Notes under the pieces: model-generated | Databases searched by the model: none | Told to the model about the DNA's origin: nothing | Seen by the model: the letters and a program-made list of their open reading frames with translations, nothing else | In this document: piece after piece, positions 1 to 64,000 of the stretch | Numbering within the stretch: the first letter of the stretch is position 1 | Layout: every line of letters starts with the position of its first letter | NCBI GenBank assembly: GCA_937907245.1 | Contig: CALCUM010000003.1 | Coordinates: 931,501 to 995,500, forward strand | Reading direction: 5' to 3' | From: an uncultured Rhodobiaceae bacterium | GTDB lineage: Bacteria > Pseudomonadota > Alphaproteobacteria > RS24 | DNA: 64,000 bases | Position numbers and translations under genes: made by a program

Positions 1-2
1 AT

Positions 3-1394
3 GACCAAGCCCGTTTCGACGAAATTGTGAGCCAATATCGCGACTTTGCGGATGGCCTTGGCATGAAAGCTTTCACGGCCATTCCTCTATCGGGTCTGGC
101 GGGCGATAATGTCACGCAAAACTCGGACAATATGGCTTGGTATCAAGGCTCGGCTTTGCTGCCACATTTGGAGAGCGTTGAGTTGCAACAAGAAGCCGCA
201 CAGGCCGCAAGTTTTGCGATGCCAGTGCAGTGGGTTAACCGCCCCAATCTTGATTTTCGCGGCTTCAGCGGCCTCATCGCGACCGGTCGTGTGGCGCCAG
301 GAGATGCCATTCGTGTGGTGCCTTCGGGTAAAAATTCTACCATTAAATCCATCGTCACCATGGCTAAGGATGGAACCGAGCAAAGGCTGGATGAGGCAGT
401 GGCTGGCCAATCGGTTACGCTGACTTTGGATACGGAAATTGATTGCTCGCGTGGCGATATTATCGCCACTGCCGATAATCCTCCCGCCGTCGCCGACCGC
501 TTTGAGGCGACCCTCATTTGGATGGACGAAGAAGCTCTTTTGCCTGGGCGTTCGTATGAGATGAAAATAGGCACGCAAACGGTTGCGGCCAGTGTGCAAA
601 CCCCTAAATATCAGGTCAACGTCAATACGATGGAGCATCTGGCAACCAAAACACTGGAGCTAAATGCCATTGGCGTTGTGGAAATCTCCACGACCCAGAA
701 AATCAGCTTTGCGCCTTATGCCGAAAACCGCGCTCTGGGAAGTTTTGTGCTCATCGATAAAATGTCCAACGCGACGGTAGCGGCCGGACTTTTGCATTTT
801 AGTTTGCGCCGCGCCGATAATATTCATTGGCAGGCCACGGATATCGATCGCAATGCCCATGCGCAGTTAAAAAATCAGAAACCGCTTTTGCTATGGTTCA
901 CTGGCTTGTCTGGCTCTGGAAAATCGACGATTGCCAATGAGCTAGAAAAAATTCTGCACACGATGAACCGACATACGTTTTTACTGGATGGCGATAATGT
1001 GCGCCACGGATTGAACAAAGACTTGGGCTTTACCGATGCCGACCGCGTGGAAAATATTCGCCGCATTGGAGAAGTGTCTAAGCTTATGGTTGATGCGGGT
1101 CTGATTGTACTCAGCGCCTTTATTTCGCCGTTTAGAGCCGAGCGTGACATGGTGCGCGAGATGCTGCCCGAAGGCGAATTTATCGAGATTTTTGTCGATA
1201 CGCCGCTAGAGGTGGCCGAGCAGCGCGACGTCAAAGGCTTATATAAAAAGGCCCGTGCGGGTGAGTTGAAAAACTTCACGGGTATCGATAGCCCATACGA
1301 GCCGCCGCTCAATCCAGATATTCGGGTCAATACCGCTCAGATGAGTGCCCAAGAAGCGGCGCAACATATCGTCAACCAATTGTTCGGGCTTTAG
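3..1394 (+). CDS. cysNC: Bifunctional sulfate adenylyltransferase subunit 1 / APS kinase (CysN-CysC), 5' end outside window
   Basis: This is the C-terminal part of a fused sulfate-activation enzyme. The reading frame is open from the first bases, so the GTG at 27 is internal and the gene begins upstream of the window. The first ~280 visible residues are the back half of the CysN GTPase, with an [11 protein letters not shown] motif followed by EF-Tu-like beta-barrel domains. An APS kinase domain follows, with the Walker A motif GLSGSGKS at nt ~903-926 and the SAFISPFR segment that contains the phosphoserine-type site. CysN with CysD makes adenosine 5'-phosphosulfate, and CysC phosphorylates it to PAPS. 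Such fusions are common in alphaproteobacteria. cysD would be expected just upstream, outside the window. No sulfotransferase or reductase gene is visible downstream. Confidence 0.95.
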
Positions 1395-1402
1395 GTGGCT
1401 TT

Positions 1403-1441
1403 ATAAAGACGGGCCATAAAGACGGGTCATAAAGACGGGTC
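1403..1441. repeat. 13-bp tandem repeat, three copies, spanning the stop codon of the quinone oxidoreductase gene
   Basis: Three adjacent copies of ataaagacgggtc (one base differs in the first) lie between the two convergent genes. On the minus strand the first copy encodes the final codons and TGA of the oxidoreductase. The two further copies lie just past the stop codon, so the gene end appears to have been tandemly duplicated. Confidence 0.85.
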
Positions 1442-2404
1442 GATGATAATTCGTCCAACCACTTCGCGCTCTTGCATCTGACGGAAGGCTTCGCGCCATT
1501 GCTCTAGCGGCAAGGTGGTGTGGACATGTGGGCTGATTTTGCCCTCTGCCGCCAGCTTCCAAATCGTGGCTTGGTTTTCGTGGCCCTTTTCGGGGTCGCG
1601 GCGGCCAAATTCGCCAGCTCTGACGCCGACCACAGAAAAACCTTTGATCAAAGGCATATTGACCGAAATATCTGGGATGCGCCCTGACGCAAAACCGACC
1701 ACCAATAGTCGTCCGCCCCAAGCAATGCAGCGTACGCTTTCGTCAAACACATCGCCGCCCACGGGATCGTAAATCACATCGGCGCCGCCGCCAGTTATCT
1801 GTTTTACTTGGGTGCGAAACCCGTCGTTGATATTGAGCACTGCGTCGGGGGCATATTTATTTTGCACGATGGCCAGTTTCTCCGCCGAGGAGGCGGTGGC
1901 GATGACTTTGGCGCCCATATGTTTAGCCAAATCAACGGCTGCCAGCCCAACGCCCCCCGCTGCGCCATGCACCAGAACCCATTCATCGGCTTGCAAATAG
2001 GCGCGCCGCACCAAAGAAACATAGGCCGTCAAATAAGCGGAGCCTGTGGCGGCCGCGGTTTTAAAATCGAGATTATCTGGGATTTTTCGCAAAACAGCTG
2101 TCGGCACGGCCATTTCTTCGGCCATGGTGCCAAGCCCGCCCACAACCACGCGCTCGCCGATGACCCAATCGCTGACGCCCGCGCCAAGCGCTATAATTTC
2201 GCCTGCGCCTTCCATGCCCGGGGTAAAGGGCAGGGCGGGCTTATGTTGATAGCCGCCGTGGGTCATCAGTAAATCAGGAAACCCCAAAGCGGCGGCGCGT
2301 AGGCGCACGACCACTTGGCCAGCCTCAGCTTTTGGGCTCTCTATTTCTTGCACGGCGCATCCGGCAAAGTCGTCCAATAGATCGGAAACGATTAACGCTT
2401 TCAT
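1427..2404 (-). CDS. NADPH:quinone oxidoreductase-like medium-chain reductase (zinc-free MDR family)
   Basis: The 325-residue product has the two-domain layout of the quinone oxidoreductase branch of the medium-chain dehydrogenase/reductase superfamily. An N-terminal GroES-like domain carries the pattern PFTPGMEGAGEI near residues 60-70. A Rossmann domain follows, with HGAAGGVGLAAV at about 146-157 for NAD(P)H binding. The cysteines and histidines that bind catalytic zinc in alcohol dehydrogenases are absent from the usual places. It probably reduces quinones or enoyl/enone substrates with NADPH; the true substrate cannot be read from sequence. The gene is monocistronic and converges on cysNC. 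A GGAG-like ribosome binding site (rbs) precedes the ATG. Confidence 0.85.
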   Translation of the reverse strand: MKALIVSDLLDDFAGCAVQEIESPKAEAGQVVVRLRAAALGFPDLLMTHGGYQHKPALPFTPGMEGAGEIIALGAGVSDWVIGERVVVGGLGTMAEEMAVPTAVLRKIPDNLDFKTAAATGSAYLTAYVSLVRRAYLQADEWVLVHGAAGGVGLAAVDLAKHMGAKVIATASSAEKLAIVQNKYAPDAVLNINDGFRTQVKQITGGGADVIYDPVGGDVFDESVRCIAWGGRLLVVGFASGRIPDISVNMPLIKGFSVVGVRAGEFGRRDPEKGHENQATIWKLAAEGKISPHVHTTLPLEQWREAFRQMQEREVVGRIIIDPSL

Positions 2405-2524
2405 GGCATTTCTCCTGAGGCTCTTTTATAGTTTTCAACTTAACCTGCGCCGCCTAGAAAACAAGTCGTGCGAGCTTGTGATATAGTGGAACGCATGGTG
2501 AGATGAAAGGGTACCTCCTGCTCG

Positions 2525-2570
2525 ATTTAACGAGCCAACCTAATTTAACGAGCCAACCTAATTTAACGAG
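2525..2570. repeat. 18-bp direct repeat, about 2.5 copies, upstream of the TonB-type operon
   Basis: The unit atttaacgagccaaccta occurs twice in full and then as its first ten bases, 20-70 bp before the DUF3450 start codon. It lies in the 187-bp gap between divergent genes, so it sits in the likely promoter or leader of the TonB operon. It may be a tandem binding site or a neutral slippage product; the sequence alone does not decide. Confidence 0.8.
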
Positions 2571-2591
2571 TGAGACTAGAAGGCAAAGACG

Positions 2592-3365
2592 ATGACAAAT
2601 TTAGCGAAATATTGGGTGGTCTGCTTTCTTCTGTCGGTTTTGGCCTCCCCCGCCATGGCGCAATCCTTACAGAGCGTGACTCAGACCGCGCAAGCTGCGA
2701 CGACCGACGGCGCGGCTTCACAAACCCGCATCAATAAGCTGGATGATGAAACGGACCAAATCACCCGCGATTATCGCGCTGCCGTGAAGCAGTTGACGGC
2801 ATTGCGCGAATATAACGCGCAGCTCGACAAGTTAATTATCGCGCAAAAATCTGAGATGATCTCCGTGCGTCAGCAAATAGAGGATGTCACTCATGTAGAT
2901 CGGACCATCGTGCCTTTGATGTTTCGGATGATTGAGGCGCTCGACCAATTTGTTGATTTAGATGTGCCATTCCTCATAGGGGAGCGTCGCGCGCGTGTGC
3001 AATCTTTGCGCGCTTTGATGGATCGCTCGGACGCCAATCCGGCAGAGAAATATCGTAAAATCCTTGAAGCCTATGAAATAGAAAATGAATATGGCCGCAC
3101 GTTAGAGGCCTATGAAGGCGAGATGGAAATAAATGGTGAAGCGCGCACGGTGGCTTTTTTACGTGTTGGTCGGGTGGCGTTAATTTATCAAACGCTCGAC
3201 GCCGACGAGAGCGGGGCTTGGAGCCAGGCGTCGAAAAGTTTCGTTGACCTAGACGGTGATTTCGATAGCCAATTGCGCGCCGCCTTGCGCATTGCCAAAC
3301 AACAAGCAGCCCCTGATTTGCTGGTTATACCGGTGACGCTCGGCGCCCCGGCGGATGAGAAATAG
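2592..3365 (+). CDS. DUF3450 family periplasmic protein of a TonB2-type system
   Basis: A 257-residue protein with an N-terminal signal peptide (cleavage expected after SPAMA, about residue 23) and a long, charged, helical region (~40-110) likely to form a coiled coil. The VDRTIVPLMFRMIEAL and DVPFLIGERRARV segments are characteristic of DUF3450. In Vibrio and Shewanella this family is encoded next to TtpC-ExbB2-ExbD2-TonB2. It is thought to be a periplasmic partner of the energised complex, though its exact job is not settled. It is the first gene of a tight six-gene operon, with six bases to the next start. ATG 2592 puts the signal peptide at the very N-terminus. Confidence 0.85.
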   Translation: MTNLAKYWVVCFLLSVLASPAMAQSLQSVTQTAQAATTDGAASQTRINKLDDETDQITRDYRAAVKQLTALREYNAQLDKLIIAQKSEMISVRQQIEDVTHVDRTIVPLMFRMIEALDQFVDLDVPFLIGERRARVQSLRALMDRSDANPAEKYRKILEAYEIENEYGRTLEAYEGEMEINGEARTVAFLRVGRVALIYQTLDADESGAWSQASKSFVDLDGDFDSQLRAALRIAKQQAAPDLLVIPVTLGAPADEK

Positions 3366-3371
3366 GAGGTT

Positions 3372-4763
3372 ATGATGAAAAACTTTAAAACCCTAAAACT
3401 ACCTATGCTCTCCCTGATTGCAGCTTTTTCTATCGCGTCTCTGGGCGCGGCTCAGGCTCAAAACGCCAAGCCCATAGCCGATGCGAACGCCGTCACCTTG
3501 CAACAATTGCTCGAGCAAGTTCGCCAAGGCAGAGTGAAAGACAATGCGGAGTTTGATAAGCGGGAAGCGGATTTCCGAAAAAACCGTAACCAGCAAAAAG
3601 CGGTTCTAACGCGCACGCAAAATCGTATTAAGCGCGAGGAAGCGCGTTCGGAACGGCTGGAAAAAAGCTTCTCCGAAAACGAATTAAAACTGGCCGAGTT
3701 AGAAGGTCTGCTCAATGAACGTCTCGGCGTCTTCGGCGAATTATTCGGCATTGTTCGCCAAGTGGCGGGCGAGACCAAAGCGCAAATTGAGGAGAGTGTG
3801 ATTTCTGGCGAGCTTAAAGGGCGCAGCGCGCGGCTTGGAAAATTAGCTAAAAGCAAAGGCTTGCCGCCGATGAGCGAGCTGGAATATTTATGGTTCACGC
3901 TACAACAAGAAATGACCGCGCAAGGCGAAGTAAAACGTTTCATGGGCGATGTGGTGAATTTAGATGGCAGTCTGCGTCAATCTGAAATACTGCGAGTTGG
4001 ACCTTTCACAGCTTTGGCCGGAAATGATTTTGTTCGTTATGCGGGCGATAATCGTTTCGCAGACCTAGGCCGCCAACCACCTGCCCGTTTTGGGGATGCT
4101 GCCGATGATTTAGCCGACGCTCAAATTGGCGAGATGGTGGCGGCTCCGGTCGATCCGTCGCGCGGCGCGATTTTGAACTTATTTTTGCAACTGCCAAACT
4201 TGTCTGAGCGCATCGCGCAAGGCGGCATTGTTGGCTATATCATCTTGCTGCTGGGCGCCTTTGGCATTGCCTTGGCGGGCGAGCGTATCACAAGATTAAC
4301 GCTGACGGCGCGTACGGTGAAAAGCCAATTGGCAGCCGGAGAAGCCGTCGATGGCGACACGCCATTGGCGCGCGTTTGGGCGGCCTATGCCTCGCATAAA
4401 GGCAGCAATATGGAAACGCTGGAGCTGAAACTCGATGATGCCATTTTAAAAGAAATGCCAGCCCTCGAAAAACATCTCTCGCTGTTGAAACTTCTATCGG
4501 GCGTGGCCCCCCTGATGGGGCTATTGGGCACGGTAACGGGCATGATTTTAACTTTCCAAGCCATCACCCTTTATGGCACGGGCGACCCTAAACTTATGGC
4601 AGGTGGTATTTCGCAAGCCCTGATAACCACCGTTCTGGGTCTGGTTGTGGCGATACCTATATTGCTCTTGCATACGGTGGCGGCCACGCGCTCGCGTGAA
4701 ATTGTGCAAGTTTTGGAAGAGCAAGCAGCCGGTATGATGGCTGCCCATGCTGAGCGTAAGTAG
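3372..4763 (+). CDS. TtpC-like MotA/TolQ/ExbB proton channel protein with long periplasmic N-terminal region
   Basis: This 463-residue protein is much longer than a normal ExbB. It begins with a signal peptide (ending near AQAQ, ~residue 29) and a charged coiled-coil region (~45-130). The MotA/TolQ/ExbB domain occupies the C-terminal half, with membrane segments at about 285-303, 372-395 and 415-437. The channel motif LMGLLGTVTGM is in the second segment. The layout matches TtpC, the extra ExbB-like component required by Vibrio TonB2 systems, here paired with DUF3450 upstream and a short ExbB downstream. A strong aggaggtt rbs precedes the start. It is probably an inner-membrane member of a proton-driven complex that energises outer-membrane transport. 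Confidence 0.88.
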   Translation: MMKNFKTLKLPMLSLIAAFSIASLGAAQAQNAKPIADANAVTLQQLLEQVRQGRVKDNAEFDKREADFRKNRNQQKAVLTRTQNRIKREEARSERLEKSFSENELKLAELEGLLNERLGVFGELFGIVRQVAGETKAQIEESVISGELKGRSARLGKLAKSKGLPPMSELEYLWFTLQQEMTAQGEVKRFMGDVVNLDGSLRQSEILRVGPFTALAGNDFVRYAGDNRFADLGRQPPARFGDAADDLADAQIGEMVAAPVDPSRGAILNLFLQLPNLSERIAQGGIVGYIILLLGAFGIALAGERITRLTLTARTVKSQLAAGEAVDGDTPLARVWAAYASHKGSNMETLELKLDDAILKEMPALEKHLSLLKLLSGVAPLMGLLGTVTGMILTFQAITLYGTGDPKLMAGGISQALITTVLGLVVAIPILLLHTVAATRSREIVQVLEEQAAGMMAAHAERK

Positions 4764-4775
4764 CGGAGCTGTGCG

Positions 4776-5330
4776 ATGAGCTTCACCGATATTTTATCGT
4801 TGTTTTTAAACCCGCTAGAGGCGGCGCGGGGTTTGCGCGACTTCCTTGAGTTGGGTGGCGATATATTGGGGCTCATTCTTGTTCTGACGCTGGTGTTATG
4901 GGCGTTGATTTACGAACGCTATAGTTTTTTTCGTACCCCCTTCAAGACGCTTTGCGCGGCGCATTTGCAAAGCTGGCGCGCCCGCAAAGAATATAAAAGC
5001 TGGCACGCGCATCGCATCCGAGACCAGATGATTTCGAATGCGCGCCTGCAAGCCAATGCCAATATTTCCTATATTAAAACCCTCGTCGCGCTGGCGCCAT
5101 TTTTGGGTTTGCTGGGCACAGTCACGGGCATGGTGGAAGTGTTCGATGTCATGGCGATTACCGGCTCGGGCAATGCCCGCGCCATGGCGGCAGGCATCTC
5201 CAAGGCCACTTTGCCAACCATGGCTGGCATGGTGGTGGCTTTGTCGGGATTATTTTTCACCGCCAGTTTAGAGCGCAAAGCGCGATGGTCGGTCGAGCAA
5301 TTAGAAGATCAATTAGAGCTGGCCGATTAG
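4776..5330 (+). CDS. exbB: ExbB/TolQ-type proton channel protein
   Basis: A compact 184-residue MotA/TolQ/ExbB protein. Membrane segments fall at about 30-46, 101-122 (with FLGLLGTVTGM) and 143-165. With ExbD it forms the proton-conducting stator that drives TonB. It lies 12 nt after the TtpC-like gene in the same operon and is the true short ExbB of the pair. Confidence 0.9.
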   Translation: MSFTDILSLFLNPLEAARGLRDFLELGGDILGLILVLTLVLWALIYERYSFFRTPFKTLCAAHLQSWRARKEYKSWHAHRIRDQMISNARLQANANISYIKTLVALAPFLGLLGTVTGMVEVFDVMAITGSGNARAMAAGISKATLPTMAGMVVALSGLFFTASLERKARWSVEQLEDQLELAD

Positions 5331-5359
5331 GCTGCAAAAGAAACAGACGGAGAGACCTC

Positions 5360-5761
5360 ATGCGACGCAGACATTCAAGGCCAGAAGAAGACACTGCCAT
5401 TGATATGACGCCGATGCTCGACATCGTTTTCATCATGCTCATCTTTTTTATTGTAACCGCGACTTTTGTGAAAGAAAGCGGCATTGACGTGACGCGCCCG
5501 GATGCGGAGACCGCCGTCAAGCAATCGCGGGTCGGCATTTTAATTGCCATCCGCAATAATAACGAAGTGTGGATTAACCGTCGCCAAGTTGACTTGGCCG
5601 CCGTGCGGGCCAATGTGGAGCGCTTACATGCAGAAAACCCGCAAGGGGGCGCCGTTATTCAGGCCGATAAAGAGGCAATGACCGGCGTGCTAGTAGAAAT
5701 TATGGACCAAGTTCGCCTGGCCGGCGTCGGGTCTATCTCGATTGCGGCGGAGGAAAAATGA
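5360..5761 (+). CDS. exbD: ExbD/TolR-type biopolymer transport protein
   Basis: A 133-residue ExbD. A single membrane helix (~15-37, DMTPMLDIVFIMLIFFIV) carries the family's conserved aspartate that takes part in proton transfer, followed by a periplasmic domain. The frame is open further upstream to 5285, inside exbB. ATG 5360 is preferred because it follows a ggagag rbs and gives the normal short cytoplasmic N-terminus. The stop overlaps the next start by 4 nt (ATGA). Confidence 0.92.
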   Translation: MRRRHSRPEEDTAIDMTPMLDIVFIMLIFFIVTATFVKESGIDVTRPDAETAVKQSRVGILIAIRNNNEVWINRRQVDLAAVRANVERLHAENPQGGAVIQADKEAMTGVLVEIMDQVRLAGVGSISIAAEEK

Positions 5762-6399
5762 GCTCCAAACGGGTCTCCATATTGGTTCCCAAAACGGTTC
5801 CGACCCGCCTCCTCGGGGCCGTTGGTTTAGCGCTGCTGACGACGGTGGTGTTATTTTTGACCATGAAAGTTTTGGTCACCGGGAAAGACTATGAAATTGA
5901 GCCAGAGCTGGCCTCGCTGGGCATTGATTTCGTGCGGGTGGCGCGAGATGAAGATCTGAATACAAAAAATCGTGCGCCCAAACGACCGAGCCAAGAAAAG
6001 CCAGACGAGCCACCGCCGCCACCAAAACTATCACAGCCCTCGAGACCTAATATCGATAAGGCTTCGGCCAATGTGGATTTGGGGCAATTTGCTTTGGGTG
6101 GACTAAACCTAAACGCGCCGGTTGATGGCGACGCTCTGGCTATCGTGCGCGTTTTGCCGCGTTACCCAAGTCGGGCCTTATCGCGCGGGATTGAAGGTTG
6201 GGTGTTGCTGGAGTTTTCGATCAGCCAATTGGGCCAAGCCATAGAGCCCACAGTGGTGGATGCCGACCCAAAGGGCACATTTGATCGGGCTGCTATAAAT
6301 GCGGTGAAGCGTTGGAAATATCGTCCCATGGTGGAAAACGGCAAAGCGGCCGTGCGCCCGGGCGTGCGTCAATTAATCAGCTTTCAGATAGCCAAATAG
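5758..6399 (+). CDS. tonB: TonB family energy-transducing protein
   Basis: A 213-residue protein with one N-terminal membrane helix (~20-40), a proline-rich linker around residues 82-97 (EPPPPPKLSQPSRP) and a C-terminal TonB domain. The domain shows YPSRALSRGIEGWVLLEF and, later, AINAVKRWKYRPM, typical of TonB/TonB2 C-terminal domains. It would link the ExbB-ExbD motor to outer-membrane receptors. The periplasmic linker is short, as in TonB2-type proteins. It is translationally coupled to exbD. No TonB-dependent receptor gene lies in the window, so the transported substrate is unknown. Confidence 0.92.
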   Translation: MSSKRVSILVPKTVPTRLLGAVGLALLTTVVLFLTMKVLVTGKDYEIEPELASLGIDFVRVARDEDLNTKNRAPKRPSQEKPDEPPPPPKLSQPSRPNIDKASANVDLGQFALGGLNLNAPVDGDALAIVRVLPRYPSRALSRGIEGWVLLEFSISQLGQAIEPTVVDADPKGTFDRAAINAVKRWKYRPMVENGKAAVRPGVRQLISFQIAK

Positions 6400-6412
6400 A
6401 GAGGGCGGCGAG

Positions 6413-7705
6413 ATGAACTTTGTAACTCTCTTTATAACCGCTTTGGCGCTGTTCTTTGCGCCCATGAGCGGGGGATTTATCGGCTCTGATTTGGGCCAAG
6501 CGCAGGCACAAAAAGCCAAACGCGAAAAACCAAAAACCCGACGCTCGGAAGTTTTGGGCAAAGCGGCCTTCCAACGCATTGAGCAATCCCAAGCTCTGCT
6601 CGGCGAAGAGAAATACCTAGAAGCTTTTGTGCCTTTGCAAGCCATCCTAGATAGCGAGCGGTTTAAGCCCTATGAAAAAGCGGTGGCCATTCAGACCATG
6701 GGCTTTATTTATGCCGCACAAGGCGAGTACGCCAAAACCATTGAGAGGTTCGAGCGCGCCGTGGCCACGGGCCATTTGCCGGCTCGCGTGGTCAGTGATT
6801 TAACTTATAATTTGGCGCAGCTTTATTTGGCTGAAGGGCAGGGGCAAAAATCTTTAACGCTTTTGGAGCAATGGTTCGCCGCCCTAGATGGAGAGCCGAG
6901 TGCGGGTGCATTTGCGCTTCGGGCGCAGATTCATTTGGGCATGAGTCATTTGCTGGCGGCAGAAAAAGATATTCGCCTCGCTCTCTCCAAAGCCGAAGCG
7001 CCCAAACAGCAATGGACGCGGATTTTACTATCCGTGCTGCTGCAACAGGAGAGATACAAAGAGGCTCGGCCGGTTTTAGAAGATGCGGTGGAGCGTTGGC
7101 CGGGGGTAAAAACTTTCTGGCAGCAGCTCACAGCGGTTTATTATGATGCCGAGGATGAAAAACTAGCTTTTGTTGCCCAGCAAGCGATGCATGTGCAGGG
7201 TATGTTGACTTCATCGAAAGAGCTGTCTTCCATGGCGCAGCTTTATTTATACCATGATGTGCCCATCAAGGCGGCGCAGGTTTTGCAAAGCGGCATGGAT
7301 GCAGGCACGATAGAAAAAACCGAAAAAAATTACGAACTCTTGGCGCAAAGCTATCGCCATGCTCGCGAGTGGAGGGCCTCTATTGCGCCGCTGACGAAAG
7401 CCGCGAAGAAATCGGATAAGGGCAAATTTTATGAGCAATTGGCGCAAAGCCATTTGCAAGATGAAGAATGGGCCAAAGCCGAAGCGGCTTTAGAAAAAGC
7501 ACTAGAAAAAGGCGAGTTAGAAAAGCCAGCCGACACATGGTTGTTATTAGGGATTGCGCGGGTGCGGACCGAAAAATATGACGCCGCCATTAAAGCGTTC
7601 CGCAAAGCGGGGGACGATGATGACACGGCCCGCGATGCCTTCCGTTGGATACGCTCGATTGAACGCCGCTTGGCGGAACAAAGAAATGCCAAAACCGGCG
7701 GTTAA
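6413..7705 (+). CDS. Exported tetratricopeptide-repeat protein of the TonB2-type operon
   Basis: A 430-residue protein with an N-terminal hydrophobic segment resembling a signal peptide, a basic patch, then helical repeats from about residue 45 to the end. Several are recognisable TPRs, for example AVAIQTMGFIYAAQGEYAKT, and KADTWLLLGIAR-like segments near the C-terminus. It is the last gene of the six-gene operon, 13 nt after tonB. A TPR protein closes many TtpC/TonB2 operons and probably scaffolds protein contacts in the periplasm. Its precise role is an inference. Confidence 0.8.
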   Translation: MNFVTLFITALALFFAPMSGGFIGSDLGQAQAQKAKREKPKTRRSEVLGKAAFQRIEQSQALLGEEKYLEAFVPLQAILDSERFKPYEKAVAIQTMGFIYAAQGEYAKTIERFERAVATGHLPARVVSDLTYNLAQLYLAEGQGQKSLTLLEQWFAALDGEPSAGAFALRAQIHLGMSHLLAAEKDIRLALSKAEAPKQQWTRILLSVLLQQERYKEARPVLEDAVERWPGVKTFWQQLTAVYYDAEDEKLAFVAQQAMHVQGMLTSSKELSSMAQLYLYHDVPIKAAQVLQSGMDAGTIEKTEKNYELLAQSYRHAREWRASIAPLTKAAKKSDKGKFYEQLAQSHLQDEEWAKAEAALEKALEKGELEKPADTWLLLGIARVRTEKYDAAIKAFRKAGDDDDTARDAFRWIRSIERRLAEQRNAKTGG

Positions 7706-7709
7706 GGGG

Positions 7710-7740
7710 GGCAAGGCCCTTGCCGTCACTTTTTGTTTTT
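7710..7740 (+). terminator. Probable rho-independent terminator of the TonB-type operon
   Basis: A short GC-rich stem (GGCAAG, loop GCC, CTTGCC) is followed after five bases by a T-rich run (TTTTTGTTTTT). It lies directly after the TPR gene and overlaps the 3' end of the convergent SDR gene. The small loop and the gap before the T-run make it weaker than a textbook terminator. Confidence 0.45.
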
Positions 7741-8616
7741 CGCGGTCATCATATTTGCAAAAAACGTGCGCGTATCATGGGCTTGCCAATCGTCGACATC
7801 GGTTTGTTGAGCCTCGAAGGCGGCGCTAATTTCGTTGTTTCGTTCTTCGGCCAAATGGCGCGCGGCGTAATGTGGGAAGATATAAAACGAGCCTTGTTTG
7901 ATTTGCTCAATCGTGTGGGCGCCCACGGTCTCTACGTCATAGGGGGTGACATCGCCCTCGATAAGCATTTCGCGCACCGGCTTGGGCCCTCCAAAGGCTT
8001 CGGGGCGCAGCGCGCCGGAGTTTGCAATCTCGGTCTGTGTCCAGCCCGGGCACAGCAAAGAGATGGAGATGTGCTCAGGTAATTCCATGCGCAGCATGCC
8101 GGTGTAGCCCAGCACGGCGGCTTTGGAGGCGTTATAGCCAGCCATATAGGGGGCGGGCCAACCGATGGCGTTTTCGGATGCCGTATTGCAAATATGGGCG
8201 GGTGTGCCTTGTTTGGTAAAGCGGCGGGTGAACTCCATGCAGGTGTTCCAATTGCCGAAGAAATTAACTTCGAAGGCCCAGCGCAAATCTTCATCTTTGG
8301 TTTTGACGGCAGGCGACATGCCAGCGCCCACGCCGGCATTATTGAACAGGGCATCGACGTGGCCAAAATGCGCCCAAGCCGCATCGGCCAGCGCGGTGAT
8401 TTGGGTTACATCGGTAACATCACAAGCGATGGCGATAGCGCTGGCTGAAGCATCGGGCATGGCTTGGAGTTGGTCGGCGCGCGCTTGGGCGTCGGTGAGG
8501 TGAATATCGGAGATGACGACGTGGCATCCTTGGCGGATGAGGGTTTTGGCGATATCCAGTCCAATGCCATTAGCGGCGCCGGTGATGACGGCAACTTTAT
8601 CTTTAAAATCTTGCAT
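7726..8616 (-). CDS. Short-chain dehydrogenase/reductase
   Basis: A 296-residue classical SDR. The cofactor motif TGAANGIG is at 12-19, the NNAG motif at ~92-95, the catalytic serine at about 146 and YNASK at 161-165. The aspartate after the second beta strand (SDIHL) favours NAD(H). It is longer than the usual ~250 residues, with a C-terminal extension. It would oxidise or reduce a hydroxy/keto group; the substrate is unknown. The ATG follows a GGAGAC rbs. The gene stands alone, convergent with the TonB operon. Confidence 0.88.
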   Translation of the reverse strand: MQDFKDKVAVITGAANGIGLDIAKTLIRQGCHVVISDIHLTDAQARADQLQAMPDASASAIAIACDVTDVTQITALADAAWAHFGHVDALFNNAGVGAGMSPAVKTKDEDLRWAFEVNFFGNWNTCMEFTRRFTKQGTPAHICNTASENAIGWPAPYMAGYNASKAAVLGYTGMLRMELPEHISISLLCPGWTQTEIANSGALRPEAFGGPKPVREMLIEGDVTPYDVETVGAHTIEQIKQGSFYIFPHYAARHLAEERNNEISAAFEAQQTDVDDWQAHDTRTFFANMMTAKNKK

Positions 8617-8791
8617 GTTGTGTCTCCTCTTGTTGTGGGAGGGTAGTCACTTGGGGGAGCTTGCGCAATTTTTTTACGATGTGTGTGTGGGGTAAATAAT
8701 CTCAGCTTGTGCTTTGCACGTCTGGAATAAATAGTTTACAAGATGGCGAACCGAGCTAGAGCGCGATTATGTTTTGGCTGTGTGTGGTGCA

Positions 8792-8878
8792 GGAGAGGTG
8801 CCAGAGTGGTTGAATGGGGCGGTCTCGAAAACCGTTGAGCGTTTACGCGTTCCGGGGGTTCGAATCCCTCCCTCTCCG
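8792..8878 (+). tRNA. tRNA-Ser (anticodon CGA)
   Basis: The acceptor strand GGAGAGG at 8792 pairs with CCTCTCC at 8871-8877. The anticodon arm GCGGT-CTCGAAA-ACCGT gives anticodon CGA, reading UCG serine codons. A long variable arm and the T-arm GGGGGTTCGAATCCC follow. The 3' CCA is not encoded (GCG follows the acceptor), so it must be added after transcription. The repeat array begins about 45 bp downstream. Confidence 0.95.
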
Positions 8879-8886
8879 CGCTAAAA

Positions 8887-8916
8887 GGGCTAGGTTGCCA
8901 AAGGCAACCCCAGCCC
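8887..8916 (+). other. Nested hairpin between tRNA-Ser and the repeat array
   Basis: An outer stem GGGCT/AGCCC encloses an inner stem GGTTGCC-AAA-GGCAACC. The arrangement resembles the hairpins inside the downstream 123-bp units but has a different sequence. No T-run follows, so it is not a standard terminator. It may be a processing or folding element of the tRNA precursor, or a diverged piece of the array. Confidence 0.6.
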
Positions 8917-8922
8917 GCCTTG

Positions 8923-9592
8923 CGCCAGCGTAGGGCTACTCAGCCCGCAGTCGGCCGTAGCGAAAATATAAAAATCGTTCCATCGCATTACTCTTTACGA
9001 GGGGCAAGGCACCCTAAGCCAACAAGTTGGCAAGGGTTTATAGCCCGCCAGCGTAGGGCTACTCAGCCCGCAGTCGGCCGTAGCGAAAATATAAAAATCG
9101 TTCCATCGCATTACTCTTTACGAGGGGCAAGGCACCCTAAGCCAATAAGTTGGCAAGGGTTTATAGCCCGCCAGCGTAGGGGCCACGCCCCGAAGTCGGC
9201 CGTAGCGAAAATATAAAAATCATTCCATCGCATTACTCTTTACGAGGGGCAAGGCGCACTAAAGCAGCAAGCTGCTAAGTGCTTATAGCCCGCCAGCGTA
9301 GGGCTACTCAGCCCGAAGTCGGCCGTAGCGAAAATATCAAAATCGTTCCATCGCATTACTCTTTACGAGGGGCAAAGCGCACTAAAGCAGCAAGCTGCTA
9401 AGTGCTTATAGCCCGCCAGCGTAGGGCTACTTAGCCCGAAGTCGGCCGTAGCGAAAACATCAAAATCGTTCCATCGTATTACTCTTTACGAGGGGCAAGG
9501 CGCACTAAAGCAGCAAGCTGCTAAGTGCTTATAGCCCGCCAGCGTAGGGCTACTTAGCCCGAAGTCGGCCGTAGCGAAAATATAAAAATCGC
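8923..9592. repeat. Tandem array of ~123-bp structured repeats (five full copies plus a partial sixth)
   Basis: Units start at 8923, 9046, 9169, 9293, 9414 and 9537 with cgccagcgtaggg. Each carries a first hairpin, GGGCT-ACTC-AGCCC, and near its end a second hairpin flanked by GGC...GCC. Between copies both stems change on both sides at once. Hairpin 1 becomes GGGGC-CAC-GCCCC in copy 3. Hairpin 2 changes from ACCCT/AGGGT enclosing GCCAAC-AA-GTTGGC (copy 1) to GCACT/AGTGC enclosing AGCAGC-AA-GCTGCT (copies 3-5). The stretches between the hairpins (cggccgtagcgaaaatat, attactctttacgagggg) are nearly invariant. There are no spacers, so it is not CRISPR. The 8617-9607 stretch holds only this array, the small hairpin and the tRNA; I see no protein gene in it. 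Confidence 0.92.
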
Positions 9593-9607
9593 TTTTATTG
9601 CGACCCC

Positions 9608-10459
9608 CTACTTCCGCACAAGCCCCATCTGCTTAGCAATCATCTTATCGGCCCATCGTTTCGGCAGCATCGCCAGAAAACGGTTCTGCCCGGACTGCAC
9701 ATCAATCCGATAGCGCGTTTTCGGCTTGGCGCTCGTCAAAATATTCAGCGCGCGTTGGGAAATCACATCCGGCTCGCAGCCGGCTTTTTCCATGCCTTCG
9801 GTGAGGCCGATAACTTTTGTGATGGCTTTGCGATATGGCGAATTATCATAGCGCGCCAACATGGGATCTTTGTCGACTTTGCCCCAAATGGCGGTTTTTA
9901 CCGGTCCTGGCGCGATGATAACCACATCAATGCCAAATAACATTAGCTCGCGACGCAAGGCTTCAGAAAACCCTTCGAGGCCGAATTTACTCATATTATA
10001 GGCGCCCATGAAGGGCATGCCGGCCTCACCGGAAACGGAGCTTATGTTAATAATTTTGCCCGGCGCGCCCGTGCGTTCTGTGTCGGCGCCTAGCAGCCCC
10101 ATGAAGGCTTGGGTGCAATGGAAAACGCCCATGAGGTTCACGTCAAATTGATAGCGAAACTCTTCGGCGCTGAGATTTTGAATGGCGCCGAATACCGCGA
10201 TGCCGGCGTTGTTAATCAGGCCAGCCAGTTTCTCGCCGTTTAACTCGGCTTCCACTTGCTTGGCGGCGGCCTGCACGTCTTTTTCGTTGGTTACGTCGAA
10301 AACGAGCGGCATAAAGGTTTTGCCCAGCTCAGCGGAAACCGCTTCGCCATCGGCCTTGTTGCGAACCGAGCCGAAAACCCGATAGCCATTTTCCACCAGT
10401 GTTTTAGAAATTTGACGACCAATTCCAGAGGACGCTCCGGTAACCACGACTGACAACAT
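9608..10459 (-). CDS. Short-chain dehydrogenase/reductase (SDR) with long C-terminal region
   Basis: A 283-residue classical SDR. TGASSGIG is at 7-14, NNAG at ~83-86, the catalytic serine near 141 and YNMSK at 154-158. An arginine after the second strand (SVRNK) suggests NADP(H). The frame continues upstream to 10555, but ATG 10459 follows GGGAGAG and places the glycine motif at the usual distance from the start. The C-terminal part (KTRYRIDVQSGQNRFLAML) is typical of SDRs related to retinol/17-beta-hydroxysteroid dehydrogenases. It lies divergent from the first P450 gene with a short shared regulatory gap. Confidence 0.87.
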   Translation of the reverse strand: MLSVVVTGASSGIGRQISKTLVENGYRVFGSVRNKADGEAVSAELGKTFMPLVFDVTNEKDVQAAAKQVEAELNGEKLAGLINNAGIAVFGAIQNLSAEEFRYQFDVNLMGVFHCTQAFMGLLGADTERTGAPGKIINISSVSGEAGMPFMGAYNMSKFGLEGFSEALRRELMLFGIDVVIIAPGPVKTAIWGKVDKDPMLARYDNSPYRKAITKVIGLTEGMEKAGCEPDVISQRALNILTSAKPKTRYRIDVQSGQNRFLAMLPKRWADKMIAKQMGLVRK

Positions 10460-10582
10460 TTTTCTCTCCCAATTAATATTCGCGCCAAACCTAGCACGCC
10501 CGTGTTTGTATGCAACGCCTTGGATGCGCGATCTAGTTTTGATGGGTTTGTGCAATTAATCTCCGCTGTCTCCGCTTTGCGC

Positions 10583-10610
10583 TTGATGGCTTGCGCACTC
10601 TGCCTATAAT
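10583..10610 (+). promoter_or_regulatory. Putative sigma-70-type promoter of the first P450 gene
   Basis: TTGATG at 10583-10588 and TATAAT at 10605-10610 are separated by 16 bp. Transcription would start near 10617. This excludes the earlier in-frame start at 10591 and supports ATG 10645. Confidence 0.6.
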
Positions 10611-10644
10611 CAGCTTCAAATTTGATGCGTTAGGGAGATGCAAA

Positions 10645-11979
10645 ATGCAGTTGTTATCTGAAACCATTGAAGCGGAAGACAATAGCTATCGTCCGCCTCA
10701 TATCGCTTATGAGACGCCGGAAGGTTTTGATCTTATGGACATGACGATGTTTCGCGATCATGGCCAGCCATATGACTATTTTCACACGCTGCGCGACAAA
10801 GCGCCGGTTAGCTGGTGGCAGCCGCCTAAATCGACCGATGTAGCAGGTTTCTGGGCTTTGACGCGCTATGAAGATGTTAAAAAATGCGACCTCGACGCCA
10901 AGACTTTCTCGTCTGGCGCCGGCGGTATTTTGATGGGATATAGCGCCAAAGGTGGCGGCCCCAAGCGGCTTTCGGGCGCGGCTTTAAACTCAATGATTAA
11001 TTTGGATCAGCCGTGGCACATTCCGTTGCGCATGGCACATCGCCCGTTTTTCACGCCCGATTATATCGGCAAATTGCAATCGCGCGTCGAGACCGAAGTT
11101 GACCGCTTGCTCGATAATATGGAAGCCATCGCCAAGAAAAACGATGGCAAAGTGGACATGGTGACTAATTTTTCGGAATGGTTGCCTATGTATACTTTGT
11201 GCGAAATGCTGGGCATTGATGAAAAAGATCGTCCGAGCATTGTTCGCTGGATGCATTATCTGGAAAATGCCTCTTACATCATTGGAGATCCAGAAGCCAA
11301 AGTATCACCTTGGTTTATTGCCAAATTCCTTTGGAATATCCGTCAGATGTTCCGCTATGGCCAAAAAGTGCTGCTCGACCGGCGCAAGAACCCGCGCGAT
11401 GATTTGCTCACCGTTATTGCTACCACAGAGGTGGATGGCGAACCGATGGATCAGTCTTATCTAGATGGCTCTTGGTTGCTGATTATTTTTGCGGGCAATG
11501 ATACGACCCGCAATAGCCTATCGGGCACCATGCGTTTGTTGACCCAATTTAAGGATCAAAAACAAATGCTCATCGACGACCCGAGCCTCATTCCGCAAAT
11601 GGTGCCAGAGGCTTTGCGCCTCGTGTCGCCCGTCATGTATATGCGCCGCACGGCCCAAGCAGACGCCGAGTTTTCGGGTCAGAAAATTACCAAAGGCGAA
11701 AAAGTCATCATGTATTATGGCGCTGCCAACCGAGACCCTGACGTATTTGAAGACCCCGATAAAATGGATATTCATCGCTCGAATGCCAATGAGCATTTGG
11801 CTTTTGGTACGGGCGCGCATGTGTGCCTGGGCCAGCGCATTGCCAATATGCAGCTTGAGACGGCTTATGCGCGTATTCTCGATCGGTATCCCAACATCGA
11901 GTGGACAGGCAAGCAGGCGCATGCCCCGAATAATTTCGTGAATGCCATTTCCAATCTCGAAGTAAACCTCGGGATTTAA
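10645..11979 (+). CDS. Cytochrome P450
   Basis: A soluble bacterial P450 of 444 residues. The oxygen-activating I-helix motif AGNDTTR is at ~282, the ExxR motif (EALR) at ~321 and the heme loop FGTGAHVCLG at ~386, its cysteine being the axial heme ligand. It is related to the second P450 in this window (shared GNDTTRNS, YMRRTA). P450s of this type hydroxylate terpenoid, steroid or alkyl substrates. No ferredoxin or ferredoxin reductase gene is nearby, so the electron donor must be encoded elsewhere. The start is set by agggag and by the promoter. A sulfatase gene follows after 7 bp, suggesting co-transcription. Confidence 0.93.
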   Translation: MQLLSETIEAEDNSYRPPHIAYETPEGFDLMDMTMFRDHGQPYDYFHTLRDKAPVSWWQPPKSTDVAGFWALTRYEDVKKCDLDAKTFSSGAGGILMGYSAKGGGPKRLSGAALNSMINLDQPWHIPLRMAHRPFFTPDYIGKLQSRVETEVDRLLDNMEAIAKKNDGKVDMVTNFSEWLPMYTLCEMLGIDEKDRPSIVRWMHYLENASYIIGDPEAKVSPWFIAKFLWNIRQMFRYGQKVLLDRRKNPRDDLLTVIATTEVDGEPMDQSYLDGSWLLIIFAGNDTTRNSLSGTMRLLTQFKDQKQMLIDDPSLIPQMVPEALRLVSPVMYMRRTAQADAEFSGQKITKGEKVIMYYGAANRDPDVFEDPDKMDIHRSNANEHLAFGTGAHVCLGQRIANMQLETAYARILDRYPNIEWTGKQAHAPNNFVNAISNLEVNLGI

Positions 11980-11986
11980 GAGACTT

Positions 11987-13456
11987 ATGCTCGCACGACT
12001 TAAAAAAACGGCCCGCCTTATCGCCTTGTTACTGGCTCTGCCTGTTGGGGCTTTGGTGGCTTTTGCTGTTTATGTCGTGATCAGTATCGCCACCTATGAG
12101 CAAGCCGATGATGGCGTTCATATGGCTTCGAAACAGGCCTATTTGCAAACCCTTGCGGCGGCGGCGAAACCCAAAAATGCCCCCGATGTCGTTATCATTT
12201 TATTTGATGATTTGGGGCATGGCGATGTTGGCTTTATGGGCAGCCGAATGATTGCCACGCCGCATATGGATGCTTTGGCAAAAAATGCAGTGGTGATGGA
12301 AAATTATTATGCGCCATCGCCCGTGTGTTCGCCGTCTCGCGCGGCCATGCTGACGGGGCGTCTGCCATCGCGCAATCTGCTGACGGCCGTGCCTTTCCCG
12401 AGCGGGCATTTTGTTGACCGTATCAATCGTTTGTTTGGCAATCCAGTGCGCTTGCCACGCGAAGAAATTATTTTGGCCGACGTGTTAAAAGCCAGTGGCT
12501 ATCATACCGCCATGGTTGGCAAATGGCACATGGGCGACCATGATAAATCCATTCCAACAGAGTTCGGCTTTGAGACTTTTTTCGGCACCTATCATTCCAA
12601 TGATATGAACCCGTTCCACTTGGTGGAAGGGACACCTGCCCAAGGTGAGAAAATTGCCGTGGCGGCTCCCGTCGACCAAACTCAGTTGAACGGGCTATAT
12701 GCCGCAAAATCAGAGGGCTTCATCGCGGCCGCTCCTAAAGACCAGCCGATGTTTTTATACCTCGCGCATAATTTCCCGCATGTGCCATTGCATGTCGCGC
12801 CGCATGAGCATGGCCGTTCGGATGCCGGCCTCTATGGCGATGTGGTGCAAGGGCTGGACGACACGGTGGGCCGCGTTGTAGCCGCTCTTAAAAAACGCGG
12901 CACTTTGGACAATACGCTGCTTATCATCACCAGCGACAATGGCCCTTGGTGGCAAGGCAAAGGCGTCGGCCGGGGTCGTAAAGGGCAAAGTTTTGAGGGC
13001 GGGGTACATGTACCGTTCATCGCCCATTGGCCGGCTCAGCTGGCCCCCCGGCGCTCCCCAGCTTTGGCCATGGGCACGGATTTATTACCAACGATTCTGG
13101 CTGAGTTGAATTTGCCAGCCCCCGATGACCGCCTGTTGGATGGGCGAAACCTCGCGTCTAGTCTGCGCGGCGGCGCCTCGCCGCATGATGTGGTTTATTA
13201 TTATGGCGCGGGCACCCTCATGGCGGTTCGCGATGCGAAATATAAATACCGCGATGCCAAACCAGTGGTCTATGCCACTGACCCAGTGTCGATTCCGATA
13301 TGGCCCAAAAAAGGCCCGTGGCTGCATGATTTAACATCCGACCCTGACGAGTCGTATGATATTTCGATGCGTCACCCCGAAGTGGCCGCTCGCCTAAAAG
13401 CGGCTCTCGATGCGCGCAATCAGGAGATGGCCGCAAACCCTCGCGGTTGGAAGTAG
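11987..13456 (+). CDS. Sulfatase (arylsulfatase-type, formylglycine-dependent)
   Basis: A 489-residue sulfatase with an N-terminal hydrophobic segment (~10-33) that anchors or exports it. The metal-binding pair FDDLGHGD is near 73. The signature CSPSRAAMLTGR is near residue 116; its cysteine is converted to formylglycine by a separate enzyme not found here. Later motifs GKWHMGDH and TSDNGPWW are typical of family S1 sulfatases. It hydrolyses a sulfate ester in the periplasm or at the cell surface; the substrate is not readable. It follows the P450 gene by 7 bp, which links oxidation and desulfation of a shared compound as a possibility. Its stop codon directly abuts that of convergent thiC. 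Confidence 0.93.
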   Translation: MLARLKKTARLIALLLALPVGALVAFAVYVVISIATYEQADDGVHMASKQAYLQTLAAAAKPKNAPDVVIILFDDLGHGDVGFMGSRMIATPHMDALAKNAVVMENYYAPSPVCSPSRAAMLTGRLPSRNLLTAVPFPSGHFVDRINRLFGNPVRLPREEIILADVLKASGYHTAMVGKWHMGDHDKSIPTEFGFETFFGTYHSNDMNPFHLVEGTPAQGEKIAVAAPVDQTQLNGLYAAKSEGFIAAAPKDQPMFLYLAHNFPHVPLHVAPHEHGRSDAGLYGDVVQGLDDTVGRVVAALKKRGTLDNTLLIITSDNGPWWQGKGVGRGRKGQSFEGGVHVPFIAHWPAQLAPRRSPALAMGTDLLPTILAELNLPAPDDRLLDGRNLASSLRGGASPHDVVYYYGAGTLMAVRDAKYKYRDAKPVVYATDPVSIPIWPKKGPWLHDLTSDPDESYDISMRHPEVAARLKAALDARNQEMAANPRGWK

Positions 13457-15439
<1,983 letters not shown>

Positions 15440-15482
15440 TCACGAAGACGATGACACGTGCGAGAAAGGCGGAGATAAATCC

Positions 15483-15580
15483 GGCACTCCCTGCAGCGGC
15501 ATAATCCGTAAACAGGTACAAAGGGTATCGTCTCACCGGCGCTTACGAGTAGATTTTCGCGCGCACCGGACCCCTGTGCA
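15483..15580 (-). promoter_or_regulatory. TPP (thi-box) riboswitch of thiC
   Basis: Read on the minus strand, the leader contains the conserved TPP aptamer parts in order: ACAGGGGTCCGGTGC, then GCGCCGGTGAGACGATACCC (the CTGAGA-like pyrimidine-binding arm), then ACCTGTTTACGGATTATGCC and GCTGCAGGGAGTGCC. The last element lies about 90 bp before the thiC start. Thiamine pyrophosphate binding should switch off thiC expression. No clear terminator hairpin with a T-run lies between aptamer and start codon, so control is likely at translation. Confidence 0.93.
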
Positions 15581-15660
15581 TTTCCCCGACTTTAGGTTTC
15601 GCTATCGCCGAGCGCAAGCGCAATCGTAGCGCGCCATTCTGGGGGCAATCTTGAGGGCAA

Positions 15661-15688
15661 CCAAAAGGCACAAAAAACTACCTTTTGG
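15661..15688. promoter_or_regulatory. Dyad-symmetric site upstream of the second P450 promoter
   Basis: CCAAAAGG and CCTTTTGG form a perfect 8-bp inverted repeat separated by 12 bp. It ends 11 bp before the putative -35 box of the P450 promoter, a common place for an activator or repressor site. There is no following T-run on the plus strand, which argues against a terminator. Confidence 0.45.
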
Positions 15689-15699
15689 GCGAAAAAAGC

Positions 15700-15729
15700 T
15701 TGCAGCGCGCGCGAGCTTCTGACTACAAT
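15700..15729 (+). promoter_or_regulatory. Putative sigma-70-type promoter of the second P450 gene
   Basis: TTGCAG (15700-15705) and TACAAT (15724-15729) are spaced by 18 bp. Transcription would begin around 15736, which excludes an in-frame ATG at 15732 and favours the rbs-supported ATG at 15792. Apart from this promoter, the dyad and the thi-box, the 15392-15791 gap shows nothing. Confidence 0.5.
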
Positions 15730-15791
15730 TTATGTCGCAGGCGTCATTTTTTGAAGAACGCCGTATTAGATATGATTTTGGGAGAAAACCG

Positions 15792-17069
15792 ATGAGTGAA
15801 GCGATTAAACAAGACATGCGCCCCGGCGAAGATCTAGCCTATAGCACAGCCTTAAAGGACCTGGATCCGTCGAATGCTCTGCTCTGGCCAAAAGAAGAGT
15901 TCTGGCCGATTTTCGATCGTTTGCGCAATGAAGCGCCTTTGCACTATTGCCCTGCCGGCTGGCAATCGGAAGACCGCACCAATGATGCGCCCGATATTGG
16001 CGGCTATTGGTCGGTAACGCGCTATGAGGACATTATGGCGATTGATACGGACCACAAGCGCTTCTCATCGGAGCCAGCGATTGTGTTGCCAGACCCGTCG
16101 GAAGATTTTGAGCTGCCGATGTTTATCGCGATGGATCAACCTAAACACGACGTGCAACGCAAAACAGTCGCGCCCATTATGGCGCCCATGAGCTTGGCCG
16201 AAATGTCAAAACTCATTCGCGAGCGCACACAATTCGTGCTCGATTCGGTGCCAATCGACGAAGAATTTGATTGGGTCGACGTGGTGTCTATTGAGCTGAC
16301 CACCATGATGCTGGCTACTTTGTTCGACTTCCCATTTGAAGAACGCCGCAAATTGACCCGCTGGTCAGATGTCGCCACCGCAGGTCCGGAAACCGGTATC
16401 GTGGAAAGCGAAGAACAACGCCGCGCCGAGCTGATGGAATGTGTGCAGTACTTCATGGGACTATGGCAGGAGCGCCAAGGCAAAGATGGCAATGATTTAA
16501 TCACCATGCTGGCCAATGGCGAAGAAACCAAAGACATGGATACGATGGAATATCTCGGCAATTTGATTTTGCTGATCGTGGGCGGCAATGACACGACGCG
16601 TAATTCGATGACTGCCTCGGTATATGGCTCCAGCTTGTTCCCGGCCGAATGGGAAAAAGTAAAAGCCAATCGTGACCTTATTCCAAACACCGTGGCAGAG
16701 GTTATTCGCTGGCAAACGCCGCTAGCCTATATGCGCCGCACGGCCTTGGAAGATGTGGAAATGCACGGCGAGACCATTAAAAAGGGCGACAAAGTTGCTA
16801 TGTGGTATGTCGCTGGCAACCGCGATGAGCGCAAGTTTGAAAACCCGAATGACCTGATTTTTGATCGCGAGAATGCTCGCAATCACATTTCGTTTGGCTT
16901 TGGCATTCACCGTTGCTTCGGCAACCGTCTGGCAGAATTGCAGTTGCAAATTCTGTGGGATGAAATGCTTAAGCGGTTCTCGAAAATCGAAGTCGTGGGC
17001 GAGCCAGAACGCAATGTGTCGTCTTTTGTTAAGGGCTACACAAAAATGACTGTGATTGCGCGCGCCTAA
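15792..17069 (+). CDS. Cytochrome P450
   Basis: The second P450, 425 residues. The I-helix motif GGNDTTR is at ~264, ExxR (EVIR) near 302 and the heme loop FGFGIHRCFG near 367 with the cysteine ligand. The pattern resembles P450s that hydroxylate sterol, terpenoid or alkyl chains. It is homologous to the P450 at 10645 but clearly diverged. It overlaps the following SDR gene (TAATG), so a hydroxylation-then-oxidation pair is likely. ATG 15792 has the rbs gggaga. No redox partner gene is adjacent. Confidence 0.94.
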   Translation: MSEAIKQDMRPGEDLAYSTALKDLDPSNALLWPKEEFWPIFDRLRNEAPLHYCPAGWQSEDRTNDAPDIGGYWSVTRYEDIMAIDTDHKRFSSEPAIVLPDPSEDFELPMFIAMDQPKHDVQRKTVAPIMAPMSLAEMSKLIRERTQFVLDSVPIDEEFDWVDVVSIELTTMMLATLFDFPFEERRKLTRWSDVATAGPETGIVESEEQRRAELMECVQYFMGLWQERQGKDGNDLITMLANGEETKDMDTMEYLGNLILLIVGGNDTTRNSMTASVYGSSLFPAEWEKVKANRDLIPNTVAEVIRWQTPLAYMRRTALEDVEMHGETIKKGDKVAMWYVAGNRDERKFENPNDLIFDRENARNHISFGFGIHRCFGNRLAELQLQILWDEMLKRFSKIEVVGEPERNVSSFVKGYTKMTVIARA

Positions 17070-17875
17070 TGAGCCAAGATTGTAGTGGAAAAGTTGCGTT
17101 AGTTACGGGCGCAGCGACAGGCATTGGGCGTTCCTGCGCACTTGCTTTAGCGGCGGCGGGCGCGAAGCTTATCGTCACAGATATTGATGTGAGCGGGGTC
17201 GAGAAAACCGCGCAGATGATTACGGAGGCCGGCGGTCAGGCGCGCAGCTTCGCTCAAGACGTGTCGCAAGAAAGCGTCTGGCAAGAGCTTATCGAGAGCA
17301 TTAAGCAAACCGAAGGCCAGCTCAACGTATTGGTCAATAATGCTGGCATTGCGATTGGCGTGCCGGTGACAGAGATGAGCCTAGAGGATTGGCAGCGCCA
17401 AAATGCGATTAATCTGGATGGCGTTTTTTTGGGATGTAAACATTCTATTCCTTTGATGGCCCAAAGCGGGCTTTCGAGCATTATCAATATATCATCCATC
17501 GCGGGTCTGATTGGCGCTTCGGGGCTGGCTGGTTATTCTGCGTCTAAAGGCGGCGTGCGTTTGTTTTCTAAGGCGATTGCTAATGAATGTGCGGATAACG
17601 GCCAAACCATTCGGTGCAATAGCGTGCATCCGGGCATTATCGATACGGATATTTGGTCGCGTGAAATAGCTGGCATGGCCAAAAACAATCCAGATATCAT
17701 GACACCTGGCGGAAACCGTGTGAACATAGACATGGTAGCTGCTGCTGGCATGCCAAATGGCAGGCCGGGCCAGCCGGAAGATATTGCCAATGGCATTGTT
17801 TATCTGGCATCGGATGCCTCGTCTTACGTCAATGGTACTGAGTTGGTAATTGATTACGCGATGACCGCGCGATAA
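17069..17875 (+). CDS. Short-chain dehydrogenase/reductase coupled to P450
   Basis: A 268-residue classical SDR with TGAATGIG at ~14-21, NNAG near 91, a catalytic serine and YSASK near 155-160. Asp after strand two (TDIDVSG) favours NAD(H). The C-terminal region (GRPGQPEDIANGIVYLASD, then YVNGTELVIDY) fits the 3-alpha/20-beta-hydroxysteroid dehydrogenase type of SDR, but the family is too broad to assign a substrate. The ATG overlaps the P450 stop by one base, so the two are translationally coupled. It plausibly oxidises the alcohol the P450 makes. Confidence 0.92.
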   Translation: MSQDCSGKVALVTGAATGIGRSCALALAAAGAKLIVTDIDVSGVEKTAQMITEAGGQARSFAQDVSQESVWQELIESIKQTEGQLNVLVNNAGIAIGVPVTEMSLEDWQRQNAINLDGVFLGCKHSIPLMAQSGLSSIINISSIAGLIGASGLAGYSASKGGVRLFSKAIANECADNGQTIRCNSVHPGIIDTDIWSREIAGMAKNNPDIMTPGGNRVNIDMVAAAGMPNGRPGQPEDIANGIVYLASDASSYVNGTELVIDYAMTAR

Positions 17876-17933
17876 GCGCGTGATAGAGTAGCGGCTCGTT
17901 CAGTTGCCCTGAGTTTTGCCAAAGGTCTATACC

Positions 17934-19364
17934 ATGCCATCCGCACTTATATCTTCTATCCGCGATGTTTTTCCTGCCGAGCCGGGGGCAATTTACCTGC
18001 AAGATAAGGGCAAGCCCGCTCGCCTTATTCGGGCCTTAACCCCCGACACTTTGGCGGCCTGGCGCGAAAACCTCGTTGGCCCGCACCTTACTTGGATGGA
18101 GACTACGCATTTTGCGGCCGCTGCGGGCGAGGTTTTGCTGCTGCCCAATTCAGCGGGTGATTTAGAGGCTGTGCTTTTAGGGCTTGGCGCCAAGCCAGAT
18201 CCGTTCGCTCTGGCCGCTCTCCCCACGCAATTGCCGGAAGGGGCCTATCGGCTAGACGATAGCGCGCCTGAGGCCGTGAAAGATATGGCGCCTTTGGCTT
18301 GGGCGATGGGCTGCTATCGATATGAGGCCTATAAAAATCGTCCACGCGATAGCGCATGGCCCCAGTTCGTTTTGTCCAAAACCTGCGACCGCGCCCGCGT
18401 AGATAGGCTAAACCGCGCCGTCTATTCCACCCGCCACCTGATCAATACGCCGGCCGCAGATATGGGCCCCGAGGCGCTAGAGCAAGTGATGCAAGCGCTG
18501 GCCAAACGCCATAAAGCCAAGCTGAACGTCATCTCTGGCGACAGCCTATTGGATGAGAACTACCCAATGATTCACGCCGTCGGGCGCGCCGCCGTCGAAG
18601 CGCCGCGTGTGCTAGACCTGACGTGGGGCGAAGCAGACGCGCCCAAAGTAACGCTGGTCGGCAAAGGCGTTTGTTTCGATACGGGCGGGCTGAACTTAAA
18701 GCCGGGTTCGTATATGGATATTATGAAAAAAGATATGGGCGGCGCCGCCATTTCGATTGCGCTGGCCGATGCCCTAATGGATGCGGGGCTCCCCATTCGC
18801 TTACGCTTGATGGTAGGTGCGGTAGAAAACGCGATTGGCCCAGATGCCTTTCGTCCAGGCGATGTGCTGGCTAGCCGCAAGGGCTTGGCCGTAGAAATTG
18901 GCAATACCGATGCCGAAGGGCGTCTGGTTTTGGCCGATATGTTGTGCGAAGCCGACAGCGAAACGCCAGACGTGCTGATAGATTTTGCAACCCTCACAGG
19001 CGCCGCGCGCGTGGCCATGGGGCCAGAAGTCGTGCCGTTTTATACCCATGATGATAGCCTCGCCGAGGCCATGCAACACGCCGCCAGTCAGGCGCATGAC
19101 CCAATGTGGCGCATGCCGCTTTGGGCCGGCTATGATGGTTGGCTGGATAGCCAAATTGGCGATGTGAACCATATCGGTTCGTCACCCATGGGCGGCTCGA
19201 TTACTGCTGCTCTGTTTTTGGCTCGCTTTGTGGAGCAAACGGAAACTTGGATGCATTGCGATGTATATGCCTGGAGCTTGCGGGCACGCGCTGGGCGTCC
19301 GGTTGGCGGAGAGGCGCAAGCTTTGCGCGCGGTTTACACTTATTTGGAACAACGCTTTGCCTAA
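17934..19364 (+). CDS. pepA: Leucyl aminopeptidase family M17
   Basis: A 476-residue cytosolic metallo-aminopeptidase that removes N-terminal residues from peptides. The M17 signature NTDAEGRLVLAD is at ~322, and upstream GKGVCFDTGGLNLKP contains the lysine and aspartate of the two-metal site. The N-terminal domain is divergent, as usual for the family. ATG 17934 follows AAAGG at a good distance; a TTG start at 17916 is less likely. The peptidase gene below begins inside its stop codon region, pairing amino-acid release with cell-wall peptide cleavage. Confidence 0.93.
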   Translation: MPSALISSIRDVFPAEPGAIYLQDKGKPARLIRALTPDTLAAWRENLVGPHLTWMETTHFAAAAGEVLLLPNSAGDLEAVLLGLGAKPDPFALAALPTQLPEGAYRLDDSAPEAVKDMAPLAWAMGCYRYEAYKNRPRDSAWPQFVLSKTCDRARVDRLNRAVYSTRHLINTPAADMGPEALEQVMQALAKRHKAKLNVISGDSLLDENYPMIHAVGRAAVEAPRVLDLTWGEADAPKVTLVGKGVCFDTGGLNLKPGSYMDIMKKDMGGAAISIALADALMDAGLPIRLRLMVGAVENAIGPDAFRPGDVLASRKGLAVEIGNTDAEGRLVLADMLCEADSETPDVLIDFATLTGAARVAMGPEVVPFYTHDDSLAEAMQHAASQAHDPMWRMPLWAGYDGWLDSQIGDVNHIGSSPMGGSITAALFLARFVEQTETWMHCDVYAWSLRARAGRPVGGEAQALRAVYTYLEQRFA

Positions 19365-20211
19365 TCTCAAACCAGACCCGCGCCTCAATGTTTGGCGCGA
19401 TGATTTGGCGGGTGCGCATCTGCGAGCTGAGGTTTCGGCGCCACGTTTTGTTGAGGGCGAAGATTATACAATCATCGCTCCGGTCACTGCCTTGCGCCGC
19501 TCGCCCGCCGATGGGGCCCTGCAAGATAGCCAATTGCTCTATGGCGAGGGGTTTCGGGTTTATGAGATGAAAGACAGATGGGCTTGGGGGCAGGCCAATC
19601 ATGATGATTATGTTGGCTATGTGCTGGCGGAAGATTTGCAAAAAACCAGCCCTGCGATGGCCCCAACCCATAAGCTTGTGAGCTTGCGGAGTTTTATTTA
19701 CCGCGAGCCAGATATTAAAACACGGCCGCTCATGGGGGTCTGTATGGGCGCTCAGTTAAGCGTGTCTCGCTTTGAGGGTCGTTTCGCTGAGCTGTCGGAG
19801 GAGACAGGCGGCGGCTTTATGCATGCTGCGCATATTGCCCCGATGGGCGAGTTTCAAAGCCAACCGGTGGAGGTTGCGCGCCGCTTTATTGGCGCTCCGT
19901 ATTTTTGGGGCGGGCGCGAAAGCATCGGGTTGGATTGTTCGGCACTGGTGCAAACCGCCCTGATGGCCTGTGGGCTCGCGTGCCCCCGCGATAGCGATAT
20001 GCAAGAAGCCAGTCTTGGTACATCCGTTGCGGTAGCAGAGGTTGGCGACATCGTATTTTGGAAAGGCCATGTCGGGTTTTTGAGTGCGCCGAACACGTTG
20101 TTGCACGCCAATGCATTTCATATGTCGGTGGTAGAAGAAGATTTTGACGCTGCCTGCGCGCGTATCCAGAAGACAGAAGGGCCGATTACGGCGATTAAAC
20201 GCCTGGGCTAA
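19357..20211 (+). CDS. NlpC/P60 family cell-wall peptidase with N-terminal SH3-like domain
   Basis: A protein of about 284 residues. The N-terminal half carries SH3b-like sequence (YTIIAPVTALRRSP, then WAWGQANHDDYVGYV). The C-terminal NlpC/P60 domain has catalytic Cys in GLDCSALVQ near 192 and His in KGHVGFL near 236. It resembles dipeptidyl-peptidase VI-type enzymes that cut gamma-D-Glu-diaminopimelate bonds in muropeptides. No signal peptide is evident, so it may act on recycled peptides in the cytoplasm with the aminopeptidase. The likely start is TTG 19357, overlapping the pepA stop; the frame is open further upstream inside pepA, so the start is uncertain. Confidence 0.85.
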   Translation: MPNLKPDPRLNVWRDDLAGAHLRAEVSAPRFVEGEDYTIIAPVTALRRSPADGALQDSQLLYGEGFRVYEMKDRWAWGQANHDDYVGYVLAEDLQKTSPAMAPTHKLVSLRSFIYREPDIKTRPLMGVCMGAQLSVSRFEGRFAELSEETGGGFMHAAHIAPMGEFQSQPVEVARRFIGAPYFWGGRESIGLDCSALVQTALMACGLACPRDSDMQEASLGTSVAVAEVGDIVFWKGHVGFLSAPNTLLHANAFHMSVVEEDFDAACARIQKTEGPITAIKRLG

Positions 20212-20220
20212 ACACCGCCG

Positions 20221-21819
20221 CTAGAGATTTGTGTCGAGTGCGGCCGCCAGTAGATTTTTCGTATAGGTCTCGCGCGGAGCATCGAAAATTTGCGTTGCCG
20301 TTCCGGCTTCCACACAAACACCTTTTTGCATCACCATCACCTGATGGGACATCGCTCGCACGACCTTTAAATCGTGGCTGATGAATAAATAGGTTAGCCC
20401 TTTTTGCTTTTGTAGACGGCGCAACATAGTGATGATTTGCGCCTGCACCGAGCGGTCTAGGGCGCTGGTCGGCTCGTCGAGCACTAAAAACTCTGGCTCT
20501 AAAATCAAGGCGCGCGCAATGGCGATGCGTTGGCGTTGCCCGCCTGAAAATTCATGCGGATAGCGCTCGGCCGTATCAGGGTCCAGTTCCACTTCAATAA
20601 GGATATCGCGGACGCGCTGGGCCACCTCTACTTGGCTCAAATCCGGTCTATGCAGCTTCAAACCTTCAGCAATAATTTCGCCAACTGCCATGCGCGGGCT
20701 CAGCGCGCCATAGGGGTCTTGGAAAACAATTTGCATATTTTTTCGCAAACCCCGACGCGTTATTCGGTCGGTCGCGAGAACATCTGTATCGCCCAAAAAG
20801 GCCTGCCCCGTGGCCTTTTGAAGCCCCAATAAAGCCCGCCCGAGCGTGGTTTTGCCAGAGCCGCTTTCGCCCACAACGCCAAGCGTTTCTCCGCGTTTGA
20901 TAGAGAAAGAAATATCATTCACCGCTTTGACATGGGCATAGGTACGCTGCAAGAAACCGCGTTTCATTGGAAACCAAACACGTAAATTTTCGGCGCGCAC
21001 CAACTCATCGCTCGCCTTGCTTGGCGCTGGCGAGCCGCTTGGCTCCGCATCTATGAGTTTTTTAGTATAGGCGTGCTGCGGGTTTTTGAACACGGTCGCG
21101 CTTTTTCCTGTCTCCACAATCTCACCATTTTGCATGACGCAAATACGGTCGGCCATTTTTTTCACAATGCCCAAGTCATGGGTAATCAGCAAAACCGCCA
21201 TTCCCGTCTCTTTTTGCAAATCTTTCAGCAGGTCGAGAATTTGTTTTTGTATGGTTACGTCCAAAGCCGTGGTCGGCTCATCAGCAATGAGCAATTGCGG
21301 TTTATTGGCCAAGGCCATGGCAATCATGACGCGTTGGCGCTGCCCGCCCGATAGCTCATGCGGCAAAGCGCTTAGGCGCGTGTGGGCATCGGCAATGCCG
21401 ACGCGCTCCAGCAAGCGAAGGGCCTCGGCGTTTGCAGCGACGCGACCGAGCCCTTGATGCAAGGTTAATACTTCTGTGATTTGTTTCTCAATCGAATGCA
21501 GCGGGTTGAGCGAGGACATAGGCTCTTGAAAAATCATCGAGATTTTAGACCCGCGCACTTTGCGTAACTCATCTTCGCTGAGGCTTAACAGGTCTTGCCC
21601 TTGGAAATGAATTTCTCCGCCATCATGAAATGCGGCTGGGTAAGGCAGTAGTTTTAAAATCGACAAGGCACTGACAGATTTGCCAGAGCCACTTTCGCCA
21701 ACCAGCCCCAATGTTTCGCCAGCCTGTATATCAAAGCTCACACCTTTCACCGCATGGCTCACGCGGCCATCGCTGGTGAAGCCGATGCGCAAATTTTTCA
21801 AGGAAATCAGTGCGTCCAT
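20221..21819 (-). CDS. yejF: Peptide ABC transporter, double ATP-binding protein (YejF-like)
   Basis: A 532-residue protein with two complete ABC domains. Each has a Walker A (VGESGSGKS, VGESGSGKT), an ABC signature (ELSGGQRQR; EFSGGQRQR) and a Walker B (LLIADEPTTALD; FLVLDEPTSALD). This double-domain form is typical of YejF in the YejABEF importer for oligopeptides and microcin C-like compounds. It is the last of four co-directional genes, 5 bp after the YejE-like permease gene. Confidence 0.93.
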   Translation of the reverse strand: MDALISLKNLRIGFTSDGRVSHAVKGVSFDIQAGETLGLVGESGSGKSVSALSILKLLPYPAAFHDGGEIHFQGQDLLSLSEDELRKVRGSKISMIFQEPMSSLNPLHSIEKQITEVLTLHQGLGRVAANAEALRLLERVGIADAHTRLSALPHELSGGQRQRVMIAMALANKPQLLIADEPTTALDVTIQKQILDLLKDLQKETGMAVLLITHDLGIVKKMADRICVMQNGEIVETGKSATVFKNPQHAYTKKLIDAEPSGSPAPSKASDELVRAENLRVWFPMKRGFLQRTYAHVKAVNDISFSIKRGETLGVVGESGSGKTTLGRALLGLQKATGQAFLGDTDVLATDRITRRGLRKNMQIVFQDPYGALSPRMAVGEIIAEGLKLHRPDLSQVEVAQRVRDILIEVELDPDTAERYPHEFSGGQRQRIAIARALILEPEFLVLDEPTSALDRSVQAQIITMLRRLQKQKGLTYLFISHDLKVVRAMSHQVMVMQKGVCVEAGTATQIFDAPRETYTKNLLAAALDTNL

Positions 21820-21824
21820 GATAT

Positions 21825-22856
21825 CTAGCCCAGCGTCTTTCTAGGGTCGAAGGCATCGCGCACGGCCTCGCCGATGAAGATCAATAGTGACAACATAATC
21901 GCAATGGTGAAGAACCCCGAAAGGCCTAGCCAAGGCGCCTGCAAATTAGCTTTGCCTTGCGCCAATAATTCGCCCAAAGACGGCGAGCCAGGCGGCAAGC
22001 CGAAGCCGAGAAAATCAAGCGAGGTGAGGGTGGTGATGGAAGCATTTAAAATAAACGGCATGAAAGTGAGTGTGGCGACCATGGCATTGGGCAATAAATG
22101 GCGCGCCATAATGGTGGCATTGCCCACACCCAGCGCGCGCGCGGCTTCGACATATTCTAAATTGCGGGCACGCAAAAACTCGGCCCGCACAACGCCGACC
22201 AGCGACACCCAGGAGAATAATAATAAAATGCCAAGCAATATCCAAAACCCAGGCTCGATGATGGCAGCAATAATAATCAGCAAATAAAGCGTGGGCACCG
22301 ACGTCCATATTTCAATGAAACGCTGCAGCCCAAGGTCAATCCAACCGCCGAAATAGCCCTGCACGGCACCGGCCGCAATGCCGATGACGGAAGACGCCAG
22401 CGTTAGAATTAGGCCAAAGAGAACCGAAATGCGAAAGCCATAAATCAGCCGCGCGAGCACATCGCGGCCTTGGTCATCTGTACCCAGCCAATTTTGTGCG
22501 CTCGGTGGCGAGGGCGCTGGCTGCGTTAAATCAAGGTTTATCGTATTGTAGCTATAGCGCAGCGGCGGCCAGATGATCGTGCCCCCTTTTCCCTCAATCA
22601 GCTCGATGACAAAAGGATCTCGGTAATCGGCTTCGGTCGCAAAATCACCACCAAATTCGGTCTCGGCATAAGTTGCGAATACAGGGGCATAAATGGCACC
22701 TTCATGGTGGATGAGAAGCGGCTTGTCATTGGCTAGAAATTCGGCAAACAGAGTGACAAGGAACAAGCCAGCAAACAGCCATAGGGAGACGAGCCCACGC
22801 CGGTTGGCTTTAAAATTGCGCCAACGGCGCTGATTTAGCGGGGACACAAGCATCAC
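21825..22856 (-). CDS. yejE: Peptide ABC transporter permease (YejE-like)
   Basis: A 343-residue inner-membrane permease of the DppC/OppC group. An N-terminal helix is followed by a ~100-residue periplasmic loop characteristic of YejE ([20 protein letters not shown]). The permease core carries the EAA-loop region [17 protein letters not shown] that contacts the ATPase. The start overlaps the YejB-like stop by 4 nt, indicating translational coupling. Confidence 0.92.
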
Positions 22857-23959
22857 CCGCCCCCTTGCGCAGAGAAATCAATCCGCGGATCGACCCACAT
22901 ATAGGTGATGTCAGAGATAAGCGTGACAAGAAGCCCAACAAGGCCAAAGATATAAAGCGAGGCAAAAACCACCGGATAATCGCGGTTGATGATGCTCTCG
23001 TAAGACAATAGCCCAAGGCCATCGAGCGAGAAAATAGTCTCGATAAGCAGCGAGCCTGTAAAAAACGCGCCGATGAAAGCACCCGGAAAACCGGCGATGA
23101 CGATGAGCATCGCATTGCGAAACACATGGCCATATAAAACCCGCCTCTCGGACAGCCCTTTGGCGCGCGCGGTGACGACATATTGCTTTCTAATCTCATC
23201 TAAGAATGCGTTTTTTGTTAGCAAGCTGGTGGTCGCAAAACCCGAGATGGAAAGAGCCAAGACAGGCAGAAAAATATGCCAGAGATAATCTAAGGCTTTT
23301 CCGGTCAGGCTCAATTGGTCGAAATTATCAGACGTCAATCCGCGCAGAGGGAACCAGTCGAAATATGATCCGCCGGCAAATAAAACGATGAGGACCACGG
23401 CAAATAAAAATCCGGGAATCGCATAGCCGACGATAATTACGCCAGAGGTCCAGATATCAAAAGCGCTGCCATCGCGGCGCGCTTTGGCGATGCCTAAGGG
23501 TATGGAAATAAAATAAGTTAGCAAAGTGGCCCAAAGCCCAAGCGTAATAGAAACCGGAAGTTTTTCTTTAATCAGATCAAGAACCGGAATATCGCGATAG
23601 TAGCTCTCGCCAAAATCGAAGCGAACATAGTCTTTCACCAATTTGAAAAACCGCTCATGGGCTGGTTTGTCGAAACCAAATTGGACTTCTAACTCGGCAA
23701 TAAACTCGGGGTCGAGGCCTTGGGCCCCGCGATATTTGCTGCCGGCTGCGGCTTGTGCGGCCGCGCCTTGCATGCCGCCAGAGCCATCTTGCGCGCTGGT
23801 AAAGCGCGAGGTGGCGCCCACATCATGGCCTTGTAATTGGGCGATGACACGCTCCACTGGCCCGCCAGGGGCGAATTGCACAATGGCAAAGCTAATCGCC
23901 ATAATGCCGAAAATCGTCGGCACCATCAGCAATAAACGGCGAAGAATATAAGCACCCAT
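22853..23959 (-). CDS. yejB: Peptide ABC transporter permease (YejB-like)
   Basis: A 368-residue permease of the DppB/OppB group. It starts with the family-typical [20 protein letters not shown]. The EAA region [20 protein letters not shown] is near residue 240. A periplasmic insertion around 45-80, rich in Gly/Ala/Gln ([20 protein letters not shown]), is usual in YejB proteins. A GAGGGAG element precedes the ATG at slightly long spacing. It follows the binding-protein gene by 86 bp. Confidence 0.92.
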
Positions 23960-24045
23960 GGGTGACGAAACTCCCTCAAGACGTGAGTTAGAGACTAAGC
24001 AAGATTGGGCCTAATTATGTCACGAGTTCGACGCGCGGCAAGTTT

Positions 24046-25845
24046 TTAACGCGCCTCTTTCCACCATAAACTGGGAAACCCTAGCCCGTGTTTTGGCATT
24101 GGGTCTGGGCGTTTCAAGCCCTTCCAATAGGCCAAACGCTCATGCGGCGAATGCCATTGCGGCATCACATAATGATTGGAAATCAACACGCGGTCGAGCG
24201 CGCGCGTGGCGGTAATCAGGGCCTCGCGCGATTCCGCAAAAATAAGGGTTTCGACCAATGCGTCGACGGCCGGGTTTTGAATGCCGATATAATTGCGTCC
24301 CCCTGGCTGGCTGGCGGCCGAGGAAGACCAATAATTGCGCTGCTCATTGCCCGGCGAAAGCGATTGGCCAAAGCCGGTCACAATCGCATCATAGTCGTAA
24401 TTGGTGACGCGGTTTTGATATTGGGTTGGATCAATCGTGCGAATTTTGGCGTCAATGCCCAGTTTGGCGAGGTTCTTTATATAGGGCGCCACAATGCGCT
24501 CGAAAGCAGGCTGCACCAATAAAAACTCGATGGTAAATGGCTTTCCGTTTTTTTTCAGTTTGCCATCTTCAATGTTCCATCCTGCCTTCTGCAGCAAAGC
24601 GCGCGCTTTTCGTAGGTGCTTGCGAATATTGCCCGAGCCATCACTGACGGGGTTTTGAAATAGCGGGCCAAATGTTTTGGCCGGCAGCTGCTCGCGCCAC
24701 GGGGCCAGCAGTTTTAACTCGGCTTTGGAAGGTGTGCCGTTAGCGGCTAATTCGGAACCCTGAAAAAACGACCCCGTGCGGGCATATTGTCCATAAAACA
24801 GGTTCTTTTTGGTCCACTCAAAATCATAGGCCCAATTCAAAGCCTCGCGAACATGAATGTCGTCGAAGCGGGGGCGGCGCAGGTTGAAAACAAAACCTTG
24901 CATGCCTGCAGGGTTTTCTAGCGCGATGATTTCTTTGGTTTTTTGTCCGCTGCGAACGGCTGGTGTGTCATATCCTGTGGCCCAAATGCGCGAGGAGAAC
25001 TCGCGGCGATAATCAATCTCGCCAGCTTTTAAAGCTTCAAAGGCGACGGTGTCATCGCCAAAATAGACATATTTAATGCGGTCGATATTGTGCTTGCCGC
25101 GGTTCACGTTCAAGTCTTTGCCCCAATAATCGGTGCGCCGCGAATAGGTAATCGCGCGACCTGCATCTACTGCCTCGATTTCATAGGCGCCCGAGACGGG
25201 CGGAATTTCCAGTGTGGTATTGGCCAGCGAGCGTTGATTGGCGTTCCAATAGGCTTTTTTCAAAATCGGTAATTGGCCCAAAATCATTGGCAATTCGCGG
25301 TTTCCTGTCTGGCCGAAGCGGAAGGTTATTTCGTGCGGGGAGGCAATGTCATAGCCCACCACATCGCCATAATAGGCGCGAAAAGACGGGTTCGCCTTTT
25401 TCAGCGCGGTCAAAGAAAACGCAACATCTTCTGCGGTAATAGGGCTGCCATCGGAAAAGCGCGCTTGGCGCCGCAGCTTAAAACTGACGGAAGAAAAATC
25501 GCTAGGGTGTTTGACAGCTTCGGCAATCAATCCATAATTAGCGCTCGCTTCATTCATCGACCCAGTCATTAATGTGTCGTGCAAAAGCCCTAGGCCCTCG
25601 GCTGCATTGCCCTTGATGGTGAAAGAATTGAGATTATCAAAAGAGCCGATGGCGGCAATTTTTACCTCACCGCCCTTGGGTGCCTCGGGGTTCACATAAG
25701 GGAAATGGGCAAAGTTTTTTTTCAAATCAGGCTTGCCAAATAATGACAGGCCATGGCGCCACTCATCGGCGTGGCTTAGAGATGGCACGCAGAGTATCGC
25801 CAATGCCAGACAGAAATATTTCAGTTTGGAGATAGAATAGGCCAT
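24046..25845 (-). CDS. yejA: Extracellular solute-binding protein of peptide ABC transporter (YejA-like)
   Basis: A 599-residue periplasmic binding protein of family 5 (SBP_bac_5). The first ~26 residues are a signal peptide ending SLSHA. Family segments such as FNLRRPRFDDIHVREALNWA and ITAEDVAFSLTALK are clear. YGQYARTGSFFQGSELA is typical of YejA. ATG 25845 has a GGAGC rbs and starts directly at the signal peptide; an earlier in-frame start at 25962 would lie across a terminator and is rejected. It captures peptides for the membrane components encoded next. Confidence 0.93.
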   Translation of the reverse strand: MAYSISKLKYFCLALAILCVPSLSHADEWRHGLSLFGKPDLKKNFAHFPYVNPEAPKGGEVKIAAIGSFDNLNSFTIKGNAAEGLGLLHDTLMTGSMNEASANYGLIAEAVKHPSDFSSVSFKLRRQARFSDGSPITAEDVAFSLTALKKANPSFRAYYGDVVGYDIASPHEITFRFGQTGNRELPMILGQLPILKKAYWNANQRSLANTTLEIPPVSGAYEIEAVDAGRAITYSRRTDYWGKDLNVNRGKHNIDRIKYVYFGDDTVAFEALKAGEIDYRREFSSRIWATGYDTPAVRSGQKTKEIIALENPAGMQGFVFNLRRPRFDDIHVREALNWAYDFEWTKKNLFYGQYARTGSFFQGSELAANGTPSKAELKLLAPWREQLPAKTFGPLFQNPVSDGSGNIRKHLRKARALLQKAGWNIEDGKLKKNGKPFTIEFLLVQPAFERIVAPYIKNLAKLGIDAKIRTIDPTQYQNRVTNYDYDAIVTGFGQSLSPGNEQRNYWSSSAASQPGGRNYIGIQNPAVDALVETLIFAESREALITATRALDRVLISNHYVMPQWHSPHERLAYWKGLKRPDPMPKHGLGFPSLWWKEAR

Positions 25846-25902
25846 GTCAGCTCCGACTTTTTTACGAGAGTGCGTGAGACAAAGAGTATGTCTTGATAAC
25901 GG

Positions 25903-25944
25903 CAAAAAAACAAACGCCGCGAGCAAGCAGGCTTGCACGCGGCG
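25903..25944 (-). terminator. Rho-independent terminator of cycM
   Basis: On the minus strand a near-perfect stem CGCCGCG-T-GCAAGC, loop CT, GCTTGC-T-CGCGGCG is followed by TTTGTTTTTTT. It lies just after the cycM stop codon and before the yejA start, separating the two transcription units. Confidence 0.92.
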
Positions 25945-25971
25945 ATAGGTCTTCCAGCTCACGAAACCTGA

Positions 25972-26487
25972 TTATTTCAAGTTGTCCAAGTAAGCGATGA
26001 TGTTGGCGCGGTCACTGGCTTTGCGCAATCCAGCAAAAGCCATGCTGGTGCCTGCGACGTATTTTTTCGGGTTCAACAAAAAGCCGTTCAAGGCTTCATA
26101 ATCCCAATTTCCGCCTAAGTCGGTCAGCGCGCTTGAGTAGTTAAAGCCGGCGGCTTTCGCTACCGGGCGATCGACGACACCGTAAAGAGCCGGGCCAATT
26201 TTATTGGCACCACCGTTTTCGAAATTGTGGCAAGAGAGACATTTTTTCGCTGTTTTCTCGCCTTTTTCAATCGAAGCCGTTTGCAGCAATTCGAGAATGG
26301 AGACTTCGGCAACCGCAGCAACGGCTGCGCTCGGCGCGCCTTCTTCTTCCACGCCCTCAACAACATAGGCTTGTGGATTTGCGGGTTCGGCATGAAATAA
26401 AATATCGCCCAAATTTTGCACGCCAAGATAGACCAGCAAGGTAAACAAGACGGCACCAAAGATTTTATTTAGCTCAAAACTATCCAT
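25972..26487 (-). CDS. cycM: Membrane-anchored cytochrome c (CycM/c552 type)
   Basis: A 171-residue class I cytochrome c. An uncleaved N-terminal helix (~9-30) anchors it in the inner membrane, an Ala/Glu-rich linker follows (~38-60), and the heme domain carries CLSCH (CxxCH) near residue 85. The distal methionine ligand lies in GTSMAFAG. Such proteins carry electrons from the bc1 complex to terminal oxidases in alphaproteobacteria. ATG 26487 follows a GGAG rbs, preferred over the in-frame start at 26514. It is divergent from kdsB, and the neighbourhood cycM/kdsB/pheA is, to my knowledge, conserved in many alphaproteobacteria. Confidence 0.94.
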   Translation of the reverse strand: MDSFELNKIFGAVLFTLLVYLGVQNLGDILFHAEPANPQAYVVEGVEEEGAPSAAVAAVAEVSILELLQTASIEKGEKTAKKCLSCHNFENGGANKIGPALYGVVDRPVAKAAGFNYSSALTDLGGNWDYEALNGFLLNPKKYVAGTSMAFAGLRKASDRANIIAYLDNLK

Positions 26488-26696
26488 GACTTTTCTCCAA
26501 GGTGTCTTTCTCACGCCGTTTGTCTCTCTGTCGAGGCCGAAACGCGTGTTCTTAAAATTTCGCGCAGCTTACGCTTTTCAGCCTGTTTAGGCTTGCGGCG
26601 TAGCGTCGCACAGATTAGGAAATGAAGGCAGGATATGCAATACGCAAACAGCCGCCTGAAACAAGGCCCCGCATGGGGGCGAAGAGAGACCGTAAG

Positions 26697-27434
26697 ATGA
26701 GTGCTAAAAACCCGATTGTTTTAATTCCAGCCCGCATGGCCTCCACTCGCTTGCCCAATAAGCCGATGGCCGATATTTGCGGCCTGCCGATGATTGTACA
26801 GGTTTGGCACCGCGCTATGGCGGCCGATTGTGGCCGCGTGGTCGTGGCGGCAGCCGAGCGCGAAGTGGCGGAGGCTGTCCTCGACGCTGGCGGCGAAGCT
26901 GTCTTGACCGCCCCCGATTTACCGTCGGGCTCAGACCGTATTTATGCCGCCTTGCAGCAAGTCGATGGCGCGGGCGCCCATGACGCGATTATTAATTTAC
27001 AGGGCGATTTGCCGACGCTAGATCCGCATCTGGTAAAAACCACTTTGGCCACCCTAGAAGGCTTCGATATGTCGACGCTGGTGGCTGAGATTACCTCGCC
27101 CGAAGAACGCGATAACCCGAATGTCGTCAAAGCGGTTTTATCGCTGACCCAGGCTGACAAAGGCCGCGCGCTTTATTTTACCCGTGCCACCGCGCCTAGC
27201 GGCGAGGGCCCACTGTATCATCACATCGGCATTTACGGCTATACGCGCGAAGCGCTGGAAAAATTTGTTACGCTGTCGCCATCACCCCTGGAGCAGCGCG
27301 AGCGCCTTGAGCAATTGCGGGCGCTAGAAGCGGGCATGTCGATTGCGGCGGCCGTGGTGGATACGGTGCCGGTGGGCGTCGATACGCCCGAAGATTTGGC
27401 GCATGCCGAGCGCGTGCTGAAAGAAGGAAAGTAG
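26697..27434 (+). CDS. kdsB: 3-deoxy-manno-octulosonate cytidylyltransferase
   Basis: A 245-residue nucleotidyltransferase that activates Kdo as CMP-Kdo for lipopolysaccharide core synthesis. The N-terminal ipARxxSxRLPxKP pattern appears as [15 protein letters not shown], and [11 protein letters not shown] contains the metal-binding aspartate. Length is normal. ATG 26697 gives the canonical N-terminus; the open frame back to 26622 is ignored. pheA starts 3 bp after its stop, so the two are co-transcribed. It shows that the cell makes Kdo-containing LPS. Confidence 0.96.
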
Positions 27435-27437
27435 AAA

Positions 27438-28295
27438 ATGGGAAAAATCGCATTTCAAGGAGAGCTGGGCGCCAATTCGCATATTGCCTGCCAGACCCAA
27501 TATGGCGACATGGAACCCTTGCCGTGCGCTACCTTTGATGACGCTTTCGCAGCGCTAAAATCAGGCGAAGCCGATTTGGCCATGATGCCCGTTGAAAATA
27601 CGGTTGCGGGTCGCGTGGCGGATATTCATCGGCTACTGCCAGGCTCTAACCTTTACATTATCGGTGAGCATTTCATGCGCGTGAACCATTGTTTGCTGGC
27701 CTTGCCGGGCACACAGGAAAGCGATTTAACCCATGTGCATAGCCATGAAATGGCGCTCGGCCAATGCCGCAACATTATCGCCGAGCTGGGCTTAACGCCG
27801 CTAGTGGCCGCTGATACGGCCGGCAGCGCGCGCGATTTGAGCGCCAGCCAGACGCCAAACCATGGCGCCATTGCCTCACGGCTGGCGGGCGAGATTTATG
27901 GTCTCGATGTGTTGCGCGAAAATATTGAAGACAGCCAAAGCAATACGACGCGGTTTCTGGTGATGTCGGCGACGCCCGATGATGCCGACCCCAATGCTAG
28001 CGATGCGCCGAGCGAAGAGATTATTACCAGTTTCATTTTCCGTGTCCGCAACACGCCGTCGGCTTTGTATAAAGCCTTGGGCGGGTTCGCGACCAATAAT
28101 GTCAATATGACCAAGCTCGAGAGCTATCAGCCCAATGGATTTTTGGCGACGCAGTTCTATGCCGATATCGAAGGTCATCCCGATAGCGAGCCGGTACGTT
28201 TGGCGCTGGAAGAGCTGAATTTCTATTGCTCCAAAATGGATATTTTGGGCGTCTATAAAGCCGCGCCAGAACGCGCGGCTTTAAAAGACGCCTAA
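27438..28295 (+). CDS. pheA: Prephenate dehydratase
   Basis: A 285-residue monofunctional prephenate dehydratase making phenylpyruvate for phenylalanine synthesis. The catalytic domain (~1-185) includes MPVENTVAGRV and the TRF motif SNTTRFLVM. A C-terminal ACT domain (~195-275), with SALYKALGGFATNNVNMTKL, provides feedback inhibition by phenylalanine. There is no chorismate mutase domain, as is usual in alphaproteobacteria. It is the second gene of the kdsB-pheA pair. Confidence 0.96.
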   Translation: MGKIAFQGELGANSHIACQTQYGDMEPLPCATFDDAFAALKSGEADLAMMPVENTVAGRVADIHRLLPGSNLYIIGEHFMRVNHCLLALPGTQESDLTHVHSHEMALGQCRNIIAELGLTPLVAADTAGSARDLSASQTPNHGAIASRLAGEIYGLDVLRENIEDSQSNTTRFLVMSATPDDADPNASDAPSEEIITSFIFRVRNTPSALYKALGGFATNNVNMTKLESYQPNGFLATQFYADIEGHPDSEPVRLALEELNFYCSKMDILGVYKAAPERAALKDA

Positions 28296-28317
28296 AAATT
28301 ACTCTCCGCCTATTGAC

Positions 28318-28425
28318 CGCCTTCGGTCTCTACTCGGCGCCTTCAATCTCTACTCAGCGCCTTCGGTCTCTACTCAGCGCCTTCCGTCTCTATTCAGCGC
28401 CTTCCGTCTCTATTCAGCGCCTTCG
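28318..28425. repeat. 20-bp tandem repeat, five copies, grown from the 3' end of nudC
   Basis: Five head-to-tail 20-bp units of the form cttcggtctctactcagcgc fill the gap between convergent pheA and nudC and run into nudC. On the minus strand the nudC-proximal unit supplies the last codons (…Gly-Ala-Glu) and the TAG stop. The others repeat this after the stop with small changes (tatt/tact, cggt/ccgt/caat). There are no variable spacers, so it is not CRISPR. Confidence 0.9.
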
Positions 28426-29354
28426 GCGAAGGCTTTCATCAATTGATGCGCGATGGCCATTTCGGGCGGAACGCCAAGCGGCCCTTGGCCAGCCATCGAC
28501 GAAATAATATCGCTACGCGAAACCCAGCGCGCTTCTTCGAGTTCCACTTCATCGACCTGAATGTCGCGATGCGCCGCCTTGGCCATACAGCCGATCATCA
28601 AAGAGCCCGGAAACGGCCAAGGTTGCGAGCCTAAATAGCTCACACTCGACACTTCAATACCGGCCTCTTCCATCAGTTCGCGCGCGACCGCTTCTTCCAA
28701 GGTCTCGCCGGGTTCCATAAAGCCTGCCAAGGCGCTTAGCATGCCGTCAGGCCAGCCGCGTTGGCGCCCGAGCAAGCAATCTTCGCCATGGGTGGCCAGC
28801 ATAATGACCACCGGGTCGGTGCGTGGAAAATGTTCGGTGCCGCAATTATCGCATTTGCGTTTATAGCCGCCTTCGGCGCTTTGGCTGGCGTGGCCGCATT
28901 GCGCGCAAAATGGCGTGCGGAGGTTCCAATCCAACATGCCTTTGGCCTGTGCCAAAATGGCCAGCTCGGTGCGTGCCATATCGCCAGCCGCGGCGAGGCC
29001 GCGTAAATCCTCAAAATGCCCCATGCCTTTGAAAGGCCCCATGTCTTCGGGCGCGCTCATATGGCTGATGTCGGCGGCAAATAATGGTTTTTGGCGCCGG
29101 TTGAGCCCGAGAAAAACCACTTGCATGGTGTCGCTCCAAGCCTCGCCAAAAGCGGCTTTGGGCAAATAGCCCACATCGCGCCCATCGCCAGGTTGCAGCT
29201 CTGGCAATACCAGCGGGTTCAATTGCCACAGCGGCACAATCAAAGCGTCGTCGGAGGCAAGCTGGGCGGCCACCCAGTCAGGGTTCGGGCGCAAATGACC
29301 CGCTCGGTCTAGCGGATTATTGGCGAACATAATGGGGTTATCGGGCAGGGCCAT
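28410..29354 (-). CDS. nudC: NAD(+) diphosphatase NudC (possible RNA NAD-decapping enzyme)
   Basis: A 314-residue Nudix hydrolase of the NudC type. A four-cysteine zinc ribbon (CAQCGHAS…CDNCGTEH) lies near the middle. The Nudix box is GFMEPGETLEEAVAREL followed by MEEAGI, and the SQPWPFPGSLM motif that defines NADH-specific members is present. It splits NAD(H) to NMN(H) and AMP, and in E. coli removes NAD caps from RNA. ATG 29354 is chosen because GGAG lies upstream. Its last codons are part of a 20-bp tandem duplication. Confidence 0.95.
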   Translation of the reverse strand: MALPDNPIMFANNPLDRAGHLRPNPDWVAAQLASDDALIVPLWQLNPLVLPELQPGDGRDVGYLPKAAFGEAWSDTMQVVFLGLNRRQKPLFAADISHMSAPEDMGPFKGMGHFEDLRGLAAAGDMARTELAILAQAKGMLDWNLRTPFCAQCGHASQSAEGGYKRKCDNCGTEHFPRTDPVVIMLATHGEDCLLGRQRGWPDGMLSALAGFMEPGETLEEAVARELMEEAGIEVSSVSYLGSQPWPFPGSLMIGCMAKAAHRDIQVDEVELEEARWVSRSDIISSMAGQGPLGVPPEMAIAHQLMKAFAEGAE

Positions 29355-29442
29355 GACTATCTCCGGGGAACGGCTTAAAATAATGGCGCAGATTGGCATG
29401 GCTTTTCTTTAGGGGCAAGCCTTCGCGTCTCCTCTTGAGCCC

Positions 29443-29478
29443 CCTATCGAAGCTCCTATCGAGGCTCCTATCGAATGT
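29443..29478. repeat. 12-bp direct repeat, three copies, upstream of nudC
   Basis: Three adjacent imperfect copies of cctatcgaagct lie between the nudC start and the SRP RNA promoter. This is another short tandem duplication of the kind seen at several intergenic spots here. No function is evident. Confidence 0.75.
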
Positions 29479-29550
29479 GCGCCTATTTTTATCCGCCATG
29501 TTTTTATTTAAAGCGGCTCGCTAAAGGCTGGTCTCGGCTCCAGCCTCTGC

Positions 29551-29556
29551 TATAAA
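29551..29556 (+). promoter_or_regulatory. Probable -10 box of the SRP RNA promoter
   Basis: TATAAA lies seven bases before the predicted 5' end of the SRP RNA. The corresponding -35 position reads CTGGTC, a weak match, so only the -10 element is called. Confidence 0.45.
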
Positions 29557-29562
29557 GGAGGG

Positions 29563-29657
29563 GAGAGATTGGCGGCGGACGCACCCCTCGCCAACCGGGT
29601 CAGATCCGAAAGGAAGCAGCCCTAACGAGTTTGTTGCGGGTTGCCTGTCCAGTCTCT
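29563..29657 (+). ncRNA. ffs: Signal recognition particle RNA, small bacterial type (4.5S-like)
   Basis: The universally conserved SRP domain IV is present: GGTCAGATCCGAAAGGAAGC, then AGCCCTAACGAG. The ends pair as GAGATTGG with CCAGTCTC, making one long hairpin of about 95 nt. It binds Ffh to deliver nascent membrane proteins to the translocon. Its place directly before dnaX matches the order in many bacteria. The 29355-29709 gap contains only this RNA, its promoter and a 12-bp repeat. Confidence 0.95.
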
Positions 29658-29709
29658 CACCTAATTTTTGCCACTCAAAGCGTTCACGATAGCAGGTACC
29701 TAAAACGGC

Positions 29710-31695
29710 ATGACATCGGATGAAATTGAAAATCAGTTGGACGCAAATGGCGCGCCTTTAGACGAAGAGCTTAATGCGCCTGAGTTTTCTGACGAAGCCC
29801 CTGGCTTTGATATGTTGGCAGATGCGGATAGCGACAATGAAGTTGAGGCGCCCAAGGCCGACAAGCCTGAAACAGGCGACAGCTATAAAGTGCTGGCCCG
29901 CAAATACCGACCGCGAAATTTTGAAGACCTCATCGGCCAAGAAGCCATGGTGCAAACGCTAACCAATGCGTTTGATACAGGCCGCATTGCCCATGCGTTT
30001 ATGCTGACAGGCGTGCGCGGGGTAGGCAAAACCACCACGGCGCGTATTTTGGCGCGCGCCCTGAATTATCATTCCGACGCCGTGCAAGGGCCCAGCGTTG
30101 CCTTGGGGCAAGAGGGCGCGCATTGCGGGGCTATTATGGATGGCACGCATGTGGATGTTATTGAAATGGATGCGGCCTCGCGCACAGGCATTGGCGACAT
30201 TCGCGAAATTATCGAGAACGTGCGCTATATGCCGGCCTCGGCGCGCTATAAAGTCTATATTATTGATGAGGTGCATATGCTCTCCAAGGCGGCTTTTAAT
30301 GGGCTGCTGAAAACCCTGGAAGAGCCACCCGAACATGTGAAATTTATTTTTGCGACGACGGAAATTCGCCAAGTTCCGGTTACGGTATTGTCGCGTTGCC
30401 AACGCTTTGATTTGCGCCGTCTGAGTTTGGACGATACGCAAAAACTGCTGACCAAAGTTTGCGCTGCCGAGGCGGTAGATTTGCCCGACGATGGCTTAAA
30501 GCTCATCTCGCGCGCGGCCGATGGCTCGGCCCGCGATGCGCTGTCCTTGCTAGACCGCGCTTTGGCGCATATGGATGCCGACACGCCATTAAGCGAAGAA
30601 ACCATGCGCGCGCTTTTAGGTCTGGCCGACCGTGGCCGAGTGTTCGACCTGTTCGATATGTTGATGCAAGGCAAGGTTCCCGAGGCCCTGGAAGAATTTG
30701 AAGCGCAATATGCGATGGGCGCGGACCCTGTGGTGATTTTGGCCGATTTGGCCGAGTTAACGCATTGGCTCACCCGCCTGAAATTTGTACCTGCGGCGCT
30801 TGAAGATGTAGCTTTCTCTGCCGAACTGCGGGCTCGCGGAAAAGCCGCGTCAGAACAATTATCGACGCCAGCTCTGTCTCGCGTTTGGCAGGTTTTACTG
30901 GCTGGCCACGAAGATGTGCCGCGCGCGATGAACGCCAAGGCCGCTTGCGAAATGGTGCTTATTCGTCTGGCGCATTTGGCCAATACGCCAACGCCGGAAG
31001 AGCTGATTAAACAATTTGAAAGCGCGCCTGCGGGCACACCAAGCTCCGCCGCGCCAACACGAGCCTCGGCTAATTCTTCGGCGCCACAGGCGAATTTATC
31101 TTCGCCACCAGCGCAAGGCACAATATCGCAAACAAGTGGGGCATCCACTCCTGTGTCTAGTGGCCCCAGCATGAGCGCTGGCGCACCGCAAGCCGCCCCT
31201 GTTGTGCAATTCAGCGCACCGGTTTTGCAAGATTTTCAGGCGGTCATTGATTTGGCAGCCGACCAGCGCGATATCGCCCTAAAATATGCGCTCGAAAACG
31301 GCGTGCATTTGGTGTCCTTTGAGGCTGCCGCCGGCGAGCGGGCGGGGCGCCTTGAGCTGCGCCTAGCCGAGGGCCAAGACAATATCGCTCAAGACCTTAC
31401 AAAAAAATTGCGCAAGTGGACGGGGCAAGCCTGGGTGGTTTCTTTGTCTCAGGAGCAAGGCGCTGCGACGCTGGGAACGGTGAAACGCACGGCGGCCGAA
31501 CAGCGCGAAGATAAGGCCCGCGAAGACCCTTATGTTAAAGCCGCCCTCAGCTCGTTTCCGGGGGCCGAGATATTATCGGTAAGCGAATTTATGGCGACGG
31601 CCAGCACAGAGGCTTTGCCTGCCGCGCCAGACGAGCTGGACGAAGATAGCGATGGCAATGTGGCTGATGTGGCCGATGAGGCTAACGATAGGTAA
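29710..31695 (+). CDS. dnaX: DNA polymerase III subunit gamma/tau
   Basis: A 661-residue clamp-loader ATPase. Residues 1-~55 are an acidic extension before the usual start of homology ([19 protein letters not shown]). Walker A is GVRGVGKTT near 107, the Walker B region IIDEVHMLS near 188, and the SRC arginine finger lies in VLSRCQRFD. The usual zinc-binding cysteine cluster after Walker A is reduced to a single Cys (EGAHCGAIM). A Ser/Ala/Pro-rich linker (~435-500) precedes a tau-like C-terminal domain. It overlaps recR by one base; the ybaB gene normally between them is missing. Confidence 0.96.
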
Positions 31696-32282
31696 TGGCC
31701 GGCCCAGAGATTGAAGCCCTCGTAAAATATCTAGCCCGACTGCCAGGCCTTGGGCCGCGCTCGGCGCGCCGGGCTGTGTTGCAGCTCATGCGGCGGCGCG
31801 AGAGCCTACTCATTCCCCTGTCGGACGCTTTGGGCGTGGCCCGAGATAAAATTGTCACTTGTACCACTTGCGGCAATATAGATACTGCCAACCCTTGTAC
31901 CATTTGCGCCGATGCGCGCCGCGACGAGACGATTTTATGTGTGGTCGAAGATGTGGGTGATTTGTGGGCTTTAGAGCGCGCGCAAGCGCTTCGCGGGCGC
32001 TATCATATTCTGGGCGGCACTTTGTCGGCACTCGATGGCATTGGCCCCGAAGAGTTAAACCTCGAGAGCTTGCGGACAAGATGTGCGGCTCCGGAAGTGA
32101 ACGAGATTATTCTGGCCACCAGTGCTACCGTCGAAGGCCAAACGACGGCACATTTCATTACCGATATGTTGACAGATTTAGACGTACGCGTAACGCGCCT
32201 AGCGCATGGCGTTCCGGTGGGCGGCGAGTTGGATTATCTAGATGATGGAACGCTATTGGCGGCGATGAAGTCGCGCCGTTAA
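31695..32282 (+). CDS. recR: Recombination mediator protein RecR
   Basis: A 195-residue ring-forming DNA repair protein of the RecFOR pathway. An N-terminal helix-hairpin-helix region includes [11 protein letters not shown]. The zinc finger is [16 protein letters not shown] near residues 55-70, and a Toprim domain ([14 protein letters not shown]) follows. The start overlaps the dnaX stop as TAATG, so translation is coupled. It converges on rmuC with only six bases between the stop codons. Confidence 0.96.
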
Positions 32283-32288
32283 TTGGCG

Positions 32289-33536
32289 CTAAACATCCGT
32301 CATATCGGGCAAGGATTTATTGGTCTTGGCGCCCAGCTCGCGTAATTTTTCGGCCTGTCGCATGACATTGCCATTGCCTTCAGAGAGTTTTTTCACCGCT
32401 TCGCGATGCGTGTCTTGCGCTTTATCGAGAGATTTTCCTACCGATTGCATATCGCCTAAAAACCCGCTGACCTTGTCGTAAACCGAGCCACCTAGGCGTG
32501 CGATTTCTTCGGCATTGTCGTTTTGTTTTTGCAAGCGCCACAAATAGCCGATAGTTTTTAAATTGGGAAATAAGTTGGATGGTGAAACAATGGAGATGCC
32601 TCTTTCCCACGCTTGGCGCAAAATATCCTCGCGCGCCGAGAGCAATAGAAAATAGGCGGCCTCAATCGGCATGAACATCATAACGAAATCCAACGATTGT
32701 AACCCATAGGCGTTTTGGTAGTTCTTAGCTGCCAAATCTTTTATGTGTTTTTCGGTGGAGGCAATGAATGCCTTGGCGGCCATGGCGCGCTCGTCTTCTG
32801 TGCTGGCGTTTTGATACTCGCGAAAGCTGGTCAGCGAGACTTTACTGTCGATGACAATATGTTTGGCTTCAGGCAGATTGATAATCACATCGGGCATCTG
32901 GCGTGCGCCATCGGCTGATTTCAAACCCAGGCCTTCGCCTTGCAAGGTATATTCACGACCCTTCTCAAGACCCGATTCTTCTAAAATCCGCTCCAAAACC
33001 ATCTCGCCCCAATTGCCTTGCACTTTTACATTAGAGGTCAGGGCGTTGGTCAGGCTTTCAGTTTCCGAGGTCATTTTTTCATTGATCGCTTTAAAGCCGG
33101 TAATCTCGGTTTTAAACTCGACCAATTGTTTGTCGAGCGGGCTTAACAGCACCTCCAAGCTTTGCTTGGACTGCTCTTTAAACTCGGCGCTATTTTGCTT
33201 GAGGATATCGCTGGCCAGATTTTTAAACTCTTCGCGCGCGGCTTTTTGGGCTTCGTCAAAAGCGCTGATTTTTTCATCGGCTCGTGCCAGACGCTCGCGC
33301 GCAGCTTGCAGGTTTTGGCGCAAGTCCGCTTCGTTAGATTTGGTTTCAGATAATTGATCCGCGAGGTTTTTATGGCTGGTTTGTAGAGCAATGACCTCGT
33401 CCTGCAGCTCGCGCGTGCGCTCGATATTTTGTTCGTTTGGCGTGCTGGGGCGCAACCATCGGGTAAGGCCAATGCCCATGCCAAGTCCAAGGCAGAGAGT
33501 GATAAAGCTCACGATAAGGATCGATATTAGGCTCAT
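32289..33536 (-). CDS. rmuC: DNA recombination protein RmuC homolog
   Basis: A 415-residue protein with an N-terminal membrane helix (~3-25), a long coiled coil (~35-135) and the RmuC nuclease-like domain. That domain includes VQGNWGEMVLERILEESGL and HIVIDSKVSLTSFREY, with the Asp-Ser-Lys of the restriction-endonuclease fold. RmuC limits inversions at short inverted repeats in E. coli. It is divergent from def across a 79-bp gap. Confidence 0.93.
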   Translation of the reverse strand: MSLISILIVSFITLCLGLGMGIGLTRWLRPSTPNEQNIERTRELQDEVIALQTSHKNLADQLSETKSNEADLRQNLQAARERLARADEKISAFDEAQKAAREEFKNLASDILKQNSAEFKEQSKQSLEVLLSPLDKQLVEFKTEITGFKAINEKMTSETESLTNALTSNVKVQGNWGEMVLERILEESGLEKGREYTLQGEGLGLKSADGARQMPDVIINLPEAKHIVIDSKVSLTSFREYQNASTEDERAMAAKAFIASTEKHIKDLAAKNYQNAYGLQSLDFVMMFMPIEAAYFLLLSAREDILRQAWERGISIVSPSNLFPNLKTIGYLWRLQKQNDNAEEIARLGGSVYDKVSGFLGDMQSVGKSLDKAQDTHREAVKKLSEGNGNVMRQAEKLRELGAKTNKSLPDMTDV

Positions 33537-33579
33537 GCCCCCAATCTATCCGATTCGGCTATCCGAATTGGGCTCTCTC

Positions 33580-33608
33580 TTGACGCTGTCCCGCACAAGG
33601 CGTATTTC
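33580..33608 (+). promoter_or_regulatory. Putative sigma-70-type promoter of def
   Basis: TTGACG (33580-33585) and TATTTC (33603-33608) have a 17-bp spacer. Transcription would begin at about 33615, one base before the def ATG at 33616. No Shine-Dalgarno sequence lies upstream of the ATG, consistent with a leaderless mRNA. Confidence 0.5.
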
Positions 33609-33615
33609 ATAAGCC

Positions 33616-34200
33616 ATGGCGATACGCAAAATCATCGAAGTGCCGGACAAGCGGCTCAAAACCATATCCCAGCCCGTGGCCGAGGTAACCGACGCCACGC
33701 GCGCCTTGATGGACGATATGCTGGATAGCATGTATGCGGCGGTGGGCATTGGTTTGGCCGCCATTCAAATTGGTGTGGCGGAGCGTGTGGTGGTAATGGA
33801 TTTGAAAGGCAAATCCGAACCAGAGGACGCCGAGGAAGACGGCGCAATAGCCGATGACCCCCTCGCAAATGAGGGGCCGCGCTATTTCGTTAATCCGGAA
33901 GTTGTTTGGACGTCTGAAGAAACCAATAATTATCAAGAAGGGTGCCTGTCGGTACCGAGTTTTTACGACGACGTCGAACGCCCGGCCCAATGTCGAGTAA
34001 AGTTTTTAGACTATGACGGCAACCCCCAAGAAATAGAATGTGATGGGTTGCTGGCCACCTGTATTCAGCATGAAATCGATCATTTGAACGGCATTGTTTT
34101 TCTCGATCATCTGTCCCGCTTGAAGCGACAAATGGTGCTGAAAAAAATGCGCAAAGCGGAACGCGAAAAACAAGCCGACGCTGCCGCTGGCTCGTTTTAG
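33616..34200 (+). CDS. def: Peptide deformylase
   Basis: A 194-residue metallo-enzyme that removes the formyl group from nascent proteins. All three family motifs are present: GIGLAAIQIG near residue 44, EGCLSVP near 112 and QHEIDHLNG near 155, giving the metal ligands Cys, His, His and the catalytic Glu. Between motifs 1 and 2 an acidic insertion of about 20 residues (EPEDAEEDGAIADDPLANEG) makes it longer than the E. coli enzyme. The first residues (MAIRKIIEVPDKRL) match the family start. It leads the def-fmt-truA operon; fmt begins 9 bp after the stop. Confidence 0.96.
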   Translation: MAIRKIIEVPDKRLKTISQPVAEVTDATRALMDDMLDSMYAAVGIGLAAIQIGVAERVVVMDLKGKSEPEDAEEDGAIADDPLANEGPRYFVNPEVVWTSEETNNYQEGCLSVPSFYDDVERPAQCRVKFLDYDGNPQEIECDGLLATCIQHEIDHLNGIVFLDHLSRLKRQMVLKKMRKAEREKQADAAAGSF

Positions 34201-34209
34201 GAACGCCCG

Positions 34210-35133
34210 ATGGGCTTGCGTCTTATCTTCATGGGAACCCCCGATTTTGCGGTGTCTGCTTTGGATGCCCTGCAGGCCTTTGCGCGCGGCAACGGTCATG
34301 AAATTGTCGCGGTTTACGCGCGCCCGCCTGCCAAGCAAGGGCGCGGGCTAAAGCTGGTAAAAGCGCCGGTGCATCAAGCGGCGGAGGTGGCTGGCATAGA
34401 GGTATTTACGCCCTCGACGTTGAAAGATGAGGCGGCGTTAGAGGTATTTCAAAAGCACGATGCCGACCTGGCCATTGTTGTGGCCTACGGGATGATTTTA
34501 CCGCAAGTCTGGCTGGATACGCCGCGCCTTGGGTGTTGGAATATTCATGCCTCGCTATTGCCACGCTGGCGTGGCGCGGCGCCCATTCAACGCGCCATTA
34601 TGGCGGGCGATAGTCATACGGGCGTCGCCATTATGCAAATGGAGGCGGGCTTGGATACGGGCCCCGTTTTATTGTCGCGCGAGCTGGCCATTGCCCCGCA
34701 AGACACGGCCGCCAGCCTGCACGATAAGCTGGCCGAATTGGGGGGGCTAGCGGTGACACAAGCCCTGATGGCGCAGCCTGATCTGGCAGCTCAACCTCAA
34801 GCCGCGGAAGGCATTTGCTATGCGGAAAAAATTGATAAAGCGGAAGCGCGGTTAGATTTTTCACGCTCGGCCAGTGAGTTAGATTTTCACATTCGCGGAC
34901 TTTCGCCTTTTCCTGGCGCTTGGTTTGAGGCCGATGGGGAACGGGTAAAAGTGTTGCAGGCGCAGCCCTTAAACGAAGATGGAACGGCTGGCGAAGTGGC
35001 CAAACACGGTGCGATTATTTATTGCGGGCAGGGCGCGCTTGAGCTTTTGCGGGTGCAAAAAGCTGGCAAGGGCGCGATGAGCGGCGAAGACTTTATGCGC
35101 GGGCGCGGGCTCCGTTCCGGACAAAAGGTCTAG
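34210..35133 (+). CDS. fmt: Methionyl-tRNA formyltransferase
   Basis: A 307-residue enzyme that formylates initiator Met-tRNA using 10-formyl-tetrahydrofolate. The N-terminal catalytic domain has FMGTPDFAVSALD and the active-site region HASLLPRWRGAAPIQRAI. A C-terminal OB-like domain begins near residue 208. It works in series with peptide deformylase encoded upstream. truA starts 3 bp after its stop. Confidence 0.96.
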   Translation: MGLRLIFMGTPDFAVSALDALQAFARGNGHEIVAVYARPPAKQGRGLKLVKAPVHQAAEVAGIEVFTPSTLKDEAALEVFQKHDADLAIVVAYGMILPQVWLDTPRLGCWNIHASLLPRWRGAAPIQRAIMAGDSHTGVAIMQMEAGLDTGPVLLSRELAIAPQDTAASLHDKLAELGGLAVTQALMAQPDLAAQPQAAEGICYAEKIDKAEARLDFSRSASELDFHIRGLSPFPGAWFEADGERVKVLQAQPLNEDGTAGEVAKHGAIIYCGQGALELLRVQKAGKGAMSGEDFMRGRGLRSGQKV

Positions 35134-35136
35134 AAT

Positions 35137-35907
35137 ATGCGCTGGCGCCTTACCATAGAGTATGATGGCTCGCCCTATTTGGGCTGGCAAAGCCAGCGCG
35201 GCGGCGGTGGCGTGCAAGATGCGCTGTCGGATGCGGTTGAAAAATTATGCGGCCAAAGGCTGAATGTCTTTGGAGCCGGGCGCACCGATAGAGGCGTGCA
35301 CGCGCGCGGCCAAGTGGGCCACCTTGATTTAGAAGACCCCAATTGGACGGCCGAGAAAGTGATGGCAGGTCTCAATTTTCATTTAAAGCCAGCCCCCGTT
35401 GCGATTTTGGCGGTAGCGCCTGCGCGCGATGATTTCGATGCGCGTTTTTCGGCCTTGGCGCGCCATTATGAATATAAAATCATTTCGCGTCGGGCGCCCC
35501 TGACCGTTGATTTGGGCCATGCTTGGTTTGTGCCTTACCCGCTGGAGCTTGAGCCGATGCAGGAAGCGGCAAAAATTTTCGTCGGCCACCATGACTTTAC
35601 GACGTTTCGCTCGTCGCAATGCCAAGCGGCTTCGGCGGTAAAAACCCTATCGCAGCTCGAAGTCTCGCAAGATGGGGAAGTGTTTACGATTATTGCTTCG
35701 GCGCCGAGTTTTTTACATCATCAGGTGCGCTCGCTGGCGGGGGTTTTGAAAGTCGTTGGCGATGGCAAATTTTCGCTCGAACAAGCCCGCGGGGTTTTAG
35801 AGGCGCGCGACCGAACCCAATGCCCACAAGTGGCGCCGGCCGAAGGCCTTACCTTCATGCACGTCGACTATCCAGCTGAGCTGCTAGAAGCGCCCGAAGG
35901 AGCTTAA
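35137..35907 (+). CDS. truA: tRNA pseudouridine(38-40) synthase
   Basis: A 256-residue pseudouridine synthase acting on the anticodon arm of tRNAs. The catalytic aspartate lies in FGAGRTDRGVHARGQ near residue 52. The RRAPLTVDLGHAWFV and FLHHQVRSLAGVLK segments are also typical. It is the third gene of the def-fmt-truA operon, an arrangement seen in many alphaproteobacteria. It converges on dapE with a gap of 7 bp. Confidence 0.95.
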   Translation: MRWRLTIEYDGSPYLGWQSQRGGGGVQDALSDAVEKLCGQRLNVFGAGRTDRGVHARGQVGHLDLEDPNWTAEKVMAGLNFHLKPAPVAILAVAPARDDFDARFSALARHYEYKIISRRAPLTVDLGHAWFVPYPLELEPMQEAAKIFVGHHDFTTFRSSQCQAASAVKTLSQLEVSQDGEVFTIIASAPSFLHHQVRSLAGVLKVVGDGKFSLEQARGVLEARDRTQCPQVAPAEGLTFMHVDYPAELLEAPEGA

Positions 35908-35914
35908 GCTCAAA

Positions 35915-37075
35915 TTAGGAAGCGAAATAGCTCGCCAACAGCGTTTCATAAATCGCCGATAATTTACGAATATCTTCTACCGGCACACGCTCATCCACTT
36001 TATGCATGGTCTCGCCAACGAGGCCAAACTCCACCACGCGCGTGACATCTTTGATGAAGCGGGCGTCCGATGTGCCACCCGAGGTGGAAAGCTCTGGCTC
36101 GCGTCCGGTCACGGCACGGACGGCGCCGCTCAATTGTTCGACAAAAGAATTCGGCTCGGTCAAAAAGCAATCGCCGGTATGCGACAGCTCTAATTCATAG
36201 CCTGCCGAGCCTTGCGCCGCATCGAGCTGGGTTTTAATCCAAGCGCTGAGGCTGTCGGCTTGCCAAGTGTCATTATAGCGAATGTTAAACCGCGCCGTGG
36301 CTTCGGCCGGAATGACATTTGTGGTGGGATTGCCGACATCGAAATTAGTGACTTCGAGATTGGACGGTTGGAAATGCTCGGTGCCGTCATCCAGAGGCGC
36401 GTTCGAAAGCGCGACCATTAAGGCAGCCAATTGCGGCACCGGGTTATCAGCCAAATGCGGATAGGCAACATGGCCTTGTGTGCCAACGACACGCACCACG
36501 CCGTTGACCGAGCCACGACGACCGATTTTTATCATGTCGCCCAAAGCCTTCGGATTGGTTGGCTCGCCGACCAAACAGTCGTCGATAATCTCGCCTTGGC
36601 TTTCGAGCCAGCCCAACATTTTGCGCGTGCCATTGATGCTCGGGCCTTCTTCATCGCCGGTAATCAGCAAAGAAATAGAGCCGGCGGGCATGCCATTTTC
36701 GCCCTTGGCTTGCAAATGCGCAGACGTCGCGGCCACGAAAGCGGCAATGGCGCCTTTCATATCGGCGGCGCCACGACCCCAAAGATGATCGTCGCGAATT
36801 TCGCCCGCAAACGGGTCGACTTTCCATTCGGCTTCGGCTCCCACAGGCACCACATCCGTGTGGCCGGCAAAACAAATATGCGGCGAACCCGTGCCAAGAC
36901 GAGCATATAGATTATCAACCGGATCGGTTCCCGCTTCTTCAAACGGCAGGCGGGTGCAAGTAAACCCCATCTCGCTCAGCGCGTTTTGCAGCACATCGAG
37001 CGCCCCTGCATCGGCGGGGGTAACGGAAGGGCAGCGAATAAGGTCGACTGCAAATTGAACCGGATCCAAAGTCAT
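35915..37075 (-). CDS. dapE: Succinyl-diaminopimelate desuccinylase
   Basis: A 386-residue di-zinc peptidase of family M20 that frees LL-diaminopimelate from its succinyl form in lysine and cell-wall synthesis. [11 protein letters not shown] and [13 protein letters not shown] hold the first zinc ligands and bridging Asp, and [11 protein letters not shown] contains the catalytic Glu. ATG 37075 sits just after the dapD stop. The open frame further upstream overlaps dapD and is not used. It forms an operon with dapD, the preceding step of the succinylase pathway. Confidence 0.95.
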
Positions 37076-37076
37076 T

Positions 37077-37907
37077 TTAGTCTCGCAATAATTCGTTAAC
37101 CGATGTTTTCGAGCGGGTTTGCGCATCTACGGTTTTTACAATCACCGCACAGGCCAAGTTTACATCGCCGGTTTCGGATGGCAGCGTGCCTGGCACCACC
37201 ACAGAATAGGCTGGCACTTCGCCGCGATAAATTTTACCCGTAGCGCGGTCGACGATTTTAGTCGAACCAGAAATAAACACGCCCATAGATAAAACCGCGC
37301 CTTCGCGCACAATCACGCCTTCGGCCACTTCGGAGCGCGCGCCAATAAAGCAATTATCTTCAATAATCACAGGCCCGGCTTGCAAAGGTTCCAAAACGCC
37401 GCCAATGCCGGCCCCGCCTGAAATATGCACATTCTTACCAATTTGCGCGCATGAGCCAACCGTCGCCCAAGTGTCGACCATGGTGCCGCTATCGACATAA
37501 GCGCCTAGGTTTACAAAGCTCGGCATCAAAACAACGCCCGGCGCAATATAGGCGGAGCGGCGGACGATGCAATTTGGCACGGCGCGAAAGCCTGCCTCTT
37601 GAAAGGTACTTTCGTCCCAGCCATCAAATTTCGACGGCACTTTGTCCCACCAGCTGGAGCCTTGCGGGCCACCAGATTGCATCGACATATCGTTCAAGCG
37701 GAACGACAAAAGCACCGCTTTTTTGAGCCATTGATTGACCTGCCAATTGCCATCTGCCGTTTTCTCAGCCACGCGCAAGTCACCGCCATCGAGGGCCAAT
37801 AGAGCGGCCGAAACGGCATCGCGCACATCGCCTTGGGTCTGGGGCGAAACATTTGCGATGTCGTCAAAAGCGGCGTTGATAATTGTTTCAGCGTTTTGCA
37901 TGTCCAT
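37077..37907 (-). CDS. dapD: Tetrahydrodipicolinate N-succinyltransferase
   Basis: A 276-residue trimeric acyltransferase of the lysine/diaminopimelate pathway. The C-terminal half is a left-handed parallel beta-helix of hexapeptide repeats (for example [17 protein letters not shown], then [17 protein letters not shown]). ATG 37907 follows GAGGAA, giving the usual start ([16 protein letters not shown]). dapE follows immediately. Upstream lies a short gap with a 10-bp palindrome AGACCGGTCT (37946-37955), which could be a regulatory site. Confidence 0.96.
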
Positions 37908-38013
37908 TGGTATTCCTCGAAAAATCACATTTGTTAGACTTGGTTAGACCGGTCTTAGCTTGGATAAGATTGGGGTCAAATTAACAAGCTACTAGATGAA
38001 GTCAATCAGACAA

Positions 38014-38703
38014 TTAATCAGCGGCCAAAGCGTTCAAAAAGCCAACCAGATCTGCGGTTGTATGGTCGATATGGGCGTCATCATGTGTGCGGTATTTTTC
38101 TGGCATATTCATTTTTTGAGCCGCGTCTTGGCCTTCTTCATGCACCAAAACCGTGGCCATGCCTAACTTATGGGCAGGCGTTAAATTACGAGCCATATCC
38201 TCAAAAAATGCTGATTTTTCGGGAGTGATACCAAAACTCTCCAGCATCACCGGATAAATATCTGGATTGGGCTTGGGCACATAATTGGCCGAGACAATAT
38301 CAAACACATCGTCAAATAGATCGGTGAGGCCCAAGCGTTCGCACACGCGTGCGGCATGGCCTTTGGTGCCATTGGTGAAAATATATTTTGGCCCAGGTAA
38401 AGCTTCAATGGCTTGTTTCAGGCTCGGGTCGGGGGTCAAAATAGAAACGTCCAGATCATGCACAAAATCCAAAAACGGGCCGGGTTCCAAACCATGTACA
38501 TTCATTAGGCCGGAAAGCGTGGTGCCATATTCGCCCAAAAAATCTTTCTGCACACGAAAGGCTTCCTCTTTGGTGACGCTCAGGGCGTCTTGAATAAAAG
38601 CGGTCATCCGCACGTCAATCTCGGCGAATAGGTTTTGGCTGGCGGGGTAAAGTGTGTTGTCTAGGTCGAAAACCCAAGCATCGATATCGTTAAAACGCTG
38701 CAT
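38014..38703 (-). CDS. HAD-superfamily pyrimidine 5'-nucleotidase-like phosphatase
   Basis: A 229-residue HAD hydrolase. The nucleophile motif is FDLDNTLYP near 13-21 with the first Asp as phosphoryl acceptor; motif II is TNGTKGH near 114, and the acidic motif near 172 is FFEDMARNL. The family resembles bacterial/fungal pyrimidine 5'-nucleotidases of the SDT1/YjjG type. Such a gene is often found near dapD or argB in alphaproteobacteria. The actual substrate (a nucleotide or another small phosphate ester) is not certain. Confidence 0.85.
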   Translation of the reverse strand: MQRFNDIDAWVFDLDNTLYPASQNLFAEIDVRMTAFIQDALSVTKEEAFRVQKDFLGEYGTTLSGLMNVHGLEPGPFLDFVHDLDVSILTPDPSLKQAIEALPGPKYIFTNGTKGHAARVCERLGLTDLFDDVFDIVSANYVPKPNPDIYPVMLESFGITPEKSAFFEDMARNLTPAHKLGMATVLVHEEGQDAAQKMNMPEKYRTHDDAHIDHTTADLVGFLNALAAD

Positions 38704-38704
38704 A

Positions 38705-39721
38705 TTACTCTAAGTTTACTTTCCACCGGCGGGCGGTGCCCGTGTCGATTTGAACAAAATTATGGCGGTCGAAGCCGCGCTGTTTACAATTTTCGTCGCC
38801 CCGAATAACAAACCGCGTTGGCTTGGTGCATAGGGTTTGATCGCCGCTCCAGACTTTTCGTCGGCCCGCTTCGACAATCGACTTGCCTTTGTCGTCTATG
38901 GCTTCGGCGTAATAAAAATAATATCTATCGTCTAAAGTCTGATTGAAAACTTGTGCGCAGCTGTCGCCAGGCACGCGGGTCCAACCGCGGCTTTCAAACA
39001 CATCGGCGCGCAGCATGCCCGTGGCTGCCCAGACCAAATAACTGGTTTTATTGCACAAAATCAACCCTCGCTGGCTGGCTTCATCTCGCGCGGTTTTAAT
39101 GAGTTTGGCCAGCAGGGTCTTTCCCTTCGGATCATTGCGGATGCCGTAGCGCAATTTATAGGCGGCCGCCGCATCGCGCGTGCGCTCGCCACCAAAGCCA
39201 TCGACGGCGCCAATGTCATATTGCAAATCAGACAGCAATCGCTGAATGCCCGCCATCAACGCGCGACGACGACCAAAGTCGCTTTTCTCCGTAAACGTTA
39301 CGGTCTGGCGACCTGAGCTGGAAGCCACGGGGGTAAAATCAGCCTCCACATAGCCGCGCCGACGACAATCGCGGCGTCCCTCTACGGTAAATCCTTCGGT
39401 ATCGGCACCGACGCAAAAGCGCTCGCTACCGTCGAATACCAAGCCCTCGCCAGCATGGGCAGCATCGGATTTGGCATAGGTGAACACTTGGGCGTTGTCT
39501 GGTAAATCAGCCAATCCGTTTTCGCAGTCTCCGGGCAAGACACTAATCCAGCCCTCTGTTTTGCTGGCCACGCCTTGCTGATAGGCGGCGGCCACTTGCA
39601 GCACATGCGAGGTTTCATTGCACAAGCGCACCGTCGCCTCGGCCGTGCTGAGGCTAAATAGGAAGACAAACCCCATCAAGCCAGATAGCAAAGTCAGTCG
39701 CTTGTTAAAAAACCAGCTCAT
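38705..39721 (-). CDS. Exported protein with two DUF1036 domains and a peptidoglycan-binding-like segment
   Basis: A 338-residue protein starting with a signal peptide (~1-28, ending AEA). It has two DUF1036 domains (VRLCNETSHVLQVAAAYQQ near 30; LILCNKTSYLVWAATGML near 224), each with paired cysteines. Between them lies a PG_binding_1-like stretch (DIGAVDGFGGERTRDAAAAY near 170). DUF1036 proteins are exported proteins of unknown function in alphaproteobacteria. The central segment suggests contact with the cell wall. ATG 39721 overlaps the argB stop region and starts at the signal peptide. It lies two bases upstream of the HAD phosphatase gene. Confidence 0.85.
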   Translation of the reverse strand: MSWFFNKRLTLLSGLMGFVFLFSLSTAEATVRLCNETSHVLQVAAAYQQGVASKTEGWISVLPGDCENGLADLPDNAQVFTYAKSDAAHAGEGLVFDGSERFCVGADTEGFTVEGRRDCRRRGYVEADFTPVASSSGRQTVTFTEKSDFGRRRALMAGIQRLLSDLQYDIGAVDGFGGERTRDAAAAYKLRYGIRNDPKGKTLLAKLIKTARDEASQRGLILCNKTSYLVWAATGMLRADVFESRGWTRVPGDSCAQVFNQTLDDRYYFYYAEAIDDKGKSIVEAGRRKVWSGDQTLCTKPTRFVIRGDENCKQRGFDRHNFVQIDTGTARRWKVNLE

Positions 39722-39722
39722 G

Positions 39723-40658
39723 TTACTCAACCAGTGTGCCAGCGCCGAGCGCCGTAAACAGCTCCAGTAAAATCGCGTGGGGCACTCTGCCATCGAGAAT
39801 GGCCGTGGCGCCAACGCCATCTTTTACCGCTTTCATCGCTGTTTCGAGCTTGGGTATCATGCCGCCTTGGGCGGTTCCGTTTTTAATCAATTGTGCGGCT
39901 TGGCGCACGCTTAAGCGCTCCAGCAGCTCGCCTTTTTTATCCAACACGCCGGTCACATCGGTCAGCATTAACAAACGCTCGGCGTTCAAGGCGCTGGCCA
40001 GAGCGCCGGCGGCCGTATCGGCGTTCACGTTCAGGGTTTGACCTTTGGCCGAAGTCGCAATCGGGGCGATGACGGGAATAATGTTTGAGGCCAACATCGT
40101 GTCGAGCACTTGTGTATTGACCTGGGTCGGCGTGCCGACAAAGCCCAAGTTCACGGCTTTTTCGACGCTAGATTTGGGCGATTTTTGCTTAATTTTAGTT
40201 TTTGTCGCGACCAGTAAATTTCCGTCCTTGCCCGAAAGCCCAACGGCTGTACCGCCTGCGTTGTTCAAAGCGGTGACGATTTGTTTGTTGATGGCGCCTG
40301 CCAAAACCATTTCGACCACTTCAATGGTCTGCGCGTCGGTAACCCGCAAGCCATTTTTAAACGTCGATTTAATGCCAAGGCGCTCCAGCATGGCCGCAAT
40401 TTGAGGCCCGCCGCCGTGCACAACCACGGGATTAATGCCAGCTTGTTTGAGCAATACGACATCATTGGCAAATTTTGCCGCCAGGTGCTCGTCGCCCATC
40501 GCGTGGCCGCCGTATTTAATGACAACGGTTTTTTTGTCATAAAGCTGCATGAAAGGCAGCGCTTGTGTCAGCACATGCGCTTGCTTTAGCCAACTCTGCG
40601 AAGAGGTTGCTTTTGAGCTCGTCTTTGAGCCTGCTTTCGAGATGGGTTTCTTGGCCAT
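39723..40658 (-). CDS. argB: Acetylglutamate kinase
   Basis: A 311-residue amino-acid kinase for the second step of arginine synthesis. KYGGHAMGD near 48 and [12 protein letters not shown] near 78 form the phosphate and substrate sites; [12 protein letters not shown] is also conserved. A Ser/Lys-rich extension of ~20 residues precedes the core. It lies 17 bp after engB in a minus-strand block running from rpmH to dapE. Confidence 0.96.
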
Positions 40659-40675
40659 AAGGCAACTCCAGCTAA

Positions 40676-41353
40676 TCAGTGAGCTTTATATCCCAATTCG
40701 GACAAATCAACCAGACTTGCTATGGCCGCGCGCACATCATCAATGGCCATGCCTTTTTCGCTTGAGGTAGCGATAATCTCGGGAAAAGCGGCCGGGCGTT
40801 TGCTCAGCGCCTCTTGGGTTTGTAAAACCACTTTTTCGAGCTGGCCTTTTTTCAACTTATCGGCCTTGGTCAAAATAATTTGATACGACACAGCCGCGAC
40901 ATCGAGGTCATCCATCATCGCCAAATCGTTTTTCTTCAAGCCATGGCGACTATCGACCAACATAAAGACGCGGCGCAAATTTGGCCGCCCGCGCAAATAA
41001 TCGTTCAGCAATATATTCCAAGCCGCGATTTTGGTTTTGCTTTCGCGCGCATACCCATAGCCCGGCAAATCGACCAGCCATGCCGCGCCGCCATTGCGCT
41101 CTGGCGCCAGCATAAAAAAGTTCAGCTCTTGTGTGCGCCCAGGCGTATTGGAAGTGCGGGCTAATCTTTTGGTGCCCGTAACGGCATTGATAAGGGAAGA
41201 TTTACCTACGTTCGAGCGACCCGCAAAAGCAATCTCAATGCGGTCGGGGGGCGGCAAATGCTCTAGTCCCACGACGCCGAGCCGAAACTCAGTGCCTTGG
41301 GCCAGCAGCCAACGGCCAGCTTTTAAAAGCTTGTCCTGCTCCGATTTTTCCAT
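40676..41353 (-). CDS. engB: Ribosome biogenesis GTP-binding protein EngB/YihA
   Basis: A 225-residue GTPase needed for large-subunit assembly. G1 is [10 protein letters not shown] near 44-53, G3 is DLPGYGYA, and G4 is TKAD. The region between G1 and G3 ([17 protein letters not shown]) is typical of EngB. It follows yidC by 17 bp in the conserved order rpmH-rnpA-yidC-engB. Confidence 0.96.
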
Positions 41354-41370
41354 AACCCAAAAGGCTCTCT

Positions 41371-43176
41371 TTACTTAGACTTTTTACCAAGCCCGATATT
41401 ATTGAACAGCTCAATTTCTACCCCATTGCGGCGCATGATATAGCCCTGTTGCAATAAAGACAGGAAGTTGTTCCAAGCCCAGTAAATCACCAGACCGGCG
41501 GGGAAGCCTGCCAAAATAAAGGTGAAGAAAATTGGCAAAATCTGGAACATACGCGCCTGAATAGGATCGGGCGGCGGCGGGTTCATTTGCATTTGCACGA
41601 ACATGGTAATGCCCATAATCAACGGCCAAACACCGATGAGCAAGAAGCCTGGCACATCAAATGGCAACAAACCAAACAGGTTGAACAGCGAGGTCGGATC
41701 GGGTGCCGAGAGATCTTGAATCCAGCCAAAAAATGGCTGATGGCGCATATCAATGGTCACGAACAACACTTTATACAACGCGAAGAACACCGGAATTTGA
41801 ACCAGAATCGGCAGGCAACCAGCCAGCGGATTGAGTTTTTCTTCGCGGTAAACCTTCATCAGTTCTTGTTGTTGCGCTTGCTTGTCTTCTTTGTGCTTCT
41901 CGCGAATTTCCACCATCCGCGGCTGCAGTTTTTTCATTTTCGCCATCGTCTCATACGAGCGGCTGGCGAGCGGGAAAAAGGCGATTTTAATCATCACCGT
42001 GACCAGTAAAATAGCCAGTCCGTAATTGCCAATCAGCGCATATAGGAAATGCAAAGCGGTGAACATCGGCTTGGTTAGGAAGTAAAACCAGCCCCAGTCA
42101 ATCAGCAAGTCAAAGCGAGTGACGCCCGCATCCGCATAGCCATCGATGGCATCGACGGTTTTGGCGCCGGCAAAAAACTGGCTGGTCGATTGCATGGATT
42201 GGCCAGGCGCGAGGCTTTTTCCAGCCAGCAAAAAGTCAGCCCGATAAACCGGCAGTTGGCCTTCGGCAGCCGCTATAAAACGGCCGGTAAATTTGCCGTC
42301 TTGAGGCGGCACAAGCGCGGCGGCCCAATATTTGTCGGTAAAGCCAATCCAGCCTTCTTCAGCTGAATGTTTCACCGGGCCATCTTCTAGTAAGTCATCA
42401 TAATCGGCTTCGACGAGGCCTTCGCCTTCAGAGCCGAAAAAGCCAATGGGCCCTTCATGTAAGATAAATAGATCGGTCGTCTCGGGGCGGCCCGAGCGGG
42501 TGATTTGGCCGAAAGGATAGAGGGTCACTGGCTGCCCTGATTTATTTTCAGCGCTTTGGGTGATGGTGAACATATAGCTATCGTCGACGCTAATGTGCTG
42601 GGTCATACGCACGCCTTCTGGCGTGGTATGGGCCAAAACAACGGGGGTGCTTGGGGTCAGTGTATTGCCTTGCACAACCTGCCAAATGGTCTTCTCGTCG
42701 GGTAGCGTAATGTTGCTGCCACCGCTCACAAAGCCGTGATGGGCTTGCCAATGTCCGACCTCGCCTTGGCGTTGCAACAGCCGTTGGCGGGGCGCATTTT
42801 CTTCGGCCGTGGCGCCATAGGCAGGCAGTATCAAATCGTCAAAGCGGGCGCCCATTAAAGAGATGGAGCCAATTAAATTAGGGGTCTCAATGGCTAAGCG
42901 CGGCGCGGTGGTAAAGCCAGAGGCGAGCGCTTGCAAGGCCTGTGGCGATGCGACAAGCGGCTGGCCAGTTGGGGCGGGGGCATTGTTTGCTGATGGAGTG
43001 AGGCCTGTGCTGGAGCCCGGATTGGTTACTAGCGCATCCGCATTGGCTTCGGCCAATTGCGCTTGTCGGGCAGCGCGTTCCTCGGCCATACGCGGCTCGG
43101 TTACAAAAAACTGCCAACCCAACAAAATGCCAAGGCTCAATAGCACTGCGATAAGGAAATTATTTTGATCTTTCAA
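41371..43176 (-). CDS. yidC: Membrane protein insertase YidC
   Basis: A 601-residue insertase. An N-terminal helix (~7-25) is followed by a large periplasmic beta domain (~60-345), then five membrane helices of the conserved Oxa1 core. The core includes LMKVYREEKLNPLAGCLPIL near residue 440 and the GLVIYWAWNNFLS region at the end. It inserts membrane proteins alone or with SecYEG. The linker after the first helix is Ala/Pro-rich and short. It belongs to the rpmH-rnpA-yidC-engB block. Confidence 0.96.
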   Translation of the reverse strand: MKDQNNFLIAVLLSLGILLGWQFFVTEPRMAEERAARQAQLAEANADALVTNPGSSTGLTPSANNAPAPTGQPLVASPQALQALASGFTTAPRLAIETPNLIGSISLMGARFDDLILPAYGATAEENAPRQRLLQRQGEVGHWQAHHGFVSGGSNITLPDEKTIWQVVQGNTLTPSTPVVLAHTTPEGVRMTQHISVDDSYMFTITQSAENKSGQPVTLYPFGQITRSGRPETTDLFILHEGPIGFFGSEGEGLVEADYDDLLEDGPVKHSAEEGWIGFTDKYWAAALVPPQDGKFTGRFIAAAEGQLPVYRADFLLAGKSLAPGQSMQSTSQFFAGAKTVDAIDGYADAGVTRFDLLIDWGWFYFLTKPMFTALHFLYALIGNYGLAILLVTVMIKIAFFPLASRSYETMAKMKKLQPRMVEIREKHKEDKQAQQQELMKVYREEKLNPLAGCLPILVQIPVFFALYKVLFVTIDMRHQPFFGWIQDLSAPDPTSLFNLFGLLPFDVPGFLLIGVWPLIMGITMFVQMQMNPPPPDPIQARMFQILPIFFTFILAGFPAGLVIYWAWNNFLSLLQQGYIMRRNGVEIELFNNIGLGKKSK

Positions 43177-43239
43177 CGTATCTCTCCTAGGGCCCCTAAT
43201 AATTTAACGGCTGGCTCGCCGCGCTTTCAGGCTTAATTT

Positions 43240-43617
43240 TCAGGCCTTATTTTGGGCTTCATTTTGATGGATGGCTTTGAGGGCCGAGCGTAAATCTTTT
43301 TGCAAGTCTGTCCAGTCGCGCGGCGCCGTATGAACCCGCCCAATCATAACATAATCAAAACCTGCGGTTCCGTGATGCGGCAAAATTTCTTTTGCGAGCG
43401 CCCGTAAACGACGGCGGATGCGGTTTCGCATTACCGCATTGCCAGTTTTTTTGCTGGCCGTTAGGCCGAAACGAATAGGGGTGTTTGTGGGCTCTTGGGC
43501 CTCGCGTTCGCGGGCTTGTAAGACAAAGCCTTGGCGCACTTGTTTGCCTGCTTTTGCGGCAGCCAAATAGTCTCTCCGGACGCGCAAAGAAGATAGCGCC
43601 GTGCCAGCTTGGGTCAT
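43240..43617 (-). CDS. rnpA: Ribonuclease P protein component
   Basis: A 125-residue basic protein that assists the RNase P RNA in maturing tRNA 5' ends. The family pattern RNRIRRRLRA near residue 73 forms the conserved RNR helix, and FGLTASKKTGNAVMRN precedes it. It lies 9 bp after rpmH, the universal arrangement. Confidence 0.95.
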   Translation of the reverse strand: MTQAGTALSSLRVRRDYLAAAKAGKQVRQGFVLQAREREAQEPTNTPIRFGLTASKKTGNAVMRNRIRRRLRALAKEILPHHGTAGFDYVMIGRVHTAPRDWTDLQKDLRSALKAIHQNEAQNKA

Positions 43618-43626
43618 GCTACGAGC

Positions 43627-43761
43627 TTAAGCAGATAGCCGCTTGCGGCCACGGGCACGCCGACGAGCTAAGACAAGACGTCCGCCCTTGGTGGCCATGC
43701 GCGAACGGAAACCATGGCGGCGTGCGCGCACCAGATTGCTTGGTTGGAAAGTTCTTTTCAC
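43627..43761 (-). CDS. rpmH: 50S ribosomal protein L34
   Basis: Translating the minus strand from GTG 43761 gives a 44-residue protein beginning [20 protein letters not shown] and ending RKRLSA. This is an unmistakable L34 with the invariant KRTFQPS start and Arg/Lys-rich tail. The initiator is GTG rather than ATG. rnpA follows after 9 bp. It is the first gene of the rpmH-rnpA-yidC-engB-argB block, so its promoter must lie in 43762-43946. Confidence 0.97.
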
Positions 43762-43946
43762 GTCGTCCACTCCTTCAAAAGACCAGAACAATAGAGTAAG
43801 GCATTCAAATGCCTGTTGTCTGGTCTGTCACAATATTTGGTCCAAGACCCAGACAACTTCGTTATCTAAGCCCTTGTATATCTTGGGCGGATGTAGCTAA
43901 TAATGAGCACAAAGTCAACTTTGAAAGAGATGGAAAAGAAGAGATT

Positions 43947-44708
43947 ATGTCAGACAAAGAAAAAGAGCCTGCTTCACGGTCGGAATCACAGCCAGAACCA
44001 CAGCCAAAATCAAAGACCAAATCTTCGCTACCGCGGTTCCTCGCGCTGGGCGCCTTTGCCGGCCTGATAGCCCTTTTCTTCGCCTATGATCTCGATACAT
44101 TAATCAGCTATCAGGGGTTGGCAGAAAACGAGGCGGCCTTAAAACGCGCCGTCAGCAACAATCCAGTTCTGACGGGATTGGCCTATATGATGATCTATGT
44201 TGTGTCCGTGACGTTTTCTTTGCCAGGCGCGGTTTGGCTAAGTTTGGCGGGTGGCTTGATGTTTGGCACGTGGACTGGCGGTTTGCTGATTGTCATGGGC
44301 GCGACTTTGGGCGCCAGTGGCCTGTTTGTGGCGGCGCGCTTTATTATGGGCGATGCTTTGCGCGCTCGTGCGGGCCCCGCTTTGCAGAAATTTGAAGCTT
44401 CCTTCAACCGAGACGCCCTGTCTTATTTGTTCATCTTGCGGTTATTGCCGGTGTTTCCGTTTTTCATTGTCAATTTGGGCGCCGCTTTGGTTGGGGTTCG
44501 CTATCCGGTATTTTTACTCACAACGTTTTTCGGTATTATGCCCGGCACCTTTGTTTTTGCCTCTATTGGCAACGGTATCTCGGTGGTTTTACAATCTGGC
44601 AAACAGCCCGATTTAAGTGTTATGACGAGCCCAGAAATCTTATTACCGCTCGTCGGTTTGGCGGTTTTATCTTTGGCCCCTATGGTTTGGCGGCGTTTCA
44701 AAGGGTAA
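43947..44708 (+). CDS. TVP38/TMEM64 (VTT/SNARE-associated) family membrane protein
   Basis: A 253-residue inner-membrane protein. A charged, Pro/Glu/Ser-rich cytoplasmic head (~1-28) precedes about five membrane helices. The VTT-domain hallmark is seen in FSLPGAVWLSLAGGLMFG and later in LRLLPVFPFFIVNLGAALVG. Relatives act as lipid scramblases or DedA-like membrane homeostasis proteins. ATG 43947 is preferred over an upstream in-frame start at 43809, which would lie over the divergent rpmH promoter region. A disulfide-reductase gene follows after 64 bp; this pairing, sometimes as a fusion, is known elsewhere. Confidence 0.87.
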   Translation: MSDKEKEPASRSESQPEPQPKSKTKSSLPRFLALGAFAGLIALFFAYDLDTLISYQGLAENEAALKRAVSNNPVLTGLAYMMIYVVSVTFSLPGAVWLSLAGGLMFGTWTGGLLIVMGATLGASGLFVAARFIMGDALRARAGPALQKFEASFNRDALSYLFILRLLPVFPFFIVNLGAALVGVRYPVFLLTTFFGIMPGTFVFASIGNGISVVLQSGKQPDLSVMTSPEILLPLVGLAVLSLAPMVWRRFKG

Positions 44709-44772
44709 GTTACCCTCTGGCTAAAAGGGGTAAAGACCCAAAAATGTTAAAAAAAATCTAAGGAAGAAAATC

Positions 44773-46221
44773 ATGGCGCAACATATAGAGACAGACATCT
44801 GCGTAATTGGCGGCGGTTCAGGCGGTCTTTCGGTGGCCGCGGGAGCGGCGCAAATGGGCGCTCAAGTGGTTTTGGTCGAAGGCCATAAAATGGGCGGTGA
44901 TTGCTTAAACTATGGGTGCGTTCCGTCCAAAGCTTTATTGGCCGCCGCGCATCGCGCTCAAGCCAGTCAAAATAATGCAGCCTTTGGGCTCTCCGAAGAA
45001 AAAGTGAAAGTCGATTTTGCCAAAGTTATGGCGCATGTCCGCGAGGTCATCCAAAGCATAGAGCCGATGGATAGTGTGGAACGGTTTTCCGGCCTTGGCG
45101 TCCAGGTTATCGAGGCAAAAGGCAAGTTTTTGGACGCGAAAACCCTGAAGGCTGGAAGCACCACCATCCGCGCCAAACGCTTTGTTATCGCCACGGGGTC
45201 GGCGGCGGCTATTCCGGCCATTAAAGGGTTGAAATCTGTTCCTTATCTCACCAATGAGACGATTTTTGAGCTGCAAACTCAGCCCAAGCATCTGATGATT
45301 ATTGGCGGCGGGCCAATTGGCGCAGAAATGGCGCAGGCGTTTCGGCGGTTGGGCTCGGAAGTCACTATCGTTGAAGGGCTGCAATTGTTAGGCCGCGAAG
45401 ACCCGGAATTAACCGCGCCTGTGCGCCAACAATTGCTCGACGATGGCGTGAGCTTGCTGGAAGGCGCCAAGGTAAAGGCCGCAAGCTGTGAGGGCACGGG
45501 CGCCAGCCAAAAAATTACGCTGCAGGTGCAGCAAGGCGAGACGACGCAGGAAGTTTCTGGCGACGCCCTATTGGTGGCGGCCGGTCGTGCGGCCAATATT
45601 GATGGGCTCGACGCGGAGAAAGCGGGCGTCCGGCTTAGTGACACGCAGGCGCCGCATATTCTGGTGGATGCGCGGATGCGTACCCGAAATAAAAAAATAT
45701 TTGCGATTGGCGATGTTTCGGGCGGGCCGCAATTTACCCATGCGGCGGGCTATCATGCGGGTCTGGTCATTCGTAACATTCTGTTTTTCTTGCCCGCAAA
45801 GGCCAGTTATGCGGCGCTTCCGCGTGTGACATTTACCAACCCAGAATTAGCCTCTGTAGGGCTTAGTGAGGCGCAAGCGCGCGCGACCCATGGCAAAATT
45901 AAAGTTTTGCGCTGGCCGTTTGAAGAAAACGATCGGGCCCGAGCCGAGCGCGATATGCGCGGCATGGTGAAGGTAATTACGACGCGCAAAGGTAAAATTT
46001 TAGGGGCTTCCATTGTTGGCCAAGGCGCGGGCGATTTGCTGGCTGTGTGGACGCTGGCGCTAACACAGGGTCTTTCCATTTCTGCCATGGCGGGTGTGGT
46101 GTCGCCTTACCCGACACGCGGCGAAGCTTCAAAGCGGGCGGCGGGGGACTATTACACGCCAAGCCTATTCAGCCCGCGTATGCGCAAAATCATTGGGGTC
46201 TTATCTTTCTTCCGCCGTTAA
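44773..46221 (+). CDS. FAD-dependent pyridine nucleotide-disulfide oxidoreductase (mercuric reductase/lipoamide dehydrogenase-like)
   Basis: A 482-residue flavoprotein. The FAD site GGGSGGLSVAAGAA is near 13, the redox-active disulfide GGDCLNYGCVPSKALL near 41-56, and the NAD(P)H site GGGPIGAEMAQAFRRLG near 178. The dimerisation domain ends with SPYPTRGEASKRAAG in place of the HAHPT catalytic motif of lipoamide dehydrogenase. No N-terminal heavy-metal domain or C-terminal Cys pair is present, so it is unlikely to reduce mercury. Its partner is probably the TVP38 protein encoded upstream; the substrate is unknown. Confidence 0.9.
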   Translation: MAQHIETDICVIGGGSGGLSVAAGAAQMGAQVVLVEGHKMGGDCLNYGCVPSKALLAAAHRAQASQNNAAFGLSEEKVKVDFAKVMAHVREVIQSIEPMDSVERFSGLGVQVIEAKGKFLDAKTLKAGSTTIRAKRFVIATGSAAAIPAIKGLKSVPYLTNETIFELQTQPKHLMIIGGGPIGAEMAQAFRRLGSEVTIVEGLQLLGREDPELTAPVRQQLLDDGVSLLEGAKVKAASCEGTGASQKITLQVQQGETTQEVSGDALLVAAGRAANIDGLDAEKAGVRLSDTQAPHILVDARMRTRNKKIFAIGDVSGGPQFTHAAGYHAGLVIRNILFFLPAKASYAALPRVTFTNPELASVGLSEAQARATHGKIKVLRWPFEENDRARAERDMRGMVKVITTRKGKILGASIVGQGAGDLLAVWTLALTQGLSISAMAGVVSPYPTRGEASKRAAGDYYTPSLFSPRMRKIIGVLSFFRR

Positions 46222-46297
46222 ACTTTTATTAACCTCCGTAAGCGTATTTTGCTCTTCAGTTTTAGTTGAGTAATTTTGCGTTGAGAGGTTTTGTAAA

Positions 46298-47785
46298 ATG
46301 GCGTCGATTTTTTCGAGAAAGGCGCATGCGGTAAATTTACCAAACTTGCCGGGTCGTGCCACGTTTCTAACGATGTGCATTTTGTTGTTTGCGGCCCTCA
46401 CCATTGCGCCCTTTATTATCGGTGAATTGCTTCATCGCAAACTTCAGGTAACCGCAGAACAAGCGGTTGTTTTATCTCAGATAGGTAGCCTCCAGACACC
46501 TGGCAGCCGATTGTCTTCCATGGAATCGCAGGCGCTGCCTTTGGCGGGCATTGAATTAAGATCTGCAGAAGCGAACGATTCCAGTTACATTTGGTTGGTA
46601 ACCAGCCCGCCGTTTGGCGAGATTGTAGAGACTTTTTCGCTTCAAGGCGTTTCTCCGCTAGAAAGTCTGTTACGGATAAGTCGAATTTTCGGCTGCCCAC
46701 CCGACAAGCTATTTGCGATTTATGATACTTCTGTGCCCGGTGGTGAAAACATTCGGGCGATTGCCAGCTATGGTGTTTTTCAAGAGGCGATCAAGCGCAA
46801 TAGCATTATTGCTCTCTCGCCCATCGTTTTAGTAAGCCTGGTGCTTGCTTTAGTGTTTCCCTATGCCCTGCAGCGCATGGTGGTGAACACTTTGGATGAT
46901 CTATTTGTCCGCCTCTATGGTAGCACGGCCCTTGGCCGAATAGACGCGGGAGCAGACAAACAAAACTTATTTGCCTCCTTGGATAATTTTCAAACGCGGA
47001 TGCAAGACCATATTGATGAACAGGCGCGACTTGCGTCTCTGGGCGCGGGCGCTAGCTTTTTGGCCCATGACATGCGCAATCTTTTGGCTGTTTTGCAATT
47101 GAACGCGGATCAATTGAAGCAAGGGGCGAGCGATAAAGAGCGCCGAATTGGCGACCGTCTAACGGCGGCGATCGAGAAAGCTCTGTCCTTGGCCGAATGG
47201 GCGTCGCTATATACCAGTCAAAAGCGCAAAAACATTGTCGTGAGCAGCCAAAGCTTGGAGCCCATTGTTGCGGACGCGTTAAACTTTGTGCGCCTGCACG
47301 ACCCACGCCGAAAGGTTGAGTTGATCAATGATTGCGATGAAGAGGTAAATGTCGTGGCGGAAAGAACGCTTATGTTCCGCATCATCTACAATTTGGCGTT
47401 GAATGCGGTGCAGGCCATGAAAGGGTCAGACAGTGGCCCCATGATGCTGCGTGTAACAGCGGAAAGCGATGACGAAATGTGCTCTATTTTTCTCTCAGAC
47501 ACGGGCCCGGGTCTGCCCAACACACCCTCTAAAGGCACTTTATTAATGCCACATATGAGCGGTTTCGGGCGCCCTGATGGTATGGGGCTCGGGCTGAAGA
47601 TTGTTATCGATCTGGTGAGTTGGCATGGCGGAAGAATTCATATTGTGAAGTCGGATGAAGGGGGCACGCAGTTTAAAATATCCTTGCCGCATGCCAGCCC
47701 TGGCGCGCCACGCGATGCCATCGACCCAGTGACCCCAGAAGATATTTATGCGGAAAAATCAGATATGAGTTCCTCCGCCGCTTAA
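46298..47785 (+). CDS. Sensor histidine kinase (orphan)
   Basis: A 495-residue membrane sensor kinase. Two helices (~24-46 and ~168-192) bracket a periplasmic sensor region with no family I recognise. The phosphoacceptor H-box is FLAHDMRNLLAVLQLNAD near 254-271. The ATPase domain has an N-box (NLALNAVQAM near 365), G1 (DTGPGLP near 401) and G2 (GMGLGLKI near 428). No response regulator gene is adjacent, so its partner is encoded elsewhere. Confidence 0.9.
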   Translation: MASIFSRKAHAVNLPNLPGRATFLTMCILLFAALTIAPFIIGELLHRKLQVTAEQAVVLSQIGSLQTPGSRLSSMESQALPLAGIELRSAEANDSSYIWLVTSPPFGEIVETFSLQGVSPLESLLRISRIFGCPPDKLFAIYDTSVPGGENIRAIASYGVFQEAIKRNSIIALSPIVLVSLVLALVFPYALQRMVVNTLDDLFVRLYGSTALGRIDAGADKQNLFASLDNFQTRMQDHIDEQARLASLGAGASFLAHDMRNLLAVLQLNADQLKQGASDKERRIGDRLTAAIEKALSLAEWASLYTSQKRKNIVVSSQSLEPIVADALNFVRLHDPRRKVELINDCDEEVNVVAERTLMFRIIYNLALNAVQAMKGSDSGPMMLRVTAESDDEMCSIFLSDTGPGLPNTPSKGTLLMPHMSGFGRPDGMGLGLKIVIDLVSWHGGRIHIVKSDEGGTQFKISLPHASPGAPRDAIDPVTPEDIYAEKSDMSSSAA

Positions 47786-47863
47786 CTTGGCACCTCACGG
47801 CGCAAGTTAGAGCCCGCTCTCGTGTGTGGTCTCGCGATAGGCATTCGTGCTATATCTTGGTTT

Positions 47864-48910
47864 ATGACACAGCAAACTTCAAAATTAGCGCCGGGCCCAC
47901 GCAATCTCATTACCGATATTACTGGCTTGCGTGTCGGCCATGCCATAGATGAAGTGGCGCGAACGGGTGTTAGCGTTATTTTGCCAGATAGCCCCGCCGT
48001 GGTCAGCGTCTCTGTGCCAGGCGGTGGGCCAGGCACCCGCGAGACAGATGCTTTACAGCCGGGAACCTTAGTAGATAAAGCAGACGCCATCGTGTTGTCG
48101 GGCGGCTCGGTTTACGGGCTAGATGCGGCTTCGGGCGTCACGGCTGCGATGGGCGCCCAAGGTCGCGGGTTTCCGACCGGAGCGCCCGTGCCGTCTCCCA
48201 TTGTGCCGGCTGCCATTTTATTTGATGTCGCCAATGGAGGCGATAAGACTTGGGGCGAGAGCCCGCCCTATGCTGCCTTGGGGCGCACGGCCTATCAACA
48301 GGCAAGTGTCGATTTCGAACTTGGCAATATAGGCGCCGGCTATGGCGCACAGGCTGGCCAACTTAAAGGTGGGCTCGGCAGTGCTTCCACGCAAATAGGG
48401 GGCCGTGTCAAAGTAGGGGCGCTTATTGCCGCCAATCCGCTTGGCAGTCTGGTCGATGCGGCGGGTCGGTTTTGGGCCCAGCCGCAGGCGTTAGTCTATC
48501 AAGACCAATTGGAATTCGGCTTGCCAGCTTTAGCAAGTCAGCCCTGTGATGCAAGTGGGCATCCTTTCCAAGGCTCCAAGATAGCCGGCGCTTTGGGCAA
48601 TACCAGCATCGGGGTAGTGGCGGTGGCCGCCGATTTAACGGTCGCGGAAGCCAAGCGCGTGGCGATTATGGCGCAAGATGGTCTGGCGCGTGCCGTGCGC
48701 CCGATACACACGCCTTTCGATGGCGATTGTCTTTTTGTTTTGGCGACGGGGGCTGAGAAACTAAGCGAAAACGAAGACCAGCGTCCTCTCGCTTTGGCTG
48801 AGCTTGGCGCCCTAGCGGCGGATTGTGTGTCCCGCGCTAGCGCCCGTGCCATTTGGCATGCGCGTCAATTGGGGGATTGTCAGGCCTATCACGACCGCTT
48901 TGGCCGCTAG
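47864..48910 (+). CDS. P1 family peptidase (DmpA/L-aminopeptidase-like)
   Basis: A 348-residue protein of the DmpA/BapA Ntn-like family. Family segments are GPRNLITDITGLRVGHA near the start, SGGSVYGLDAASGVTAAMG near 82 and GNTSIGVVAVAADLT near 244, the last being the expected autocleavage and nucleophile region. Members are aminopeptidases, some acting on beta- or D-residues. No signal peptide is evident from ATG 47864. The frame is open to 47822 but lacks a better rbs. It lies 78 bp after the kinase gene and ends shortly before tRNA-Arg. Confidence 0.88.
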   Translation: MTQQTSKLAPGPRNLITDITGLRVGHAIDEVARTGVSVILPDSPAVVSVSVPGGGPGTRETDALQPGTLVDKADAIVLSGGSVYGLDAASGVTAAMGAQGRGFPTGAPVPSPIVPAAILFDVANGGDKTWGESPPYAALGRTAYQQASVDFELGNIGAGYGAQAGQLKGGLGSASTQIGGRVKVGALIAANPLGSLVDAAGRFWAQPQALVYQDQLEFGLPALASQPCDASGHPFQGSKIAGALGNTSIGVVAVAADLTVAEAKRVAIMAQDGLARAVRPIHTPFDGDCLFVLATGAEKLSENEDQRPLALAELGALAADCVSRASARAIWHARQLGDCQAYHDRFGR

Positions 48911-48962
48911 ATTGATTTACACTTGCAATCACTTCGAGCACAGACTACAAACCTGAAACCAA

Positions 48963-49040
48963 CGCACCGGTAGCTCAGCTGGATAGAGCACCAGACTACG
49001 AATCTGGGGGTCGGGAGTTCGAATCTTCCCCGGTGCACCA
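48963..49040 (+). tRNA. tRNA-Arg (anticodon ACG)
   Basis: Acceptor strands GCACCGG and CCGGTGC pair. The anticodon arm CCAGA-CTACGAA-TCTGG gives anticodon ACG, read as ICG after deamination and decoding CGU/CGC/CGA arginine codons. The T-arm GGGAGTTCGAATCTTCC and the 3' CCA are encoded, unlike in the tRNA-Ser here. Confidence 0.95.
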
Positions 49041-49148
49041 TTTCCCCTTTTCAAGAACCGTGTTTGACGGCGTAAGCCAATTTAATCCTTCATTCGAGGA
49101 TATGAAAAGCTGCGCGCGCAAAGTTGCGGGTTGGCGCAATATATACGC

Positions 49149-49186
49149 CCAGTCACACGCCAAGTCACACACCCTGTCACGGGCCC
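49149..49186. repeat. 12-bp period imperfect direct repeat
   Basis: Three imperfect neighbours, cagtcacacgcc, aagtcacacacc and ctgtcacgggcc, lie in the 211-bp gap between tRNA-Arg and the first beta-barrel gene. Nothing else is recognisable in that gap. Confidence 0.5.
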
Positions 49187-49251
49187 GCTTGCAGGGTTCA
49201 TTTTATTCAGGATATGAGGTTTCTCGGCGACCTGCTTTTAGGCCATTGACC

Positions 49252-50124
49252 TCAGAAATTAATGACATAAGACAGCGAGGTAATATCAACGCTCTCTTCT
49301 GTCCGCGCGGTGCCACCGGACCAATAGTCGATGCCATTGTCATAAGAAAACTCTTTCGTGTCATAGGCAAAATTTAGACCGGACCAATCATTGATAACAT
49401 AATAGCCCGAGAGGCCGAAGCTACTGGCCGTGCCTTCAAACAGGCTTCCGGTGTCGCCAATTAGAGGTGTTACACCACCGGCACAGCTAAACTTTTCGGA
49501 AACGTCGGCTTCTCCATCTAAAATCAAGGCTAATTTAACCGTGCCGAACAGGCGATCTGTTAGGCGTCGGGTGTAAGCTCCCCCCACAAATACGCCGAAG
49601 TTTTCATTCTCAAACTCAACTTTTGTTTCAACGCTTTGACCATTAGCCTCGCAGATATTTGAGATTTGTACGTTGTTTCCTGCGGCTTCGCGAAATTTGC
49701 GGCCGGCTGTTTCTTCCCAAGAGACGCTGCCAGAGTAAAAGCCTGTAAAGGCGCTTAACCCATTAGAGAGCTGGCGGGTATAGGTGAGGTTGAAATCAGA
49801 GCGCTCGGCCGTGAATGGGCAGCTTGCAGGAGTACACGGATTTCCATTCGCATCCCAGGCACCTGATCCGCCCCAGAAATTATCAAAATCCGGGTCACTG
49901 CTGGATGCCACTTGAACAGCAATTGAATTTTTGTTGAAAGAATAAGTTCCCGTGAGAGCAAGCTCGTCGAAGGTGGCTTGCAGGCCTGCCGAAGAAGAGC
50001 GTTCATCATAATAAATATGAAAGTCATTATAGACGGAACGGACTGCAAGAGAGCCACCCCAGTCTCCGGCCAAAGCTGGCCAAGACATCATGATCGAAAC
50101 TATTGAAACAGTAATAAAACGCAT
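49252..50124 (-). CDS. Predicted outer-membrane beta-barrel protein
   Basis: A 290-residue protein with a signal peptide (~1-19, ending ALA), alternating hydrophobic/polar strands rich in Gly, Tyr, Asp and Ser, and a C-terminal phenylalanine (SLSYVINF) as expected for BAM-assembled barrels. Two cysteine pairs occur near the middle (NPCTPASCPF; ISNICEANGQ). It resembles the barrel at 53259: both have a KEFSYDNG/KEFNYDGG segment near the end. No function is recognised. It is the last of four minus-strand envelope genes. Confidence 0.7.
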   Translation of the reverse strand: MRFITVSIVSIMMSWPALAGDWGGSLAVRSVYNDFHIYYDERSSSAGLQATFDELALTGTYSFNKNSIAVQVASSSDPDFDNFWGGSGAWDANGNPCTPASCPFTAERSDFNLTYTRQLSNGLSAFTGFYSGSVSWEETAGRKFREAAGNNVQISNICEANGQSVETKVEFENENFGVFVGGAYTRRLTDRLFGTVKLALILDGEADVSEKFSCAGGVTPLIGDTGSLFEGTASSFGLSGYYVINDWSGLNFAYDTKEFSYDNGIDYWSGGTARTEESVDITSLSYVINF

Positions 50125-50176
50125 GAACCTAACTCCACAAAAACAATTTACTCAGGCTTAAACAAATTCATATTTT

Positions 50177-51187
50177 TTAAAACCCCATCGGAACTCTAAC
50201 TTTTTTACCATCCCCAGAGTTAGTTAGCAAACTTTGCAAAGTAATTTGCCCTAATTTGATATCGTCTTGGCCAACTCGATGACGCCGCGAAAAATCGTTA
50301 TAGCCCTCGCGCTCAACGCGAATGCGAAGTCTCTGGCCATCTTTATAAGCCCCGATTTCAGCGGGTGTCTGGCCCATCAATTGGCTGTTTATGTAAATGC
50401 TTGCGCCCCTTGGTTGGCTATCGAAATAAAGCGCCGTCGGACTTTTCTCTAGTTTCAAATTGCTCAATCTGGTGTCTCTTTTGCCAACAATATGCGAGAG
50501 GCGTAAATCTTGATAGCCCGGCGCGCGGAGCAAAAGGTCTAATCTCTGCCCATCGAGATAGGCTTTATTTGTCGTGAGGGGAGCTTTACCCAGGTTCTCG
50601 CCATTAATGAAAACATCCGCCTTCACCGACCCCGCGTTGATTTTTAAAGCCATCATTGGCTTGGCCGGTGCTGGAGAAAAAAACGGGGAGGCGACCCGAG
50701 GCACATTACTTTGGCCTGGGATTCGGCTTGGGATTTGGCCTGCGGCTTTGAGGCCTACATTCTCTATAAATCGAATGAGACTGAGCTTCGAACAGTTTTC
50801 GCAAATTTCAATTAAGCTTTTGACGATTTGGCCAGTAATAATATTATTGATTTGGAGCTGAACCACAAAACTATTATCGAGCTTTTGAATGGAGCTGTCG
50901 GCGATCAGTTCTCCGTTAAAAGATATGGCCAAGTTCTGAGCGCAACTTTGTGCCGTGCAGCCTTCTTTAGAATATTCTTCTTCGAGCTTGGCTTCCACCG
51001 CAGGGCCAAAAAACACATCAAAACTATTGCCTAAGCCCTGCTGCAGGGCCGTGCCGAATAATTGCGCCTCTTTTTCCAATGTTTTATCGACATTGAGCGG
51101 CAGCAAAATAAGCACCTCTTTCGCCAAAGCGGGCGAGGGGAAAGACAGGGCACAAAGCAACAAGAATTGTAAAACGCGACGATACAT
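50177..51187 (-). CDS. Exported PEGA-domain protein with CsgG/FlgT-like N-terminal domain
   Basis: A 336-residue protein with a signal peptide (~1-22). An N-terminal region (~24-148) with paired cysteines (GCTAQSC, CENC) and FVVQLQINNIITGQIV resembles TolB/CsgG-like sensor-lipoprotein domains. Two PEGA domains follow at ~180-248 (ADVFINGENLGKAPL) and ~252-320 (ASIYINSQLMGQTPAEI). PEGA domains are beta-rich surface or periplasmic modules. It lies 53 bp upstream of the beta-barrel gene and 75 bp after the thioredoxin gene, so these probably form one unit. Specific role unknown. Confidence 0.78.
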   Translation of the reverse strand: MYRRVLQFLLLCALSFPSPALAKEVLILLPLNVDKTLEKEAQLFGTALQQGLGNSFDVFFGPAVEAKLEEEYSKEGCTAQSCAQNLAISFNGELIADSSIQKLDNSFVVQLQINNIITGQIVKSLIEICENCSKLSLIRFIENVGLKAAGQIPSRIPGQSNVPRVASPFFSPAPAKPMMALKINAGSVKADVFINGENLGKAPLTTNKAYLDGQRLDLLLRAPGYQDLRLSHIVGKRDTRLSNLKLEKSPTALYFDSQPRGASIYINSQLMGQTPAEIGAYKDGQRLRIRVEREGYNDFSRRHRVGQDDIKLGQITLQSLLTNSGDGKKVRVPMGF

Positions 51188-51261
51188 TAGAAGGACTTAA
51201 CACAACTACAGGGTGCATTGCACGTGCCGATAATAAGGAGCCTATTTTTCCAGCGGAATTT

Positions 51262-51804
51262 CTATTTTAGCCAAGCGGCAATTTTGGCGGTATTTTCGGG
51301 TGTGAAACCAACCAAAACCATTTCCACGTTTCCACTCTCATGAACCAGTAAGGTCGTGGGCAAGGCTTCAACGCCAGCCGCCATGCGGGCTTTTGTGTTG
51401 CCAATAATAACTTTCGATAGGCTCAAGCCTAGGCCATCCAAAAAAGCTTTCACGGTTGCGGAATCATAAGCCGATTTCGTTTTGGCATTGGTTTCGGCAT
51501 GCACATAAATGAAGTCGACTTCAGGGTGTTTTTTTTCTTTGGCGATTAAATCAGGCAATTCTTGTTTGCATGGCGAGCATTTTACCCACCAAAAATTAAT
51601 CAGCGTTTTCTTGCCTTCAAAGGTCTGCCGCAGCGAAACTAAATTACCTTCAAGGTCACGCCCCACAATATTAGGCACCTGTTGGCCGGCCGCAGATAGA
51701 GAAGCCGTGGGCAGCAGCATAAGCAGCGCCAAGCCAATGAGGGACGCGCGGTTAAAGTTTGCCGTCCAAGATGGCAATGATTTTATCGGAAATAATTTTA
51801 TCAT
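51262..51804 (-). CDS. TlpA-like periplasmic thioredoxin-fold protein
   Basis: A 180-residue TlpA/ResA-type protein. A signal peptide (~18-38, ending SLSAA) precedes a thioredoxin fold with WWVKCSPCKQELPDL near 71-85; the CSPC motif is the redox pair. The cis-proline lies in VEALPTTLLVHE. The ATG at 51804 overlaps the upstream gene by 53 bp, so the two are translationally linked; a later start would cut the signal peptide. It may keep cysteines of the PEGA and barrel proteins in the right redox state, which is an inference from context. Confidence 0.85.
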   Translation of the reverse strand: MIKLFPIKSLPSWTANFNRASLIGLALLMLLPTASLSAAGQQVPNIVGRDLEGNLVSLRQTFEGKKTLINFWWVKCSPCKQELPDLIAKEKKHPEVDFIYVHAETNAKTKSAYDSATVKAFLDGLGLSLSKVIIGNTKARMAAGVEALPTTLLVHESGNVEMVLVGFTPENTAKIAAWLK

Positions 51805-52960
51805 TTAAGTTTCGTCCAATGGCTCTGCCGGTTAATTTGTCTCGCTTCACGGATATGCCGTCGCGAGGGGTGAAATAATTCAATTCAAGCGTAATGTCGA
51901 CCTCTGCAATACCAAACTGGCGTTTTTGCAGGGTTGTAACGTCTATGAATAAGGCCGATTTCAGCTCATACCTCTGAGCCGCTTCGGCTAGATTTTGCGC
52001 GTTTTGTGTGGTTTCGGGGTTTTTATCCGGCATCCAATATTTTTGTGTCCGCTCGGAAAAAAACCCACCTAGAGCCGCTTGTAAAGAAGGCGATAAGGGG
52101 CTCCAAGACACGGCCGTTAAATTGCTACCAACAATATTTTCTAGGGACGAGAGCAAGCTTTGAGCTTTTTGTTTGAGTGCTTCATCCTCGGATGAAAGAG
52201 CCGGCCCTTTGGCATCCAAGAGGGCAAGTAAACTTTCTAACAAATCTCTTTTCTGCCGAGGTGTGTTCACCCGCGTTTCTAATTGTGCGCTCTTTAGAGC
52301 GATTTCGCGATCGCGAACCGTGTCGCTGAGGCGCCTCAAATCTGATTGCGCGGCCTCGAATTGCTGTTGGGTTGCGGTAGCCGCCGTCTCGCTGGCTAGC
52401 GCCAAATCTTGCAAAAGATCCGGTAATTGCGCCAATTCCTCAAGCGATATTGTTTCGCTGGTTAAGGCTGTTTCAAACTGGCGCAATTTGGAGATTGCCA
52501 GCACATAAGGCACGTCCTTGCGTTGCAGGCTAACGCGGGTAAAAACCATACATCTCGACGTATCCACAAAATTGCGCGTATCGCTTAGCGCGCCGATGGA
52601 CAGGGAGCTTTGGGCGGCACTTTGAATGGTCGTCCGCTCGTTTTTTTCATCGCCGTCGAGGCTCAGCTCGGTGGAGATATTGCTGGAAACATTTGACTGG
52701 ATGTTCAGGGCCAAATCGGCCATCGCATTATTTTTCAACAGTTGTGTGATATCTGACAACGATTGGCGACGCTGCGGTTTGGTTTGGGCAAAGCCATATA
52801 TCATTTGTGCATCTGTGTTTTGGCCAAATGTGCTCATCCAATTGGGCCGCGAGACTTTTTCGTCGGGGTCGCAGTCGAAAGCCTGCGCCGATGGGGAAAG
52901 CGCCAAGCTGAATAAGCAAATAGCGCCCATAAAAGAGGCGCGAAAGTAAAACAAACTCAT
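51752..52960 (-). CDS. Exported protein with LPP20-like domain
   Basis: A 402-residue protein with a signal peptide (~1-27, ending AQAFDC). A region at ~55-155 has LPP20-type features: MIYGFAQTK, then ADLALNIQSNVSSNIS, and CMVFTRVSLQR. LPP20 modules occur in FlgP and related envelope proteins. The C-terminal part includes a helical stretch (~180-235) and a domain ending LTGRAIGRNLNDKIISDKII, which resembles nothing I can name. ATG 52960 is used; a GTG two codons earlier is possible. It is the first gene of the minus-strand envelope unit. Confidence 0.72.
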   Translation of the reverse strand: MSLFYFRASFMGAICLFSLALSPSAQAFDCDPDEKVSRPNWMSTFGQNTDAQMIYGFAQTKPQRRQSLSDITQLLKNNAMADLALNIQSNVSSNISTELSLDGDEKNERTTIQSAAQSSLSIGALSDTRNFVDTSRCMVFTRVSLQRKDVPYVLAISKLRQFETALTSETISLEELAQLPDLLQDLALASETAATATQQQFEAAQSDLRRLSDTVRDREIALKSAQLETRVNTPRQKRDLLESLLALLDAKGPALSSEDEALKQKAQSLLSSLENIVGSNLTAVSWSPLSPSLQAALGGFFSERTQKYWMPDKNPETTQNAQNLAEAAQRYELKSALFIDVTTLQKRQFGIAEVDITLELNYFTPRDGISVKRDKLTGRAIGRNLNDKIISDKIIAILDGKL

Positions 52961-53034
52961 GAACACTCAGCCCAAAGAGCAAACGGAGATATCCTCAAAA
53001 AACGCATTACACAAACTCCGTTAGCCAAATTTAC

Positions 53035-53084
53035 ACGATATTTATACGATATTTATACGATGTTTATACGATGTTTATACGATG
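53035..53084. repeat. 11-bp tandem repeat, about 4.5 copies, between divergent envelope genes
   Basis: The unit acgatatttat occurs four times head to tail (two copies with t-a-t-t, two with t-g-t-t) and then partly again. It sits in the AT-rich 298-bp gap between the LPP20-like gene and the second beta-barrel gene. An 11-bp period places each copy on about the same helix face, compatible with a tandem protein-binding site. Apart from this repeat, I see no recognisable element in the gap. Confidence 0.85.
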
Positions 53085-53258
53085 GACTGCGATAAGCTTC
53101 GTGAAACCATAGCCTGAAAACTATCACTGATTGCCACCATCTTCTATAGATTACGCTTTTTTGTGTCGTCCGTTAAACAGAATTTGAACATTGACAAGTC
53201 GGGCGTTTTGGCGCCTCCTATCGATATCTGAATAGTTTTTGCGTAAGGGAGTGTGTGT

Positions 53259-53996
53259 ATGCGTAATTCAATTAAACTGCTCGGTGGGCTTTTGATGAGC
53301 TCGCTTTTGGCTCCGTCTGCTAATGCGGTAAATGTAACCATAACTGCTGGGCAAGCCGATTTTGATATTTCCTATAAGGTGGCTTATAGCGATAATAGTG
53401 GGTCCTCATCTGGGGCTTTTTCTGATAACTTTGATTATTATAATGTAGGCCTATCTGTTGAACGCGGAAACTATACTTTTGGTGTAAATGCTACTGGTCT
53501 CCTCGAAAAAGAAGTGGATGAGTATGTTAATGGGGTCTTCGATGGGAAATATGACACCAGTCGGTCCTCCTACGCCGTCTCCGTTGCTCGCCCTATCTCG
53601 AACAACCTCAGCCTTTCCGGCGGGTATTATACGTCAGAGGTTGTTATAGAATCTGACCCGCAAAGCCAAATCCCGGGAGATGATACCATTGAAACTCAGG
53701 CGCTTTTTGCGTCGCTCACCTACTCTGACCGGCTTAATGACACTATGTCTTGGTATAGCCGCGTGGGTGTGCAGATAAATGAGGCAGAGCTTACTGTCTA
53801 CTCAAACTCGGGTCGCTTGAACGAGACACTCGATGGTAGCGGCTACTTAGTGGGTGCCGGCATTTTTTATCCGTTGAGCGATACGACAGGCCTAACCTTT
53901 GGTGCTGAGTTTAAAGAATTTAACTATGACGGCGGGAGATGGGATCTGAGTGAAGATCAGACACTTTTAACCGCGGGTTATAATTTTCAGTTCTAG
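53259..53996 (+). CDS. Predicted outer-membrane beta-barrel protein, paralog of the one at 49252
   Basis: A 245-residue protein with a signal peptide (~1-24, ending ANA), amphipathic beta strands throughout and a terminal phenylalanine (AGYNFQF). It resembles the barrel at 49252 in size class, strand pattern and the KEFNYDGG segment before the last strands, but lacks its cysteines. Codon use is more AT-rich than in neighbours (many tat, aat, gat codons), which may point to recent acquisition or different expression. ATG 53259 follows aaggga; a GTG two codons upstream is possible. A strong terminator follows, so it is monocistronic. Confidence 0.72.
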   Translation: MRNSIKLLGGLLMSSLLAPSANAVNVTITAGQADFDISYKVAYSDNSGSSSGAFSDNFDYYNVGLSVERGNYTFGVNATGLLEKEVDEYVNGVFDGKYDTSRSSYAVSVARPISNNLSLSGGYYTSEVVIESDPQSQIPGDDTIETQALFASLTYSDRLNDTMSWYSRVGVQINEAELTVYSNSGRLNETLDGSGYLVGAGIFYPLSDTTGLTFGAEFKEFNYDGGRWDLSEDQTLLTAGYNFQF

Positions 53997-54074
53997 GATA
54001 TTTTTGAAAGTCGCTGCGGCAAATAGATTCTTTGGGTTTTCCCAATTGGCTTCGCGCGGCATCTAAAATGAATT

Positions 54075-54112
54075 GGGGAAGGGCTCTGGTAGCGCTTCCC
54101 CATTTTTATTTT
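54075..54112 (+). terminator. Rho-independent terminator after the second beta-barrel gene
   Basis: GGGGAAG and CTTCCCC form a stem with a 12-base loop, followed by ATTTTTATTTT. It lies about 80 bp after the barrel stop codon and before the aminoacylase gene. Confidence 0.85.
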
Positions 54113-54199
54113 ACGCGCAAAATTTCACTTTTCATTCGATGGCAATAGACTAATCTCGGGGTAATGAAGAAGCCCCTAATTTGTTATGGAGAGAAGTAT

Positions 54200-55705
54200 A
54201 TGGCGCGGCATCCAGTTATTATTCTATTGGCCTGCTTGGCCTTCGTCGCCGGTTGTTCGCAATCGGACGAAAAGCCCTATGATGTGGTTATTAATCAAGG
54301 TCGGGTGATTGACCCGCTGAGTGAGCTGGACGCTATTCGCCATATTGGGCTGCGAGAGGGTCGCATTGTTAAAATTAGCAAAACCCCTCTTACCGGCAAG
54401 CAAATGGTCGATGCCAGCGGGCTCATCGTAGCGCCCGGGTTCATTGATTATCACTGGCATTGCCCGGCGCAGGCTTGCTATGAAATCGGGCTTAAAGACG
54501 GGCTTACGTCTGCCATGGATTTAGAATTTGGGGCGTTAGGGTCTGAGATAAACCAATGGTATGCGCGGCGCGAAGGCGCGGCACGGATTAATTTTGGCAC
54601 CTCGGCAAGTGCTGAGCTGGCACGCGCTTTGGTGCTAGATGGCAATAAAGCAGACGACGCCCTCAATGCGTATATTTCGCGCGGGCGTGGGCAAAAATGG
54701 GCGGTGCATGCCGCCAATTCCCAAGAGCAAAAGGCCGTTTTGGCAGACATGGAACAGGGCCTAAAAGAGGGCGCTATCGGCATTGGCATTACCTTGGGCT
54801 ATATGCCAGCCATCTCGGCGCCTGAGGTTTATGACATGCAAAAGCTGGCTGCTAATTATGGCCGCCAGGCTTGTGTGCATTTGCGCCATACGCCGGGTCA
54901 TGCGGATGAAGAAATTAACGGTGCGCAAGAAGTTTTGGCCAATGCAGCGGCGCTGAAAGCACCAACCTGTATCAACCATTTTAACAATGCGGGCTGGCGT
55001 AAAGTGCAAGACCTGCTGGTCGATTTGCGCGGCCAAGGGTTGAATGTTTGGGGGGATATTTATCCCTATGTGGCGGGCTCTACGTCTATTAATGCCGTAT
55101 TTTTTCAGCCAGAGGTGTTTGAAAAACGCCTCGGTTGGACCTATGAAGAACAGCTTTTCGATCCGGCACTGAACAAGTTTCTAACCAAAGCGGAATATTT
55201 GCGTCTGGTGAAGTCTGACCCGGTGCGGCAAGTGATTATTTATAAATCGCGCCCCGAAGAAATTATCGAGTGGTTGCAATTACCTGGCGTCGCCATTGGA
55301 AGCGACGGCATGCCGTTGTTTGGTGCGTGGGACAAACAACCTGAGACGATACCCAATACCCACCCGCGCCGCGCGGGCACGAGGGCACGGTCTTTGCGTT
55401 TGGCGCGCGAACATGATTTGGATATGCTGCAAATAATAGCCGCTCTATCTAGCAACGCGGCCGTCTATTTGGGCAATATGGGTTTAAAAGCCATGCAAGA
55501 GCGCGGTCGCTTGCAAGAGACTATGGTGGCGGATATCACGATTTTCGATCCCGCTGCGGTACGCGATAACGCGACCTATAAAGAGGGACTAACGGAAAGC
55601 ACAGGCATTGTGCATGTGCTGGTAAATGGCCAATTCGCGCTTCGTGACGGAGCCATTGTAGAGGCGGCCACCCATGGCCAAGCTTTGCGTTTTGATAAAA
55701 AATAA
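54200..55705 (+). CDS. Amidohydrolase lipoprotein, N-acyl-D-amino-acid deacylase-like
   Basis: A 501-residue protein. The start gives a lipoprotein signal ending in the lipobox FVAGC (Cys ~19). The amidohydrolase core has VAPGFIDYHWHCPAQ near 78 (metal-binding HxH), CVHLRHTPGHADEE near 225, and IGSDGMPLFGAWD with the catalytic Asp near 365. The overall pattern is that of D-aminoacylase-type enzymes. As a lipoprotein it would act in the periplasm on acylated D-amino acids or related amides, possibly from cell-wall material. ATG 54200 follows GGAGAG. An upstream ATG at 54164 would spoil the lipoprotein signal. PAP2 follows after 11 bp. Confidence 0.87.
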   Translation: MARHPVIILLACLAFVAGCSQSDEKPYDVVINQGRVIDPLSELDAIRHIGLREGRIVKISKTPLTGKQMVDASGLIVAPGFIDYHWHCPAQACYEIGLKDGLTSAMDLEFGALGSEINQWYARREGAARINFGTSASAELARALVLDGNKADDALNAYISRGRGQKWAVHAANSQEQKAVLADMEQGLKEGAIGIGITLGYMPAISAPEVYDMQKLAANYGRQACVHLRHTPGHADEEINGAQEVLANAAALKAPTCINHFNNAGWRKVQDLLVDLRGQGLNVWGDIYPYVAGSTSINAVFFQPEVFEKRLGWTYEEQLFDPALNKFLTKAEYLRLVKSDPVRQVIIYKSRPEEIIEWLQLPGVAIGSDGMPLFGAWDKQPETIPNTHPRRAGTRARSLRLAREHDLDMLQIIAALSSNAAVYLGNMGLKAMQERGRLQETMVADITIFDPAAVRDNATYKEGLTESTGIVHVLVNGQFALRDGAIVEAATHGQALRFDKK

Positions 55706-55716
55706 AAGGATATAAA

Positions 55717-56613
55717 ATGTCAATTTGGAATGATATGTCGTGGGCCCCCGCCTTGCGGACCCCTTTTTTAAACCAATTTTTCGAGCTCATCACCTTAATG
55801 GGCTACCCACTTTTTCTAATTATGTTTTTATGTTTCGGCTATTTTGCGTTTGGTTCGAAACGGTTTTTTCATACGGCCATGTTGCTAATGGCGGCGGGGC
55901 TATTGAATTCTTGGCTCAAAGATTTTGGTCAAGACCCGCGCCCGGCTGCTGAATATGCGCTCGACAGCGGCGTTGGCACTAGTTACGGCTGGCCAAGCGG
56001 ACATACGCAAATCGCGGTCGTGCTTTGGAGTTATTTGGCTTATTCGGTGCGGCACACATCTTATAAAAACCTCGCTTATTGGGCTGCAGGAATTTTCATC
56101 GCTTTGCAGAGTTTTTCCAGGCTTTATCTGGGCGTGCATGATTTGGGCGACGTTGTCGCTGGTTTCATAATTGGTTGCGTGTGTCTTTATGCTTATGTGG
56201 CGGCACAAAACCATCCGCGCATATCCAGCAGTATCGCTCAATTGTCGGCATCTCAAGCGGTGGCGAGCCTATTTGCTTTGCAGCTTTTTTACACGATTTT
56301 TTATCCAAGCCACGTCGGCCACCAGGCGCCTGTGTGGTTTGCGGGCGCGATGATGGGGTGGGTTCTAGGCCGCTATGCGATGAACGGAGCTGAGGTGAAA
56401 CTGCCAGGTGCGCGCTTTGTGCAATGGCTGGTGGCGGCAGGCATGACCGCTCTGTGCTTTGGCTTAATGGCACTTATGACGGGACTACCCAAAGCCCTCA
56501 AATTGGGAGAGACGGGTATCGCTATGCCGGTGAATTATGGCTTTGGTGTTTTGTTCGGCTTGGGGGTTGTTTATTTATTGCCCAATTTACTGGCTAAAAT
56601 TACCGGAAAATAG
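55717..56613 (+). CDS. PAP2-family membrane phosphatase
   Basis: A 298-residue integral membrane phosphatase. The three acid-phosphatase motifs are present: KDFGQDPRP near 67-75, PSGH near 92 and SRLYLGVHDLGD near 131-142. Unlike short PgpB proteins it has extra C-terminal helices (~185-298). PAP2 enzymes remove phosphate from isoprenoid or phosphatidate lipids on the periplasmic side. It lies 11 bp after the deacylase gene and probably shares its transcript. Confidence 0.88.
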   Translation: MSIWNDMSWAPALRTPFLNQFFELITLMGYPLFLIMFLCFGYFAFGSKRFFHTAMLLMAAGLLNSWLKDFGQDPRPAAEYALDSGVGTSYGWPSGHTQIAVVLWSYLAYSVRHTSYKNLAYWAAGIFIALQSFSRLYLGVHDLGDVVAGFIIGCVCLYAYVAAQNHPRISSSIAQLSASQAVASLFALQLFYTIFYPSHVGHQAPVWFAGAMMGWVLGRYAMNGAEVKLPGARFVQWLVAAGMTALCFGLMALMTGLPKALKLGETGIAMPVNYGFGVLFGLGVVYLLPNLLAKITGK

Positions 56614-56683
56614 AGCTGACAGATAGCTTGCCAATCCCGCTCGCCGCTTATAGCTTTTAAGATGTAAAACAGGGAGCGGAAAG

Positions 56684-58102
56684 ATGCAGAGACGACAGAT
56701 ATTGAAAACGCTGGGGCTGTCGGCTTTGGCCTCTTCTATATTGGGCCAGTCTGTGTCGGGCCAATCTGTGTTGGGCGAGTGGGCTCAAGCGGCAAGCGCG
56801 CCTGTGGCGTCTGGCGGTTGGCAAAACTGGTCGAAGTCTTTGGCGCCTTCCAAAGCGGATGTTGAAACGCCGCAAACCACCGCCGATTTAATTCGTCTTC
56901 TTCAAACGACCAAGGGCGCCGTGCGCCCTGTCGGGTCTGGCCATAGTTGGACGCCTTTAGTGCCTGCCGGAGACGACGGCAAGATTGTGCGATTAGATGC
57001 GTTTAACGGTGTGCGCTCGCTTGATAAGACCAAGCAAACAGCTTGGCTTGGGGCTGGCGCGCGATTGAAAGACCTATCGCCCGCTTTGGCAGAGCAGGGC
57101 TTAGCGTTTCGTAATTTGGGCGATATTGATGTGCAAAGTCTGGCTGGCGCCACATCCACGGCGACGCATGGCACGGGCAAAAACTTACCGTGCCTAGCGG
57201 CTGAGATTAAAGGCCTTAAACTCATCACAGGCGCTGGCGAAGAGATGGAATTTAGCGCCAACTCAAACGCGAACCTTCTACCTGCCGCGCAAGTGGCCTT
57301 GGGCACGTTGGGGGTACTAACCGAAATTGAAATGCAATTAGTGCCGCGCCATAAGCTGCATCGTCGTGTGCGCTTTATGCCTTACCCACAGGTTCTTGCA
57401 GAAGCAGAAAACATGTGGCAGGCGCATCGTAATTTTGAGTTTTTCTACATCCCATTTTCTGGAACGGCGATGGTCATTACCCATGATGAAACAGATGCGC
57501 CAGAAACACCGCGCGCCACGAATGAAAGCGATGAGAGCGATGATGGCGTAATGCAGTTAAAGGCTTTGCGCGATTATTTGGGCTGGTTCCCGTTTTTGCG
57601 CAAACGTTTATTGGGGGCCGCCATTGCCAATGCACCCGAAGAAAATATCATCGGCGAAAGCTGGCAGCTTTTGGCGAGCGCTCGCAATGTGCATTTTAAT
57701 GAGATGGAATATCACTTGCCCCCCGAAGTGGCCTTGGATGTTTTGGACGAAGTGCGCGACCTCATCGAGCGCGAGCACCCAGATGTATTCTTCCCGTTTG
57801 AGTGCCGCATGACGGCAGCGGATACAGCTTGGTTGTCGCCGTTTAATGCGGGCCCCCGCGTATCGGTGGCTGTGCATACGCATGCGCCCGATGCCTATGA
57901 TTTTTTATTCACAAAAATAGAACCGATTTTTCAACGCGCTGGCGGGCGTCCGCATTGGGGTAAATTAAACTCTCTTTCGGGCGCGCAAGTGCGAGCGCTA
58001 TATCCAAAATTTGACGATTTTGCGAAATTGCGAAGCGAGCTAGATCCCGATAATCGCCTTCTCAACCCCTATTTACGCGAGTTATTTGGAGCTACTTCAT
58101 GA
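56684..58102 (+). CDS. FAD-linked sugar-lactone oxidase (D-arabinono-1,4-lactone oxidase-like), Tat-exported
   Basis: A 472-residue flavoprotein of the vanillyl-alcohol-oxidase fold. A twin-arginine-like signal (MQRRQILKTLGLSALASSIL) leads it to the periplasm. A five-residue motif is tandemly doubled after the signal (GQSVSGQSVLG), mirrored by a 15-bp DNA duplication. The FAD domain shows VRPVGSGHSWTPLV near 78 and ATSTATHGTGKNLPCL near 152. The C-terminal lactone-oxidase domain ends LDPDNRLLNPYLRELFG. Relatives oxidise gulono-, arabinono- or other sugar lactones or alditols. Its stop overlaps the next start (ATGA). Confidence 0.88.
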   Translation: MQRRQILKTLGLSALASSILGQSVSGQSVLGEWAQAASAPVASGGWQNWSKSLAPSKADVETPQTTADLIRLLQTTKGAVRPVGSGHSWTPLVPAGDDGKIVRLDAFNGVRSLDKTKQTAWLGAGARLKDLSPALAEQGLAFRNLGDIDVQSLAGATSTATHGTGKNLPCLAAEIKGLKLITGAGEEMEFSANSNANLLPAAQVALGTLGVLTEIEMQLVPRHKLHRRVRFMPYPQVLAEAENMWQAHRNFEFFYIPFSGTAMVITHDETDAPETPRATNESDESDDGVMQLKALRDYLGWFPFLRKRLLGAAIANAPEENIIGESWQLLASARNVHFNEMEYHLPPEVALDVLDEVRDLIEREHPDVFFPFECRMTAADTAWLSPFNAGPRVSVAVHTHAPDAYDFLFTKIEPIFQRAGGRPHWGKLNSLSGAQVRALYPKFDDFAKLRSELDPDNRLLNPYLRELFGATS

Positions 58103-59307
58103 GCTTGAAAGCGCCTCTCTCGAACGCCTATTTCGCGGGGCTACAAGCGGCTTTATCAAAAGCGGGCCTATGCGAGCCCGTATTGCTAATCGATAAAACG
58201 CGGCTCAATCAAAACATCGACACGCTGAAGAGCTTCCTGCCGCGCGGCATGGCTTACCGCATTGTCGCCAAATCTTTACCGAGCGAGCAATTGCTTTTGC
58301 ATGTTGCCAAACGCGCGCGCACCAACCGATTGATGAGTTTTAATGCAGCCATGGTTGCGCAACTTTTGGCTCGGATGCCAACCTATGATCAATTGCTTGG
58401 CAAGCCAGTGCCAGTGGCCGCTTTGGCCAATATGCTGTCTTCCTTAAAACCAAATCAGAAGCGAGCCTTGTCTCAAGTGCAATGGCTGGTCGATACCCCG
58501 CAGCGCGCGCGGCAATATGGGGAGTTGGCGAGCGCCCAAAAACTGACCTTTCGGTTGAATTTGGAAATAGATGTTGGCCTGCATCGTGGCGGCATGGCGC
58601 CGGGGGAAACCTTGCAAACGGCGCTAGCGGAAATATCGCAAACGCCTCACCTCAGCCTATCGGGGCTTATGGGCTATGAGCCGCATCTTACAAAATTACC
58701 AAAAATAGCGGGATGGCCAAGCCGAGCCAAATCGGCGGCGCAAAAAACCTATGCCTCCGCATTGGCTCAAAGCGCAGAAGCTATGGGCGCGCGCCACGTT
58801 AAATCCATGGTTCGCAACATGGCAGGTAGCCCAACGTTTCGACTGTATAAAGACACTGAATTGGCCAATGAGCTGGCGGCTGGCTCTACCTTGGTCAAGC
58901 CAAGTGATTTTGACACGCCGCTGTTAAAACCATTTGTGCCGGCCGCCTTTATTGCCACGCCGGCGCTGAAGGTTGAAAATGGCGTGCGGGTTCCGGGCGG
59001 CGAGCAGGCTGGCGATTTACTGGAAGCCATAAGCCCCGGCACCAGTGTGTTCACCCATGGTGGCTATTGGATGGCCAGCGCCGTTTACCCTAAGGGCTTG
59101 GCGCCTAGCCCGCTTATGGGGCGCTCGAGCAATCAAGAATTATTGGTTGGCCCCGCCTCTATCGGGCGTGGAAAACTGGCGGTAGATGAGTTTGTGTTTT
59201 TGCGTCCCCACCAAAGCGAGGCTGTGTTTTTGCAGTTTCCGAAATTGGCAATTTTTGAAAAAGGCCGCATCGTCGACATATGGGATCCGCTCCCGATTTC
59301 GGCTTAA
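58099..59307 (+). CDS. Alanine racemase-fold PLP protein (D-threonine aldolase/D-serine deaminase-like)
   Basis: A 402-residue protein with an alanine-racemase N-terminal barrel. YRIVAKSLPS near 53-62 holds the lysine expected to bind pyridoxal phosphate, and FRLNLEIDVGLHRGGMA near 153 is the family's metal/PLP region. Related enzymes cleave D-threonine or deaminate D-serine. It is translationally coupled (ATGA) to the lactone oxidase upstream; this pairing is a clue to a shared pathway but the product is not known. Unlike its partner, no signal peptide is seen. Confidence 0.82.
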   Translation: MSLKAPLSNAYFAGLQAALSKAGLCEPVLLIDKTRLNQNIDTLKSFLPRGMAYRIVAKSLPSEQLLLHVAKRARTNRLMSFNAAMVAQLLARMPTYDQLLGKPVPVAALANMLSSLKPNQKRALSQVQWLVDTPQRARQYGELASAQKLTFRLNLEIDVGLHRGGMAPGETLQTALAEISQTPHLSLSGLMGYEPHLTKLPKIAGWPSRAKSAAQKTYASALAQSAEAMGARHVKSMVRNMAGSPTFRLYKDTELANELAAGSTLVKPSDFDTPLLKPFVPAAFIATPALKVENGVRVPGGEQAGDLLEAISPGTSVFTHGGYWMASAVYPKGLAPSPLMGRSSNQELLVGPASIGRGKLAVDEFVFLRPHQSEAVFLQFPKLAIFEKGRIVDIWDPLPISA

Positions 59308-59332
59308 GGCGAGCAAACGACAGGAGACTAAG

Positions 59333-59773
59333 ATGAAAATTTATCCCCCCCTGATGGTATTGGCCGGCATTCTGGTGCAACTGGCTTTGGCTTATCTGGC
59401 GCCCGTGCGCCCAATTTTATCGCCCGTCTGGCAATATGCAGGCATTGCCTTTATGGCGCTTGGGCTGGGCACTATTTTATATATGGCCTCGAATTTTCGG
59501 AAAAATGAAACGACGATTATTCCCGATGGTCAACCTTCGCAATTAATGATCACCGGGCTATTTGCCTATTCGCGAAATCCAATTTATGCGGCCATGGCGA
59601 TATTGCTAACGGGCAGCGCTTTGGCAAGCGGCCATGTTTGGTCTTTGGCGGTCGTGCCCATTTTTGTCGTCGGCGTGCAGGTTTTATGGATATACCAAGA
59701 AGAAGAAAACTTAGAAGCTGAGTTCGGGCAAATTTACCGTAATTACAAAGCCAAGGTGCGTCGCTGGCTGTAA
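59333..59773 (+). CDS. Isoprenylcysteine carboxyl methyltransferase-family (ICMT/PEMT-like) membrane protein
   Basis: A 146-residue integral membrane protein with about four helices. It has the C-terminal methyltransferase pattern GLFAYSRNPIYAAMA near 80-94 and the ending EEENLEAEFGQIYRNYKAKV, typical of bacterial ICMT-like enzymes. These bind S-adenosylmethionine near the membrane surface; bacterial substrates are mostly unknown. ATG 59333 follows aggagac. The open frame upstream lies in the racemase-like gene and is ignored. Confidence 0.85.
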   Translation: MKIYPPLMVLAGILVQLALAYLAPVRPILSPVWQYAGIAFMALGLGTILYMASNFRKNETTIIPDGQPSQLMITGLFAYSRNPIYAAMAILLTGSALASGHVWSLAVVPIFVVGVQVLWIYQEEENLEAEFGQIYRNYKAKVRRWL

Positions 59774-59777
59774 CGCG

Positions 59778-60386
59778 TTAACGGCTTCCCAAAACAAGAA
59801 CGCCGCCTAGGAAAAACAATATAGCGGCCAGCGTGACCGCGAAAAATTGAAACTTATTGGCGATGCCCCCAGCATTTGGCGCGTCGAGGGTTTGGCTAGG
59901 CTGAGGCGCTGGGCTTGGCTCTACTTCTGGCTCAACTTCCAGCTCTACTTCGAGTTCTACTTCTGGCTCAACTTCGGGCTCTATTTCTCGCTCTGGCTCT
60001 GGCTCTATTTCTGGCTCAAGCTCGGGCTTTATTTCTGGTTCAGGCTCAGGCTTTATTTCTGGTTCAAGCTCTGGCTCTACCAGAGCCTCCAGTTCTATCG
60101 GGGCTTCGGCGATGACGGTTGGTTTCGTTTCTTCCTGCATCGCTTTGGGGCGCTCGGGGGCGCTCAACCAGGCTGGAAGGCTGCCAATTTCTGGTTCGGG
60201 TTTTGGTTCAACAGGCGCTTCTGCTTGCGCTGTAGGGGCAAACTTGCTGGCACACCGGGTGCAGCTGATGCGCACATGGGCGGTTTCTTTTAGGGTTTCA
60301 GCCAAAACATCACGAGGCACTGAGCCGCGTTGCCCGCAAGCTGGGCATTCAAAATGTGAGTTGGTTTCGTCTTCGAATAGAAACAA
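59778..60386 (-). CDS. Zinc-ribbon (MJ0042-type) protein with acidic Glu-Pro repeat and C-terminal membrane helix
   Basis: A 202-residue protein in three parts. Residues ~13-45 contain two CxxC pairs ([16 protein letters not shown]), an MJ0042-type zinc ribbon. Residues ~55-165 are dominated by Pro-Glu and Glu-Val repeats ([20 protein letters not shown]). A C-terminal hydrophobic helix (~180-198) anchors it in the membrane with the ribbon in the cytoplasm. MJ0042 ribbons are common at the start of alphaproteobacterial membrane proteins of unknown role. The repeat makes the reverse strand look like a long Leu/Trp-rich protein, which is an artefact. Confidence 0.75.
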
Positions 60387-60528
60387 TTGCCGCAGCCTTT
60401 TCTGTTGAAAAGCCAGTCTACAATGCTGCGGGTGTCTTGTTCAATGTTTAACCTTGGGGCTTTATCGCCAAACCGAGGGAAGCGATTAACGCTTTGGGAA
60501 TTCATCCAAAAAAGGCTATAGGTTTTTC

Positions 60529-61074
60529 ATGTCCAAAAAGTATATTTCCGTTTTTCTTGTTTTATGCCTCCCGGCTTTTGCCTCCAATGCCCAAGCGGCG
60601 GGGTCGGTCTACGACTATAGTCTGCCGTCCATCGATGGCGGCGACATGCCGTTGGCTCAGTTTAAAGGCAAGACAATTCTATTGGTCAACACCGCCTCTT
60701 ATTGTGGTTTCACCAAACAATATGATGGCCTGCAAAGCCTGTGGGAAGAAAAGCGCGACCTTGGCCTTGTGGTCTTAGGCGTGCCGAGCAATGATTTCGG
60801 CGACCAAGAGCCGGGCAGTGAGGGCGAGATTAAGGAATTCTGCGAAGTGAATTTTAATATTGATTTTCCTATGTCCGAAAAACTCGTGGTCAAAGGGGCC
60901 GCGGCGCACCCGCTTTATAAATGGCTCAAAGCAGAGACGGGTGGCAGCCCGAAGTGGAATTTTTACAAGTTCCTCATCGATGGGGAAGGCCGCCCCGTGA
61001 CCTATTTTTCATCGATGACCAAACCGAGTTCGAAAAAGCTACGCAAGGCAATTGACGCCAGTCTGAAAAACTAG
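60529..61074 (+). CDS. Glutathione peroxidase-family protein, exported
   Basis: A 181-residue thiol peroxidase with an N-terminal signal peptide (~1-23, ending AQA). The active-site Cys lies in NTASYCGFTKQYDGLQ near 56-71, followed by LGVPSNDFGDQEPGS and the WNFYKFLIDG motif near 143. A Cys replaces selenocysteine. Export means it would detoxify peroxides in the periplasm, where thioredoxin-like donors rather than glutathione may regenerate it. Its stop shares a CTAG with the convergent photolyase gene. Confidence 0.92.
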   Translation: MSKKYISVFLVLCLPAFASNAQAAGSVYDYSLPSIDGGDMPLAQFKGKTILLVNTASYCGFTKQYDGLQSLWEEKRDLGLVVLGVPSNDFGDQEPGSEGEIKEFCEVNFNIDFPMSEKLVVKGAAAHPLYKWLKAETGGSPKWNFYKFLIDGEGRPVTYFSSMTKPSSKKLRKAIDASLKN

Positions 61075-61502
61075 CGCCCGCCGTTTGGCTGAAAAGCTAA
61101 TCTTTTTGCCTTGTTCCAATATTTAAAAAACCGCCGCAAATTATCTTGCTCTGGCAGGTTCACAAAAGCCTCGTCCGCCACACGCTCTACTGTCAGGGTG
61201 CTGGAGAGTGCGTCCATTATTTGGCCTAAGCGCGGGTTTGGCGTGGCAGCCGTTCGGATGTGGCTTGCCCTCGTCGCCTCCGCTAGCTTTTTGAGCGTCT
61301 CTAGGGTGTCGCCCGCATAAATTTCGACCGGCAAATCAAGCAGCGTTTCATACAAGAAAACGCGGCGTTTTAAGCCGTATTCCATCGCATCCATATAGGC
61401 GTCGTCCCAAATAAACACAGATTGTTCGGGGTTAGCAGGGGGTAGAAAAAGCGGGTGCGTGGCGCGCAAAGCTTCTTCATGCAACCAAATGAAGGTACTC
61501 AC
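61071..61502 (-). CDS. Photolyase N-terminal (alpha/beta, antenna-type) domain as a separate protein
   Basis: A 143-residue protein resembling the N-terminal Rossmann-like domain of DNA photolyases. FIWLHEEAL and SVFIWDDAYMDA near the start correspond to the core strands, and DLPVEIYAGDTLETLKKLAE to the region that handles the antenna. It has no FAD-binding part of its own. The start is GTG 61502, overlapping the stop of the FAD-domain gene (GTGA). Together the two proteins would make up one photolyase in reversed gene order. Similarity is weaker than for the FAD part, so the assignment is tentative. Confidence 0.65.
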   Translation of the reverse strand: MSTFIWLHEEALRATHPLFLPPANPEQSVFIWDDAYMDAMEYGLKRRVFLYETLLDLPVEIYAGDTLETLKKLAEATRASHIRTAATPNPRLGQIMDALSSTLTVERVADEAFVNLPEQDNLRRFFKYWNKAKRLAFQPNGGR

Positions 61503-62305
61503 GAGCTCACTCCGTTCGGGAACAGTCGCGCCGCCAAGTCATCATAAGACCCGGCCAAGGCCAAATTATCTGCTTCTTCGCAAGGCGCTTGGGGGTGAGA
61601 AAATTTTTGCAAATTCTCGAGATTGAAAAAATACGGCTTATTGGAAAACGTGCTAGCCACCCACTGAAAGCTAAGGTTATTTGAAGCCGGATCTCCATCC
61701 AACAAGTGTGCCAAAAAGAACCGCGCACCAGCCTGCCATTTTACACGGCGCCAATGGACGATATAGGCGGCCAAATACATTCGCGCATGATTGTGCAAAT
61801 AGCCGGTGGTCTGCAACGTAGTGATAAAATAATTAATCGCCGCACAATCGGTTTGTGCGGTGGAAACATCCTCGGGCAGGGTGTCGCTATAGTCCTCTGG
61901 CGCGAAGCCGGTTTTATAGTCTTCTACATCGTTCCAAATCCAACTCGGATTTTGCTGATAGACCCGCTGCCAAAAATCGCGCCAGGCTAATTCCTGAATA
62001 AATTTTTCAATCGGCTTTATATCGCCGTCTTTTGGGCCAAGTTCGAGGGCAAAATTGCGCACTTCATTCAGCGAAAGAATACCGTGGCGAATATAGGGGG
62101 ACAGATAACTCACGGCCCCGCCAAGGTAATTACGCGAGCGGCCATAGGCTATCGGGTCTATTTTCTCGAGCAAGCCCACGCCGGCTTCGCGCCCACCCAC
62201 GGTATCCGAAACATGGCTGTCGTCTGGCGCCAGCGAGGGAGATATTGCGCGCACATGCGAAATAAGGGCGTCTCTATTGGCAAAGGTTTTCGGCTGATTT
62301 TCCAT
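61499..62305 (-). CDS. FAD-binding domain of DNA photolyase/cryptochrome as a separate protein
   Basis: A 268-residue protein equal to the helical FAD domain of photolyases. GGREAGVGLL and SYLSPYIRHGILSLNEV correspond to the conserved lead-in, FIQELAWRDFWQRVY follows, and HNHARMYLAAYIVHW and LDGDPASNNLSFQWVAST hold the flavin-binding residues. The N-terminal antenna domain is absent; a gene for such a domain follows immediately. ATG 62305 is chosen because longer forms overlap the divergent transporter leader. It probably repairs UV-induced pyrimidine dimers or acts as a light sensor. Confidence 0.85.
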   Translation of the reverse strand: MENQPKTFANRDALISHVRAISPSLAPDDSHVSDTVGGREAGVGLLEKIDPIAYGRSRNYLGGAVSYLSPYIRHGILSLNEVRNFALELGPKDGDIKPIEKFIQELAWRDFWQRVYQQNPSWIWNDVEDYKTGFAPEDYSDTLPEDVSTAQTDCAAINYFITTLQTTGYLHNHARMYLAAYIVHWRRVKWQAGARFFLAHLLDGDPASNNLSFQWVASTFSNKPYFFNLENLQKFSHPQAPCEEADNLALAGSYDDLAARLFPNGVSS

Positions 62306-62402
62306 GCCACAAAGATATGCCGCCTCGGCGCGAAGTCCAGCTCGCGCAAGCGCTGCGGCACAAAATAATTCCAAGCCGATAAAAATCTGCTATGCCAACT
62401 CC

Positions 62403-63353
62403 ATGTTTCAATCTCTTGGTGTCATCTTTCCGGTCATTGCCGTCATTCTCATTGGGTATGGCGCGGCGCGGCGCGGCTTTTTTTCGGCCGATAATGTCGA
62501 CACACTGAACAAATTTGTTTTTGCCATTGCCGCCCCAGCCTTATTGTTTCGAAATGTCGCCATAACTGAATTTCCCTCTGTCATTCCATGGGGGCTTTGG
62601 GGCTCTTACTATGGCGCGATGCTGGCCACAATGGCGATTTCTATGGCTGTGGCGCGCCTTACCTTGGCCAAGCAATCGGCCTCCGAACGGGTTATTTTTG
62701 GCTTTGGCTCCAGCTTCTCCAATACGGTGATGCTGGGGATACCCATTATTCTCACGGCCTTTGGCCCAGCCGCGGGCTTGCCTTTATTCTTGGTCTTGGC
62801 GTTTCATGGTCTGTTAATTTTTACGGTGGCCCTTATCGGCCTAGAGCTAACGACCAACCCAAGCCTCACGATGCGCGGCTTCTTGCCAAAATTGGCCAGG
62901 GCCATGTCCGGTCAGCAGGTTATCCTCGGGCTTTTAGGTGGCGTGATTTGGAATTTCACAGGATTGGGCTTATCCCCCCCGATAGATCGTTTCCTAGACT
63001 TGCTGGGCAGTGCCGCCATTCCTGTGGCCTTGGTCGCGGTCGGCGGAAAATTAGCGCATATCGCTTGGCGAGAAAGCCTTGGGTCAGCCGTGTTTATCTC
63101 GGTTTTTAAATTGGGCTTACACCCGCTTTTGGTATTTTGCGCCGCGCATTATCTGTTTGCCCTCGAGCCCATTTTCACGGCCACCATCACTTTATTGGCG
63201 GCCATGCCAACCGGCGTTTTCACGGCAGTTTTCGCTACGCAATATAAAACCGCTGAGGCCGACGCCTCCAGCACCATCGTGGTCTCTACTTTGCTGGGTG
63301 CCGTTACAATTGCTCTATGGCTAACCGGATTTACCGACTTGCTTGTCGGTTAG
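62403..63353 (+). CDS. AEC (auxin efflux carrier) family transporter
   Basis: A 316-residue membrane protein with about ten helices in two five-helix halves. The family pattern is visible in FPVIAVILIGYGAARRGFFS at the N-terminus and the GFGSSFSNTVMLGIP segment near 98-112, whose Asn interrupts the crossing helix. The end runs into a helix with TIVVSTLLGAVTIALWL. Bacterial AEC proteins export malate, malonate or other small acids; the substrate here is unknown. ATG 62403 is used because upstream sequence is shared with the divergent photolyase promoter. Confidence 0.85.
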   Translation: MFQSLGVIFPVIAVILIGYGAARRGFFSADNVDTLNKFVFAIAAPALLFRNVAITEFPSVIPWGLWGSYYGAMLATMAISMAVARLTLAKQSASERVIFGFGSSFSNTVMLGIPIILTAFGPAAGLPLFLVLAFHGLLIFTVALIGLELTTNPSLTMRGFLPKLARAMSGQQVILGLLGGVIWNFTGLGLSPPIDRFLDLLGSAAIPVALVAVGGKLAHIAWRESLGSAVFISVFKLGLHPLLVFCAAHYLFALEPIFTATITLLAAMPTGVFTAVFATQYKTAEADASSTIVVSTLLGAVTIALWLTGFTDLLVG

Positions 63354-63449
63354 ACCCGCAAAATACAGGTCGCATTCAAATTCGCTGTCCCGCGCTGCGA
63401 GGTTCACGCAACCGAGGCGTGCCATGGGTGGCATTTTTATTGTGGTCAT
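63321..63449 (-). CDS. Possible small protein, 42 residues, unknown
   Basis: An open frame on the minus strand begins MTTIKMPPMARLGCVNLA and ends DKQVGKSG, with an aggag element 11 bp before the ATG. Codon use looks ordinary. It overlaps the 3' end of the transporter gene by 33 bp. No family is recognised and the frame may be chance. Confidence 0.25.
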   Translation of the reverse strand: MTTIKMPPMARLGCVNLAARDSEFECDLYFAGLTDKQVGKSG

Positions 63450-63551
63450 AAATACAACTACTCCTGCGCAATATGCGGAACATAGGCAAGGCAGGCTGGC
63501 CTGTCATCTGGCGAGGTGCTAGTCGTCTCTTAGAGTTGCGTAGGAGTTGAT

Positions 63552-64000
63552 GTGTTTACTTCAGGTTGCGCTCGGCATGTATTTGCCGGGGTTATAATTA
63601 TCGCTAATTTAAGTTTTACGGCTGGGCTAGCCAACGCCCAGACCCTCTTGCGAGGTCCGGGCGCTGCTGCGCTGGACCCTATGTTTCGTAAGGTTTTGCA
63701 AAAGCCCAATGAAGTGGATTTGAACCTTGCTTTCGCCCGCCGAGCGATTGAGCTGGAAGATTTTGAAGCCGCGGTCGCCACCTTAGAGCGGTTGCTCATC
63801 GGGCGCAGTGGCTTGCCGCTTATCCGGTTGGAACTCGGCATGTTATATTTGCGCCTGGAGGCGCCTGAATTGGCAGAAGCCTATTTATTGCAAGCTTTAG
63901 AGGCGACCGACATCGACGTGAAAGCGCGGGAAAGGGCGGAGATATTGTTGGCTCAAACTCGAAAAGCCAATGCCAAAGGTAGCTTTGCTATGTCGCTAAG
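63552..64000 (+). CDS. Exported TPR-containing protein, 3' end outside window
   Basis: The frame from GTG 63552 (rbs taggag) stays open to the end of the window, giving about 149 residues. A signal peptide (~1-29, ending NAQ) is followed by helical repeats, with NLAFARRAIELEDFEAAVAT near 58 and LIRLELGMLYLRLEAPELAE near 92, which are TPR-like. A stop codon at 63531 prevents an upstream extension. Proteins of this start are often TPR modules ahead of an outer-membrane barrel, as in surface lipoprotein assembly modifiers; the missing 3' part would decide. Confidence 0.75.
   Translation, partial: MFTSGCARHVFAGVIIIANLSFTAGLANAQTLLRGPGAAALDPMFRKVLQKPNEVDLNLAFARRAIELEDFEAAVATLERLLIGRSGLPLIRLELGMLYLRLEAPELAEAYLLQALEATDIDVKARERAEILLAQTRKANAKGSFAMSL

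Follow-up and report, generated by a model that had tools for sequence, protein, structure and literature searches.

A tandem hairpin array behind a tRNA-Ser gene probably belongs to a new, clade-specific family of small mobile palindromes

Behind a tRNA-Ser gene of an uncultured Rhodobiaceae bacterium lies a tandem array whose two hairpins differ between units on both arms at once. The question raised by this locus is whether such paired changes reflect selection on a folded element or, the other origin considered in the initial annotation, the import of differing copies by recombination. The array lies in a window of 64,000 nucleotides, the whole stretch of DNA that was analysed. Its host genome is alphaproteobacterial and comprises 1.8 Mb on three contigs; the nearest named relatives are MAGs labelled Rhodobiaceae, Alphaproteobacteria or PS1 clade, the last being an Alphaproteobacteria incertae sedis group.

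TRF placed the array at 8923-9591 (period 123, 5.4 copies, 93% matches, score 1084), in agreement with the ~123-bp repeat first described. It consists of five units of 123, 123, 122, 123 and 123 bp, which start at 8924, 9047, 9170, 9292 and 9415, and of a partial sixth unit (9538-9591) equal to the opening 54 bp of every unit save for point changes. The whole (8924-9591) can be written as a 54-bp duplicated target, a 24-bp filler and a 45-bp hairpin 2 (H2), five times over (54 + 24 + 45 = 123) and followed by one more target (Table 1). It is bordered by tRNA-Ser(CGA) on one side and by the 3′ end of an opposite-strand short-chain dehydrogenase (SDR) gene on the other; just outside the range originally noted, an inverted H2 copy at 8878-8925 lies directly against the tRNA. 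In its own genome the full-length unit is found at this locus only, with partial matches 3′ of other tRNA genes. Elsewhere in the window, TRF reported further tandem repeats at 28318-28426 (period 20, 5.4 copies) and 59916-60079 (period 12/24/48).

The hairpin sequences were as initially reported: hairpin 1 (H1) reads GGGCT/AGCCC in five of the six copies and GGGGC/GCCCC in the third, and the arm types of H2 in copies 1, 2 and 3-5 are those listed in Table 1. Between units 1 and 3, ten bases of H2 differ, corresponding to five base pairs that are each altered on both arms; two pairs of H1 differ likewise, and a single C-to-T change in H2 of unit 2 produces a wobble pair. The coordinated changes are real, but they amount to seven pairs (five in H2 and two in H1; 14 bases) rather than about ten, and the flanking bases, thought to be fixed, vary as well (e.g. 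AAAATATAAAAATCG, AAAATATCAAAATCG and AAAACATCAAAATCG). Since single units fold only modestly better than shuffled sequences (z of -1.0 to -2.7), the case stands on covariation, not on stability.

Table 1. Features of the array in the window; names of targets and insertions follow the proposed history of the locus.
Feature	Position	Strand	Support
tRNA-Ser(CGA) gene	8792..8879	+	ARAGORN, Rfam, sequence, junction table
Oldest H2 copy, antisense, flush with tRNA 3′ end	8878..8925	-	R1 59.3 bits; orthologues
Target copy 1, 54 bp: hairpin H1 (8924-8955) and flank ending AAAATATAAAAATCG	8924..8977	+	
24-bp filler TTCCATCGCATTACTCTTTACGAG, left part of the putative inserted element	8978..9001	+	
H2 unit 1, arms ACCCT..GCCAAC/GTTGGC..AGGGT	9002..9046	+	R1 63.1 bits; same arms in G005 L078
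Duplicated target, unit 2	9047..9100	+	
H2 unit 2, C-to-T wobble	9125..9169	+	R1 57.6 bits
Duplicated target, unit 3, 53 bp; H1 arms GGGGC/GCCCC	9170..9222	+	
H2 unit 3, arms GCACT..AGCAGC/GCTGCT..AGTGC	9247..9291	+	R1 67.5 bits; same arms in G011 L079
Duplicated target, unit 4	9292..9345	+	
H2 unit 4	9370..9414	+	R1 65.9 bits
Duplicated target, unit 5	9415..9468	+	
H2 unit 5	9493..9537	+	R1 67.5 bits
Closing 54-bp target copy; then unique sequence and SDR gene 3′ end (9608-10555, minus strand)	9538..9591	+	

The window array is not a private structured RNA; both of its hairpins belong to a dispersed family that is restricted to one marine alphaproteobacterial lineage. A covariance model of H2 (R1), built from 19 seeds, detected the hairpin in all 12 genomes of the genus, with at least 4 to at least 22 copies in each and at least 21 in the own genome; these are lower bounds, as 150 candidates were scored per genome. 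At E values of 1e-6 or better, the sister genera contributed three copies (G013) and one copy (G014), and a sample of 190 alphaproteobacterial genomes, searched with stricter filters, gave matches at 1e-6 in the own genome and G013 only. Related hairpins lie downstream of the tRNA genes for Ser(CGA), Ser(GGA), Leu(TAA), Met and Thr(GGT). The family is new and previously unnamed: Rfam returned only tRNA and weak matches overlapping tRNA, whether the gathering score or a limit of E up to 1 was applied, a plasmid DNA search in distant mode and a search of viral contigs with the H2 pattern gave no match, and literature searches yielded nothing on repeats in the PS1 clade or on this element. According to the initial annotation, a covariance search that found this locus alone, without significant covariation, would, together with a lack of transcription, have left a neutral tandem repeat. 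The search instead returned a whole family with very strong covariation. A neutral repeat of no wider meaning, to which the shortness of the region and its lack of a known function might point, is refuted by this result and scarcely credible, as boxes, pairing and junctions are conserved family-wide.

Alignment of 118 copies revealed a constant layout, GCGCAAGGCG-arm-CTA..loop..AG-arm′-CTTTTAGCG, in which the boxes GCGCAAGGCG and CTTTTAGCGY flank variable stems. H1 is built alike, its variable stem being enclosed by constant CCAGCG and AGTCGG boxes; it often precedes H2 in reverse (GCCGACTT..CGCTG) and adjoins it in 45 of the 118 copies. The covariance model was confined to H2, MAFFT having misplaced two divergent H1 rows. 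A third type of hairpin (GCGTCTCG..CTCGCTTGCGC) can take the place of H1 before H2 (L118, L157, L128, L164), which makes the family modular.

Over the 110 distinct copies, 15 of 17 H2 pairs were altered on both sides, 95.6% of cells were paired (36-47% in partner-slid controls), and 342 cells had changed on both sides vs 93 in shuffles. These counts lean towards the model to which the alignment was fitted; a MAFFT-only seed alignment gave the same pattern, with both-sided change at 12 of 17 pairs. Two column pairs, 9/72 (G.T) and 10/71 (C.T), are invariant non-Watson-Crick positions (109/110 each), and A.A is common further out in the stem. The arms are hypervariable yet complementary, around invariant unpaired or wobble boxes.

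Significant covariation is what a structured RNA should display. Under this explanation, the units are, or once were, co-transcribed with tRNA-Ser, their shape is under selection (e.g. as 3′ processing signals, terminators or stabilisers), and compensatory mutation creates the covariation; besides the great strength of the covariation, it is favoured by the location of copies immediately after tRNA genes and at the 3′ ends of genes. We nevertheless regard it as unlikely. Stepwise compensation in RNA normally leaves wobble intermediates behind, but these made up just 0.95% of standard pairs, whereas the tRNAs of these genomes have a share of 6.8% in their acceptor and T stems (Fisher p ~1e-12; the lower figure omits two wobble-dominated pairs, and the p value is only indicative, the copies being related). 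Wobble pairs being so rare, the arms probably change in blocks and not by compensating one pair at a time. Furthermore, arms are swapped wholesale between orthologues, copies may face either way with respect to tRNA genes, an Rfam match is absent, and the H2 strand folds no better than its complement. A strand preference, suggested by the G.T boxes, is not supported on this last ground: the complementary strand folds slightly better, with the bottom strand lower in 79-82 of 118 copies.

Intact versions of the arm types seen in the window also occur at other loci. The type of units 1-2 is present in G005 beside tRNA-Ser(GGA), and G011 has the type of units 3-5 downstream of its tRNA-Ser(GGA). 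The arms of the older antisense copy behind tRNA-Ser(CGA) read GGTTGCC in the own genome, G004 and G001 but GGCAGC in G005, where the copy is nearly identical to that genome's own tRNA-Ser(GGA) copy. The simplest account of the arm differences is that copies within one genome exchange hairpin modules, a view favoured over RNA compensation by the intact arm types elsewhere, by orthologues with wholly different arms and by the near absence of wobble intermediates. Regarding the two origins initially considered, the pattern thus favours the exchange of whole hairpin modules, together with pairing at the DNA level. Template switching between arms, which has been put forward as a way to make compensatory changes in one step (PMC8794818), can add to module exchange; the persistence of the mismatched boxes implies that arm-to-arm copying is not free.

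How did the copies reach their sites? Flush direct repeats of 11-93 bp (score ≥ 11) bracket 37 of the 118 copies, compared with a maximum score of 8 for unrelated flank pairs; array units and orthologues are included in this number, which by inspection corresponds to roughly twenty independent loci. In nearly all of them the second repeat copy begins flush at the 3′ end of H2. The repeated sequences comprise tRNA 3′ tails, tRNA 5′ ends, terminator T-runs and ends of coding genes including the stop codon. For the remaining two thirds of the 118 copies, a direct repeat was not detectable. A search of the genus for predicted element-free sites showed three of the occupied sites to be uninterrupted elsewhere: G011 and G006 lack the element of the G002 C45 site, G008, G003 and G010 that of the G009 C48 site, and G004, G001, G005 and the own genome that of the G009 thioesterase site. 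At the thioesterase site, G002, G010 and G011 hold element remnants that lack the second repeat, which could have been lost in these three genomes or later gained in G009. An imperfect tandem duplication of ~19 bp, with no hairpin, is found in G009 (L171, G009:C37:1431-1849) at the site matching the G002 C45 insertion and is possibly the footprint of a lost copy. Target duplication upon insertion is the best reading of these sites, if not proven in every case.

The window site permits a similar comparison. The oldest antisense H2 copy is common to the own genome, G004, G001 and G005. In G004 and G001, the tRNA is followed by this copy, H1 and the dehydrogenase gene, with the 54-bp target in single copy and the insertion absent; G005 has the same insertion 3′ of the same tRNA, with a related filler at the equivalent position, and at a contig end elsewhere it carries an array of the same unit design with different arms. 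An insertion with 54-bp duplication, followed by amplification between the duplicates, fits the ends of the array, the uninterrupted site of G004 and G001 and the insertion in G005. The relatives are MAGs or draft assemblies, and the length of such arrays may be misassembled. Both G000:C2:1-321 and G000:C3:1041668-1041714 (L030, L113, L114) are contig ends of the own genome that carry the tRNA-Thr(GGT) array, composed of hairpin and tRNA tail, and contigs C2 and C3 probably join there.

From these comparisons, we consider it likely that the array represents one amplified copy out of a family of small, mobile but non-autonomous palindromes that is specific to this clade and would insert in a REP/YPAL-like manner with long target duplications. 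On insertion, the 3′ end of a copy would be fixed and its 5′ end variable, and the target duplication would be long and differ in length from case to case; most insertions would fall at the 3′ ends of tRNA genes, of coding genes and of terminators. The history of the window array would begin with the entry of an older antisense copy behind tRNA-Ser; a second insertion (the 24-bp filler and H2) would then have duplicated 54 bp of this older copy, and recombination or slippage between the duplicates would have amplified the 123-bp unit five times. The arms would differ between units because other family members donated or converted hairpin modules, or because template switching rewrote them, and not by stepwise compensation.

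Alternatively, nothing may have moved: hairpins could have arisen and spread solely through tandem duplication in place, through homologous recombination among tRNA loci and through the repair of quasi-palindromes by template switching, the direct repeats being products of slippage at pre-existing hairpins. Arrays do grow locally (window, tRNA-Thr, tRNA-Ser-GGA), similar copies are common to the tRNA-Ser loci within one genome, and template switching reportedly gives rise to stems and contributes to their maintenance (PMC8794818). The thioesterase-site remnants without repeat also agree with this, as does one filler (G001, L121) that holds an inverted target copy beside the target. However, arm-to-arm copying would erase the conserved mismatched boxes, which survive; element-free orthologous sites lie at unrelated genes; and the junction at CCA is exact in eight tRNA species with different tails. 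We therefore judge the immobile alternative somewhat unlikely.

Copies of the family tend to lie at the ends of tRNA and other genes. Three of 118 copies lie within ORFs of ≥ 200 aa; with respect to long ORFs, the closest end is the 3′ one for 78 copies and the 5′ one for 40, and 51 of 118 have a tRNA gene within 300 bp. Antisense copies downstream of tRNA genes sit exactly flush at the 3′ end, ..CCA being followed at once by CGCTAAAAG.., in Tyr, Ser(GGA), Ser(CGA), Ser(GCT), Ser(TGA), Leu(TAA), Met and, in G013 of a sister genus, Arg; none of these CCA-flush copies showed a direct repeat. The tRNA-Ser(CGA) gene of the window has no encoded CCA, and the element abuts its discriminator base (..CTCTCCG followed by CGCTAAAAG). 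This arrangement, with no encoded CCA and a direct junction, recurs at tRNA-Ser(CGA) of G004, G001 and G005 and at tRNA-Ser(GGA) of G011 (L079), whereas most other tRNA genes in these genomes encode CCA; the tRNAs of the genes without it must depend on CCA addition. A transcript-end-directed element, in which the fixed 3′ end of the hairpin is joined during copying to mature RNA 3′ ends (tRNA CCA or transcript ends), is a conceivable but quite improbable source of these junctions. If true, the family would be a SINE-like or tRNA-primed element of bacteria that moves with neither a reverse transcriptase nor a transposase that can be recognised.

Some copies carry a tRNA tail with no tRNA gene beside them. 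One of these, the own copy at C2:220 kb, had been read as an element carrying a tRNA tail, wrongly: comparison of flanks identified it as the right end of an island split from tRNA-Met. This verdict covers that copy, with L157, L118 and L148 outside it. In G000:C2 (~183,974-220,000; L044, L111), a stretch of ~36 kb lies between tRNA-Met and the downstream flank that it had ancestrally. The far side of this stretch bears a 51-bp copy of the tRNA 3′ end, and directly behind tRNA-Met stands an integrase-like ORF whose Pfam matches are weak and below cut-off; the stretch looks like an integrated island. In G002, a 119-bp unit of filler, H1, H2 and tRNA-Ser tail (L146, C110) recurs on a second contig at 96% identity without an adjacent tRNA gene (L148, C99), which may reflect a recent transposition or an island end.

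A search of the 12 genus genomes for a mobiliser gave no match to Y1/RAYT transposases (PF01797; five control genomes positive, including E. coli and Caulobacter) or to reverse transcriptases, as a retroposon would need (PF00078; E. coli, Bacteroides and Methanosarcina controls positive). Cas1 was dismissed as a candidate, being absent from the genus save for G005. DDE transposases leave a short target duplication of fixed length, to which the broad range of repeat lengths is unsuited; a MITE of a DDE transposon was likewise rejected, since the direct repeats span 11-93 bp and the inverted repeats are the hairpins themselves. The inverted target copy in the L121 filler is a trace of the kind left by template switching and leads us to put a replication or repair route first; mobilisation by template switching at the hairpin is, at low certainty, the likeliest route.

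Among known systems, a strict RAYT-mobilised REP family (REPIN/BIME) resembles ours in its imperfect hairpins with conserved mismatches, its modular pairs and its arrays. As in REP sequences generally, the copies are short extragenic palindromes, mostly on the 3′ side of genes and often dimeric (45 of 118 with H1 adjoining). REPs bear an unpaired GTAG or CGTC tag at one end (PMC3733652); neither tag is conserved at the consensus ends GCGCAAGGCG..CTTTTAGCGY and CCAGCG..AGTCGG. Strict membership fails on two features, the tag and the RAYT gene, and the direct repeats are long, which makes this assignment highly improbable. The CGTC REPs, abundant in alphaproteobacteria, share with our family short palindromes, dimers, a position on the gene 3′ side and the lack of a dedicated transposase, but have an AT-started 8-9 bp stem with CCA tail that is missing here along with the CGTC tag; the paper on them nowhere uses the words 'target site' and hence describes no duplications under that name (PMC3733652). 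The rtT repeats behind E. coli tyrT likewise form a tandem array downstream of a tRNA gene, and in several of our arrays (tRNA-Leu, tRNA-Thr) the unit includes the tRNA 3′ tail, as in rtT. The window unit, in contrast, has no tRNA tail, and Rfam gave no match to RtT RNA at the gathering score or at E up to 1, nor to another RNA family, in line with the first impression that the repeat differs from that of tyrT and matches no named family.

Closest in behaviour, as far as the description in the review goes, is YPAL/RU-2 of Yersinia (De Gregorio 2006, reviewed in PMC2229807). This enterobacterial, small non-autonomous palindromic insertion of 168 bp is portrayed there as having internal inverted repeats, variable target duplications of 3-26 bp, targets with dyad symmetry, filled and empty sites and no TA ends. 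Our family resembles it in its small palindromic, non-autonomous design with inverted repeats inside, in lacking TA ends, in having targets at dyad symmetries, and in its target duplications of variable length and empty orthologous sites, the thioesterase site being ambiguous. The differences from YPAL/RU-2 as portrayed are a length from ~45 bp (H2) to ~90 bp (H1 + H2), alphaproteobacterial hosts, hypervariable arms, duplications of up to 93 bp and the exact tRNA-CCA junctions.

Covariation of two arms is commonly regarded as proving that an RNA is functional. A family that combines near-absent wobble with wholesale arm replacement offers a natural case for testing whether such covariation can result from DNA-level exchange or from template switching. 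At a practical level, these repeats terminate several contigs in the assemblies. For the streamlined marine bacteria that harbour it, the family would represent a small mobile palindrome with long target duplications, an exact tRNA-CCA junction and no recognisable enzyme, and makes its mobiliser a searchable question.
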